Of a DNA stretch of 33,548 nt, positions 1-33,548 are shown one piece after another. A model generated the notes under the pieces. It saw only the letters and a list, made by a program, of their open reading frames with translations. It made no database searches and was not told the origin of the DNA. The position numbers were made by a program, and so were the translations under genes. Each line of letters starts with the position of its first letter. Positions within the stretch are counted from its first letter, which is position 1. Origin of the DNA: a virus; the IMG/VR virus record IMGVR_UViG_3300030012_001417, positions 1 to 33,548 of that record. One strand, given 5' to 3'.

Positions 1-139
1 TTGATTACATCTAAAACATCATTAAAAGTTGTATATTTTTTAATTGACTCTAAAGTATAATTAGCATAAGGTTTTATTTTCTTGTTAGCAAAAGCACCTT
101 CGTTTGTCACAATGTTCTTTATTTTATTGAATACTATTT
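1..139. repeat. Terminal direct repeat, left copy
   Basis: Bases 1-139 match 33410-33548 with one difference (g at 84, a at 33493). The difference is a silent AAC/AAT asparagine change in the gene that crosses the joint. The repeat shows that the contig is circular or has short terminal redundancy. A 139-base overlap is typical of an assembly artefact on a circular or circularly permuted genome, but a true direct terminal repeat cannot be excluded from sequence alone. Confidence 0.9.
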
Positions 140-146
140 CTTCCAT
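1..146 (-). CDS. Small early protein, N-terminal part (gene crosses the contig joint)
   Basis: The ATG is at 144-146 and the frame runs off the left end. Joined through the terminal repeat it continues at 33409 and stops at 33352-33354, giving 67 residues. The protein is lysine-rich and has no domain I recognise. Its start is preceded by the early-gene motif ACTAATTAAAA (156-166) followed by 9 bases. That motif overlaps the stop codon of the upstream zinc-ribbon gene, so the two genes are probably cotranscribed from the promoter at 391-421. The only difference between the two repeat copies is silent, which supports coding. Function unknown. Confidence 0.75.
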   Translation of the reverse strand, partial: MEEIVFNKIKNIVTNEGAFANKKIKPYANYTLESIKKYTTFNDVLDVI

Positions 147-161
147 AATTATTTATTTTAA

Positions 162-359
162 TTAGTAATATTTATTATCTCTTTCATCGTGAAAGCCACT
201 GCCATCTTTACATTTTGAACAACGACCAGTCACGTAATCACCATCTATTTCTACTTCATCTACTGGATGTGCATTACAACAATCTGATAAGAAAGTTATA
301 TTATCGTATTTGTAATATTCATCTTGCCAATTAGGTTCACTATCTACCATATGATTCAT
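162..359 (-). CDS. Small zinc-ribbon-like early protein
   Basis: A 65-residue acidic protein. Residues 27-28 are a Cys pair followed by Asn-Ala-His, and a CSKC motif lies near residue 47, so the CC...H...CxxC pattern could bind one zinc ion. Such ribbons are common in small phage proteins that bind DNA or RNA polymerase, but no target can be named. The first ATG (357-359) is preferred because the ACTAATTAAAA motif lies 9 bases upstream (369-379); Met4 is an alternative. It is the first gene behind the promoter 391-421. Confidence 0.8.
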   Translation of the reverse strand: MNHMVDSEPNWQDEYYKYDNITFLSDCCNAHPVDEVEIDGDYVTGRCSKCKDGSGFHDERDNKYY

Positions 360-390
360 AATTTTATATTTTAATTAGTTAATAATAGTA

Positions 391-421
391 CAAATCTAAT
401 AATTATTTTGCAACTGACAAA
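391..421 (-). promoter_or_regulatory. Bacteroidota-type promoter for early module B
   Basis: On the minus strand the -33 element TTTG (421-418) is separated by 19 bases from the -7 element TAGATTTG (398-391). This fits the known Bacteroidota consensus TTTG/TAnnTTTG. The -33 box is embedded in TTTGTCAGTTG, which recurs at the recombination promoter 10261-10290. The leader to the ATG at 359 would be about 25 bases. Confidence 0.8.
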
Positions 422-461
422 TTTTATTTAAATTATTTTTTATATATATTTGCATAAATAA

Positions 462-490
462 AAAACCCTCTGAAAGTATCAAAGGGTTTT
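462..490 (-). terminator. Rho-independent terminator after the terminase operon
   Basis: A perfect 8-bp inverted repeat (462-469 with 483-490) has a 13-base loop and is followed on the minus strand by six T. It lies downstream of the large terminase gene and of a tiny ORF, and separates this operon from the early promoter at 391-421. Confidence 0.8.
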
Positions 491-500
491 CGTTAACTAA

Positions 501-569
501 TTATAATAACCAAATCAAATTATGAAATAACATAATTGAAGTAGATGCTAATATAGATATTAAATTCAT
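501..569 (-). CDS. Possible 22-residue hydrophobic peptide
   Basis: An ATG at 567-569 opens a 22-codon frame ending at 501-503. The peptide is almost entirely hydrophobic (Leu, Ile, Trp, Phe) and could form one membrane helix. It sits 25 bases after the large terminase stop and just before the terminator, the only ORF in that gap. It is so short that chance is a real alternative. No function proposed. Confidence 0.3.
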   Translation of the reverse strand: MNLISILASTSIMLFHNLIWLL

Positions 570-594
570 ATATACAAAATTTTACCTATTGAAT

Positions 595-1806
595 TTACCG
601 AATAACATAAGTACCTTTTGGATTGCTACGTAGAAGTAAATACTCAACAGCATACCTCATCGCATCGACACCGTGATTGTAAGCATCTCTCGGCTTGACA
701 CCCCTGATATCCCAAACATAGTTGTTGAATTCTTTGACAAGGTTTTCCCCATCTAGATTGATGTTGTAGTCTTGCATCAAAGCAATTCCTGTTACAATAC
801 TGCCCTTCTTCTTCACAGTGGCAGTACAATTCAGCCCTCTTGAATTCAGCTCGGCAATTAGTCGAGGTTCGCTGGAGTCTACAACAATAAGTCTCTTTCC
901 TGCATATCTTAAACATAAGTCATATATATTTGAAGTAACTAACCCTTTTTTGTAAAAGTGTTCCTTAACCCAAATTATTTTTCTAGCTTTATCTACTGCA
1001 ACTTCTGTAAGCACAGATTCATCTCTAGCGAATCCGATATCTAATCCGAAACAACTAATTGGTATCTCACTATTGAATTGTCCAATTTGCCAATCTTCAA
1101 ATACAACTCCTTCAGCTTTCTGTAACCAACCACCCATTATCTGATGCTCATACTTCTGTGGTCTTCTTACTTTCATTTCTTCTACTTGTTTTACAAAAGA
1201 CTCAGATAGATGTTCTGCATTGTCCAGGTAAGTAGTATGGATATAAGTAACACCATCTTTAGATCCATTGAATCCATCAGCAATACCTCTATTCTGAAAG
1301 AACCTCTGATATACCCAATGCTCTTTTGTAGTGGGATTTAATATAAGTAAAACTCTATTGGTAGATACTTTGGATCTGATACTATAATCTATCTTATCAA
1401 AGTTATCTTCTTCCATAAGCTCTTCTGCTTCATCAAGCACAAAAGTATTTACTCCACTAATAGATTTAAGTTTAGCAGTCTGATCTCCACTTGCAGTTTT
1501 GATACCACTAAAATATATGGAAGAACCAGTAACCTTATTTTTTATTTCATATTTGGTTACCTCAAAGTTTTCTATCACTCCCATTAAATTCAGTTTTTCT
1601 ACAAACTCAGGAATAATCGACATAGAAGCCGAAGTCATCGTATACCTAGTAAACAGTATCCTATTATCTTTTTCGTACGTTAGAAGTGCTAAAAATACCG
1701 TTACTGCGAATGATTTACCTGATCCTCTACCACCAGTTATTACAACGTATCTATCCTTTGTCTGAAACAGGCTTTGATACTTTGGGTTTAGATTCAGCTT
1801 TTGCAT
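595..1806 (-). CDS. terL: Terminase large subunit
   Basis: The 403-residue packaging motor cuts concatemeric DNA and pumps it into the prohead through the portal. The ATPase domain has Walker A GGRGSGKS at 25-32 and Walker B VLDEAEEL at 123-130, with Asp125 and Glu126. The C-terminal RNase H-like nuclease shows acidic positions at Asp256 (GLDIGF), Asp310 (VVDSSEP) and Asp381 (GVDAMRY). Length and motifs fit the PBSX-type terminase group. The start overlaps the 49-codon gene upstream by 56 bases. It is the last large gene of the replication operon and lies far from the portal gene, which is in another transcription unit. The 600-900 part is visibly richer in GC than the flanks. Confidence 0.96.
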   Translation of the reverse strand: MQKLNLNPKYQSLFQTKDRYVVITGGRGSGKSFAVTVFLALLTYEKDNRILFTRYTMTSASMSIIPEFVEKLNLMGVIENFEVTKYEIKNKVTGSSIYFSGIKTASGDQTAKLKSISGVNTFVLDEAEELMEEDNFDKIDYSIRSKVSTNRVLLILNPTTKEHWVYQRFFQNRGIADGFNGSKDGVTYIHTTYLDNAEHLSESFVKQVEEMKVRRPQKYEHQIMGGWLQKAEGVVFEDWQIGQFNSEIPISCFGLDIGFARDESVLTEVAVDKARKIIWVKEHFYKKGLVTSNIYDLCLRYAGKRLIVVDSSEPRLIAELNSRGLNCTATVKKKGSIVTGIALMQDYNINLDGENLVKEFNNYVWDIRGVKPRDAYNHGVDAMRYAVEYLLLRSNPKGTYVIR

Positions 1807-1900
1807 TCTCTTTGATAATGTCGTTTATGTCTTTTTTAATTATTGGTAAATGATATAGAAGGTGAACTTTTTTTTCTAAGTCCTCAATCTTTTTTTTCAT
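1751..1900 (-). CDS. Small charged protein between the terminase subunits
   Basis: A 49-residue lysine-rich ORF with an N-terminal heptad-like segment (Ile5, Leu8, Val12, Leu15) that could form a short coiled coil. It overlaps the small terminase gene by 17 bases and the large terminase gene by 56 bases. It bridges the 77-base gap between them, which suggests translational coupling. A role in packaging is only a guess from position. Confidence 0.55.
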   Translation of the reverse strand: MKKKIEDLEKKVHLLYHLPIIKKDINDIIKENAKAESKPKVSKPVSDKG

Positions 1901-2252
1901 TTGTAGGAGAGTCGATTCTTTCATTCTCAGGTGTTACATCTATTGTTTTAGGTCTAGCAAAATCTATGACAGGAATATTAACTTTTGTATTAACATCTAT
2001 CTGTTGCATTTCTTTTGGTTTACCATATCTATAATTCATAAGATAATCCCACATTTTAGGATTACCAGCTTTAGCTTCTTTGGCAATATGCATCCACATT
2101 TTCTCTGCACTACCAAAGTTCTTTCTAATGGCAAAGTCAATTAGACCAGTCATATTATCTGTGATAATCTTTCTAGGTCTACCTTGTCCTCTACTGATAC
2201 CTTTTACAGCACCATTGTTTTTTCTCCCATCCTGTTTTTTTATTTCTGACAT
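1884..2252 (-). CDS. terS: Terminase small subunit (probable)
   Basis: The 122-residue protein has a basic, Gly/Arg-rich N-terminus (about residues 5-30, with GRPRK) and a helical segment at about 35-75. It lies immediately before the large terminase gene in transcription order. Small terminases of this size recognise the packaging site and regulate the ATPase. Assignment rests on position, size and the basic N-terminus typical of terminases from phages of Bacteroidota; a helix-turn-helix is not certain from the sequence alone. It starts inside the preceding 24-codon ORF. Confidence 0.75.
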   Translation of the reverse strand: MSEIKKQDGRKNNGAVKGISRGQGRPRKIITDNMTGLIDFAIRKNFGSAEKMWMHIAKEAKAGNPKMWDYLMNYRYGKPKEMQQIDVNTKVNIPVIDFARPKTIDVTPENERIDSPTNEKKD

Positions 2253-2314
2253 ACATCCATAATATAAATGAATGCTATAAGTATAGCACCCACTAAATAA
2301 AACATTGTTCCCAT
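2240..2314 (-). CDS. Possible 24-residue membrane peptide
   Basis: An ATG at 2312-2314, one base after the stop of the DnaA-like gene, opens a 24-codon frame. The peptide is one hydrophobic segment (about residues 4-20) with a short polar end. It overlaps the small terminase start by 13 bases, so it fills the gap exactly, as expected for a coupled gene. Function unknown; chance remains possible at this length. Confidence 0.42.
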   Translation of the reverse strand: MGTMFYLVGAILIAFIYIMDVCQK

Positions 2315-2315
2315 A

Positions 2316-2690
2316 TTAATTGTGTTTTTCTAGTTCCCTTCTCATTCTTACGTTTTCTCTTATCAAATCCTCAACGTAAAGTTTTTTATTGTTCCACCAA
2401 ATATTAGCTTTCATATCTTTACACTCACTGCTTATCTTATGATAAGCTTCTATATATTTCATTTCTTTCCATAGGAATAGATTCTTAAAAGTATTTCTAG
2501 TGTGGTGTAAAACTGTTGCGTGGTCAAACCCAAGAGTATCTCCTATTTGTGCTAATCCCATATTTAGCACTTCTCTGCATAAACCAAAATACAAAGCTCT
2601 AGCGTATACATAATCTCTTTTTCTTGTAGGGGTTTCTATATCTATATTTAAGTGTTCTTCTACTTTATTTCTTATTATCTTGTAATTCAT
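2316..2690 (-). CDS. DnaA domain IV-like DNA-binding protein
   Basis: The 124-residue protein matches the layout of the DnaA C-terminal DNA-binding domain. Residues 22-40 (RKRDYVYARALYFGLCRE) resemble the helix that precedes the helix-turn-helix in DnaA. Residues 45-63 (GLAQIGDTLGFDHATVLHH) match its signature IG..FG.DH.TVLH. No Walker motifs are present, so this is the origin-binding module without the AAA+ ATPase. It may recognise DnaA-box-like sites in the phage or host genome, to start phage replication or compete with host initiation; this role is inferred. It overlaps the upstream gene by 4 bases. Confidence 0.8.
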   Translation of the reverse strand: MNYKIIRNKVEEHLNIDIETPTRKRDYVYARALYFGLCREVLNMGLAQIGDTLGFDHATVLHHTRNTFKNLFLWKEMKYIEAYHKISSECKDMKANIWWNNKKLYVEDLIRENVRMRRELEKHN

Positions 2691-2872
2691 TTTCTTGTTT
2701 TTCTATAATCGTTATATGCATCAAGTATACCTTGACAACATTCATATTGTTCTAAATCTTCGTAGTGTTGTATGATGGTATCTATATCATCTTTAATAAG
2801 CAAGCCTTGAATCAATGACATAATTATATCATCATAACACTCTTTTCGACTTACTGTTAAAGTTTCCATCAT
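2687..2872 (-). CDS. Small acidic protein of unknown function
   Basis: A 61-residue (or 60, from the second ATG) protein rich in Asp, Glu, Tyr and Cys (EQYECCQ near 41-47), probably helical. Its ATG overlaps the stop of the RecE-like gene as ATGA, and its own stop overlaps the next ATG the same way. It is therefore embedded in the replication operon. No domain recognised. Confidence 0.65.
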   Translation of the reverse strand: MMETLTVSRKECYDDIIMSLIQGLLIKDDIDTIIQHYEDLEQYECCQGILDAYNDYRKTRK

Positions 2873-3636
2873 AATACAAATTCTCTATACTTTGGTTCAA
2901 ACATAGTTTGACCTTTCTCAATTAGTTTATAGTTTTCTATGCCATCCATTACAATTTGTTTGCCACTCAAATAAAACTCTTCACTTATAGTATAGAAATC
3001 AAAATCACCAGTATTTCTATCTACTGCTATAAATGTCCAGTTTGTATAATCTATATCAAACAATTCTGTATAGATATATACTTGAGCTGCATACCCATAA
3101 TCTCTAGCATCCCATTTAAATCCGTTTAGATTTCTACAGGTTTTTAAATCTACAATGTAACCATCACCTAAAATATCAGCCTTAGCTCTAAAACAATAAC
3201 CATTTATCATACGAACTGTTGGTATCTCTGTTTGACTATGTTCAAAAATATGTTGTACTTTTCTGCAAGAAAGAAGCTGTTCAGCTACCTGTTTTACTTT
3301 ATAACGATCAGACATAAGATATACTTTTCCGTGTTTCTCTTCAGCTTCTTGCCAAACCTTACCTGATCTTCTAGGCACATCTACAAAGACTTGTTTCTGA
3401 AATACATCAGGTTCTAATAAGTACCAGTGAAACAAACTGCCAAAATCAAACTTACTATCACTGACACCTGTTGAATTTATGTACTTTAAATAATTATTTG
3501 GTTTACTTGCCAATACTTTAATAGATGAAGAGGAGAGAGAATTCTTACCCATATAGCCATAGTAAAACTCATCATCATACATACTTGTTTCCAACTCTTC
3601 CTCTCTCCAAAGCTCCCCATCTAATGTAACTATCAT
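2869..3636 (-). CDS. RecE/exonuclease VIII-like PD-(D/E)XK exonuclease
   Basis: The 255-residue protein has the PD-(D/E)XK nuclease fold signatures of the RecE/YqaJ type. These are a GSLFHWYLLEP motif (66-75) with His70, Asp154 in KADIL, the core IVDLKT with Asp163 and Lys165, and a QxxxY motif at 185-189. RecE-like enzymes resect dsDNA 5'-to-3' to leave 3' tails for an annealing protein. The likely partner is the ERF protein of the same operon. The length fits the catalytic C-terminal domain of RecE rather than the long full protein. Its start lies 4 bases after the preceding small gene. Confidence 0.85.
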   Translation of the reverse strand: MIVTLDGELWREEELETSMYDDEFYYGYMGKNSLSSSSIKVLASKPNNYLKYINSTGVSDSKFDFGSLFHWYLLEPDVFQKQVFVDVPRRSGKVWQEAEEKHGKVYLMSDRYKVKQVAEQLLSCRKVQHIFEHSQTEIPTVRMINGYCFRAKADILGDGYIVDLKTCRNLNGFKWDARDYGYAAQVYIYTELFDIDYTNWTFIAVDRNTGDFDFYTISEEFYLSGKQIVMDGIENYKLIEKGQTMFEPKYREFVL

Positions 3637-3640
3637 CTAT

Positions 3641-3757
3641 TTATTTTTTCTCGTAAACAACGTGATTATTTTTTCTTAGTAATGTTTTAGCTTTTTCTAT
3701 TTTTCTTTGTTTCTTTCTATAGTGTTCAAAGATATGATTTGTAATTACATTTCTCAT
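3641..3757 (-). CDS. Small basic protein
   Basis: A 38-residue ORF, very rich in Lys and Arg and probably one helix (RKKQRKIEKAKTLLRK near 14-29). Its ATG overlaps the stop of the upstream 38-codon gene (ATGA) and its stop is 4 bases before the RecE-like start, so it fills the gap precisely. It may bind nucleic acid, but no function can be assigned. Confidence 0.55.
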   Translation of the reverse strand: MRNVITNHIFEHYRKKQRKIEKAKTLLRKNNHVVYEKK

Positions 3758-3870
3758 TTGTTATTATTTTCTGATTCATATAAATGTTCTTGTTCTTCCC
3801 ATTGAATTTGTGGTCTAGCTTCTTCACCTAAGATATCTTCTTCATCTAATAGTTTTTTTATTTGTCCCAT
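3754..3870 (-). CDS. Small acidic protein
   Basis: A 38-residue ORF rich in Glu and Asp (DEEDILGEEARP near 9-20). It starts 1 base after the stop of the membrane peptide gene and overlaps the next gene by 4 bases. Coupled overlaps on both sides support it. No family recognised. Confidence 0.55.
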   Translation of the reverse strand: MGQIKKLLDEEDILGEEARPQIQWEEQEHLYESENNNK

Positions 3871-3871
3871 A

Positions 3872-4051
3872 TTATAGTTTTATAATTATATATTTCAAGA
3901 TTGATTCTATCCCTTTTAATATTTTATTAAGTGGATATTCTAGTAGATAGTAAATAGTATTTAGTAATACTTTTACTATACAAAATACAACCAATAATAT
4001 AAAAGCTATAATTAGATAAGGTAGTCTTAGTAATATTTTTAGTGCTTTCAT
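3872..4051 (-). CDS. Small membrane protein
   Basis: A 59-residue ORF with a strongly hydrophobic stretch (about residues 11-32) flanked by Lys/Arg residues, then an amphipathic C-terminal part. It probably spans the inner membrane once. It is preceded by a TAGATTTG -7 element at 4068-4075. In this operon position it may be a host-takeover or superinfection-exclusion peptide, but nothing in the sequence decides that. Confidence 0.6.
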   Translation of the reverse strand: MKALKILLRLPYLIIAFILLVVFCIVKVLLNTIYYLLEYPLNKILKGIESILKYIIIKL

Positions 4052-4067
4052 ATTTTTGCTTATGACA

Positions 4068-4098
4068 CAAATCTATGAAAAATATTTTATATGAGACT
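4068..4098 (-). promoter_or_regulatory. Possible internal promoter
   Basis: The minus strand carries TAGATTTG (4075-4068), a perfect TAnnTTTG -7 element, 16 bases before the ATG at 4051. The 19-base spacer begins TCATAT, as in the promoter at 33030-33060. The -33 position reads AGTC instead of TTTG, so this is a weaker match. It would allow separate expression of the distal replication/packaging genes. Confidence 0.5.
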
Positions 4099-4255
4099 AT
4101 TTACTTGGATCAAACGTACCTTTCCATATAGATTGACATACTGCAAACCTCTGATCTCTATCACCAAATTCAGATATCATCTTGGCATTATTCATACATC
4201 TTCTATTAAAGTCTAGTTTCTCTTCGTACTTTTTAGGTTTCATTCTAAGTGGCAT
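4097..4255 (-). CDS. Small conserved-looking phage protein with two cysteines
   Basis: A 52-residue ORF starting 3 bases after the stop of the diphosphohydrolase-like gene. The centre (NRRCMNNAKMI...RFAVCQSIW) resembles the short Cys-containing helical motif I know from many marine phage small proteins, including putative procapsid-related ones. I cannot name the family with certainty. Function unknown. Confidence 0.6.
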   Translation of the reverse strand: MPLRMKPKKYEEKLDFNRRCMNNAKMISEFGDRDQRFAVCQSIWKGTFDPSK

Positions 4256-4258
4256 AAT

Positions 4259-4609
4259 TTACTTTTTAGTTTCTTCTAATTCCTTTTGAAGATTAGCTAA
4301 AGCTCTCCAAGCCACCTTTGTTGAATGACGTATACCATCATCATCAAATGTACCTGCTTGTAGTAAATGCCTACTAAGTGCATCTAATTCATCTCCTGAC
4401 TTAGACCTATCCCAATGTAATTCTTTATCAGGGTTATGTTGATTATTACCTACATAACTACATTTAGATATTTCTCTAATAGCATCAGGAAAGTATTTTA
4501 ATACACCACTATAAACTGGCATAGACTTTCTATCTTCTTTTGAAGTAACTATACCAGTATCATTTTGTACGTATGACAAACCTGTCATTTCATCTGTTAC
4601 CACTCCCAT
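4259..4609 (-). CDS. dATP/dGTP diphosphohydrolase N-terminal domain-like protein (DUF5664 type)
   Basis: The 116-residue protein contains YSGVLKYFPDAIREISK (33-49), ELHWDRSKSGDELDALSRH and a late His segment (GIRHSTKVAWRALANL). These resemble the DUF5664 family, named after dATP/dGTP diphosphohydrolases of phages. Such enzymes adjust nucleotide pools during replication. The conserved DALxRHL-type motif and the helical C-terminus fit, and the length is normal for the single domain. Activity is inferred from family resemblance only. It overlaps the nuclease-like gene upstream by 13 bases. Confidence 0.65.
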   Translation of the reverse strand: MGVVTDEMTGLSYVQNDTGIVTSKEDRKSMPVYSGVLKYFPDAIREISKCSYVGNNQHNPDKELHWDRSKSGDELDALSRHLLQAGTFDDDGIRHSTKVAWRALANLQKELEETKK

Positions 4610-4998
4610 AATACTTCTGCTTCTTTAATTGATAAATATGTTATTTTTTTATTGACTATTGAATTATCTGAAAAGTGTGTTGTTTTTCTAATACCTTTCA
4701 TTTGCCAATCAAGATACAACATTTTATTAATATTAAATCTATAGATACCTTTAGGTGTTGAATTTATATACATAGGTGTTTCAAATGTAGCATCACATTT
4801 CTTTCTAAGTGCATCGTATTTTATAAACTCCAGGAGTAAAGTATCATAATGAGTTCTTCTACACTTAAGCTCTATTCTATGGTTGGTCATATAATCATAG
4901 CAATCCCATTTACTCATAGGATCTGATGCCTTGACTAAATTGCTATATTCATTTTTTTGCAACCAATTAAATAAATCTTCTTCTACCCAATTATGCAT
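4597..4998 (-). CDS. Probable PD-(D/E)XK-family endonuclease
   Basis: A 133-residue protein with a compact candidate nuclease core. Asp32 in KWDCYD is followed by the strand IELKCR with Glu43 and Lys45, the D...ExK pattern of restriction-enzyme-like nucleases. Downstream residues (TLLLEFIKYDAL) could form the next strand and helix. Phages use such small nucleases for recombination, packaging or host DNA breakdown; which applies here is unknown. The motif spacing is persuasive, but it is a single motif read by eye. It overlaps neighbours on both sides. Confidence 0.55.
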   Translation of the reverse strand: MHNWVEEDLFNWLQKNEYSNLVKASDPMSKWDCYDYMTNHRIELKCRRTHYDTLLLEFIKYDALRKKCDATFETPMYINSTPKGIYRFNINKMLYLDWQMKGIRKTTHFSDNSIVNKKITYLSIKEAEVLWEW

Positions 4999-5413
4999 TA
5001 TAATGTATATAAATATCTTCTAGCTTCCTAAGCACATTGTTTACAAAACAAGGGGAACAACTAGTGGGTTCTACTTTAGGTGCTTTAGGAAATACTCTTC
5101 CATAAATATTTATTAAAGTAACTTGTTCTTCTATTGTAATTTGTGATTTTTTTGCCTTAAAGTGTTTGTCCAGGTAAGTGTATTCATCTTCTGTTAAACA
5201 TTGTGGTTTTATATAAGGAAACATTTTATTAAGCTTCTCTTTCCTTTCTTCACAACCACAGTCCTCACCAAGTATCCACTTAGCTACTTTATCTATACCA
5301 GTAGCTTTAAATACCTTTTCTACTGTATCACCAAGACCTTTACTTGTCTTTTTTTGTCTTAAGGTAGTTTTGCCACTCTTGTTCGACTTCTGATCTAATT
5401 TTTTCTTTTCCAT
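4991..5413 (-). CDS. Conserved phage protein with a CGC/CxxC pattern
   Basis: A 140-residue protein with a Lys-rich N-terminal tail (1-30), then GLGDTVEKVFKATGIDKVAK and a GEDCGCEERKEKLNKMFP segment, and SCSPCF near the C-terminus. The four cysteines (CGC plus CSPC) could bind a metal. I recall the GEDCGC...R..LN pattern from small proteins of phages of Bacteroidota with no known function. It overlaps the sigma factor gene by 74 bases in another frame, an unusually long overlap for this genome. Confidence 0.7.
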   Translation of the reverse strand: MEKKKLDQKSNKSGKTTLRQKKTSKGLGDTVEKVFKATGIDKVAKWILGEDCGCEERKEKLNKMFPYIKPQCLTEDEYTYLDKHFKAKKSQITIEEQVTLINIYGRVFPKAPKVEPTSCSPCFVNNVLRKLEDIYIHYNA

Positions 5414-5876
5414 TTTTTAGTGTATTAAATATTGAACTTAAACTTATTTTTGTAAGTGATGCTATTTTACGCATCGACTTTTCTTGTTTAAAATGTATCT
5501 CCCATAGTTTCTTATCATACCAATACCATTTTCCTACTATCTTTTCTATTTTACTAATTAACTTATCAAATGCAGTTTCGTATTCAAATGGAACATCCTC
5601 TACACTACCAACATTTATGTTTTCAATAGGTAAGTCTTTTTTTACTTTATGATATCCTGATAAAAATAAATTACGTAATGTAACATATACATAGTAAGTA
5701 TTCACATTATTCTTATCATACATTATCTTGTCTACTTTATCTACATACTTGCTTAATCTTAAGTACATACCTTGCACCAATTCATTTGCAGCATCATCAT
5801 CACATCCAAACGATTTTGCCATATGTATCCAGTCTTTATGTTTTTCTGCTAGTTTATTTATTAGTCTCCCCACCAC
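5340..5876 (-). CDS. Sigma-70/ECF-like RNA polymerase sigma factor
   Basis: The 178-residue protein has the two-domain layout of small sigma factors. Residues 10-78 resemble region 2 (Asp-rich helix DDDAANELVQGMYLRL, then NTYYVYVTLRNLFLSGYHK). Residues 119-165 resemble the region 4 helix-turn-helix (LWEIHFKQEKSMRKIASLTK, then SLSSIFNTLKNGKEKI). The start is a GTG at 5874-5876, with another GTG just inside, so the exact start is uncertain. Phage sigma factors redirect host RNA polymerase. Here it could serve the structural operon, whose upstream region lacks an evident complete host-type promoter; that target is inference. Confidence 0.72.
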   Translation of the reverse strand: MVGRLINKLAEKHKDWIHMAKSFGCDDDAANELVQGMYLRLSKYVDKVDKIMYDKNNVNTYYVYVTLRNLFLSGYHKVKKDLPIENINVGSVEDVPFEYETAFDKLISKIEKIVGKWYWYDKKLWEIHFKQEKSMRKIASLTKISLSSIFNTLKNGKEKIRSEVEQEWQNYLKTKKDK

Positions 5877-6031
5877 CAGTGAAAAGATATACCTACAACT
5901 CCTATGAAGAATTGTATCATATATTCTTTACTAAGATCATCAGGATGTGGGTCGTCTTCGGTTTTCATATCTGTATCCCAATAGTTAATGCCAACACATA
6001 AACCATAAATGGGAAAGAATTGTATATACAT
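5861..6031 (-). CDS. Small protein with hydrophobic ends
   Basis: A 56-residue ORF that starts 5 bases after the RusA stop and overlaps the sigma factor start by 16 bases. The N-terminus (IQFFPIYGLCVGI) and the C-terminus (IQFFIGVVGISFHWWWG) are hydrophobic, with an acidic middle. IQFF appears in both ends, hinting at a membrane hairpin. Three consecutive Trp residues near the end are unusual. Function unknown. Confidence 0.6.
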   Translation of the reverse strand: MYIQFFPIYGLCVGINYWDTDMKTEDDPHPDDLSKEYMIQFFIGVVGISFHWWWGD

Positions 6032-6036
6032 AATTT

Positions 6037-6444
6037 TCAGTCTTCGTTATACTGTTTTATAACAGCTTCTATTCTAGGATTTTCCCTATCTATTCCTCCG
6101 TATTTACAAGTAATCTTTTTTACAGTTTTTGTATCATCACTGACAATACAACCACTAGATGTCATTGTATCCTGAAAGAATTTATCTACGACTGATATTA
6201 CGTTCATCAGATCCCTTACTCTACTATCAGGTGCATAGTAAGTATAATCTACTTCTATCTCACTATTAAATTTAAAATCTAATCTTTTGCTTACGTTTTC
6301 CTGGAATGCTTTCTTGATATCATTAGAGACAAATGTATTCCAATTTCTATATTGGTTTAGATTCAGATAAAATCTTCTGAGTCTTCTTTTGCCTATTGTT
6401 ATTCTAATTGGCAGAAGAACTTTTATGCCCTTTTCTAAGTTCAT
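6037..6444 (-). CDS. rusA: RusA-like Holliday junction resolvase
   Basis: RusA resolves Holliday junctions and branched DNA made during replication and recombination, which suits a phage using RecE/ERF recombination and concatemer packaging. The protein has the RusA features: an N-terminal strand (VLLPIRIT), NLNQYRNW, and the core VRDLMNVISVVDKFFQD with the catalytic-type Asp residues, then CIVSDDTK. I chose the ATG at 6444 (135 residues, overlapping the helicase by 41 bases). An upstream ATG at 6501 would add 19 residues and a 98-base overlap, which is less likely. Confidence 0.85.
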   Translation of the reverse strand: MNLEKGIKVLLPIRITIGKRRLRRFYLNLNQYRNWNTFVSNDIKKAFQENVSKRLDFKFNSEIEVDYTYYAPDSRVRDLMNVISVVDKFFQDTMTSSGCIVSDDTKTVKKITCKYGGIDRENPRIEAVIKQYNED

Positions 6445-8143
6445 CAATCTTTGTAAATGGTGTTGTTCCATTAAAGTAAAATCGTTGACTTTTAATATCA
6501 AACTCTATGTCTTTTATCTCTTGTGGAATTCCTACCAACTTCTGCTTCTTGATCTTCTGTGAACCAAAGATAGCTTTCTTTGATGAATAATCCAAAGCTC
6601 TTTCAGGTCTCCATATAAATAGCACGTTATCTGCTTTGTCTGCAAACGTACCCCCACCCTTAATTCTATTACTGTCAGGCTTTATATATTTACCATTATC
6701 TTCTTTAGTTGGGGTGACCTGGTGTGCAACTAAATGCACAGATACTTTATAGTCTAACGCAAACCTTTTTAGTTCAGACATAAATCTTGATATATATAAA
6801 TCTTCTCTTTCTCCTGACCTCATACGGTGTTGAACTGTATTATATGGGTCTATAATTAAACTACGTATACCTTTTGTCTTAACTAAAAACCTAGCTCTAT
6901 CAAATATAGTTTGCAGTTCAAAGTCAGCTCTAGGAAATATTATAAAGAAATGTTTTCTTACAAAATCCATAGCTTCTTTGTATTCTTTGATAGACATTTG
7001 ATTGTTCTTGTAAAAAGGATCTGAAGTTTGACCTACATACATTTCTATAATATCATTGAAGAAATCATTGATTGGCATATTCTCAGGAGAAAATACAGCA
7101 AATTTATATCCATCGTGATATGCCTTTAATGTTGCCAGTTGATTAAGAAATAAACTTTTACCTTCGTTTTGATAACCAGTCCATATGTTAACCTCACCTA
7201 TTCTCCAAGTCCAAGCATTATCTATCTCTCTTACATAAGTAGTTGTACCTCTTTCTTGTCCATTATGAAATCCATCTATCATAGATTCACCTACATCAGT
7301 TACTGAAAAAATACCTTCCTTTTTAGGTCTAGAAGCTATTTTAAGACGATTTCTGAGACTTTCTACACCTTCGTGGACTAACACCTCATTTGCATCTTTA
7401 TATGGCTTTAAATCGACTAATAAGCATTTTTCTGATTCAAACCTACGTATAAGCTCTTTTTGTAAGTTTCTACCATTTTCATCTTCATCAGTGGCAATAT
7501 AAATAACATCTGCATTTTTAAATATATCATAGCAATTAGTTAGGCACTCTAGTTTTTTATCTATGTTGCTATCTTTTGAATTTGGTGCGCCCATATTTAC
7601 AGACGTATGAGATTTAATACCTGCAACTTCCCAAGATAAAGAGTCTATTTCACCTTCACATATAACTATAGTTTTTTGATCTACACAATTATCATAGTTA
7701 TAAATGATAGATTCAGCATCTTTTGATTGCGTAAAGCTTTTACCATCTATACCTCTAGTTTTGTAGTTAATGATCTGACCATCTTTAAAGTATGGAAATA
7801 AAATACTTTTATCGTTTCTAGTAGATACTATCTTATTGTTTTTTATAACCTCTTCAGTTATACCTCTATCTGTTAAGAATGATTTACCTTTTTCTGTTAA
7901 AGCAATCATATTAGATTTAGATGGTTTTTTGTATGTTTTTGTTATTGGCATTATTTCTATATTATCTTTGATTTTACCTTTCCAGCCACATTTATGGCAA
8001 TAAAAAAGTCCTTGTGTTGAATTTACAGATAAGCAAGTATCTTTATAATTTTCCTTACCTAGTTTTAAACAATTAGGACATCTTAACTTTTGTTGATCTT
8101 TTTTGTGATTTACACTTATACCTAAATCTAAAAATGACTGCAT
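6404..8143 (-). CDS. T7 gp4-like primase-helicase
   Basis: The 579-residue bifunctional enzyme unwinds the fork and makes primers. Domains in order: zinc-binding domain with Cys22, Cys25, Cys49 and Cys52; TOPRIM primase with CEGEID (Glu163, Glu165), ATDEDENG (Asp219, Asp221) and KDANE (250-254); and a RecA-like hexameric helicase with P-loop GYQNEGKS (323-330), Glu354, Walker B LIIDP (Asp432), His474-Gln475, and an arginine-rich segment near 495-520. The P-loop has Asn-Glu where many relatives have other residues but keeps GKS. No DNA polymerase is encoded, so it must work with host polymerase. The start overlaps the upstream zinc-ribbon stop as TAATG. Confidence 0.93.
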   Translation of the reverse strand: MQSFLDLGISVNHKKDQQKLRCPNCLKLGKENYKDTCLSVNSTQGLFYCHKCGWKGKIKDNIEIMPITKTYKKPSKSNMIALTEKGKSFLTDRGITEEVIKNNKIVSTRNDKSILFPYFKDGQIINYKTRGIDGKSFTQSKDAESIIYNYDNCVDQKTIVICEGEIDSLSWEVAGIKSHTSVNMGAPNSKDSNIDKKLECLTNCYDIFKNADVIYIATDEDENGRNLQKELIRRFESEKCLLVDLKPYKDANEVLVHEGVESLRNRLKIASRPKKEGIFSVTDVGESMIDGFHNGQERGTTTYVREIDNAWTWRIGEVNIWTGYQNEGKSLFLNQLATLKAYHDGYKFAVFSPENMPINDFFNDIIEMYVGQTSDPFYKNNQMSIKEYKEAMDFVRKHFFIIFPRADFELQTIFDRARFLVKTKGIRSLIIDPYNTVQHRMRSGEREDLYISRFMSELKRFALDYKVSVHLVAHQVTPTKEDNGKYIKPDSNRIKGGGTFADKADNVLFIWRPERALDYSSKKAIFGSQKIKKQKLVGIPQEIKDIEFDIKSQRFYFNGTTPFTKIDELRKGHKSSSAN

Positions 8144-8289
8144 TATATTTTATCGTGATAAACTAATACAAAAGCTTCACATTTAGGACAGGATAGATTA
8201 CTTACAATACCATATTCATCATTTCCGTAATCTTCACCATTGTGATCTCCACCCCAAATTAATTCTGTTTGACAATTCCAACAATCCAT
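8143..8289 (-). CDS. Small zinc-ribbon protein
   Basis: A 48-residue ORF with two CxxC pairs (CWNC at 3-6 and CPKC near 34-37), a clear four-Cys zinc ribbon, and an acidic centre with WGGDHNGEDYG. Its stop and the primase-helicase ATG overlap as TAATG, so translation is coupled. The sequence closely resembles a tiny zinc-ribbon protein I know from many phages of marine bacteria, whose role is unknown. It could help the primase or bind nucleic acid. Confidence 0.75.
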   Translation of the reverse strand: MDCWNCQTELIWGGDHNGEDYGNDEYGIVSNLSCPKCEAFVLVYHDKI

Positions 8290-8320
8290 AGTATATATAT
8301 TATATATAATATTATATTAT

Positions 8321-8629
8321 TTATTTATTTTTATGTATAATATTGTTATGATATGTCGCTTTGACAGTTGGAGTAACATAAATCTTTCTATTCTTACCAT
8401 AGAATCCTGTACTCCTGGTTACTCTTTTAATTAGTTCCTTTTCCTCTAGTGTGTTTAAAATTCTATATAGAGTTCTTTGGTTTATATTTAAGGTATCTGA
8501 CATATGACTATTTGATACAAAACAATATTCTTTTCTATCAAGTGAGCATAGGTAAGATAAAACAGACGACTCCTTAAAAGATAAGGAGTCATCTAGATTT
8601 AATTGTACATTTACAAATTTAGTTTTCAT
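8321..8629 (-). CDS. Winged helix-turn-helix protein
   Basis: A 102-residue protein counted from the ATG at 8629. The helix-turn-helix is visible in SFKESSVLSYLCSLDRKEYCFVSNS HMSDTLNINQRTLYRILNTLEEKELIKRV, where MSDTLNINQRTLYRILNTL is the reader helix pair and the following basic strand is the wing. The fold is like MarR/replication-initiator winged helices. An in-frame TTG at 8656 would add 9 residues, but the ATG overlaps the ParB-like stop by only 11 bases and fits better. It may be a transcription regulator or replication accessory protein; the operon favours either. Confidence 0.72.
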   Translation of the reverse strand: MKTKFVNVQLNLDDSLSFKESSVLSYLCSLDRKEYCFVSNSHMSDTLNINQRTLYRILNTLEEKELIKRVTRSTGFYGKNRKIYVTPTVKATYHNNIIHKNK

Positions 8630-9356
8630 TATACATTTCTTTATATTTTTCCGCAATATATTTTAGTCTTTTTTCTGTTCGATCAGTATTTAAATAATAA
8701 TCTGTGTCATTCTCTAAATCTGAGTTAATTTTGTCAATAATAAAATCAGTCTTATCTTTTTTTGGATTAGAGTTACAAGCAGGAATAATTCTATTTACTA
8801 CGTTTCCATTGACAACTTTACTACCATAATTATCTCTTAATTGTGTCAATCCTTTAAGTAAGTGGTCGCTATGATTTTTATTTATAAATTCCGCATTACC
8901 TTCCTTAAATTTATCACTCATACCTCTTTGTTTTTCAAAGTATAAAGTAATATAATTATTCACAGTAAATGAGTTATTATTTTTAAATTTGTCTAACACA
9001 TATTTATAATGTCCTTTAATTTTTGACCAAGATTTAAGATAGTCTTTAGGTTTCCAAGATAAATTTTTTGAATTTAGTGATATAATTACTTGTAATTTTT
9101 CTTCATCACTTAAATTTTTATACCAGGTTAAAATATATACTGGTATATCACTGTTTGGATATAGTTCCTTAAATGCAATAACTCTATGATGACCCTCAAG
9201 CACACCATAATCTGCACATACTTTTATTGGGTCGCATATACCATTTTTTATAAATTTAACTTTAAATACCTCAACTTGCCTTCTGTCGGTATCCCTATTT
9301 AAATATGTTAAATCTAATTTATTTACATTTTCTAATTTGTATTTACCTATTTTCAT
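8619..9356 (-). CDS. ParB-like nuclease/CTPase domain protein
   Basis: The 245-residue protein has an N-terminal ParB/sulfiredoxin-like domain with the motif VLEGHHRVIAFKEL (52-65), matching the GxHRxxA box that binds nucleotide in ParB. A strand near 25-47 (VEVFKVKFIKNGICDPIKV) precedes it. The C-terminal two thirds are Lys/Asn-rich and unassigned. Phage ParB-domain proteins act as nucleases, regulators or DNA-modification partners; no partner ParA is present, so plasmid-style partition is unlikely. A strong stem-loop (9388-9428) lies in its leader. Confidence 0.75.
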   Translation of the reverse strand: MKIGKYKLENVNKLDLTYLNRDTDRRQVEVFKVKFIKNGICDPIKVCADYGVLEGHHRVIAFKELYPNSDIPVYILTWYKNLSDEEKLQVIISLNSKNLSWKPKDYLKSWSKIKGHYKYVLDKFKNNNSFTVNNYITLYFEKQRGMSDKFKEGNAEFINKNHSDHLLKGLTQLRDNYGSKVVNGNVVNRIIPACNSNPKKDKTDFIIDKINSDLENDTDYYLNTDRTEKRLKYIAEKYKEMYNEN

Positions 9357-9387
9357 TTTTATTATTTTTATGTTATTAATTTGTAAA

Positions 9388-9428
9388 ATGCAGTTTAGGG
9401 TAAGAACTATACTTACCCATCACTGCAT
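9388..9428 (-). other. Long two-part stem-loop in the ERF/SSB to ParB intergenic gap
   Basis: Two perfect 7-bp stems (9388-9394 with 9422-9428, and 9398-9404 with 9412-9418) are separated by a symmetric 3-by-3 internal loop and closed by a 7-base loop. On the minus strand it is followed by only four T, so it could be a weak terminator/attenuator, an RNA processing site or a protein-binding hairpin. It would lower or delay expression of the genes after the recombination pair. Confidence 0.75.
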
Positions 9429-9433
9429 AAATT

Positions 9434-9694
9434 TTAAAACGGTAGACCGTCTCCTGCACTTACAGGTTTTTTATTGTCTTTCGCTTTACTAGGGTCGTAA
9501 TCATTTACCCATACAGTATGTGTTTTACCATACTGGTCTGTCTCCTTCTTCTTACCTACTGTAAGACGAATGTATTCCTCACCATTATATTCAAAAAAGT
9601 GATCTTTTATTTTGCTTTTTGCTAGTGATATATTTATATAGTAATCACCATTTTGTCTGCCATTTCCGACAAACTTTCTTTCATTATTGTCCAT
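9434..9694 (-). CDS. Small SSB-like protein with an acidic LPF tail
   Basis: The 86-residue protein has alternating strands (YYINISLAKSKI, YIRLTVGKKKE, HTVWVNDY) suggesting a small OB-like barrel. It ends in GDGLPF, which resembles the C-terminal DDDIPF-type tip that single-stranded DNA-binding proteins use to recruit partners. It follows the ERF annealing gene directly, where phages often place ssb. The body is shorter than a standard SSB, so this is a functional suggestion, not a family assignment. A strong hairpin follows its stop. Confidence 0.55.
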   Translation of the reverse strand: MDNNERKFVGNGRQNGDYYINISLAKSKIKDHFFEYNGEEYIRLTVGKKKETDQYGKTHTVWVNDYDPSKAKDNKKPVSAGDGLPF

Positions 9695-9701
9695 ATTATA
9701 T

Positions 9702-10256
9702 TTATTGAGTTAGTAATTTTTCTACTGTTGAATTTACTTTGTATTTTGTTTTTACTTCTTCCATTGTAAATCCTTTACTTAATGCTTCCTTTACCTTATT
9801 AAAAGCTTCTGTGCCTTTCTTAAGTTCAGGCATAGCATCTATTGTCTTCGGCATAGTTTTACCGTGTGTGTTAGTAGCATCTGCATCTTTGGTGTCATCA
9901 ATTAAGAATAAACCATTTAATGCATATTTTCTAGCATAACTAGAACTACTACCAAAAGATTGTGATAAATCCATTCCTTTTCTGTTAAAATCAATACCTG
10001 CTTGTGCAGAAGTCCAAACCTCTTGTTTACCATCAGTTACTCTTGCAGTCGCATTTACATAGGTGTAATTTACATTATCAAGATTTATTATTTCATCTGT
10101 GATAGTTAAAACTAACTTATGTTTTGTAAGCAGTGGTTTTACTGCTTCTAATATATCTTCACAACTACGGTAATTATATCTACCAAAGTTGTTCCTTTGA
10201 TTTTTAGGTGCTTTCAGTCTCCCCTGAATGTCTACCAGTTTTTCGTATATTGTCAT
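9702..10256 (-). CDS. erf: ERF-family single-strand annealing recombinase
   Basis: A 184-residue protein from the ATG at 10256. The ERF core is seen in KLVDIQGRLKAPKNQRN (NFGRYNYRS), EDILEAVKPLLTKH, and the typical FGSSSSYARKYALNGLFLI followed by DDTKDAD. ERF proteins anneal complementary single strands and pair with a 5'-3' exonuclease, here the RecE-like gene. The frame stays open to an earlier start at 10289, but those codons overlap the promoter. The -7 box ends only 4 bases before the ATG at 10256, so this start is used and the mRNA is probably leaderless or nearly so. It is the first gene of the replication operon. Confidence 0.9.
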   Translation of the reverse strand: MTIYEKLVDIQGRLKAPKNQRNNFGRYNYRSCEDILEAVKPLLTKHKLVLTITDEIINLDNVNYTYVNATARVTDGKQEVWTSAQAGIDFNRKGMDLSQSFGSSSSYARKYALNGLFLIDDTKDADATNTHGKTMPKTIDAMPELKKGTEAFNKVKEALSKGFTMEEVKTKYKVNSTVEKLLTQ

Positions 10257-10260
10257 AATG

Positions 10261-10290
10261 CAAATATATAAAAAAATTACAACTGACAAA
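10261..10290 (-). promoter_or_regulatory. Promoter of the recombination/replication operon, leaderless type
   Basis: On the minus strand TTTG (10290-10287), an 18-base spacer and TATATTTG (10268-10261) form a Bacteroidota-type promoter. The -33 box is extended as TTTGTCAGTTG, as at 391-421. Four bases separate the -7 box from the ERF ATG, so transcription must begin at or next to the start codon. Confidence 0.82.
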
Positions 10291-10296
10291 ATGTAT

Positions 10297-10325
10297 AAAA
10301 AAAGAGAGCTTAATTAAAAGCTCTC
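10297..10325 (-). terminator. Terminator after the lysis module
   Basis: An 8-bp stem (10304-10311 with 10318-10325) with a 6-base loop is followed on the minus strand by seven T (10303-10297). It ends the structural/lysis transcription unit just upstream of the ERF promoter. The 100 bases between it and the small basic gene (10326-10425) hold nothing I can assign. Confidence 0.88.
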
Positions 10326-10425
10326 ATAGGAAAAACGTAAAAACAAAAGGAGATAAATCCATCCCAAAGGTATATATAAAATTACTTGGTGTTGACAGAT
10401 TGTTAATAACAAATAAATTCTTCTG

Positions 10426-10563
10426 TTATCGTTTTCCTTGACCCCTATATTTCTTTACATATAATTTACTAGACTTTAGTCCACTAGATTTAGACTTTGC
10501 GTGTATACCTGGTCTCTTTACTTTATTTTTTTTTCTATATACAAATGCAGCTTGTCGTGCCAT
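10426..10563 (-). CDS. Small, very basic phage protein
   Basis: A 45-residue protein dominated by Lys, Arg, Ser and Gly (RPGIHAKSKSSGLKSSKLY, ending KKYRGQGKR). The pattern KRPG.HAK.KSS..K.SK.Y.K.YRGQG resembles a tiny basic protein found in many marine phages; its role is unknown, though DNA or RNA binding is plausible from charge. The ATG overlaps the holin stop as TAATG. It is the last gene before the terminator. Confidence 0.75.
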   Translation of the reverse strand: MARQAAFVYRKKNKVKRPGIHAKSKSSGLKSSKLYVKKYRGQGKR

Positions 10564-10976
10564 TATTTATGATGTTTATTACCAATTATCTTTTCTGCAC
10601 CTCTAGATCCAAAGTAACCTAAAAATACAATAGTCAGTAATTCTTTTATTACTGATAATTCTTCTAATTGTAAATACCATCCTATAACAAATGCTACAGT
10701 TAAAAATACAAGTGTAAGTGGTCTGACATTTTTAGCTAACCAACTACTACTAGCAGAATCAGCTACCCATCTTTTTGTTATGCCATCAAATTCGTGTATC
10801 TCTTGCTCTAACTTTTTAAGTGCAATTTCTTTATCACCATTAGACATTTCTGACCCACCAATGAGAGTACGAACAATATTACCAGCAGGGGAATCGCTAG
10901 CGAGACTGGTGACGACATTTGGGATTTTCTCAAGTAAGAACTTTCCAACCTTAGTATCTTTGAATTTCTTTTTCAT
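10563..10976 (-). CDS. Holin-like membrane protein (GTA 3TM holin type)
   Basis: A 137-residue protein with a soluble N-terminal half, then KRWVADSASSSWLAKNVRPL (68-87) and hydrophobic segments at about 87-102 and 108-123. The motif R..AD..S.SW.....RPL followed by membrane helices and G...R..EK matches the family described as holins of three transmembrane segments, first noted in gene transfer agents. It would permeabilise the inner membrane so that the endolysin or its effect reaches the wall. It follows the endolysin gene directly. Confidence 0.8.
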   Translation of the reverse strand: MKKKFKDTKVGKFLLEKIPNVVTSLASDSPAGNIVRTLIGGSEMSNGDKEIALKKLEQEIHEFDGITKRWVADSASSSWLAKNVRPLTLVFLTVAFVIGWYLQLEELSVIKELLTIVFLGYFGSRGAEKIIGNKHHK

Positions 10977-10999
10977 TGGTCAATGTGCTACCTACAGTA

Positions 11000-11377
11000 T
11001 TAGTACAACCAGAAAGCATCCACTTTGTTTGGGTCGTTGTCAACGTGAATGAAGGATTTTGCCACTCCAAGTCTAGTGAATCCTGCATTGATAAGGCTTC
11101 TAACAATAATTCCTCTATGATTCGAATTCGTGCAGGATATGTCTGCAGCGAATCCATACAAGTGTGAACTTCCTCTATTAGTTTCCGATCTAGGCACTCC
11201 TCCCACCTTAAGATTGTGAGTCTCGCTTCGATATCCTGAGTTAATTTTAAAGGATATTCCTGCGATTTCTCTTGCTTTGTCCAGCATCCGTAAGAAAGTA
11301 TGATCCATATTAACACCACTATTCTCCTGGTCAGGACTGTCAAATTCAGATAATTCAAAATATTTAAGTTTAATCAT
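11000..11377 (-). CDS. Endolysin, peptidase M15 family
   Basis: A 125-residue Zn-dependent peptidase of the M15 (D-Ala-D-Ala carboxypeptidase/L-Ala-D-Glu endopeptidase) type that cuts peptidoglycan cross-links. The motifs are SGYRSETHN (47-55), SHLYGFAADI with zinc ligands His72 and Asp79, and FIHVDND with His111 and the nearby catalytic-region Asp113. Length is normal for a bare catalytic domain and no signal peptide is seen. The start overlaps the upstream membrane-peptide stop as ATGA. The DNA is GC-richer than its surroundings, which leaves long open shadow frames on both strands. Confidence 0.92.
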   Translation of the reverse strand: MIKLKYFELSEFDSPDQENSGVNMDHTFLRMLDKAREIAGISFKINSGYRSETHNLKVGGVPRSETNRGSSHLYGFAADISCTNSNHRGIIVRSLINAGFTRLGVAKSFIHVDNDPNKVDAFWLY

Positions 11378-11493
11378 TTTAATAAACCAGTTATAATATA
11401 TAGCACTGTTATTCCAAACATTATTACTACCATTTTCGTTGTTAGTTCTAATTTATTCCAATTAGACACTATATAATCTTTAATCTTTTTCAT
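11374..11493 (-). CDS. Small single-span membrane protein in the lysis cassette
   Basis: A 39-residue ORF with a polar N-terminus ([20 protein letters not shown]) and one hydrophobic helix (about 21-37). It overlaps the preceding gene by 4 bases and the endolysin ATG by 4 bases. It resembles small phage membrane proteins of the XRE/holin-neighbour type. A holin or antiholin role is inferred from position. Confidence 0.6.
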
Positions 11494-11870
11494 TTCTTAT
11501 CATTTTTACGCAAGTCATCTATATAAAAAGTACTCATAAGAGATAACTTTTCTATAGAGTCTTCTTGCATTTTTATTATCATATGTTCTAAGCTATCTTT
11601 CTGTGATACTAACATATCTACTCTAGCTTCTAAATTGCTTATTTTTTTCTTTGCACTTTCTAGTTCATCAGGATTTCTACCTGTAATAGTTGATATAATC
11701 ATAGCTACACTTGCAGCTATCATACCTATTAGTGTGTTAACTATAGAAGCGTTTTCTTCAGGTATTGTATATTCTGTTAAGTATACAAGTATTCCTACTA
11801 TAAGAAAGAATACTAACAATGCACCTGAAAAATGTAATAAGAATCTAAATGTTCCGTTTTTAGGTATCAT
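11490..11870 (-). CDS. Two-span membrane protein with coiled coil (holin or spanin candidate)
   Basis: A 126-residue protein with two membrane segments (about 9-29 and 43-63) followed by a long Lys/Glu/Leu-rich coiled-coil-like region (70-108). This could be a holin, or an inner-membrane spanin-like protein whose coiled coil reaches into the periplasm. It is flanked by small membrane genes with ATGA overlaps on both sides and precedes the endolysin, so it belongs to the lysis cassette. I see no clear lipoprotein partner that would settle a spanin role. Confidence 0.6.
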
Positions 11871-12013
11871 TTTGTTTTTTGGTATATCTGAATTATTACT
11901 AATACTATTGTTAAAATTAAAACAGCAGTTTGTAAGTACATATTAACTTGCGGCATTGAACTAAATATTAATGCAAATGCTGAAAGTCCGTATGTCCTCA
12001 AATCTGTTATCAT
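11867..12013 (-). CDS. Small membrane protein, first gene of the lysis cassette
   Basis: A 48-residue ORF with one or two hydrophobic stretches (about 9-19 and 26-43). Its ATG overlaps the LamG protein stop as TAATG, and its stop overlaps the next gene as ATGA. Near its start it repeats the TYGLS residues that end the LamG protein, encoded by an exact 15-base direct repeat. A holin role is possible. The ORF is short but tightly coupled on both sides. Confidence 0.6.
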
Positions 12014-12030
12014 TATGAAAGTCCGTATGT
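11981..12030. repeat. 15-bp direct repeat across a gene junction
   Basis: TGAAAGTCCGTATGT occurs at 11981-11995 and again at 12016-12030, 35 bases apart. The right copy encodes the C-terminal TYGLS of the LamG protein and the left copy the TYGLS near the N-terminus of the next gene. Both are read in the same register relative to the repeat. Confidence 0.85.
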
Positions 12031-14127
12031 TGCTTTATTTGCGTCAAATTCAGCAGTTACTTCGCTTGCTGATAATACTTTGTGAAATATTTTAAACTGA
12101 CCTAAAGTCAAACTGCTATAAAAAAGCGAACTTTCTCCATATCTACCAATATATAAATCAGCTTGAGCGTTCTGTCCCCCAATTCTTGTTATAGATGAAG
12201 TTGTGCTTTGTAGAGAGCCATCTTTGTAATATTTGACCTCATCGTTAACACCATCAAAAGTAAACACTAAATGAGCATAAGTATCATCACTTAAACCGCT
12301 TGCAGTTTGTAAACTATCAACACCACTACCATCGCCAACCATAACGACAAAATTACCTGATGAAAGCAAGCCGAAATGTATGTTTGAATTTATTTCGTTA
12401 TTACTTGTGGTTATATTGCTTAAAAAATAATTAGTTGTGCTTGGTGTAGCATCTGCAAATTTTATAAACATACTAATACTATATAATGGAATGTTTGGAT
12501 GTACGTATGTATCCAACTCCATATAATCATTATTGCCGTCAAACACAAATCTACTTTCATTTGGCGAGCTTAAATTAGTACCAAAAGTAGATCCGTAAAT
12601 TGTTGCATTATGTCCATTAGGATAATCATTCTTTGTGGCTAAATAGTTCTGTGCTACTTGGGCTTCACTTAAAGCACCTTTGTGAAATCGCATATCACCT
12701 AAATTACCTGTATGTATGCCATCACTATTTATACTTGTATTGTGATATATACCAAAATAAATATCACTATTTAAATCGTGATTTACTGCTGCTGTACTGT
12801 TTTGATTTATTCTTATGCCATCTATGAATATTTTGTGACCATTAGAATCAGCAGTTGCAACTATATGATACCATCTGTTTAAATCTAAAGTTCCTGCACT
12901 TAAATTACTCATTCCTGACAGACCTTGTAACATAAACTGTAAAGAACGATCACTTCTAAATGATAAATTATAATAGGTAGTGTCGTAATTAAAAGATGTT
13001 AAATATCCTTGACTTTGAGCTGTAAATTTAGCCCATACTTCCCAAGAAAACCCATCTGTATTTAAATTCACGCCTGTAACAGCGTTTGTTGTTTCTATAC
13101 CATCTCCAGTTGTACCAGACCCATCAATAAAGAAAAAATCACCAAGTTCTTTGTCGTATGTTGATTCTACACCTCCTAAAATTACAGCATCATTTGAAAG
13201 TGTACCTAAATTTGTTATACTTGTACCACTACCACTATAGTTAGATGGTCTGTAATCAATTAGTGCATTTGTAGAATAAATAGAACTAAAACTAAAAAAA
13301 TTACCTGCTCTGTAATTCTGTGCTACTTCTGAAGCAGTCAAAGCAGTATTATAAAATCTTACAACGGATAATCTTTCAGTATAAGGATGTTGGTTACTTG
13401 TGTTAAAATTACCTATTCTTACACTATTAGAATTATCTCTGAAAGTACTGATTGAATCTGAAACTTGTGAGCCACCATTTAAATACATTTTAAAATCCCC
13501 GCTACTCCCTACTGTAACAACTACGTGTATATATTCATCTGTGGCTATACTTGATGTGCTAATATTTAAATTGGTAAACCCAGTGCCGTCATCATATCTA
13601 TAAAAATAAACTTTATTTGATTGAGCCCAAAAAGCGTATGACTCGTTGCCATCTCCTGCACCTTTATTAATAATATGACAAGTTGTTGTTGGTTTCTGTA
13701 ACCAAACTTCCATTGTAGAATTAGATTCCATATCTACAAAAGAACTATCAGGAATAGTAATTAAATCTGATGCCGCACCACTAAAATCAAAATATCCCCT
13801 TGTATCACTTCCAAATGATGCGCCGCTTATTGTAGCATTTAAACCACTACCGCTTATGTCTGTCCAAGTACTTCCACTACCTCCATAAGAGGTTGTATCA
13901 CTTGCATTTAAGTGTACTTTTAAATTACTTGCTTTATCAACTAAAGGTACATTTAGATCGTGGTTAGCTATATCAAACCAAGTACCACTACCTGCACCTG
14001 TATTAGCACCACCTGATTCTATGCTATCTTCATCGTTAGCATCTAAGTGTAAAACTAATCCTTCTGCTGAATCTGCTGCTGCTGATACTGCTGCATCTTG
14101 CGAAAGTATTCTTCTATTAGTAGGCAT
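12013..14127 (-). CDS. Tail/receptor-binding protein with three LamG-like domains
   Basis: The 704-residue protein is built of concanavalin-like (LamG/laminin G) jelly-roll units, typical of glycan-binding phage tail tips. After an N-terminal region (1-27) come two short copies of an LxLHLDA-like opening motif (about 29 and 67, the latter with SGSTWTDISGSGLNATI). Domains then cover about 65-275, 280-495 and 500-704. Each ends with a similar block: RFYNTALTASEVAQNY, RFHKGALSEAQVAQNY and KIFHKVLSASEVTAEF. The internal repeats suggest domain duplication. It probably binds a host polysaccharide. It lies downstream of fibre-like genes and before the lysis cassette. Confidence 0.85.
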   Translation of the reverse strand: MPTNRRILSQDAAVSAAADSAEGLVLHLDANDEDSIESGGANTGAGSGTWFDIANHDLNVPLVDKASNLKVHLNASDTTSYGGSGSTWTDISGSGLNATISGASFGSDTRGYFDFSGAASDLITIPDSSFVDMESNSTMEVWLQKPTTTCHIINKGAGDGNESYAFWAQSNKVYFYRYDDGTGFTNLNISTSSIATDEYIHVVVTVGSSGDFKMYLNGGSQVSDSISTFRDNSNSVRIGNFNTSNQHPYTERLSVVRFYNTALTASEVAQNYRAGNFFSFSSIYSTNALIDYRPSNYSGSGTSITNLGTLSNDAVILGGVESTYDKELGDFFFIDGSGTTGDGIETTNAVTGVNLNTDGFSWEVWAKFTAQSQGYLTSFNYDTTYYNLSFRSDRSLQFMLQGLSGMSNLSAGTLDLNRWYHIVATADSNGHKIFIDGIRINQNSTAAVNHDLNSDIYFGIYHNTSINSDGIHTGNLGDMRFHKGALSEAQVAQNYLATKNDYPNGHNATIYGSTFGTNLSSPNESRFVFDGNNDYMELDTYVHPNIPLYSISMFIKFADATPSTTNYFLSNITTSNNEINSNIHFGLLSSGNFVVMVGDGSGVDSLQTASGLSDDTYAHLVFTFDGVNDEVKYYKDGSLQSTTSSITRIGGQNAQADLYIGRYGESSLFYSSLTLGQFKIFHKVLSASEVTAEFDANKATYGLS

Positions 14128-14129
14128 AA

Positions 14130-14618
14130 TTATAAAGTTGTATCGTAATTAAAAACATCTACTTTTTTAGTAATTGCTTTAATCTCGCTTTCTTTTGTGT
14201 CTACTGAACTTCTTATATTATCTCTTTCTGTTTCTATATCATCAGGTATTGCAGTACCTTTTTCTGCTTTTCTTGTTACATACCAATCAGTAGAACTTAA
14301 TTTATTGTAAGCTACACTTTTTAATTCTTCTATCTTTTTTTCTTTTAGTTCTGCAAGTGTTTCACTAAATGTTTTAGTTTTTACATCATAAATAAATACA
14401 GTTCTTTTTTTGCCATCTAAATCTTCATAATCATCTATGGTATGTAGGTTGCTTATGTATTGTGTTTTGCTATCATAACTTGGTGTTATAATATCATAAA
14501 AACCATAACCTTCTAACACTTCAGTAGAAGAGTTTTCGAATCCACCTATTACATTACCAAAGTTTCTTGGCAGTTTAGGGTACTTTACTATTTTTCCGTT
14601 TACTATTCTTGCTTTCAT
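14130..14618 (-). CDS. Tail fibre-associated / fibre-assembly-like protein
   Basis: A 162-residue protein. The C-terminal half has a helical region (TLAELKEKKIEELKSVAYNK) followed by SSTDWYVTRKAEKGTAIPDD. This matches the (A)xTDWxVxRxxExGxxxP pattern common at the ends of small tail-fibre assembly or DUF4376-like proteins of phages. The N-terminal half is unassigned. Position between two fibre-type genes supports a role in fibre folding or attachment, or as a minor virion protein. Confidence 0.65.
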   Translation of the reverse strand: MKARIVNGKIVKYPKLPRNFGNVIGGFENSSTEVLEGYGFYDIITPSYDSKTQYISNLHTIDDYEDLDGKKRTVFIYDVKTKTFSETLAELKEKKIEELKSVAYNKLSSTDWYVTRKAEKGTAIPDDIETERDNIRSSVDTKESEIKAITKKVDVFNYDTTL

Positions 14619-14628
14619 ATTTTATTTA

Positions 14629-15525
14629 TTATGGTTGATCTGTATCATCTACATCTACTTCGTTTACAGTGTAATTTATAATGGCATCACCATCTGTATC
14701 ATCCAAACAGCTAAATACAAATAAATTCTTTTTACTGCCTTGAAAATTAGTAGTGCCAATTTTATTTATATTTTCAGTTGTAAATGTTGATGCTAATGTA
14801 ATACTAGCACTAGATAAATCTGTTCCATCGCATAGCACTTCTACTACTTGACCAGTTTTCATATTCTGTAAATTAAAAGTACAAGTGCCTAAATTACCAA
14901 TCAATCTAAAGTTTGCATTACTAGCACAATTTAAATTTATTGTACCAGTAGTTGTACTAATATCTGCTGGAATCGTAGTATATCTACCTTCTAGTTTTGC
15001 GTGTGTTATGTTATCATCAGCAATTTTAGCTGTGGTAACACCTAAGTCTTTTATTCTTACTGCACCACTACCACTTGTAGCAGATAATTCTATAGTTGAA
15101 TCATCTACGGTAACTTCTATTTCATCTGCACTAGATGTAATACCATCTCCACCAACTACATTAAGTACTGGACTACCTGTATCTAAAGAGGTGCCTGTAA
15201 GACCATTTCCAGCACCAATACTCTCTAAATCTGCTGCTACCACTAAATCTATAGTTCCATCACTATCTTCGTAAGTAGCTGTAATATTTTGTTCAGTGTT
15301 GCCTGTAAACATAGCACCAACTATATCTTGGACTGACTCTTTAAATGTTTGCGAACCTGTAGCTAGGTTTAATTGGTCTGTATAACTGTCTAAAACATTT
15401 GATGCGTCTGTAGAAACACCATATATTTCATACATCATCTTACGAACATTTATAAAAGCATCTCGTAACGTAGCACCGTCATTGGCATTTGCTGCTGATC
15501 CTACATCTAAATCTAATATTGCCAT
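14629..15525 (-). CDS. Tail fibre-like structural protein
   Basis: A 298-residue Asp/Thr/Gly-rich, beta-type protein. The centre has GAGNGLTGTSLDTGSP, GGDGITSSADEIEVTVDD and DLGVTTAKIADDNITHAKLE, the repetitive motifs of trimeric fibre shafts in many marine phages. The N-terminus (MAILDLDVGSAANANDGATL) resembles virion-attachment starts of such proteins, and the C-terminal 110 residues may form a beta-rich tip. No catalytic motif is seen. Confidence 0.75.
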   Translation of the reverse strand: MAILDLDVGSAANANDGATLRDAFINVRKMMYEIYGVSTDASNVLDSYTDQLNLATGSQTFKESVQDIVGAMFTGNTEQNITATYEDSDGTIDLVVAADLESIGAGNGLTGTSLDTGSPVLNVVGGDGITSSADEIEVTVDDSTIELSATSGSGAVRIKDLGVTTAKIADDNITHAKLEGRYTTIPADISTTTGTINLNCASNANFRLIGNLGTCTFNLQNMKTGQVVEVLCDGTDLSSASITLASTFTTENINKIGTTNFQGSKKNLFVFSCLDDTDGDAIINYTVNEVDVDDTDQP

Positions 15526-15527
15526 AA

Positions 15528-15638
15528 TTAATTATTTATTATATCTATTGTTTCTAATTTATTCTTTTTAAGATAACCTGAAAGTCTAATTTCGTTCTTC
15601 TCTTTCGGTTTATATTGTTTGTTTTTTTTTCTTTTCAC
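15528..15638 (-). CDS. Small basic protein with GTG start
   Basis: A 36-residue Lys-rich ORF whose GTG start overlaps the connector gene stop by 4 bases (GTGA) and whose stop lies 2 bases before the fibre gene ATG. The exact fit of the gap is the main evidence. It contains nine consecutive A early in the reading frame. No function known. Confidence 0.5.
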   Translation of the reverse strand: MKRKKNKQYKPKEKNEIRLSGYLKKNKLETIDIINN

Positions 15639-16138
15639 AGTACCCAACCAGCAAAATTAGAATCCCTATCAGGATATATTTCTTCATTTTGATTTGTATA
15701 ATACTCAGGGTACTTAGACCCAGCATTAAAATTCATAAAATCTATAAATCTATTTGTGTAATATTCTGCATAGTCTCTTTCTTTAGCAATTAGTGTATCT
15801 ATTTCACTTTTGTCTACTGTTTGACTATTTTCACTTTCGTGCTTAAATACACCACCGTTAGATATAGTGTAAGCAGCAAAAGGTAGATATTCTGCCATAG
15901 CATAATGTATAAGCATATCTTGTACATAGTCGTTTACCAAAGTTAAATAATCACCTGATAAAGAACCTGCAATTATATCTGCACTAATCTTATCATATAA
16001 ATCTGTACCTAGATAATTTCTAACGTGTATCTCTTGTGCTAGTTTTATAAAGTGTATAAATTTATCTGTATCCACCGATCCGCTTATAGCAGTATTTTTT
16101 ACCAGGTCTTCTCTTTTTATAAATAGTGCTGTTGCCAT
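15635..16138 (-). CDS. Head-tail connector / adaptor protein (DUF6712-like)
   Basis: A 167-residue, mostly helical protein directly after the portal gene (1-base overlap). FIHFIKLAQEIHVRNYLGTDLYDKI (about 27-51) and YVQDMLIHYAMAEYLPFAAY resemble the adaptor proteins of Bacteroidota phages annotated as DUF6712, functionally similar to the gp6-type head completion proteins. It would form the ring under the portal. Identification relies on recalled pattern plus position. Confidence 0.72.
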   Translation of the reverse strand: MATALFIKREDLVKNTAISGSVDTDKFIHFIKLAQEIHVRNYLGTDLYDKISADIIAGSLSGDYLTLVNDYVQDMLIHYAMAEYLPFAAYTISNGGVFKHESENSQTVDKSEIDTLIAKERDYAEYYTNRFIDFMNFNAGSKYPEYYTNQNEEIYPDRDSNFAGWVL

Positions 16139-17340
16139 TATTCTTCAGATTGTTCGTTTATTTCCTCTTCTCTTTTTATATCATCTTTTTTTACACCTGT
16201 TTCTTTTTCTACTTCTGCATCTGTTATAGCATTAGTTAAATCAGTAAATTCTAAAGGTTGTAATGTTTTGAAGTATAAGTCTAAATCTATATTATTATAC
16301 TCTAATATTTTTTGCAATTCATCTATTATTGTTACTTGCATTGGTCTAATAACTGTATTGTCCATAAGTATAGATGCTGTTTCTAATTCCTGGGCATTAT
16401 TACCTAAACCTGTTTTATCTTTAATTCCAACTAACATAGGTGAAACTATTCTGTGAGAAACCATAACTTTAGTCATAGATTCATTTGCTAGGAACTCATA
16501 TTGCTGGTAGGCATCAGGAATGTTTACTGGTTCAATATTAGCAGCTAATTCTTTACTATCGTTAAATGCCAATATAAATTTACCTGCATTTGATGTGCCA
16601 CTAAACTTTTCATAGATTGCTCTTTCTATTTCTTCTCTTTGCTCTTTGTTAGGTGTACCATTATTAAAGTTAATTAACATACTTGGCTGTAAACCATTTT
16701 GTATATTATTGATATGATAATTACCTATCTCTTCTTCTAATTCAGCGTACTGTAAACCACCTTGATAATCTACTGGTGAATAGTAATAGAATCCTGCCTT
16801 GTATGGGCGAATATAAAGTATCTCTATGCCATCTTTAGACATTCCGAATGCTGAGATACGTTTAGGTTCATCATCTTTCCTTATATCCTTCCATTTGGGG
16901 TGATAGTAGTACGCCATTACTTTACCATCTGTAGCCTTTTCAGCTCTTAATGTTTCAATAGGTATATGCTCTACTTGGAATACCTTTGTTCTATCCTTTG
17001 TGTAAATTACCTGGACTGCTGCTTGACCCATCATCTTATAGTCATAGCAGACCTTTTTCATACATTCTTTACTAAATAAACTTTTCATTTGCTCGTAAGC
17101 TTCAGGTTTTTCTTTGCTATCTGAAGCATCTAGTCCTCTACCATATATCATTTCTGATATACCATTGATAGCCGCATTGTTTGTGGCAGAACCGTTATAT
17201 CTATCTATTAGATACTGAAAGTATTGATTATCATCACCATATTCTATATAATCTTTTCTTGGATTTTCTACTACTTCAGGAGAAGTATAGGATGATAAAT
17301 TTATAACGTGAACTGAATTTTTGACTATCTTTTTTCTCAT
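16138..17340 (-). CDS. Portal protein
   Basis: The 400-residue protein forms the dodecameric DNA gate at the capsid vertex and the dock for the terminase. It has the features of PBSX/HK97-type portals: YGDDNQYFQYLIDRY near the start, NGISEMIYGRGL, the wing region, then NNAQELETASILMDN (about 315) and an acidic C-terminus (DDIKREEEINEQSEE). Slightly short but normal for this family. Its ATG overlaps the upstream small gene as ATGA. It is unusual in lying after the capsid and tail tube genes in transcription order. Confidence 0.87.
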   Translation of the reverse strand: MRKKIVKNSVHVINLSSYTSPEVVENPRKDYIEYGDDNQYFQYLIDRYNGSATNNAAINGISEMIYGRGLDASDSKEKPEAYEQMKSLFSKECMKKVCYDYKMMGQAAVQVIYTKDRTKVFQVEHIPIETLRAEKATDGKVMAYYYHPKWKDIRKDDEPKRISAFGMSKDGIEILYIRPYKAGFYYYSPVDYQGGLQYAELEEEIGNYHINNIQNGLQPSMLINFNNGTPNKEQREEIERAIYEKFSGTSNAGKFILAFNDSKELAANIEPVNIPDAYQQYEFLANESMTKVMVSHRIVSPMLVGIKDKTGLGNNAQELETASILMDNTVIRPMQVTIIDELQKILEYNNIDLDLYFKTLQPLEFTDLTNAITDAEVEKETGVKKDDIKREEEINEQSEE

Positions 17341-17558
17341 AAGGTTATTTCTGTTTGATCTAATTTTAATGTAGTGCTATCTATAAACCTTGTAGTAATA
17401 TCTATACAAAATGCTTTTGTTTCAATCATAGTTGCAGTTCTAGGTGCTAAGAAACAAGGTGGTGAGCTAAAGCTTGGTATACTTTCTGCTACCGTATTAT
17501 CTTCATCACCAAATTCTGAAAAACAATATATTACTCCCCAATTAATTGTGTTTGCCAT
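17337..17558 (-). CDS. Small structural-module protein of unknown function
   Basis: A 73-residue protein, with no domain recognised, rich in Thr, Ser and Phe (IPSFSSPPCFLAPRT in the middle). It starts 1 base after the preceding gene and its stop overlaps the portal ATG as ATGA. The position suggests a virion or assembly role. Confidence 0.6.
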   Translation of the reverse strand: MANTINWGVIYCFSEFGDEDNTVAESIPSFSSPPCFLAPRTATMIETKAFCIDITTRFIDSTTLKLDQTEITL

Positions 17559-17559
17559 A

Positions 17560-17898
17560 TCAATCTAATACTATAAAATCATTATCATAATTATCTTGGG
17601 TTACATATTCTCCACTATTTATAAAATATTTATCAAGTGCTGTTTGATCTGTACAGAATATTAACCCTCTATATATTTCTGTTATGCCATCTTTAACTCT
17701 AAACAAATATTGTCTACCTTCTTTAAGTTCAAAGCTGCCAGTTAGTTTCATATAACCACCATCATCTGCTTTAGTTACAGTAACATTAGATGTAGTTCTT
17801 TTTTCCTTATCTGTAAGTGATAAAGTGGGAGAAGTAGCATCTGCCCTAGGTATAAACTTTAAGTCTTGATTATCTGTTGATGTTGTTAAAATGTGCAT
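17560..17898 (-). CDS. Small virion-associated-type protein, first gene of module E
   Basis: A 112-residue beta-rich protein (FIPRADATSPTLSLTDKEK, then MKLTGSFELKEGRQYLFRVKD, then IYRGLIFCTDQ). The layout resembles small conserved proteins between tail tube and portal genes in Bacteroidota phages, with no known role. It follows the strong terminator 17938-17966, so it needs either read-through or its own promoter. No complete TAnnTTTG element is visible upstream. Confidence 0.65.
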   Translation of the reverse strand: MHILTTSTDNQDLKFIPRADATSPTLSLTDKEKRTTSNVTVTKADDGGYMKLTGSFELKEGRQYLFRVKDGITEIYRGLIFCTDQTALDKYFINSGEYVTQDNYDNDFIVLD

Positions 17899-17937
17899 AC
17901 CTAAATAACTGTATTATCTCCGTTTGTTTTTAGGCAT

Positions 17938-17966
17938 AAAAAAAGGGATATAAATATACCCCTTTT
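17938..17966 (-). terminator. Strong terminator inside the structural region
   Basis: On the minus strand GGGGTATA and TATATCCC (17962-17945) form an 8-bp stem including one G-U pair, followed by seven T (17944-17938). It lies between the tail tube candidate and the portal group. It would give capsid and tail tube mRNA a defined end and lower expression of the portal and fibre genes. Confidence 0.88.
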
Positions 17967-17986
17967 AATTATCAATACAAAATTAA

Positions 17987-18559
17987 TTATACTGCCACAG
18001 GTGTTCCTGTAGTTATCGTTGATAAGCCAGAAAATTCACTAAATGGATACTGTGCATCGGTTACATCTACAGTCAAGAAATTTGGTGGAGATGTTTCCTG
18101 TGCAACAAAAGTATAATTATATCCATTGAAATCACCTAAAGCGTTTCCAGTAGATACAGTACCTTCTGATAAATCAGCACCCTCTTTAAGACCCATCATA
18201 AATGCGTTGTCATTTTTATCAACAACAACAATATGTGGTCTAGCAGCAGCTAGTAATTTTAGTTCTTTGTGATCTTCTTTTGTAAGTTTCTTAAGTGTGA
18301 TGTTAAGGGTTTGCTCATAAAATACAGTACCATTTTCTCTTGAAGCATTAATAGTTGTTTCAAATGAGTTGTTTCCCTTTACTTCATACTTATGTGAAGC
18401 TAAGTCATTAGATGAATCACCAGTCAAGTTTGTTATCTCGTCGCTACTTCCTAGAGTAACAGTTCCTAAGCCGCCAAAGTCGATAAAGTATACTTCTTTG
18501 ATACCTGCAACTACGTCTTTACAAGCTTCTTTACGAGATCTAGTTAAAACACAAGCCAT
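17987..18559 (-). CDS. Major tail (tube) protein, probable
   Basis: A 190-residue protein right after the major capsid gene and before a strong terminator, the arrangement expected for an abundant virion protein. The sequence is beta-rich with a helical KKLTKEDHKELKLLAAARPH segment (about 91-110) and VVVDKNDNAFMMGLKEGADL, consistent with tail tube proteins of phages of Bacteroidota. No residue pattern proves it, so identification rests mainly on size, context and fold impression. Confidence 0.7.
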   Translation of the reverse strand: MACVLTRSRKEACKDVVAGIKEVYFIDFGGLGTVTLGSSDEITNLTGDSSNDLASHKYEVKGNNSFETTINASRENGTVFYEQTLNITLKKLTKEDHKELKLLAAARPHIVVVDKNDNAFMMGLKEGADLSEGTVSTGNALGDFNGYNYTFVAQETSPPNFLTVDVTDAQYPFSEFSGLSTITTGTPVAV

Positions 18560-18625
18560 ATTTATTTATTTTAGTAAGAATAGTGGGCAGGATAAACCAC
18601 CCACATTCTTGTTATTAATTATCTA

Positions 18626-19549
18626 TTAGGTATAAAGTACTATCTCGCTACCAATTCCGTGCTGGATACCAGCAGTAAATCTCATAACAACTCTTACGTT
18701 TTGAGATCCATCTAAGTCAGCCATATCAATAACTTTTACTTCATTGTGATCTGATAAAAGACCAGTACCAAAGAAAAGGTTTGATTTTTGTGCAGCCACC
18801 ATAATGTTTGTTGGTAAACCTTTCGCCAACACGATGTTGATACCATCAAAAGTTAGATTTCCACCGTTGAACCACTGTGTACCTTTGTTATCTGTACCAG
18901 CAGCACCAACGTTAGAGGAAAATCCGCCTAAGGCTCTTACATATGCACGATAGACATTAGATGCTACGTATATAAATAAATCTTCTTTACCATAAACAGT
19001 AGAAGGAATTGCATCAGCTACAGCACCTATTTGTGCAATAACATTAGAAGATGTAACGTCTGTTGCTGTAACATCTACAACATCTGAATCAGCAGCAAGT
19101 GTTTGCTTGAATCCATCAAATTGTCCTGCTGTACCGTTAACACCATTCCATATATTTGTTTCCATTCTTTGTGCTACTTTGTCTGCTACGTGAGCAATCA
19201 AAAAGTCAGCAAAAGAAGGTGGTAAATTTGAATATGCAGAGTATCCCATTTGGATAGCTTCCCAATCAGATATAAAATCTTTTTTACATAATTGTAAGTT
19301 TACTTGAAACTCTTCCATAGTAAGTACTCTTTCAGTAAGAGTAAGTGTAGAAGTAGGATCAAAGTCACAAGTAGCATTCTTGACGATATCATCAGTAGCC
19401 ACTTTCTTAAGCACTTCTTTGTGCTTAATGTTTGGTTTTATTGTTACTAACTCATTAGCTAGTGTATCACCACTAAGTAATGCTGCCGAAATATACTTAC
19501 CAGCAAATTCACCAGCATAAGTAGTAGTAATCGAAGTTGTTGTTGCCAT
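18626..19549 (-). CDS. Major capsid protein
   Basis: A 307-residue protein following the scaffold gene. Features fit an HK97-fold capsid protein: an N-arm, a long helix region (SFADFLIAHVADKVAQRMETNIWNG, about 112-136), a peripheral domain with LFIYVASNVYRAYVRALGG, and a beta-rich end (VRVVMRFTAGIQHGIGSEIV). The codons are well adapted and the 76-base leader to the scaffold stop is clean. A protease and a scaffold lie immediately upstream in transcription order, the classic protease-scaffold-capsid set. Confidence 0.88.
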   Translation of the reverse strand: MATTTSITTTYAGEFAGKYISAALLSGDTLANELVTIKPNIKHKEVLKKVATDDIVKNATCDFDPTSTLTLTERVLTMEEFQVNLQLCKKDFISDWEAIQMGYSAYSNLPPSFADFLIAHVADKVAQRMETNIWNGVNGTAGQFDGFKQTLAADSDVVDVTATDVTSSNVIAQIGAVADAIPSTVYGKEDLFIYVASNVYRAYVRALGGFSSNVGAAGTDNKGTQWFNGGNLTFDGINIVLAKGLPTNIMVAAQKSNLFFGTGLLSDHNEVKVIDMADLDGSQNVRVVMRFTAGIQHGIGSEIVLYT

Positions 19550-19568
19550 TTTTAATTATTTTCTATTA

Positions 19569-20102
19569 TTATTTACTTATTCTTTCTAGAACTCTATCTA
19601 GTGTACTGATAGGTCTATTCGGGTTTTTAAAGCTTACATTAGCTTTGTTTACTTCTGTTTCAGGACTATGCTTGATTGTTTCAGCAGCAGGTTCAGCAGA
19701 AAGTTTTTCGATTTGCTCAGACATCATTTTTTTATCTTTGTAAGCTACTCCGAGATCCTCGTCTACTTTCTTCATAAGCTCTGCCATTTTCGACTCTAAA
19801 GAAGATATTTTTGATTCAAATTCTTCTTTTTTAACATAACCTTCCATCAGTTGAGTTTCTTCAGCTTCTACTTCCGTAGACTCTTCAGACAACTCTGCTT
19901 CAGCACTTTCTTCAGAAGCTTCTTTCGTTACCTCTTCAGATAGTTCTTGTTTTGCTTCTTGGTTGTCTTCTTTTACTTGCTCAGATAAATTTTCTGCTAC
20001 AGCTTCTTCTTTGATGCCTTGAGCTAATTCATCTTCCTTAGTAAGCTTAGACAATTTCTGCAATATTTCATTTAAAATTGTTGTCGCTTTTGGAGATTCC
20101 AT
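19569..20102 (-). CDS. Capsid scaffold protein, probable
   Basis: A 177-residue, Glu-rich, highly charged, helical protein. The middle is almost all Glu, Ser, Ala and Lys (about 28-85), followed by a heptad-like coiled coil (KKEEFESKISSLESKMAELM, about 91-110). Acidic coiled-coil proteins between the protease and major capsid genes are the usual internal scaffold, degraded during maturation. The C-terminus (NPNRPISTLDRVLERISK) is basic, as expected for the capsid-binding end. Confidence 0.78.
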   Translation of the reverse strand: MESPKATTILNEILQKLSKLTKEDELAQGIKEEAVAENLSEQVKEDNQEAKQELSEEVTKEASEESAEAELSEESTEVEAEETQLMEGYVKKEEFESKISSLESKMAELMKKVDEDLGVAYKDKKMMSEQIEKLSAEPAAETIKHSPETEVNKANVSFKNPNRPISTLDRVLERISK

Positions 20103-20162
20103 ATTAATATATTTGTTAAATAATTCACCTAAATAATTATTTACTATTAATATGTTTCATTT

Positions 20163-20321
20163 TTAATTTCCGTCTCCTGTAATATTGCCTATTCCTTGAG
20201 CTTGTAAGCTGCCATCACAACACTTAGGATGATAAGTGACACCATCAGGACATAAGCATCCTCTTTTTCCACCTTTGGGTGAAATTCTACTTACAGTTGC
20301 GTTTTTTCTTCTACGTATCAT
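20163..20321 (-). CDS. Small Cys-rich conserved phage protein
   Basis: A 52-residue protein with a basic N-terminus (MIRRRKNATVSR) and GCLCPDGVTYHPKCCDGSLQ, which contains four cysteines and one histidine, then AQGIGNI. I recall this CLC.DG...KCCDGSL.AQGIG pattern as common among small proteins in head modules of marine phages; function unknown. A metal-bound or disulphide-linked knob on the capsid is possible. Its ATG overlaps the protease fusion stop as TAATG. Confidence 0.75.
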   Translation of the reverse strand: MIRRRKNATVSRISPKGGKRGCLCPDGVTYHPKCCDGSLQAQGIGNITGDGN

Positions 20322-21892
20322 TACTTTTTACTTTTAGGATGTTTCTTAGGTAGTAAATCATAGTCCGTAGTATATTTCGGATTTTGTGGTCTACCATTTT
20401 TTACTAAATATAAAAAAGCATTGGTTCTTGCAAATGCCCACTGAGAAGCAGATCTAACCTTTGGTGAATGACTTGTATTAAATGCACCAAGTCCTCTTTG
20501 ATATACACTAGCCAACATACCTACTGTAACGCCATAACCTAATTTAGATTTGTACTTTTCATTAAATTCATTCGCTTTCTTTTGTAATGTTGCTCTATCT
20601 TTTGCAGATACCTTAGCACCTGTTTTACCTTTTGCATTTCCTTTAGCTGTACCTTTTCCTTTAGGGCTGGGGTTAGGTGTACTTGAACCAGGTGCTTTAG
20701 GTGATTTTCTGATACCACCTCTTGGACCTACTTCTGCATACATAATTTTCTTTACACATTTACCTGTTTTATCTTTTACAAACCCTTTAGGGCATTTCTG
20801 CATATCTTCTTTTATGTGTTCTTTACAAGGCATATACCAATCTTTACCTTCAAAGTTATGTACGTGAAATCCTTCACATCCAATATTTTTAGCCATCTCT
20901 TCAGCTTTCTCTTTACTAGAATATGCTAATCTATCATCTATAATTGCAAAGTCATCATCTACAACTTGAGATGCTAAATCTATTTCACCTAATTCTTTTA
21001 GTTTAGATACAGACCATCTAAGACCAGCTTTACCACCCCAAGCATCATACATTAGTTTACCACATCCATCAGAATATGTTTTAGATACTTCTAAGTCTTT
21101 TTTATGTCTAGCTAAAAAGCTTCTCATTCTTTTTATAGTAGAAACAGATAGTGGTGTTTTAGATGCCAGTTGTGAAGCTCTACGTTTTCCCACAGCAGTT
21201 CCGCAAGAACCCCAACCATTTTTATCTACATATTCCAATACTCTTTTAGCATTGTTTACTACACCTTGAGGATAGTCACTATAAGATGCAAGTTCTGTTC
21301 TTTTAGACTCTATAAAGTCTTTTACTTCAAATAGTATTTCTTCTGCTTCAGATTCATCTAGTAATTCTGTACTCATTTCTATTTTATCTGTAAAATACCC
21401 TTCTATAGAAAAACCTGAAACCTTACCTGTCTTAACATAATTTTCCCAAACATCATCGTTGTTTACTTTCATAGAGACCATCCAAGTTCCTACAGGTAAA
21501 TCCATATTGTATTTCTTAGATTTATCGTGTACTTCATCTTCTATTATCCAGGATTCTACTACAGACAAACCATTTAATGATGCTTGATGTTCTAGTGTAG
21601 ATTTATTCTGATTGCCTTTCATAAGAAATAGTTCTGATGCTTTTCTTACTGTATCTTCTGAAAAGTATATATAATATTCATCATCTTCTGTTTGACGATA
21701 TATATTTTTGTTTGGCACTAAAGCAGCACCCATTAGTATTCTCTTTTCAGAATCTACTTCTGCTAATTGTATTTTATGATCTTTTGATAAAGCAATAAAC
21801 TTTTCTTCTATAGCAGGTTTGTCAACTATACTAATAGCTTCTATTCCTGCAAGTAATGCTTCATCGTCTATTATTAATTCTATAATTCTCAT
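20321..21892 (-). CDS. XkdF-like prohead protease fused to two further domains
   Basis: The 523-residue protein has at least three parts. Residues 1-170 match the Peptidase S78_2/XkdF prohead protease: VDKPAIEEKFIAL near 23, MGAALVPNKNIYR (54-66), the candidate catalytic histidine in LEHQ (His102) and the serine in KVSGFSIEGYF (Ser159 or Ser162). Residues about 207-330 are a second domain (SCGTAVGKRRASQLASK, MYDAWGGKAGLRW) often found after such proteases. After a Pro/Lys/Gly-rich linker (395-430), residues 435-523 match the DUF5824 pattern (GVTVGMLASVYQRGLGAFNT, ASQWAFARTNAFL). The protease should mature scaffold and capsid; the roles of the extra domains are unknown. Autocleavage in the linker is plausible. 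Confidence 0.82.
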   Translation of the reverse strand: MRIIELIIDDEALLAGIEAISIVDKPAIEEKFIALSKDHKIQLAEVDSEKRILMGAALVPNKNIYRQTEDDEYYIYFSEDTVRKASELFLMKGNQNKSTLEHQASLNGLSVVESWIIEDEVHDKSKKYNMDLPVGTWMVSMKVNNDDVWENYVKTGKVSGFSIEGYFTDKIEMSTELLDESEAEEILFEVKDFIESKRTELASYSDYPQGVVNNAKRVLEYVDKNGWGSCGTAVGKRRASQLASKTPLSVSTIKRMRSFLARHKKDLEVSKTYSDGCGKLMYDAWGGKAGLRWSVSKLKELGEIDLASQVVDDDFAIIDDRLAYSSKEKAEEMAKNIGCEGFHVHNFEGKDWYMPCKEHIKEDMQKCPKGFVKDKTGKCVKKIMYAEVGPRGGIRKSPKAPGSSTPNPSPKGKGTAKGNAKGKTGAKVSAKDRATLQKKANEFNEKYKSKLGYGVTVGMLASVYQRGLGAFNTSHSPKVRSASQWAFARTNAFLYLVKNGRPQNPKYTTDYDLLPKKHPKSKK

Positions 21893-24057
21893 ATTCCTGC
21901 TGTGTTATTTATATTTCTATCTAATTCTTGTTGTGATGTAATTTCTTTACCTACTACAAATGCTTTTACTGGTTTAGTAACCTGTCCTGATACACTTTGT
22001 GCTAATTGTGATACTTGAGATGCACCTACCACATTAAAGTCAGGTGCTGTAGCTTTAATTGTTGGCTTTTGTGCTGCACCAGCACTACCACTACCTGATC
22101 CTTTGGGATTAACAGAAGCTATAGCTTTTACATTTGCTAAACCACTAGCTATCGCAGCAGCAGCAGCAATAGCACCTCTTACTGGAGAATCTACTATTGC
22201 CATTGGTTTAAATTGTGATTCAAAAGCTTTTTGTGCAGAAAGATATGTTGATATTAATGTAGCCGATATAGCTAAAGCTTTACCCAATTTTGTATCTTCC
22301 CCAGCTAATTTACTAAAAGCAGTTAAAGCACCACCGACTAGCTTTAAACTTTCTACTTTTGCATCAGCTTCAATATTATACAATTTTGTTCTTAAATCTG
22401 TCTCTTTGCCTACAGCTTTAGTAAGCTCAAGTTCTGTATTTACTAGCTCTAAATTCATATCCATTAAGGTAGCAAAACCAGTAGCCTTTTCAGATTCACT
22501 TAGACCAGAATCAGGGTCATTTAACTTCTCTTCTAGCCTTGCTGTAGCTACTTCTAAATCACTTTTTTTACCTTCTAATCTTCCTACTTCAGATGTTGCA
22601 GCTTTTAACTCTTGGTCAAATATTTCTCTACTCAAATTTAAACCTTCTCTACGACTCGCAGTGAGACCTTTTTGTTTAATACTGAGGGCATCTAAAGTAA
22701 AGCCAAGACCAACTTCTAGAAGTCTGATTTTTGTAAGGGTATCAGCAGCATCCATTATTCTTTCTCTATTAAGCTGCGTTAGTTTAGTGTTTGTAACTGC
22801 TTTTATTTGTACTATAACATCGCTAACAGAATTTTCTGCTTTTGTTATAGAATCATCAAATTTTCTGTTTGCATCATCTATAACTTGTTGTTCTTTTTGT
22901 TTTGATAGTTTTCTTGCTTTTGTTTGTGATATAAAGTCTCTTTTTCTTAATTCTTCTTTTGCTTTAAATGTTTCAAGCTGTATTCTTAATTCAGAAATTC
23001 TAAATTCTTCTTCTTGTTTTATTAATTCTTCTTTCGTCTTTAAATCATTATCTATAGATTCTTGCCTATATTGTTCTTCTAATTTTTTAAGTTGTAATAT
23101 ACCTTCTTTGAATAATCTTACTCTAGCTTTTGTTTCTTTACCTGATTCTCTTGTAAACAGCTTTTCTAATTCTATTAACTCCCTAATTATTTCCTTACGT
23201 TCACCAGTAAGTCGAATATATCTTTTTTGACCATCATCCGTTTGATCTTTTACTGCTTCTTTTAATTTTTCTTCTGTCACAATAAGGTCTTTTTGTCGTT
23301 TAAGTAATCTCATATAAGACTTTATAAGACTATTAACACTAGCATCAACTTTATCTAATCCTTTGTCTTTTAGATTTTGTAAGCCAACTTTGAATTTACG
23401 AAATTCAAATGACAATATTTTTGATATATCTGCTGTAGCGTTACCAGTCTGATTATATCTTAAATATGTACCAGCTAAATTATCTAAAGAATCTATTTGT
23501 TCATCTAAGGTTTTAGTTAAGTCTTTAAGTTTTTCATCAAACTCTTTAGCTGCTTTTTCTGCTTGAAAAAAGAAGTTATAGATATCATCACCAAAAGATA
23601 TTAAAAACTGGATAGCAATTATCACCCCACCTGAACCTAAAAGACTTCTACCTAATGTTTTAAATGATGAAATAACACCACCGTTAGTCCTAGCAAAACT
23701 TTGAAATAAACTTATAAGCTGTGATAAGTTGTTTGCTATCGCTGTAAATCCAAAACTAGCATCTGAAGCAAGTCTACCTGTCTCTAACAATATAGCATTA
23801 CTTAATCCTGATTGCGCTCTATTATTTTTTGATGCTGCAGCAGCATTGATTTCAGCTAAAGCTAATTCTTGAACTTGCTTTTTGGTAATCTGTCTTTGTA
23901 AATTAAGTTTTTGTTCTGCGACTAAAGATCTGAGTTGCCCTTTTGACAAATTATCTATTGATACAGCATAATTATCTGTAGCTTGTTTTATTTCCCTAAT
24001 TTTACTTTTGGCTTCTCCTGACTGGAGATTTATCCTAATTAGAATTTCCTCTGCCAT
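21889..24057 (-). CDS. Tape measure protein
   Basis: The 722-residue, mostly helical protein sets tail length. At about 1.5 angstrom per residue the tail would be near 108 nm. It has long Lys/Glu/Leu-rich coiled coils (about 200-480), one hydrophobic segment (GGVIIAIQFLISF near 142-154) that could insert in the host membrane, and an Ala/Gly-rich C-terminal part (about 580-665). The opposite strand carries a long open frame that is only a shadow of its biased codons. The start lies inside the preceding 52-codon gene and the stop overlaps the protease ATG. Confidence 0.9.
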   Translation of the reverse strand: MAEEILIRINLQSGEAKSKIREIKQATDNYAVSIDNLSKGQLRSLVAEQKLNLQRQITKKQVQELALAEINAAAASKNNRAQSGLSNAILLETGRLASDASFGFTAIANNLSQLISLFQSFARTNGGVISSFKTLGRSLLGSGGVIIAIQFLISFGDDIYNFFFQAEKAAKEFDEKLKDLTKTLDEQIDSLDNLAGTYLRYNQTGNATADISKILSFEFRKFKVGLQNLKDKGLDKVDASVNSLIKSYMRLLKRQKDLIVTEEKLKEAVKDQTDDGQKRYIRLTGERKEIIRELIELEKLFTRESGKETKARVRLFKEGILQLKKLEEQYRQESIDNDLKTKEELIKQEEEFRISELRIQLETFKAKEELRKRDFISQTKARKLSKQKEQQVIDDANRKFDDSITKAENSVSDVIVQIKAVTNTKLTQLNRERIMDAADTLTKIRLLEVGLGFTLDALSIKQKGLTASRREGLNLSREIFDQELKAATSEVGRLEGKKSDLEVATARLEEKLNDPDSGLSESEKATGFATLMDMNLELVNTELELTKAVGKETDLRTKLYNIEADAKVESLKLVGGALTAFSKLAGEDTKLGKALAISATLISTYLSAQKAFESQFKPMAIVDSPVRGAIAAAAAIASGLANVKAIASVNPKGSGSGSAGAAQKPTIKATAPDFNVVGASQVSQLAQSVSGQVTKPVKAFVVGKEITSQQELDRNINNTAGI

Positions 24058-24193
24058 ATCTTATTCTTTTAAGTGTTTGCTTTAGTTCTTTGATATCACT
24101 AACAGCTTTATATTTACCTTTAGCAATATCAACATTTTCTGATACTCCGTACCAGTTATCAGCATTTAGTAATTCTAATATCTCTTTTATCAT
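24035..24193 (-). CDS. Small protein ahead of the tape measure gene
   Basis: A 52-residue ORF whose ATG overlaps the upstream tail gene stop (ATGA) and whose end overlaps the tape measure start by 23 bases. It has a helical N-terminus (IKEILELLNADNWYGVSEN) and a Lys/Arg-rich C-terminus. Such small genes before the tape measure often encode chaperones or tail components, but there is no direct evidence here. Confidence 0.65.
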   Translation of the reverse strand: MIKEILELLNADNWYGVSENVDIAKGKYKAVSDIKELKQTLKRIRYGRGNSN

Positions 24194-26676
24194 AACTGTT
24201 CGTCAGATGTTAAATTAAGTAATTCAAGAGAAGCTTCTCCTGTAGTTAAGTTTGTGTTTATAGAATTAATCCGATACACCTTATCTTGTATCTTAAGTTG
24301 ATCGTTTAATTTAAATTGTATCATAAAACTTGCAGGTAAATAAGCATTGTATTTATATATTCTTTTTGCTTTGTTAAATACAGATTCTACATATGTTTTA
24401 TAAAACTTCTTATACAAAGAATTAGTTGTGCCATTGTAATCTATAAGTTGATATTCGTCAACTTCATTGTCAAAGTTTATTGTATGAGCTGGTGGTCTAA
24501 ATATTTTATATCCTTCACCTGTAGTAAATATATTACTCTGTAAAGATAGCTGTGTATCACTATCAACAGTTTTGACTAGGGTAGTAGTATTATCTGATGT
24601 ATTTTTTACCACATCACCTACAGCTAAAGTAGATGTAAAGTTTTGTCCTGAATCAACTAATTTATTTTCTACTGTAGATGTAGTAGTTCCTGTTTCTAAT
24701 GGTGATGCTTCGTTAGACCCTTCTTCGTTTGTATTCGATGGTCTAAAGTATTTAGTCAGACCTGAATTACTGCTACCATCATTATAATTTATTTTTGTGG
24801 TAATACCTGTTTTATTTATGCCATAAAATAACAGGGGTTTTGTAAGTATAGGTTCATAGTTACCTTTAGATGGTTTATCACCAGCATCAGATAAATCGCC
24901 ATCGTTATCGTCATCAATACCTTCCTCAAAACTAAAATCACCTTTAGCAGAATATCCTACTTGGATTTCTGTAGCTGCTAAATTAGCATCTCCTAAATCT
25001 AGCAGTCTTTCAAACTTCATATGTTCAAAGGGTAATTTTATTTCATATTTAGTACCTCTGTCTATTTCATCAGGAAAGACTTCTTCCAATTTAAACTCGG
25101 CATCACCAAATATTTTATTAAACCTTTCACTATGTTCTTCTGCTAGTAACGTTTTAGGCTCTTGATACTTTAAATCTATTTCATTAAATGGCAAAGATAC
25201 ATTTACCCTATGTTGTCTTATATCTATAAAATCAGTTATATCTATTGTGCCACCTGAAGGGTTGCTGGTTGCTGATGTATAAAATGTATCTAATGTTTGT
25301 ACTTTGATTTTATCAAAATCCACGTGAGATCTATCATCTATAAAAAATGCAGTTAGATTAAACATCTTAAATAAACCACCTAAAAAATCTATAACTTTCA
25401 TTTTAGGTATGTGATCTAGAATATTAATATTTGTAATTAATGATAAAGTGGTATCTGTTTTATCATATGTTTCAGTTACATCTACAGCATCATCATCAGT
25501 ACCAGTGTTAAACAGAAATGTTACTTTGGGTTGAATATTCAAAGCTATATTTGAAGATACAGATACTTTTAAATTTACTGTTCCTGTAGTATTATTATTA
25601 ATAAAAAAACCTACAGACCCATTGTTGCCTTGAGTCCTATTAGATGCCACAATAGCACCTGTATCTACATTAATTATTTTTATTGTATAGTCTTTACTTG
25701 TATTACTAACAGTTTTTATAATTACTGTCATAACATAATTTTGTGTACTCGTGCCATCTGTAGTAATACTAAAAACCTCATTAGTGTAACTAACATTATC
25801 TATATTTAAAGAATTTGAATTAAATTCACTAGATTTTAATGTTCTAACAAAAGACTCTTCTGTATTACCTGAAGAATATTCATTTATATTATCTTTGTTT
25901 CTACTTAGCCACATATATAAATTAGAAAAAGCAGTAGAGCTAAAAAAGTTATTTGTACTTCCAGTTACATCTCTAGTAAAACTTATAGAATATTTAGTTT
26001 CTATAGCTTCTATAATATGTAATAATCTTAAAGCTGGTTTTAAATCAGTGTATTCTAAACCTCTATAAATATTTTGTGCATTTGGATTTGATGGGTTATG
26101 ATATATATTGCCATCAAAATTATCTTGAAATGCAAGGCTTCCTGATGAATTATAAAACAATCTTTTTTTACTTGTTATAAGTGGATATATAATTGAATCT
26201 GTTTGTGAATTTAAATCTAACCCATCTTGTAAACCGTTTGATACATTAGTGTTGCTATATTCGTGATCGTAATTACTTAGATAAGATAAAGATTCTAATT
26301 CATCATCACCGATCAGATCCTTTAGTTTTATTAGATTGCTATAAAAAACTATTTCATATGAACTAGGTTTTTTCATCTTCATATTTACACCATTTAAAAA
26401 CACTTTACCTCTTTTAAATGATGAGTGATTTATAAATATTTCAGCATCTACTTTTTTTCTAGCATCAAAGAAACCGCCTGTAATATTTGTTTTATAAAAG
26501 TGTTTAAATACTTTATTGTTTGTGTCGGAAGCAGGAACAGTAAATGTTTGTGTAAAGTCAGAAAATACCATTTTGATGTCTCTGACATCTTGAATCTTTG
26601 ATGTGTAATCTATGTTCTCGTCATCAAATAAATCTAGTCTAGTATCGTTTACAAATATTTGTACTACTCTTTTCAT
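24190..26676 (-). CDS. Large minor tail protein (hub/distal tail type)
   Basis: The 828-residue protein starts with KRVVQIFVNDTRLDLFDDE and TFTVPASDTNNKVFKHFY, a pattern I associate with tail proteins conserved in Bacteroidota phages. The C-terminal end (YRINSINTNLTTGEASLELL) resembles the closing strands of tail hub proteins. Residues about 655-720 hold a Thr/Ser/Asp-rich module (LVDSGQNFTSTLAVGDVVKN, DSDTQLSL) that recurs in many marine phage virion proteins and looks inserted. It overlaps the 370-codon gene by 1 base. A baseplate-hub role is inferred. Confidence 0.7.
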   Translation of the reverse strand: MKRVVQIFVNDTRLDLFDDENIDYTSKIQDVRDIKMVFSDFTQTFTVPASDTNNKVFKHFYKTNITGGFFDARKKVDAEIFINHSSFKRGKVFLNGVNMKMKKPSSYEIVFYSNLIKLKDLIGDDELESLSYLSNYDHEYSNTNVSNGLQDGLDLNSQTDSIIYPLITSKKRLFYNSSGSLAFQDNFDGNIYHNPSNPNAQNIYRGLEYTDLKPALRLLHIIEAIETKYSISFTRDVTGSTNNFFSSTAFSNLYMWLSRNKDNINEYSSGNTEESFVRTLKSSEFNSNSLNIDNVSYTNEVFSITTDGTSTQNYVMTVIIKTVSNTSKDYTIKIINVDTGAIVASNRTQGNNGSVGFFINNNTTGTVNLKVSVSSNIALNIQPKVTFLFNTGTDDDAVDVTETYDKTDTTLSLITNINILDHIPKMKVIDFLGGLFKMFNLTAFFIDDRSHVDFDKIKVQTLDTFYTSATSNPSGGTIDITDFIDIRQHRVNVSLPFNEIDLKYQEPKTLLAEEHSERFNKIFGDAEFKLEEVFPDEIDRGTKYEIKLPFEHMKFERLLDLGDANLAATEIQVGYSAKGDFSFEEGIDDDNDGDLSDAGDKPSKGNYEPILTKPLLFYGINKTGITTKINYNDGSSNSGLTKYFRPSNTNEEGSNEASPLETGTTTSTVENKLVDSGQNFTSTLAVGDVVKNTSDNTTTLVKTVDSDTQLSLQSNIFTTGEGYKIFRPPAHTINFDNEVDEYQLIDYNGTTNSLYKKFYKTYVESVFNKAKRIYKYNAYLPASFMIQFKLNDQLKIQDKVYRINSINTNLTTGEASLELLNLTSDEQL

Positions 26677-27788
26677 TATCTTATGCTTTGTACAAAATCA
26701 GAATCTGCTTCAAAATCTATAGCATAATTAATTAGTTTATCTTCTTTTCTTCTAAGTAGACTGACTGAACCTGTAACCACTGTTACAGGCACTGCTAGTG
26801 AAAAAGCTGAGTTACTAGGGCTTGACCTAAATCTATCGTGTATGTATACAAATTCAGAAACCAATAATTCTTTTAATACCTGGTTGTATGGTTCTCTTAT
26901 AAATCCAGTATTCATAGTAAATTTCTCTCTACCTTGATTATCTAAATATCTTGTCTGATGATTGGATTCTAAATACTTTGCTTCACCTGTAATGTCAAGA
27001 GTAGAAGCTTTGTATTCATTTCTTTCTGCGTTCATAGAATCTCTTCTAAGTGCAAAAAACCACATATCCTGTATTACACCATTCTTATTTGTAAAGCTTA
27101 CTTTATGTGGTATATTTTTACATTCATCTATACATTCAATCAAGACTGTTCTATCTCTACCATCACTTGTTTGATATGTAAATTTTGTAGCATTATTAGG
27201 TATTTTACCAGTTGATATTACTTTATTTGAATTACCAACCATTGTACCAGTTTTATCTATGGTGGGTGGTGAAGGTGGATTTAGTCTTATAACTTGAGCA
27301 ATAGTATAAGGGGTAAATGTACCTTGAGATTGTGTAATAATAGAGGTAGTGTCTTTAAAATATTCCACTTTAGTAACACCTTGAGTGGGAGATACAAAGA
27401 ATGGTATGGTAAGGGTATCGCCACATTTATTATGTATGATGCTATTTGATATCATCAAGTCTTTTGATAATTCTGGGTTTATGCCATCAGATAATTCACC
27501 ATAACCTCTAAATGCCATATGTAGTTCTGATGTTTCATCTGTAGTAGAAGCATCATCGTATGTTCTTTTTATATCCCATTGTACCCAAGCTGATTGTTCA
27601 ATATCTTCATAATTGCCATCAAATTTTACTTTGACATAATCTTTTATAAGTTCTGCTACTTCAAAAACTATACTTGTAGAATTTACAGGTCTAACTTTAT
27701 TTAAGGTATATCTAGGTGTGGCTGGTTTTTGTGTTGAGTCTCCAGTCCATACATATAATTTTAATTCTGCTGATGATATCTGTGCCAT
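26676..27788 (-). CDS. Minor tail structural protein
   Basis: A 370-residue beta-rich protein. The N-terminus (SSAELKLYVWTGDSTQKP) and SIVFEVAELIKDYVKVKFDG, with two Cys near 223-227 (IECIDECKNIPHK), resemble a conserved minor tail protein family that lies next to the hub gene in phages of Bacteroidota. The end (KLINYAIDFEADSDFVQSIR) is a typical strand-rich closure. It sits between the larger tail genes with 1-base spacing; the exact role is unknown. Confidence 0.65.
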   Translation of the reverse strand: MAQISSAELKLYVWTGDSTQKPATPRYTLNKVRPVNSTSIVFEVAELIKDYVKVKFDGNYEDIEQSAWVQWDIKRTYDDASTTDETSELHMAFRGYGELSDGINPELSKDLMISNSIIHNKCGDTLTIPFFVSPTQGVTKVEYFKDTTSIITQSQGTFTPYTIAQVIRLNPPSPPTIDKTGTMVGNSNKVISTGKIPNNATKFTYQTSDGRDRTVLIECIDECKNIPHKVSFTNKNGVIQDMWFFALRRDSMNAERNEYKASTLDITGEAKYLESNHQTRYLDNQGREKFTMNTGFIREPYNQVLKELLVSEFVYIHDRFRSSPSNSAFSLAVPVTVVTGSVSLLRRKEDKLINYAIDFEADSDFVQSIR

Positions 27789-27789
27789 A

Positions 27790-29319
27790 TTATAAAGGTA
27801 TAGTTATATTTGGTGAATTAGCTAAGTTTACACTTACTGTTACTGGATTCGTGTCTTGTATCTGTTCAAAAGGAGTAAGGTATTGTGGTATATTATGAAA
27901 TTGTAGCAAATCTTCTACTTCAGGATTTTCTATTTGAAATCTATGCTTAAAGTCTTTTTTATCAAAATTCAAAGGTGTGTTGTTGTTACCCTCAAAGTCT
28001 AGTGTTAACTTAGAACTGTGACCATACATAATACCTCTAAAAACCATAGCTTCTGCTGGACCACCACTTAAACCAGGATTAGCAGATAATGGCACTGTTA
28101 GGTAAGCACCTGCTGGAGAAGCATTAGAAAAGCTTTTTATTGTATGTTTAGATATTGATATCTGAAATACTAAGTGTTCTAAGTTTGTGGGGTCTACAGG
28201 GTCACTATCTAAATTTGTGGGTAGTAATACCTCTATTGTATTTGTGCCATCAGGTATAAAATTAACACCGCTATAAGTTACTAAAGTATTTCTAGATCCA
28301 GCACTAAAGGTTCTTACGGAAAAATCAGCAACATTACCATTTGGTATCCTACCCATAAATTCTTTGTTTGTATATGAAGGTGGTCCATTGTTAATTAGCA
28401 AAGGTGGTAGAGTTGTAAGACCAGTTCCTGCTGCACCTGAATTGGTTGCTGCTTGTATAAATCTTCTTGTGCTAATAAATTGTTCTGAAGCTCGACTTCT
28501 ACCTACACCCATAATTGTTCCTTGTGCAGCTTGAAATACAAGTTCGTCAGCTATTACATTTTGTTTTACAAAGACAGCTTCTCCATCACCTAATTCTTGA
28601 CCATTGAGTTTTACAGATGGTCTAAAAGAAGTGTTATTAGATCTATTTTGAACGTGATTTAAAGAGCTAAAACTTATAATCGTTACTTCACCTATAGTTA
28701 CAGGGTCTGTGGTGACTGTAGCTTTTGCAGGACAAGTAACCGATATACCCATACTTGCATTTGTTACAACTGGTACGTGAAGCTGAAATCTTAAATTACC
28801 TGTATGTGATGATGAATTATAGGCAAATGTTTTTGTTATATCCAAATTACCATCGGCATCTGCTGTACCTGAAAGACCACTTGTTGTATAACCTGCTTGA
28901 GTAAATGTATCACTGTATGCTGTCAAACCTACATTTTCAAATGCTGTACCTGTAGTCAAGTCTGTTTTAGGTACGTTGGCTAAAACATCCATTCTAATTC
29001 TTACAGGAACTTGTAAGTCATTTAAACTTACAGTATAGTCTCCATTTACCCTTCCTGATGTATCTATTTCAAAATTATAAACTTGCGCACCAACAATACC
29101 TATAGATTGTGCGTTAGAACCACAAATTAAATTTCTATCTTGAAATACTTCATCAACAGGTTGTGGTGGGCATTGTGGTAAGTTGGGGTTTGCTATACAA
29201 GGGTCTACTGACAAACAATTACCACTAGGGTCAGTAATACAAGGGTCTGTTGGGTCTATCTTAGCAATTTCTTTTTGTACAGTAATATAAAATGGTGATC
29301 TGACGTTAATTTTTTTCAT
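27790..29319 (-). CDS. Virion structural protein with a Cys/Pro-rich N-terminal segment
   Basis: A 509-residue, beta-rich, Thr/Ser/Asn-rich protein, probably part of the tail or tail tip. Residues about 22-55 are Pro/Cys-rich with a repeated DPCI motif (DPCITDPSGNC, then DPCIANPNLPQC), giving four cysteines that could form disulphides. The centre (80-230) looks like immunoglobulin or jelly-roll strands (GDYTVSLNDLQVPVRIRMDV) and the end (FHNIPQYLTPFEQIQD) is distinctive. No catalytic domain is seen. Confidence 0.65.
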   Translation of the reverse strand: MKKINVRSPFYITVQKEIAKIDPTDPCITDPSGNCLSVDPCIANPNLPQCPPQPVDEVFQDRNLICGSNAQSIGIVGAQVYNFEIDTSGRVNGDYTVSLNDLQVPVRIRMDVLANVPKTDLTTGTAFENVGLTAYSDTFTQAGYTTSGLSGTADADGNLDITKTFAYNSSSHTGNLRFQLHVPVVTNASMGISVTCPAKATVTTDPVTIGEVTIISFSSLNHVQNRSNNTSFRPSVKLNGQELGDGEAVFVKQNVIADELVFQAAQGTIMGVGRSRASEQFISTRRFIQAATNSGAAGTGLTTLPPLLINNGPPSYTNKEFMGRIPNGNVADFSVRTFSAGSRNTLVTYSGVNFIPDGTNTIEVLLPTNLDSDPVDPTNLEHLVFQISISKHTIKSFSNASPAGAYLTVPLSANPGLSGGPAEAMVFRGIMYGHSSKLTLDFEGNNNTPLNFDKKDFKHRFQIENPEVEDLLQFHNIPQYLTPFEQIQDTNPVTVSVNLANSPNITIPL

Positions 29320-29817
29320 CTATGCAAATTTTATGTTTTTATCCCCAATATCAAATCCTTGCTGTCTTAGTATATCTTTTATAGAAACTTCTAAATCTTC
29401 TACAAACGGTGCAATAAGTTTTAAATTACCACGTTCTCTATCTACAAGTGGTTTTATAAATACATTTTTATTTATACCTACTCTACGTATTTTAAGTGTT
29501 ACTCTACTAGCTATTTTTCTTAAACTAAGTGTACCATATAAGACAACAGGTTTTTGTATTAACCAATCAGCTATATCTGATACTTGTGGTAATTTAGTTG
29601 GTTTACCACCTTTTTCTATAGTTTTAAGATAATCGTTACCTACAATCTCAATTCCAAAAGCATCTAAAGAATCTTCTACAATATTTTGTCTAAGTGAATC
29701 TTTAGCAGCACCAGTATATGTAATTTTCTTGTTATCTAAGCTTTGCTTGAGTAATCTAATAAGTCTTTCAGAATAAGACTTCAAATATGCTTTTGTATTA
29801 TCTAATTTTATTGACAT
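29320..29817 (-). CDS. Head-tail joining protein, HK97 gp10-like (probable)
   Basis: A 165-residue basic protein: helical N-terminus (NTKAYLKSYSERLIRLLKQS), ARKR-type strand region (LKIRRVGINKNVFIKPLVDR) and an alternating C-terminus. Size and layout match HK97 gp10/virion morphogenesis-type proteins, which sit next to the tail completion gene. It overlaps the upstream tail completion gene by 10 bases. Family membership is inferred. Confidence 0.6.
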   Translation of the reverse strand: MSIKLDNTKAYLKSYSERLIRLLKQSLDNKKITYTGAAKDSLRQNIVEDSLDAFGIEIVGNDYLKTIEKGGKPTKLPQVSDIADWLIQKPVVLYGTLSLRKIASRVTLKIRRVGINKNVFIKPLVDRERGNLKLIAPFVEDLEVSIKDILRQQGFDIGDKNIKFA

Positions 29818-30299
29818 TCTGTTCCGTCTCTATTTATTAGTGCCATATCATTATTAGGTGTTCTAATCGATAAATCCATTGACCAACCTGTAACTTTATT
29901 TTCAAACTTATCTTCAAATAACTGAGCTGTAGGATCTGTGTTTAGATGAAATAAATCATCATATAGCTCACCTCTTCTAATTGCAGACTGTATACCATTG
30001 ACAACTGTAAGAAGTGTATTTTGTATATCGTGCTTATTATCTAAACCTAAATGTGGTTTTGCTTTATCTTGCTTATCATCTTTATCCTCATCTACCAAAT
30101 CCATCACAACAACATTTATGTTAATATTCATAATGTGTTCTGCAAAAGCTACGTTTTGAATATTTATATGTGCCAGTGGAAAAATAGTTTGTTTTGATAA
30201 ATCAACTTCTAATAAATCACCAAAGGTTACGGTATTTATAGAAGTGTTACCATTTAGGTAAGTGTGTAATTTATCAATAATATTATAATAGCTTCTCAT
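29808..30299 (-). CDS. Tail completion / tail terminator-like protein
   Basis: A 163-residue protein with MRSYYNIIDKLHTYL, then TVTFGDLLEVDLSKQT and IFPLAHINI. This pattern is widespread in phages of Bacteroidota, usually annotated as tail terminator or neck protein. The acidic DLVDEDKDDKQDKAK stretch (about 67-81) is an insertion-type loop. The ATG overlaps the stop of the frameshift frame upstream as TAATG, which supports that frame as the genuine end of the chaperone. Confidence 0.68.
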   Translation of the reverse strand: MRSYYNIIDKLHTYLNGNTSINTVTFGDLLEVDLSKQTIFPLAHINIQNVAFAEHIMNININVVVMDLVDEDKDDKQDKAKPHLGLDNKHDIQNTLLTVVNGIQSAIRRGELYDDLFHLNTDPTAQLFEDKFENKVTGWSMDLSIRTPNNDMALINRDGTECQ

Positions 30300-31062
30300 T
30301 AAAACTTCTTTTTTATCATTTGTCTTTCAAGATCGTTCTTTTGCTTTTCAAACGAGAGGAAGGTGAGACATTGGTGTATCGGAAGTTTTGTAACTTCGTC
30401 AAATTTTCTAACATCTCCTCTAGCGAGTGCATAAATTGATTGATACCAACCCCATTTTTTTCCAAAGCTTCCTTCAAGTCCGATGTTGTATCCTTCTTCA
30501 CTGTCTTGCGAATATAAGTCAGGGTAGCTTGTGATAATTCGATCCCTAAACGATAAAAAAAAACCGTACAACCCATTACTACGTTAAGTGGCATTTCTTT
30601 CATCAAATGACTTATTTCATCAGATGGTGAATAATCTGCAATCGTATATCTTTGTTTCTTCTTGAAGTTAACTGGTCTGTAAAGTACAGCCATAGCTTTG
30701 TGCATATTTTGCCAATCTCCAAGAAAGTTTTCTGTGTCTACATATTCACCTAAACTCATATCATCTAATTTTGGTATGAATCCCATTTGCACATCTAGTA
30801 ATTTAAATAATTGCACCAGTTCATAATCTTTATCAAAAGCACCTGAAATAACATTCACTACTTTTATTACATCTTTGTAAGCAACTTTGTCAACCAGGTC
30901 TTCTTCTATGGCACAGAAATGTTGAATTAGCTTTTTGTTGATTGTTTTGGCATCTTTCTCAGGATCTAACTTGTCTATGTCTTTTAGATAGTTTTGATAT
31001 TGACCTAGTGTTACCTCAGCTAGTGAGTTTGGTACAATAATCTTTACTTTTTCTTTTATCAT
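30299..31062 (-). CDS. Tail assembly chaperone-like gene with a -1 frameshift
   Basis: The zero frame starts at 31062 and can run to a stop at 30316 (248 residues). At codons 167-169 it crosses T9 (30563-30555), giving the slippery T TTT TTT. A -1 slip gives a 254-residue product ending at 30299-30301. The -1 frame continues with FLSFRDRIITSYPDLYSQD and KKWGWYQSIYALARG (DVRKFDEVTKLP), which resembles the conserved C-terminus of this phage family. Its wobble codons are AT-rich like the rest of the genome, and its stop overlaps the next ATG (TAATG). The zero-frame tail is GC-richer at third positions. Siphophage chaperone genes often use such shifts to make short and long products. A truly split gene or an assembly error at A9 remains possible. 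Confidence 0.75.
30555..30563 (-). other. T9 slippery run, candidate -1 frameshift site
   Basis: Nine consecutive A on the plus strand read as T9 in the mRNA strand. The zero-frame codons are GTT TTT TTT TAT. A -1 slip in the P and A sites re-pairs perfectly and continues with TTA TCG. I did not see a convincing pseudoknot downstream by eye. Confidence 0.72.
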
Positions 31063-31074
31063 ATTATAATAACT

Positions 31075-31265
31075 TTGTTTCTATTTTGTGTATCTCACTA
31101 AATCAAATGACTCAGTGGCATATCAATAAATAATTATATGTATTATACAGAATATTATGTGTTATGTACAATATTATACTGATACATACTTATACATAAA
31201 ATAAAAAATATACTTACTTATGTATACTTATAATTATATATATATGTGCCATTAGGACAGTTGGA
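31075..31265. promoter_or_regulatory. Very AT-rich region with ATACTTA repeats upstream of the structural operon
   Basis: Between the 67-codon gene and the chaperone gene lie about 200 bases without a credible ORF. The stretch 31130-31245 is nearly all A and T. It contains ATACTTA at 31186-31192, 31210-31216 and 31224-31230, plus partial inverted copies (TATGTATAAG-like). No TAnnTTTG promoter is found. It may hold a late promoter recognised by the phage sigma factor or serve as an unwinding element of an origin; the sequence does not decide. Confidence 0.5.
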
Positions 31266-31269
31266 ATAT

Positions 31270-31473
31270 TTAATTATTCGTGGTGTAGTAATGACAATAC
31301 AGTTCGTGGATTTTATCGTAAATTGTTTTTGATGTATACGTTTGGGGTGATCTGATTATCGTTCCATTGTTTACTATTTCAATGTACATCTCTTTATTGT
31401 GTGTTGGCACTGGATACATCTTTATGCCATTTTCTAAACACCAGGAAAAACATATATGTGGTTCGATATTCAC
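31270..31473 (-). CDS. Small protein with GTG start ahead of the structural operon
   Basis: A 67-residue protein (ICFSWCLENGIKMYPVPTHN, then YIEIVNNGTIIRS and TYTSKTIYDKIHELYCHYY). It resembles a small conserved protein I recall from marine phages, without known function. GTG (31471-31473) is the likely start. A TATATTTG -7 element ends 4 bases upstream, the same geometry as for the ERF gene, so the mRNA may be leaderless. No terminator separates it from the tail genes. Confidence 0.65.
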   Translation of the reverse strand: MNIEPHICFSWCLENGIKMYPVPTHNKEMYIEIVNNGTIIRSPQTYTSKTIYDKIHELYCHYYTTNN

Positions 31474-31477
31474 AAAG

Positions 31478-31485
31478 CAAATATA
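31478..31485 (-). promoter_or_regulatory. TATATTTG -7 element 4 bases before a GTG start
   Basis: A perfect TAnnTTTG element lies 4 bases from the start codon at 31473. The -33 position lacks TTTG (it reads TCTCC at the right distance), so activity may need an activator or another sigma factor. The reverse of the TGTCAGTTG motif of the other promoters lies in the spacer, on the opposite strand (31497-31505). Confidence 0.55.
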
Positions 31486-31579
31486 AGTAAGTTAGTTGTC
31501 AGTTGGAGAATGTTATCTGTGTGGAGTCGTGGTTATATTAGGGCGGAGTGTCATCTTTACACAGAGTCCATAAAAATAC

Positions 31580-31615
31580 TATGCAAGCATAACAATAATT
31601 TACTATGCACGCATA
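31580..31615. promoter_or_regulatory. Pair of 12-bp palindromes, candidate operators
   Basis: TATGCAAGCATA (31580-31591) and TATGCACGCATA (31604-31615) are two copies of the palindrome TATGC-NN-GCATA, 24 bases centre to centre. Both are preceded by AC and followed by A. They lie in the non-coding stretch upstream of the late-region promoter element and downstream of a 28-codon ORF. They look like binding sites for a dimeric regulator. Confidence 0.7.
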
Positions 31616-31640
31616 ATAAAAAGATTAGCTCTAAGAGCCT

Positions 31641-31727
31641 CTAATATTTGGCTGGGGTTATGGTATCAAAATAGTTTTTAATTGCATTAGGCGTTCTCTG
31701 AGCCGTAAAATCCGCACTATTTGACAT
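31641..31727 (-). CDS. Possible 28-residue peptide gene
   Basis: An ATG at 31725-31727 opens a 28-codon frame ending TAG at 31641-31643. The peptide has balanced composition (NSADFTAQRTPNAIKNYF, then DTITPAKY) rather than the low-complexity look of chance AT-rich frames. It lies just after a terminator and is followed by a small hairpin (GCTCT-T-AGAGC) with TAATCTTTTT, a weak terminator. Otherwise the 364 bases between the genes at 31473 and 31837 hold only the palindromes and promoter element listed. Confidence 0.38.
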   Translation of the reverse strand: MSNSADFTAQRTPNAIKNYFDTITPAKY

Positions 31728-31780
31728 TAATTTAATCTTACTTTAATTGATCTTCAACAACTTACAAAAATAAACCCATA

Positions 31781-31803
31781 AAAAAACCCCCTAAAAAGGG
31801 GGT
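31781..31803 (-). terminator. Terminator of early module C
   Basis: A 7-bp stem ACCCCCT/AGGGGGT (31786-31792 with 31797-31803) with a 4-base loop is followed on the minus strand by a T run. It lies 34 bases after the last gene of the early module. Confidence 0.9.
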
Positions 31804-31836
31804 CATATAATTAATTTAATTTATTTAATGTTTAAT

Positions 31837-32046
31837 TTAATCATAATATTCTAGTAAATCCTTATTTATAATATTATATAAATTATTTAAATCTTCATCA
31901 CTTACATTAATAAATGAATTAATATAATTTTGGTAACAATTAATTACTTTAATAATCTGATGTTTTTGGATTAGATTTAAAAGAGATAAGTTGTTTTTAT
32001 CTTCTTCAAATATCTTATTTAATACTTTTTCTTTTCTGTTTTTCAT
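31837..32046 (-). CDS. Small early protein, unknown
   Basis: A 69-residue Asn/Lys/Ile-rich, probably all-helical protein (VLNKIFEEDKNNLSLLNLIQ, then DLNNLYNIINKDLLEYYD). It is the last gene of early module C. A degenerate ACTAATTAAAT motif lies 11 bases upstream of its ATG and includes the stop codon of the upstream gene. No family recognised. Early position suggests a host-takeover role, not shown. Confidence 0.65.
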   Translation of the reverse strand: MKNRKEKVLNKIFEEDKNNLSLLNLIQKHQIIKVINCYQNYINSFINVSDEDLNNLYNIINKDLLEYYD

Positions 32047-32058
32047 TTTATTTATTAT

Positions 32059-32409
32059 TTAATTAGTTATAAATTGTTTATGGTATTGTTCATTATAGAT
32101 CAAATCTTCGCCTATGATATAGACAATCATATTTACAAGCGTTTCCGCATCTTCGTACCTTCTGACTCCTTGAGTACCGAAATTTTCCTCTTCGTATTCC
32201 TGGACAAATGCTATCCCATCAAAGATGTTTACACCGTGTTTTTTAAGCCATTGTTCGCAGTTGTAATACCCAATTAAATAGTAATCTTCGTTAAAAAGAT
32301 GGTGGTGTAAGTCATCAATGCACCCGTCATAATAGTTAATATTATCTTCAATATGTTGTTTTAATTCTTCTTTTATTGGATTTATCCAATGTCTAAAATC
32401 TGTATTCAT
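32059..32409 (-). CDS. Early acidic protein of unknown function
   Basis: A 116-residue acidic protein rich in Tyr, His, Asp and Glu. It contains NINYYDGCIDDLHHHLFNED, YYLIGYYNCEQWLKKHGVN and FVQEYEEENFG near the middle, and LVNMIVYIIGEDLI towards the end. This pattern recalls a conserved small protein in phages and plasmids of Bacteroidota, whose role I do not know. Its strongly acidic charge would fit a DNA-mimic or anti-restriction role, but that is only a possibility. Its ATG is preceded by ACTAATTAAAA at 9 bases. Confidence 0.7.
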   Translation of the reverse strand: MNTDFRHWINPIKEELKQHIEDNINYYDGCIDDLHHHLFNEDYYLIGYYNCEQWLKKHGVNIFDGIAFVQEYEEENFGTQGVRRYEDAETLVNMIVYIIGEDLIYNEQYHKQFITN

Positions 32410-32428
32410 AATTTGTATTTTTAATTAG

Positions 32429-32692
32429 TTAAAATATTATTTCTTTTTTATTTGTTGTTTCAATTCCTGTAATGGAATTTAATTTAATATAAGCGGTTTT
32501 TTCTGTCATCTTATCGAAGTTTATGTAATAATTGATAATCTGTTCAATGTATTCTTCGTATGGATGGAAACCGCTATTTGTGTATTTGTATTTGGTTAAA
32601 TCTGATAAAAATTTAACCTGGTTATTATTTAATAAATATTGTATACGTAAATATTCATTAATTATTGCTTTTCGTGTTGATAGTGTAAACAT
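32429..32692 (-). CDS. Early protein of unknown function
   Basis: An 87-residue protein with Tyr/Asn/Ile-rich helices (INEYLRIQYLLNNNQVKFLS, then IEQIINYYINFDKMTEKTAY). No motif recognised. It starts 2 bases after the previous gene with the AATT-ATG context common in this module. Its stop codon is part of the leader motif of the following gene. Confidence 0.65.
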   Translation of the reverse strand: MFTLSTRKAIINEYLRIQYLLNNNQVKFLSDLTKYKYTNSGFHPYEEYIEQIINYYINFDKMTEKTAYIKLNSITGIETTNKKEIIF

Positions 32693-32694
32693 AA

Positions 32695-32988
32695 TTATTT
32701 ATTTAAAAAGTTATACGTAACACCTTTAAAGCGTAAATACTTTAAATTTTCCGCTTTAATAGTCCTAAAACCGCTTTTGTTCATATCCCAAACAATAACG
32801 TTATTAAATTTGCTAGGGTCATAATTTAAACCCTTACCAGTAATGCCAATTTTGACACCTCCACGGAATGCACCGCATCTATATTCCTCTACTTTATTAA
32901 ATGTATTTTTTTTAATAAAGGTTGCACCAAAAATCTTTCCGCTTTTGGTTGCCTCTGTTAGTAAATCAAATTTTAATTTAGTATTCAT
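32695..32988 (-). CDS. First gene of early module C, unknown
   Basis: A 97-residue protein with a probable small beta-barrel: IFGATFIKKNTFNKVEEYRC, then GAFRGGVKIGITGKG, NNVIVWDMNKSGFRTIKAEN and LKYLRFKGVTYNF. The GITGKGLNYDPSKFNN...VWDMNK..FRTI pattern resembles a conserved small protein in Bacteroidota phages and mobile elements, function unknown. It has an ACTAACTAAAA-N9-ATG start and a second ACTAATTAAAA copy further upstream. It is transcribed from the promoter 33030-33060. Confidence 0.72.
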   Translation of the reverse strand: MNTKLKFDLLTEATKSGKIFGATFIKKNTFNKVEEYRCGAFRGGVKIGITGKGLNYDPSKFNNVIVWDMNKSGFRTIKAENLKYLRFKGVTYNFLNK

Positions 32989-33029
32989 AATTATAATTTT
33001 TAGTTAGTTATTATTTTAATTAGTTAAGA

Positions 33030-33060
33030 CAAACTTAAAACATATTTTCCATATGACAAA
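33030..33060 (-). promoter_or_regulatory. Promoter of early module C
   Basis: On the minus strand TTTG (33060-33057), a 19-base spacer beginning TCATATGG, and TAAGTTTG (33037-33030) make a good Bacteroidota-type promoter. The leader is about 35 bases and contains two copies of the early pre-start motif. Phased A-tracts lie immediately upstream. Confidence 0.82.
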
Positions 33061-33070
33061 ATAAAAAGAC

Positions 33071-33100
33071 AAAAAAAGCTAAAAAAAGCTAAAAAAAGCG
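33071..33100. repeat. Three 10-bp A-tract repeats upstream of the early promoter
   Basis: AAAAAAAGCT occurs at 33071-33080 and 33081-33090, and AAAAAAAGCG at 33091-33100. A7 tracts repeated every 10 bp are in phase with the DNA helix and should bend it. They start 11 bases upstream of the -33 box, the place for an UP-like activating element. Confidence 0.85.
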
Positions 33101-33136
33101 AAATTTAGACTCATTCTAAATAAGGAATTTTGGCAC

Positions 33137-33206
33137 AAAAAAACCCCCTATTGAATTCACAAAGGGGGGTATTAAATTCATAGGGGTATTAAATTCACAC
33201 CCCTAT
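33137..33206 (-). terminator. Double stem-loop terminator built from repeats, end of early module B
   Basis: In RNA order, the first hairpin is ATAGGGGT/ACCCCTAT (33206-33199 with 33187-33180, loop 11). The second is ACCCCC/GGGGGT (33170-33165 with 33148-33143, plus one A-T pair beyond a bulged C) followed by seven T (33143-33137). TGAATTYAATA occurs three or four times between the C/G runs with a period of about 17 bases. The last hairpin is a good intrinsic terminator; the first may compete with it for the C run. Confidence 0.8.
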
Positions 33207-33220
33207 TAAATTCACAAAGA

Positions 33221-33355
33221 TTAACCTGGTCCAGGTGTAGAGGTGAATAATTTTTTTCTTTCTCTAATCTCTTTTTTTATTTTAGGATCAGAACTGGACA
33301 ACTTATTCAAATCTTTTATATTTATTTTAAAGTAGGTATATCTCTCTTTTTTCAT
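33221..33355 (-). CDS. Small basic early protein
   Basis: A 44-residue Lys/Arg-rich protein (MKKERYTYFKINIKDLNKLS, then PKIKKEIRERKKLF), ending STPGPG. Its ATG overlaps the stop of the 67-codon gene (ATGA). Its stop is 14 bases before the double hairpin, so it is the last gene of early module B. No family recognised; it may bind nucleic acid. Confidence 0.65.
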   Translation of the reverse strand: MKKERYTYFKINIKDLNKLSSSDPKIKKEIRERKKLFTSTPGPG

Positions 33356-33548
33356 ATTATTGTTTTTTTAAGATAAGTGTCAATTGCCCAATCAATATCA
33401 TAACCCTTTTTGATTACATCTAAAACATCATTAAAAGTTGTATATTTTTTAATTGACTCTAAAGTATAATTAGCATAAGGTTTTATTTTCTTATTAGCAA
33501 AAGCACCTTCGTTTGTCACAATGTTCTTTATTTTATTGAATACTATTT
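33352..33548 (-). CDS. Small early protein, C-terminal part (gene crosses the contig joint)
   Basis: This is the right-hand copy of the 67-residue gene that begins at 146 on the left end; only its first 7 bases are missing here. The stop TGA is at 33352-33354 and overlaps the next ATG. The C-terminal residues (KKGYDIDWAIDTYLKKTII) exist only in this copy. See the left-end entry for interpretation. Confidence 0.75.
   Translation of the reverse strand, partial: IVFNKIKNIVTNEGAFANKKIKPYANYTLESIKKYTTFNDVLDVIKKGYDIDWAIDTYLKKTII
33410..33548. repeat. Terminal direct repeat, right copy
   Basis: This copy is identical to bases 1-139 except for a instead of g at 33493. Removing one copy gives a circular map of 33,409 bases. 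Confidence 0.9.

Follow-up and report, generated by a model that had tools for sequence, protein, structure and literature searches.

When both reading frames stay open beyond a -1 slip, does each encode a functional protein ending, or is one of them a by-product of base composition? The question is raised by a gene on the minus strand of a 33,548-base contig from an uncultivated virus, the whole of which (the window) was analyzed here. The original prediction placed a programmed -1 frameshift in a tail assembly chaperone gene at this locus and offered both explanations for the open zero frame.

Two overlapping frames at a T9 run

The zero-frame ORF (30316..31062, minus strand) specifies a G-like product of 248 aa, consisting of an N-terminal domain of ~167 residues and then the zero-frame tail. 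The T9 run is located at 30555..30563 on the same strand, as had been claimed, and contains the slip heptamer T TTT TTT at 30562-30556. From the slip to its stop, the -1 frame (30299..30562, minus strand) encodes a T-like C-terminal domain, with the motif WGWY at about 30454-30443, and the fusion is 254 aa long; both product lengths agree with those first given. The -1 frame closes with TAA at 30301-30299, which overlaps the ATG of the next gene in the expected TAATG arrangement. That gene (29808..30299, minus strand) encodes a 163-aa protein matching phrog_30964, annotated as unknown function. Past the slip, the zero frame is open for 81 codons (about 80 had been estimated), so that ~245 nt are open in both frames.

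The window is rich in A+T, and a T9 run alone is unremarkable in it (three found versus 7.1 expected in shuffles); the significance of this one comes from conservation of the site across 399 loci, not from its rarity in the window. The two other T9 runs, at 10526-10534 and 15622-15630 on the plus strand, are close to gene boundaries and read as A9 on the gene strand.

The slip site is conserved among relatives

The queries in the search for homologues were the zero-frame protein, the -1 protein, and alignments built from them. Several hundred loci were recovered from IMG/VR viral contigs, a few genomes and metagenome-assembled genomes of Flavobacteriaceae and other Bacteroidota, and Nonlabens phage P12024L. 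After removal of duplicates and exclusion of loci cut by a contig end, 399 distinct loci matched in full. All of these (399/399) have a canonical X XXY YYZ heptamer, a count that requires the WGW motif and an in-register heptamer: TTTTTTT in 386, AAATTTT in nine, GGGTTTT in three, and TTTTTTC in one. The heptamer falls at the same codon across the 399 loci, which come from many independent assemblies and of which 385 carry T9 or T10. The T9 site is also present in the three contig-end-cut loci that carry the -1 domain. In one further locus, additional to the 399, a weak CTTTTTA (around 3000-3020 of L355) takes the place of the canonical heptamer, and both frames are open nonetheless. In a tree built from the N-terminal domain and rooted at its midpoint, the A AAT TTT group forms a supported clade nested among T9 members; this clade keeps both frames without a long homopolymer.

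Homopolymers are error-prone, and an assembly or sequencing error in the run could in principle split one continuous gene in two. However, the same arrangement recurs across many independent assemblies (399 loci) and in a cultured phage, P12024L; one clade has no long run; and the zero frame is under selection downstream of the slip. The probability of such an error is negligible, and the run was nine or ten T long in nearly all members.

A single frame continuous across both halves was likewise absent from the readable sequences: in a scan of all ORFs at the 417 loci carrying the -1 domain, none was matched by both the G-domain and the T-domain profiles. Five loci had G without T, all of them cut at contig ends. 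An ATG in the -1 frame ahead of WGWY occurs in only 2/64 representatives, the other 62 having no usable ATG, which disfavors internal initiation of the -1 ORF. Because a start codon is nearly absent and the halves never share an ORF, the -1 half would hardly be made except by a change of frame.

Both the G model and the -1 model match some BFVD entries (about 226-267 aa), which may be distant relatives fused in a single frame. For Flavobacterium phage 6H, a Foldseek lead, the profile gave no match to its record, and an equivalent slip could not be read cleanly. In that phage, a gene on the minus strand (about 10050-10927) has a length that fits the structural match, and its frame breaks near a T6 run. 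A T-like sequence follows downstream in another frame; a frameshift or a sequence error is possible there.

Both frames downstream of the slip are under selection

Chance openness of the zero frame was assessed with a null model of synonymous recoding, in which the -1 protein and each locus's own codon usage were kept. Under this null, an average of 4.5% of cases would keep the zero frame open to codon 55, whereas it is open in 64/65 representatives. Among representatives with a zero frame open to codon 28, the expectation is that 12/64 stay open as far as codon 55, against 64/64 observed. Across codons 4-50 of 92 representatives (<70% identical), nine zero-frame stops were observed versus 160.3 expected. 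Applied to single-coding controls, the same null gave observed/expected counts of 1155/1163 (upstream, same geometry), 1179/1153 (upstream, other frame), and 278/237 (after the zero-frame stop). These ratios of 0.99, 1.02, and 1.17 indicate that the null is well calibrated. Since the null retains the -1 protein and the codon usage, composition is not the cause of the open zero frame. The suggestion that the extension is a by-product of local GC-richness was rejected on the same stop counts, and the G+C content of the overlap is only slightly raised (38.5% versus 32.6% upstream).

Synonymous divergence in 59 independent pairs fell from 0.367 upstream to 0.143 in the overlap (-1 frame) and rose to 0.245 after the zero-frame stop. 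Selection on each frame was estimated as dNN/dNS with an OLGenie-like count, our own implementation of the idea in PMC7531306. The zero frame of the overlap gave 0.50 (0.42-0.59) compared with 0.89 (0.79-1.01) and 1.10 (0.79-1.73) in controls, and the -1 frame gave 0.34 (0.29-0.39); both values indicate purifying selection. In the first 24 codons the zero frame is the more strongly constrained (0.46 versus 0.65 for the -1 frame); over the rest of the overlap it is the -1 frame (0.24 versus 0.57 for the zero frame), with the zero frame constrained right to the end. Altering the transition weight moved every dNN/dNS ratio and the contrast persisted; in more divergent pairs the contrast was weaker and in the same direction (0.76 versus 0.98).

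The open zero frame could instead be a shadow cast by the -1 protein and base composition in an ordinary gpG/gpGT gene whose only functional ending is the -1 domain. The zero-frame motif GVGINQFMHSLEEM does partly mirror the -1 motif WGWYQSIYALA, and not all relatives have a long zero tail, yet a shadow is hard to reconcile with a calibrated null that already keeps the -1 protein and codon usage, or with zero-frame dNN/dNS values that stay well under those of controls right up to where the overlap ends. We regard a mere shadow as very unlikely. Comparison of the related loci instead shows a conserved slip site, two frames open beyond chance, and purifying selection on both, so the stretch at 30316..30561 (minus strand), where the 81-codon zero-frame tail lies over the -1 domain, is best read as dual coding. 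Both endings can be read in hundreds of related viruses, and therefore both appear to matter.

Lengths of the two products

The zero-frame tail has a median length of 63 codons over the 399 loci, against 81 in the window, and is mostly 50-94 codons in relatives. It measures at least 50 codons in 358/399 loci, 40-49 in 20, and less than 40 in 21. Short tails are found in the P12024 clade (18-27 codons), in a second subfamily (27-43), in one other locus (nine; L365), and in scattered cases, which indicates that some relatives can do without a long zero tail. In the N-terminal-domain tree the branch leading to P12024 is very long, and its short tail may be either ancestral or derived. The two tails had been described as nearly equal. 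This holds in the window (248/254), one of 67 loci in which the products differ by 10 aa or less, but not across the family, where the -1 product exceeds its zero-frame counterpart by 24 aa at the median (330 loci). In most members the two frames end no more than about 30 codons apart.

How the frame probably changes

On the comparative evidence, a programmed -1 slip appears to link the two overlapping frames, with a coding tail in each, in agreement with the original prediction. The T TTT TTT heptamer is compatible with tandem ribosomal slippage, and a T9 run alone would also suit slippage by polymerase. Homopolymers of roughly nine T or A are established substrates for slippage, and nearly every member has T9 or T10, so the second product might come from RNA polymerase slipping on T9, with the dual-coding logic unchanged. 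Only four T are present in the A AAT TTT clade, however, which favors the ribosome, and the flanking T are also explained by the encoded residues (V/L/I before and Y/W after). Polymerase slippage is thus quite unlikely. Among the representatives, no conserved stimulatory RNA structure was found downstream of the slip; folding of the first 40 nt is marginally more favorable than in shuffles (mean z -0.6), and only a few representatives have Shine-Dalgarno-like motifs.

We consider it highly probable, from the sequences compared, that this is a virion-assembly gene of flavobacterial phages, likely a tail chaperone, in which a -1 slip exchanges two selected C-terminal domains. Ribosomes that stay in frame would make G, the N-terminal domain with the helical zero-frame tail, and those that slip -1 at T TTT TTT, A AAT TTT, or G GGT TTT would make GT, the same N-terminal domain with a wholly different, WGWY-containing C-terminal domain. 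The two endings would share the same ~200-250 nt, both maintained by selection, and the frameshift would swap C-terminal domains rather than lengthen a short protein. The slippage would be ribosomal, not transcriptional, and G would presumably be more abundant than GT. The T-like domain may recruit tail tube subunits, and the G tail may act in tape-measure binding or self-association.

Comparison with known frameshifted genes

In lambda gpG/gpGT, P2 E/E', and HK97 gp13/14, a small G gene likewise has, close to its end, a -1 slip that adds a T-like domain from an overlapping frame, and those genes, as probably the present one, lie in the virion-assembly region of long-tailed phages. No sequence similarity was found between the present gene and the lambda, P2, or HK97 chaperones, and the lambda slip is GGGAAAG instead of T9. 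After the slip, the unshifted frame runs for about 18 nt (about 6 codons) in lambda and 20 nt in P2, whereas here it runs for ~245 nt and is under selection. In SEA-PHAGES genomes it stops on average 26 nt after the slip (PMC10885494). The unshifted product here does not end soon after the slip, and GT is not a plain extension of G. The gene would operate in the gpG/gpGT manner. Given its departures in the length of the unshifted tail, in the selection on that tail, and in position, as it does not adjoin the likely tape measure gene in the gpG/gpGT-type placement, we did not file it in that family. In a literature search, mainly of openly readable papers, no description was found of a tail chaperone whose zero-frame overlap is both long and selected.

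The Nonlabens (Persicivirga) phages P12024L/S carry clear homologues (genes 40/41 and 38/39; phrog_32199 and phrog_38404) that share the T9 slip and are annotated as two separate hypothetical proteins without a frameshift; the zero-frame tail of P12024L is only 27 codons. RNA viruses also have overlapping genes that are reached by frameshifting, with both frames under selection. Those are viruses of eukaryotes with unrelated proteins, whereas the present case is a small phage gene whose two frames mostly end near each other.

With moderate confidence, we think that a widespread group of flavobacterial phages uses a programmed -1 frameshift to switch between two C-terminal domains, mutually exclusive and each functional in its own right, that are encoded by the same DNA, such that the unshifted chaperone would have a dedicated domain and would not be a mere truncation. 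Textbook frameshifted chaperones stop soon after the slip, whereas hundreds of phages here seem to bear the cost of dual coding for an unshifted ending, and the role of the G-only C terminus in tail assembly becomes a testable question. The gene is invisible to current annotation: in cultured relatives it is listed as two unrelated hypothetical proteins, and the searched libraries contain no model joining them. The roughly 400 loci are also a large natural data set for selection in overlapping frames.

Predicted structures, gene neighborhood, and probable function

The N-terminal domain was predicted with high confidence, and a predicted helix (159-190) spans the slip. Both alternative tails are helical in the predictions. 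The zero-frame tail has helices at 194-203 and 206-221, with moderate confidence beyond residue ~190 and disorder at 228-248, and the -1 domain has helices after WGWY with a pLDDT of about 85. Neither the Pfam, NCBIfam, and PHROGs profile libraries nor sequence and fold searches of the PDB gave an annotated family or a convincing solved-structure resemblance for either product, which does not imply a new fold. Structural searches pointed to unnamed phage proteins and to P12024S, and only weakly to Flavobacterium phage 6H and to a BFVD entry labelled as a tail assembly chaperone (E 0.048, prob 0.96).

The probable tape measure is a 722-aa protein (21889..24057, minus strand) encoded five genes downstream from the frameshift gene, and so not adjacent to it; the protein is helical and coiled-coil-like by sequence reading and matches phrog_30292, annotated as unknown function. 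After it come a PF14550 protein that resembles a protease and the probable genes for capsid and portal, several of these identities also coming from sequence reading. These neighbors place the frameshift gene in the virion-gene part of the contig. It does not lie between major tail protein and tape measure genes, a statement that depends on the putative identity of the tape measure. In P12024L it directly follows the terminase gene, beside two small genes.

A -1 frameshift in the G gene, giving a G plus T pair, is a hallmark of tail chaperones in long-tailed phages (PMC5009743), and by this analogy and the gene context the frameshifted gene is most likely a tail assembly chaperone. The name first proposed is thus retained, with no significant family match behind it. 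The lack of such a match, the position after terminase in P12024L, and the distance from the likely tape measure gene would also suit another virion-assembly protein, for example a connector or neck factor; against the hallmark we consider this unlikely, and a tail chaperone remains our preferred reading.

Three other ORFs in the window are worth noting. A 375-codon ORF with a TTG start (22103-23230, plus strand) is antisense to the probable tape measure gene and is probably a composition artefact. The 523-aa ORF at 20321-21892 (minus strand) has an unusual combination of an XkdF-like protease domain (PF14550) with DUF3721 and DUF5824. A 704-aa protein (12013-14127, minus strand) contains three Laminin_G_3 stretches (E 8.5e-45) and is probably a carbohydrate-binding tail or decoration protein.
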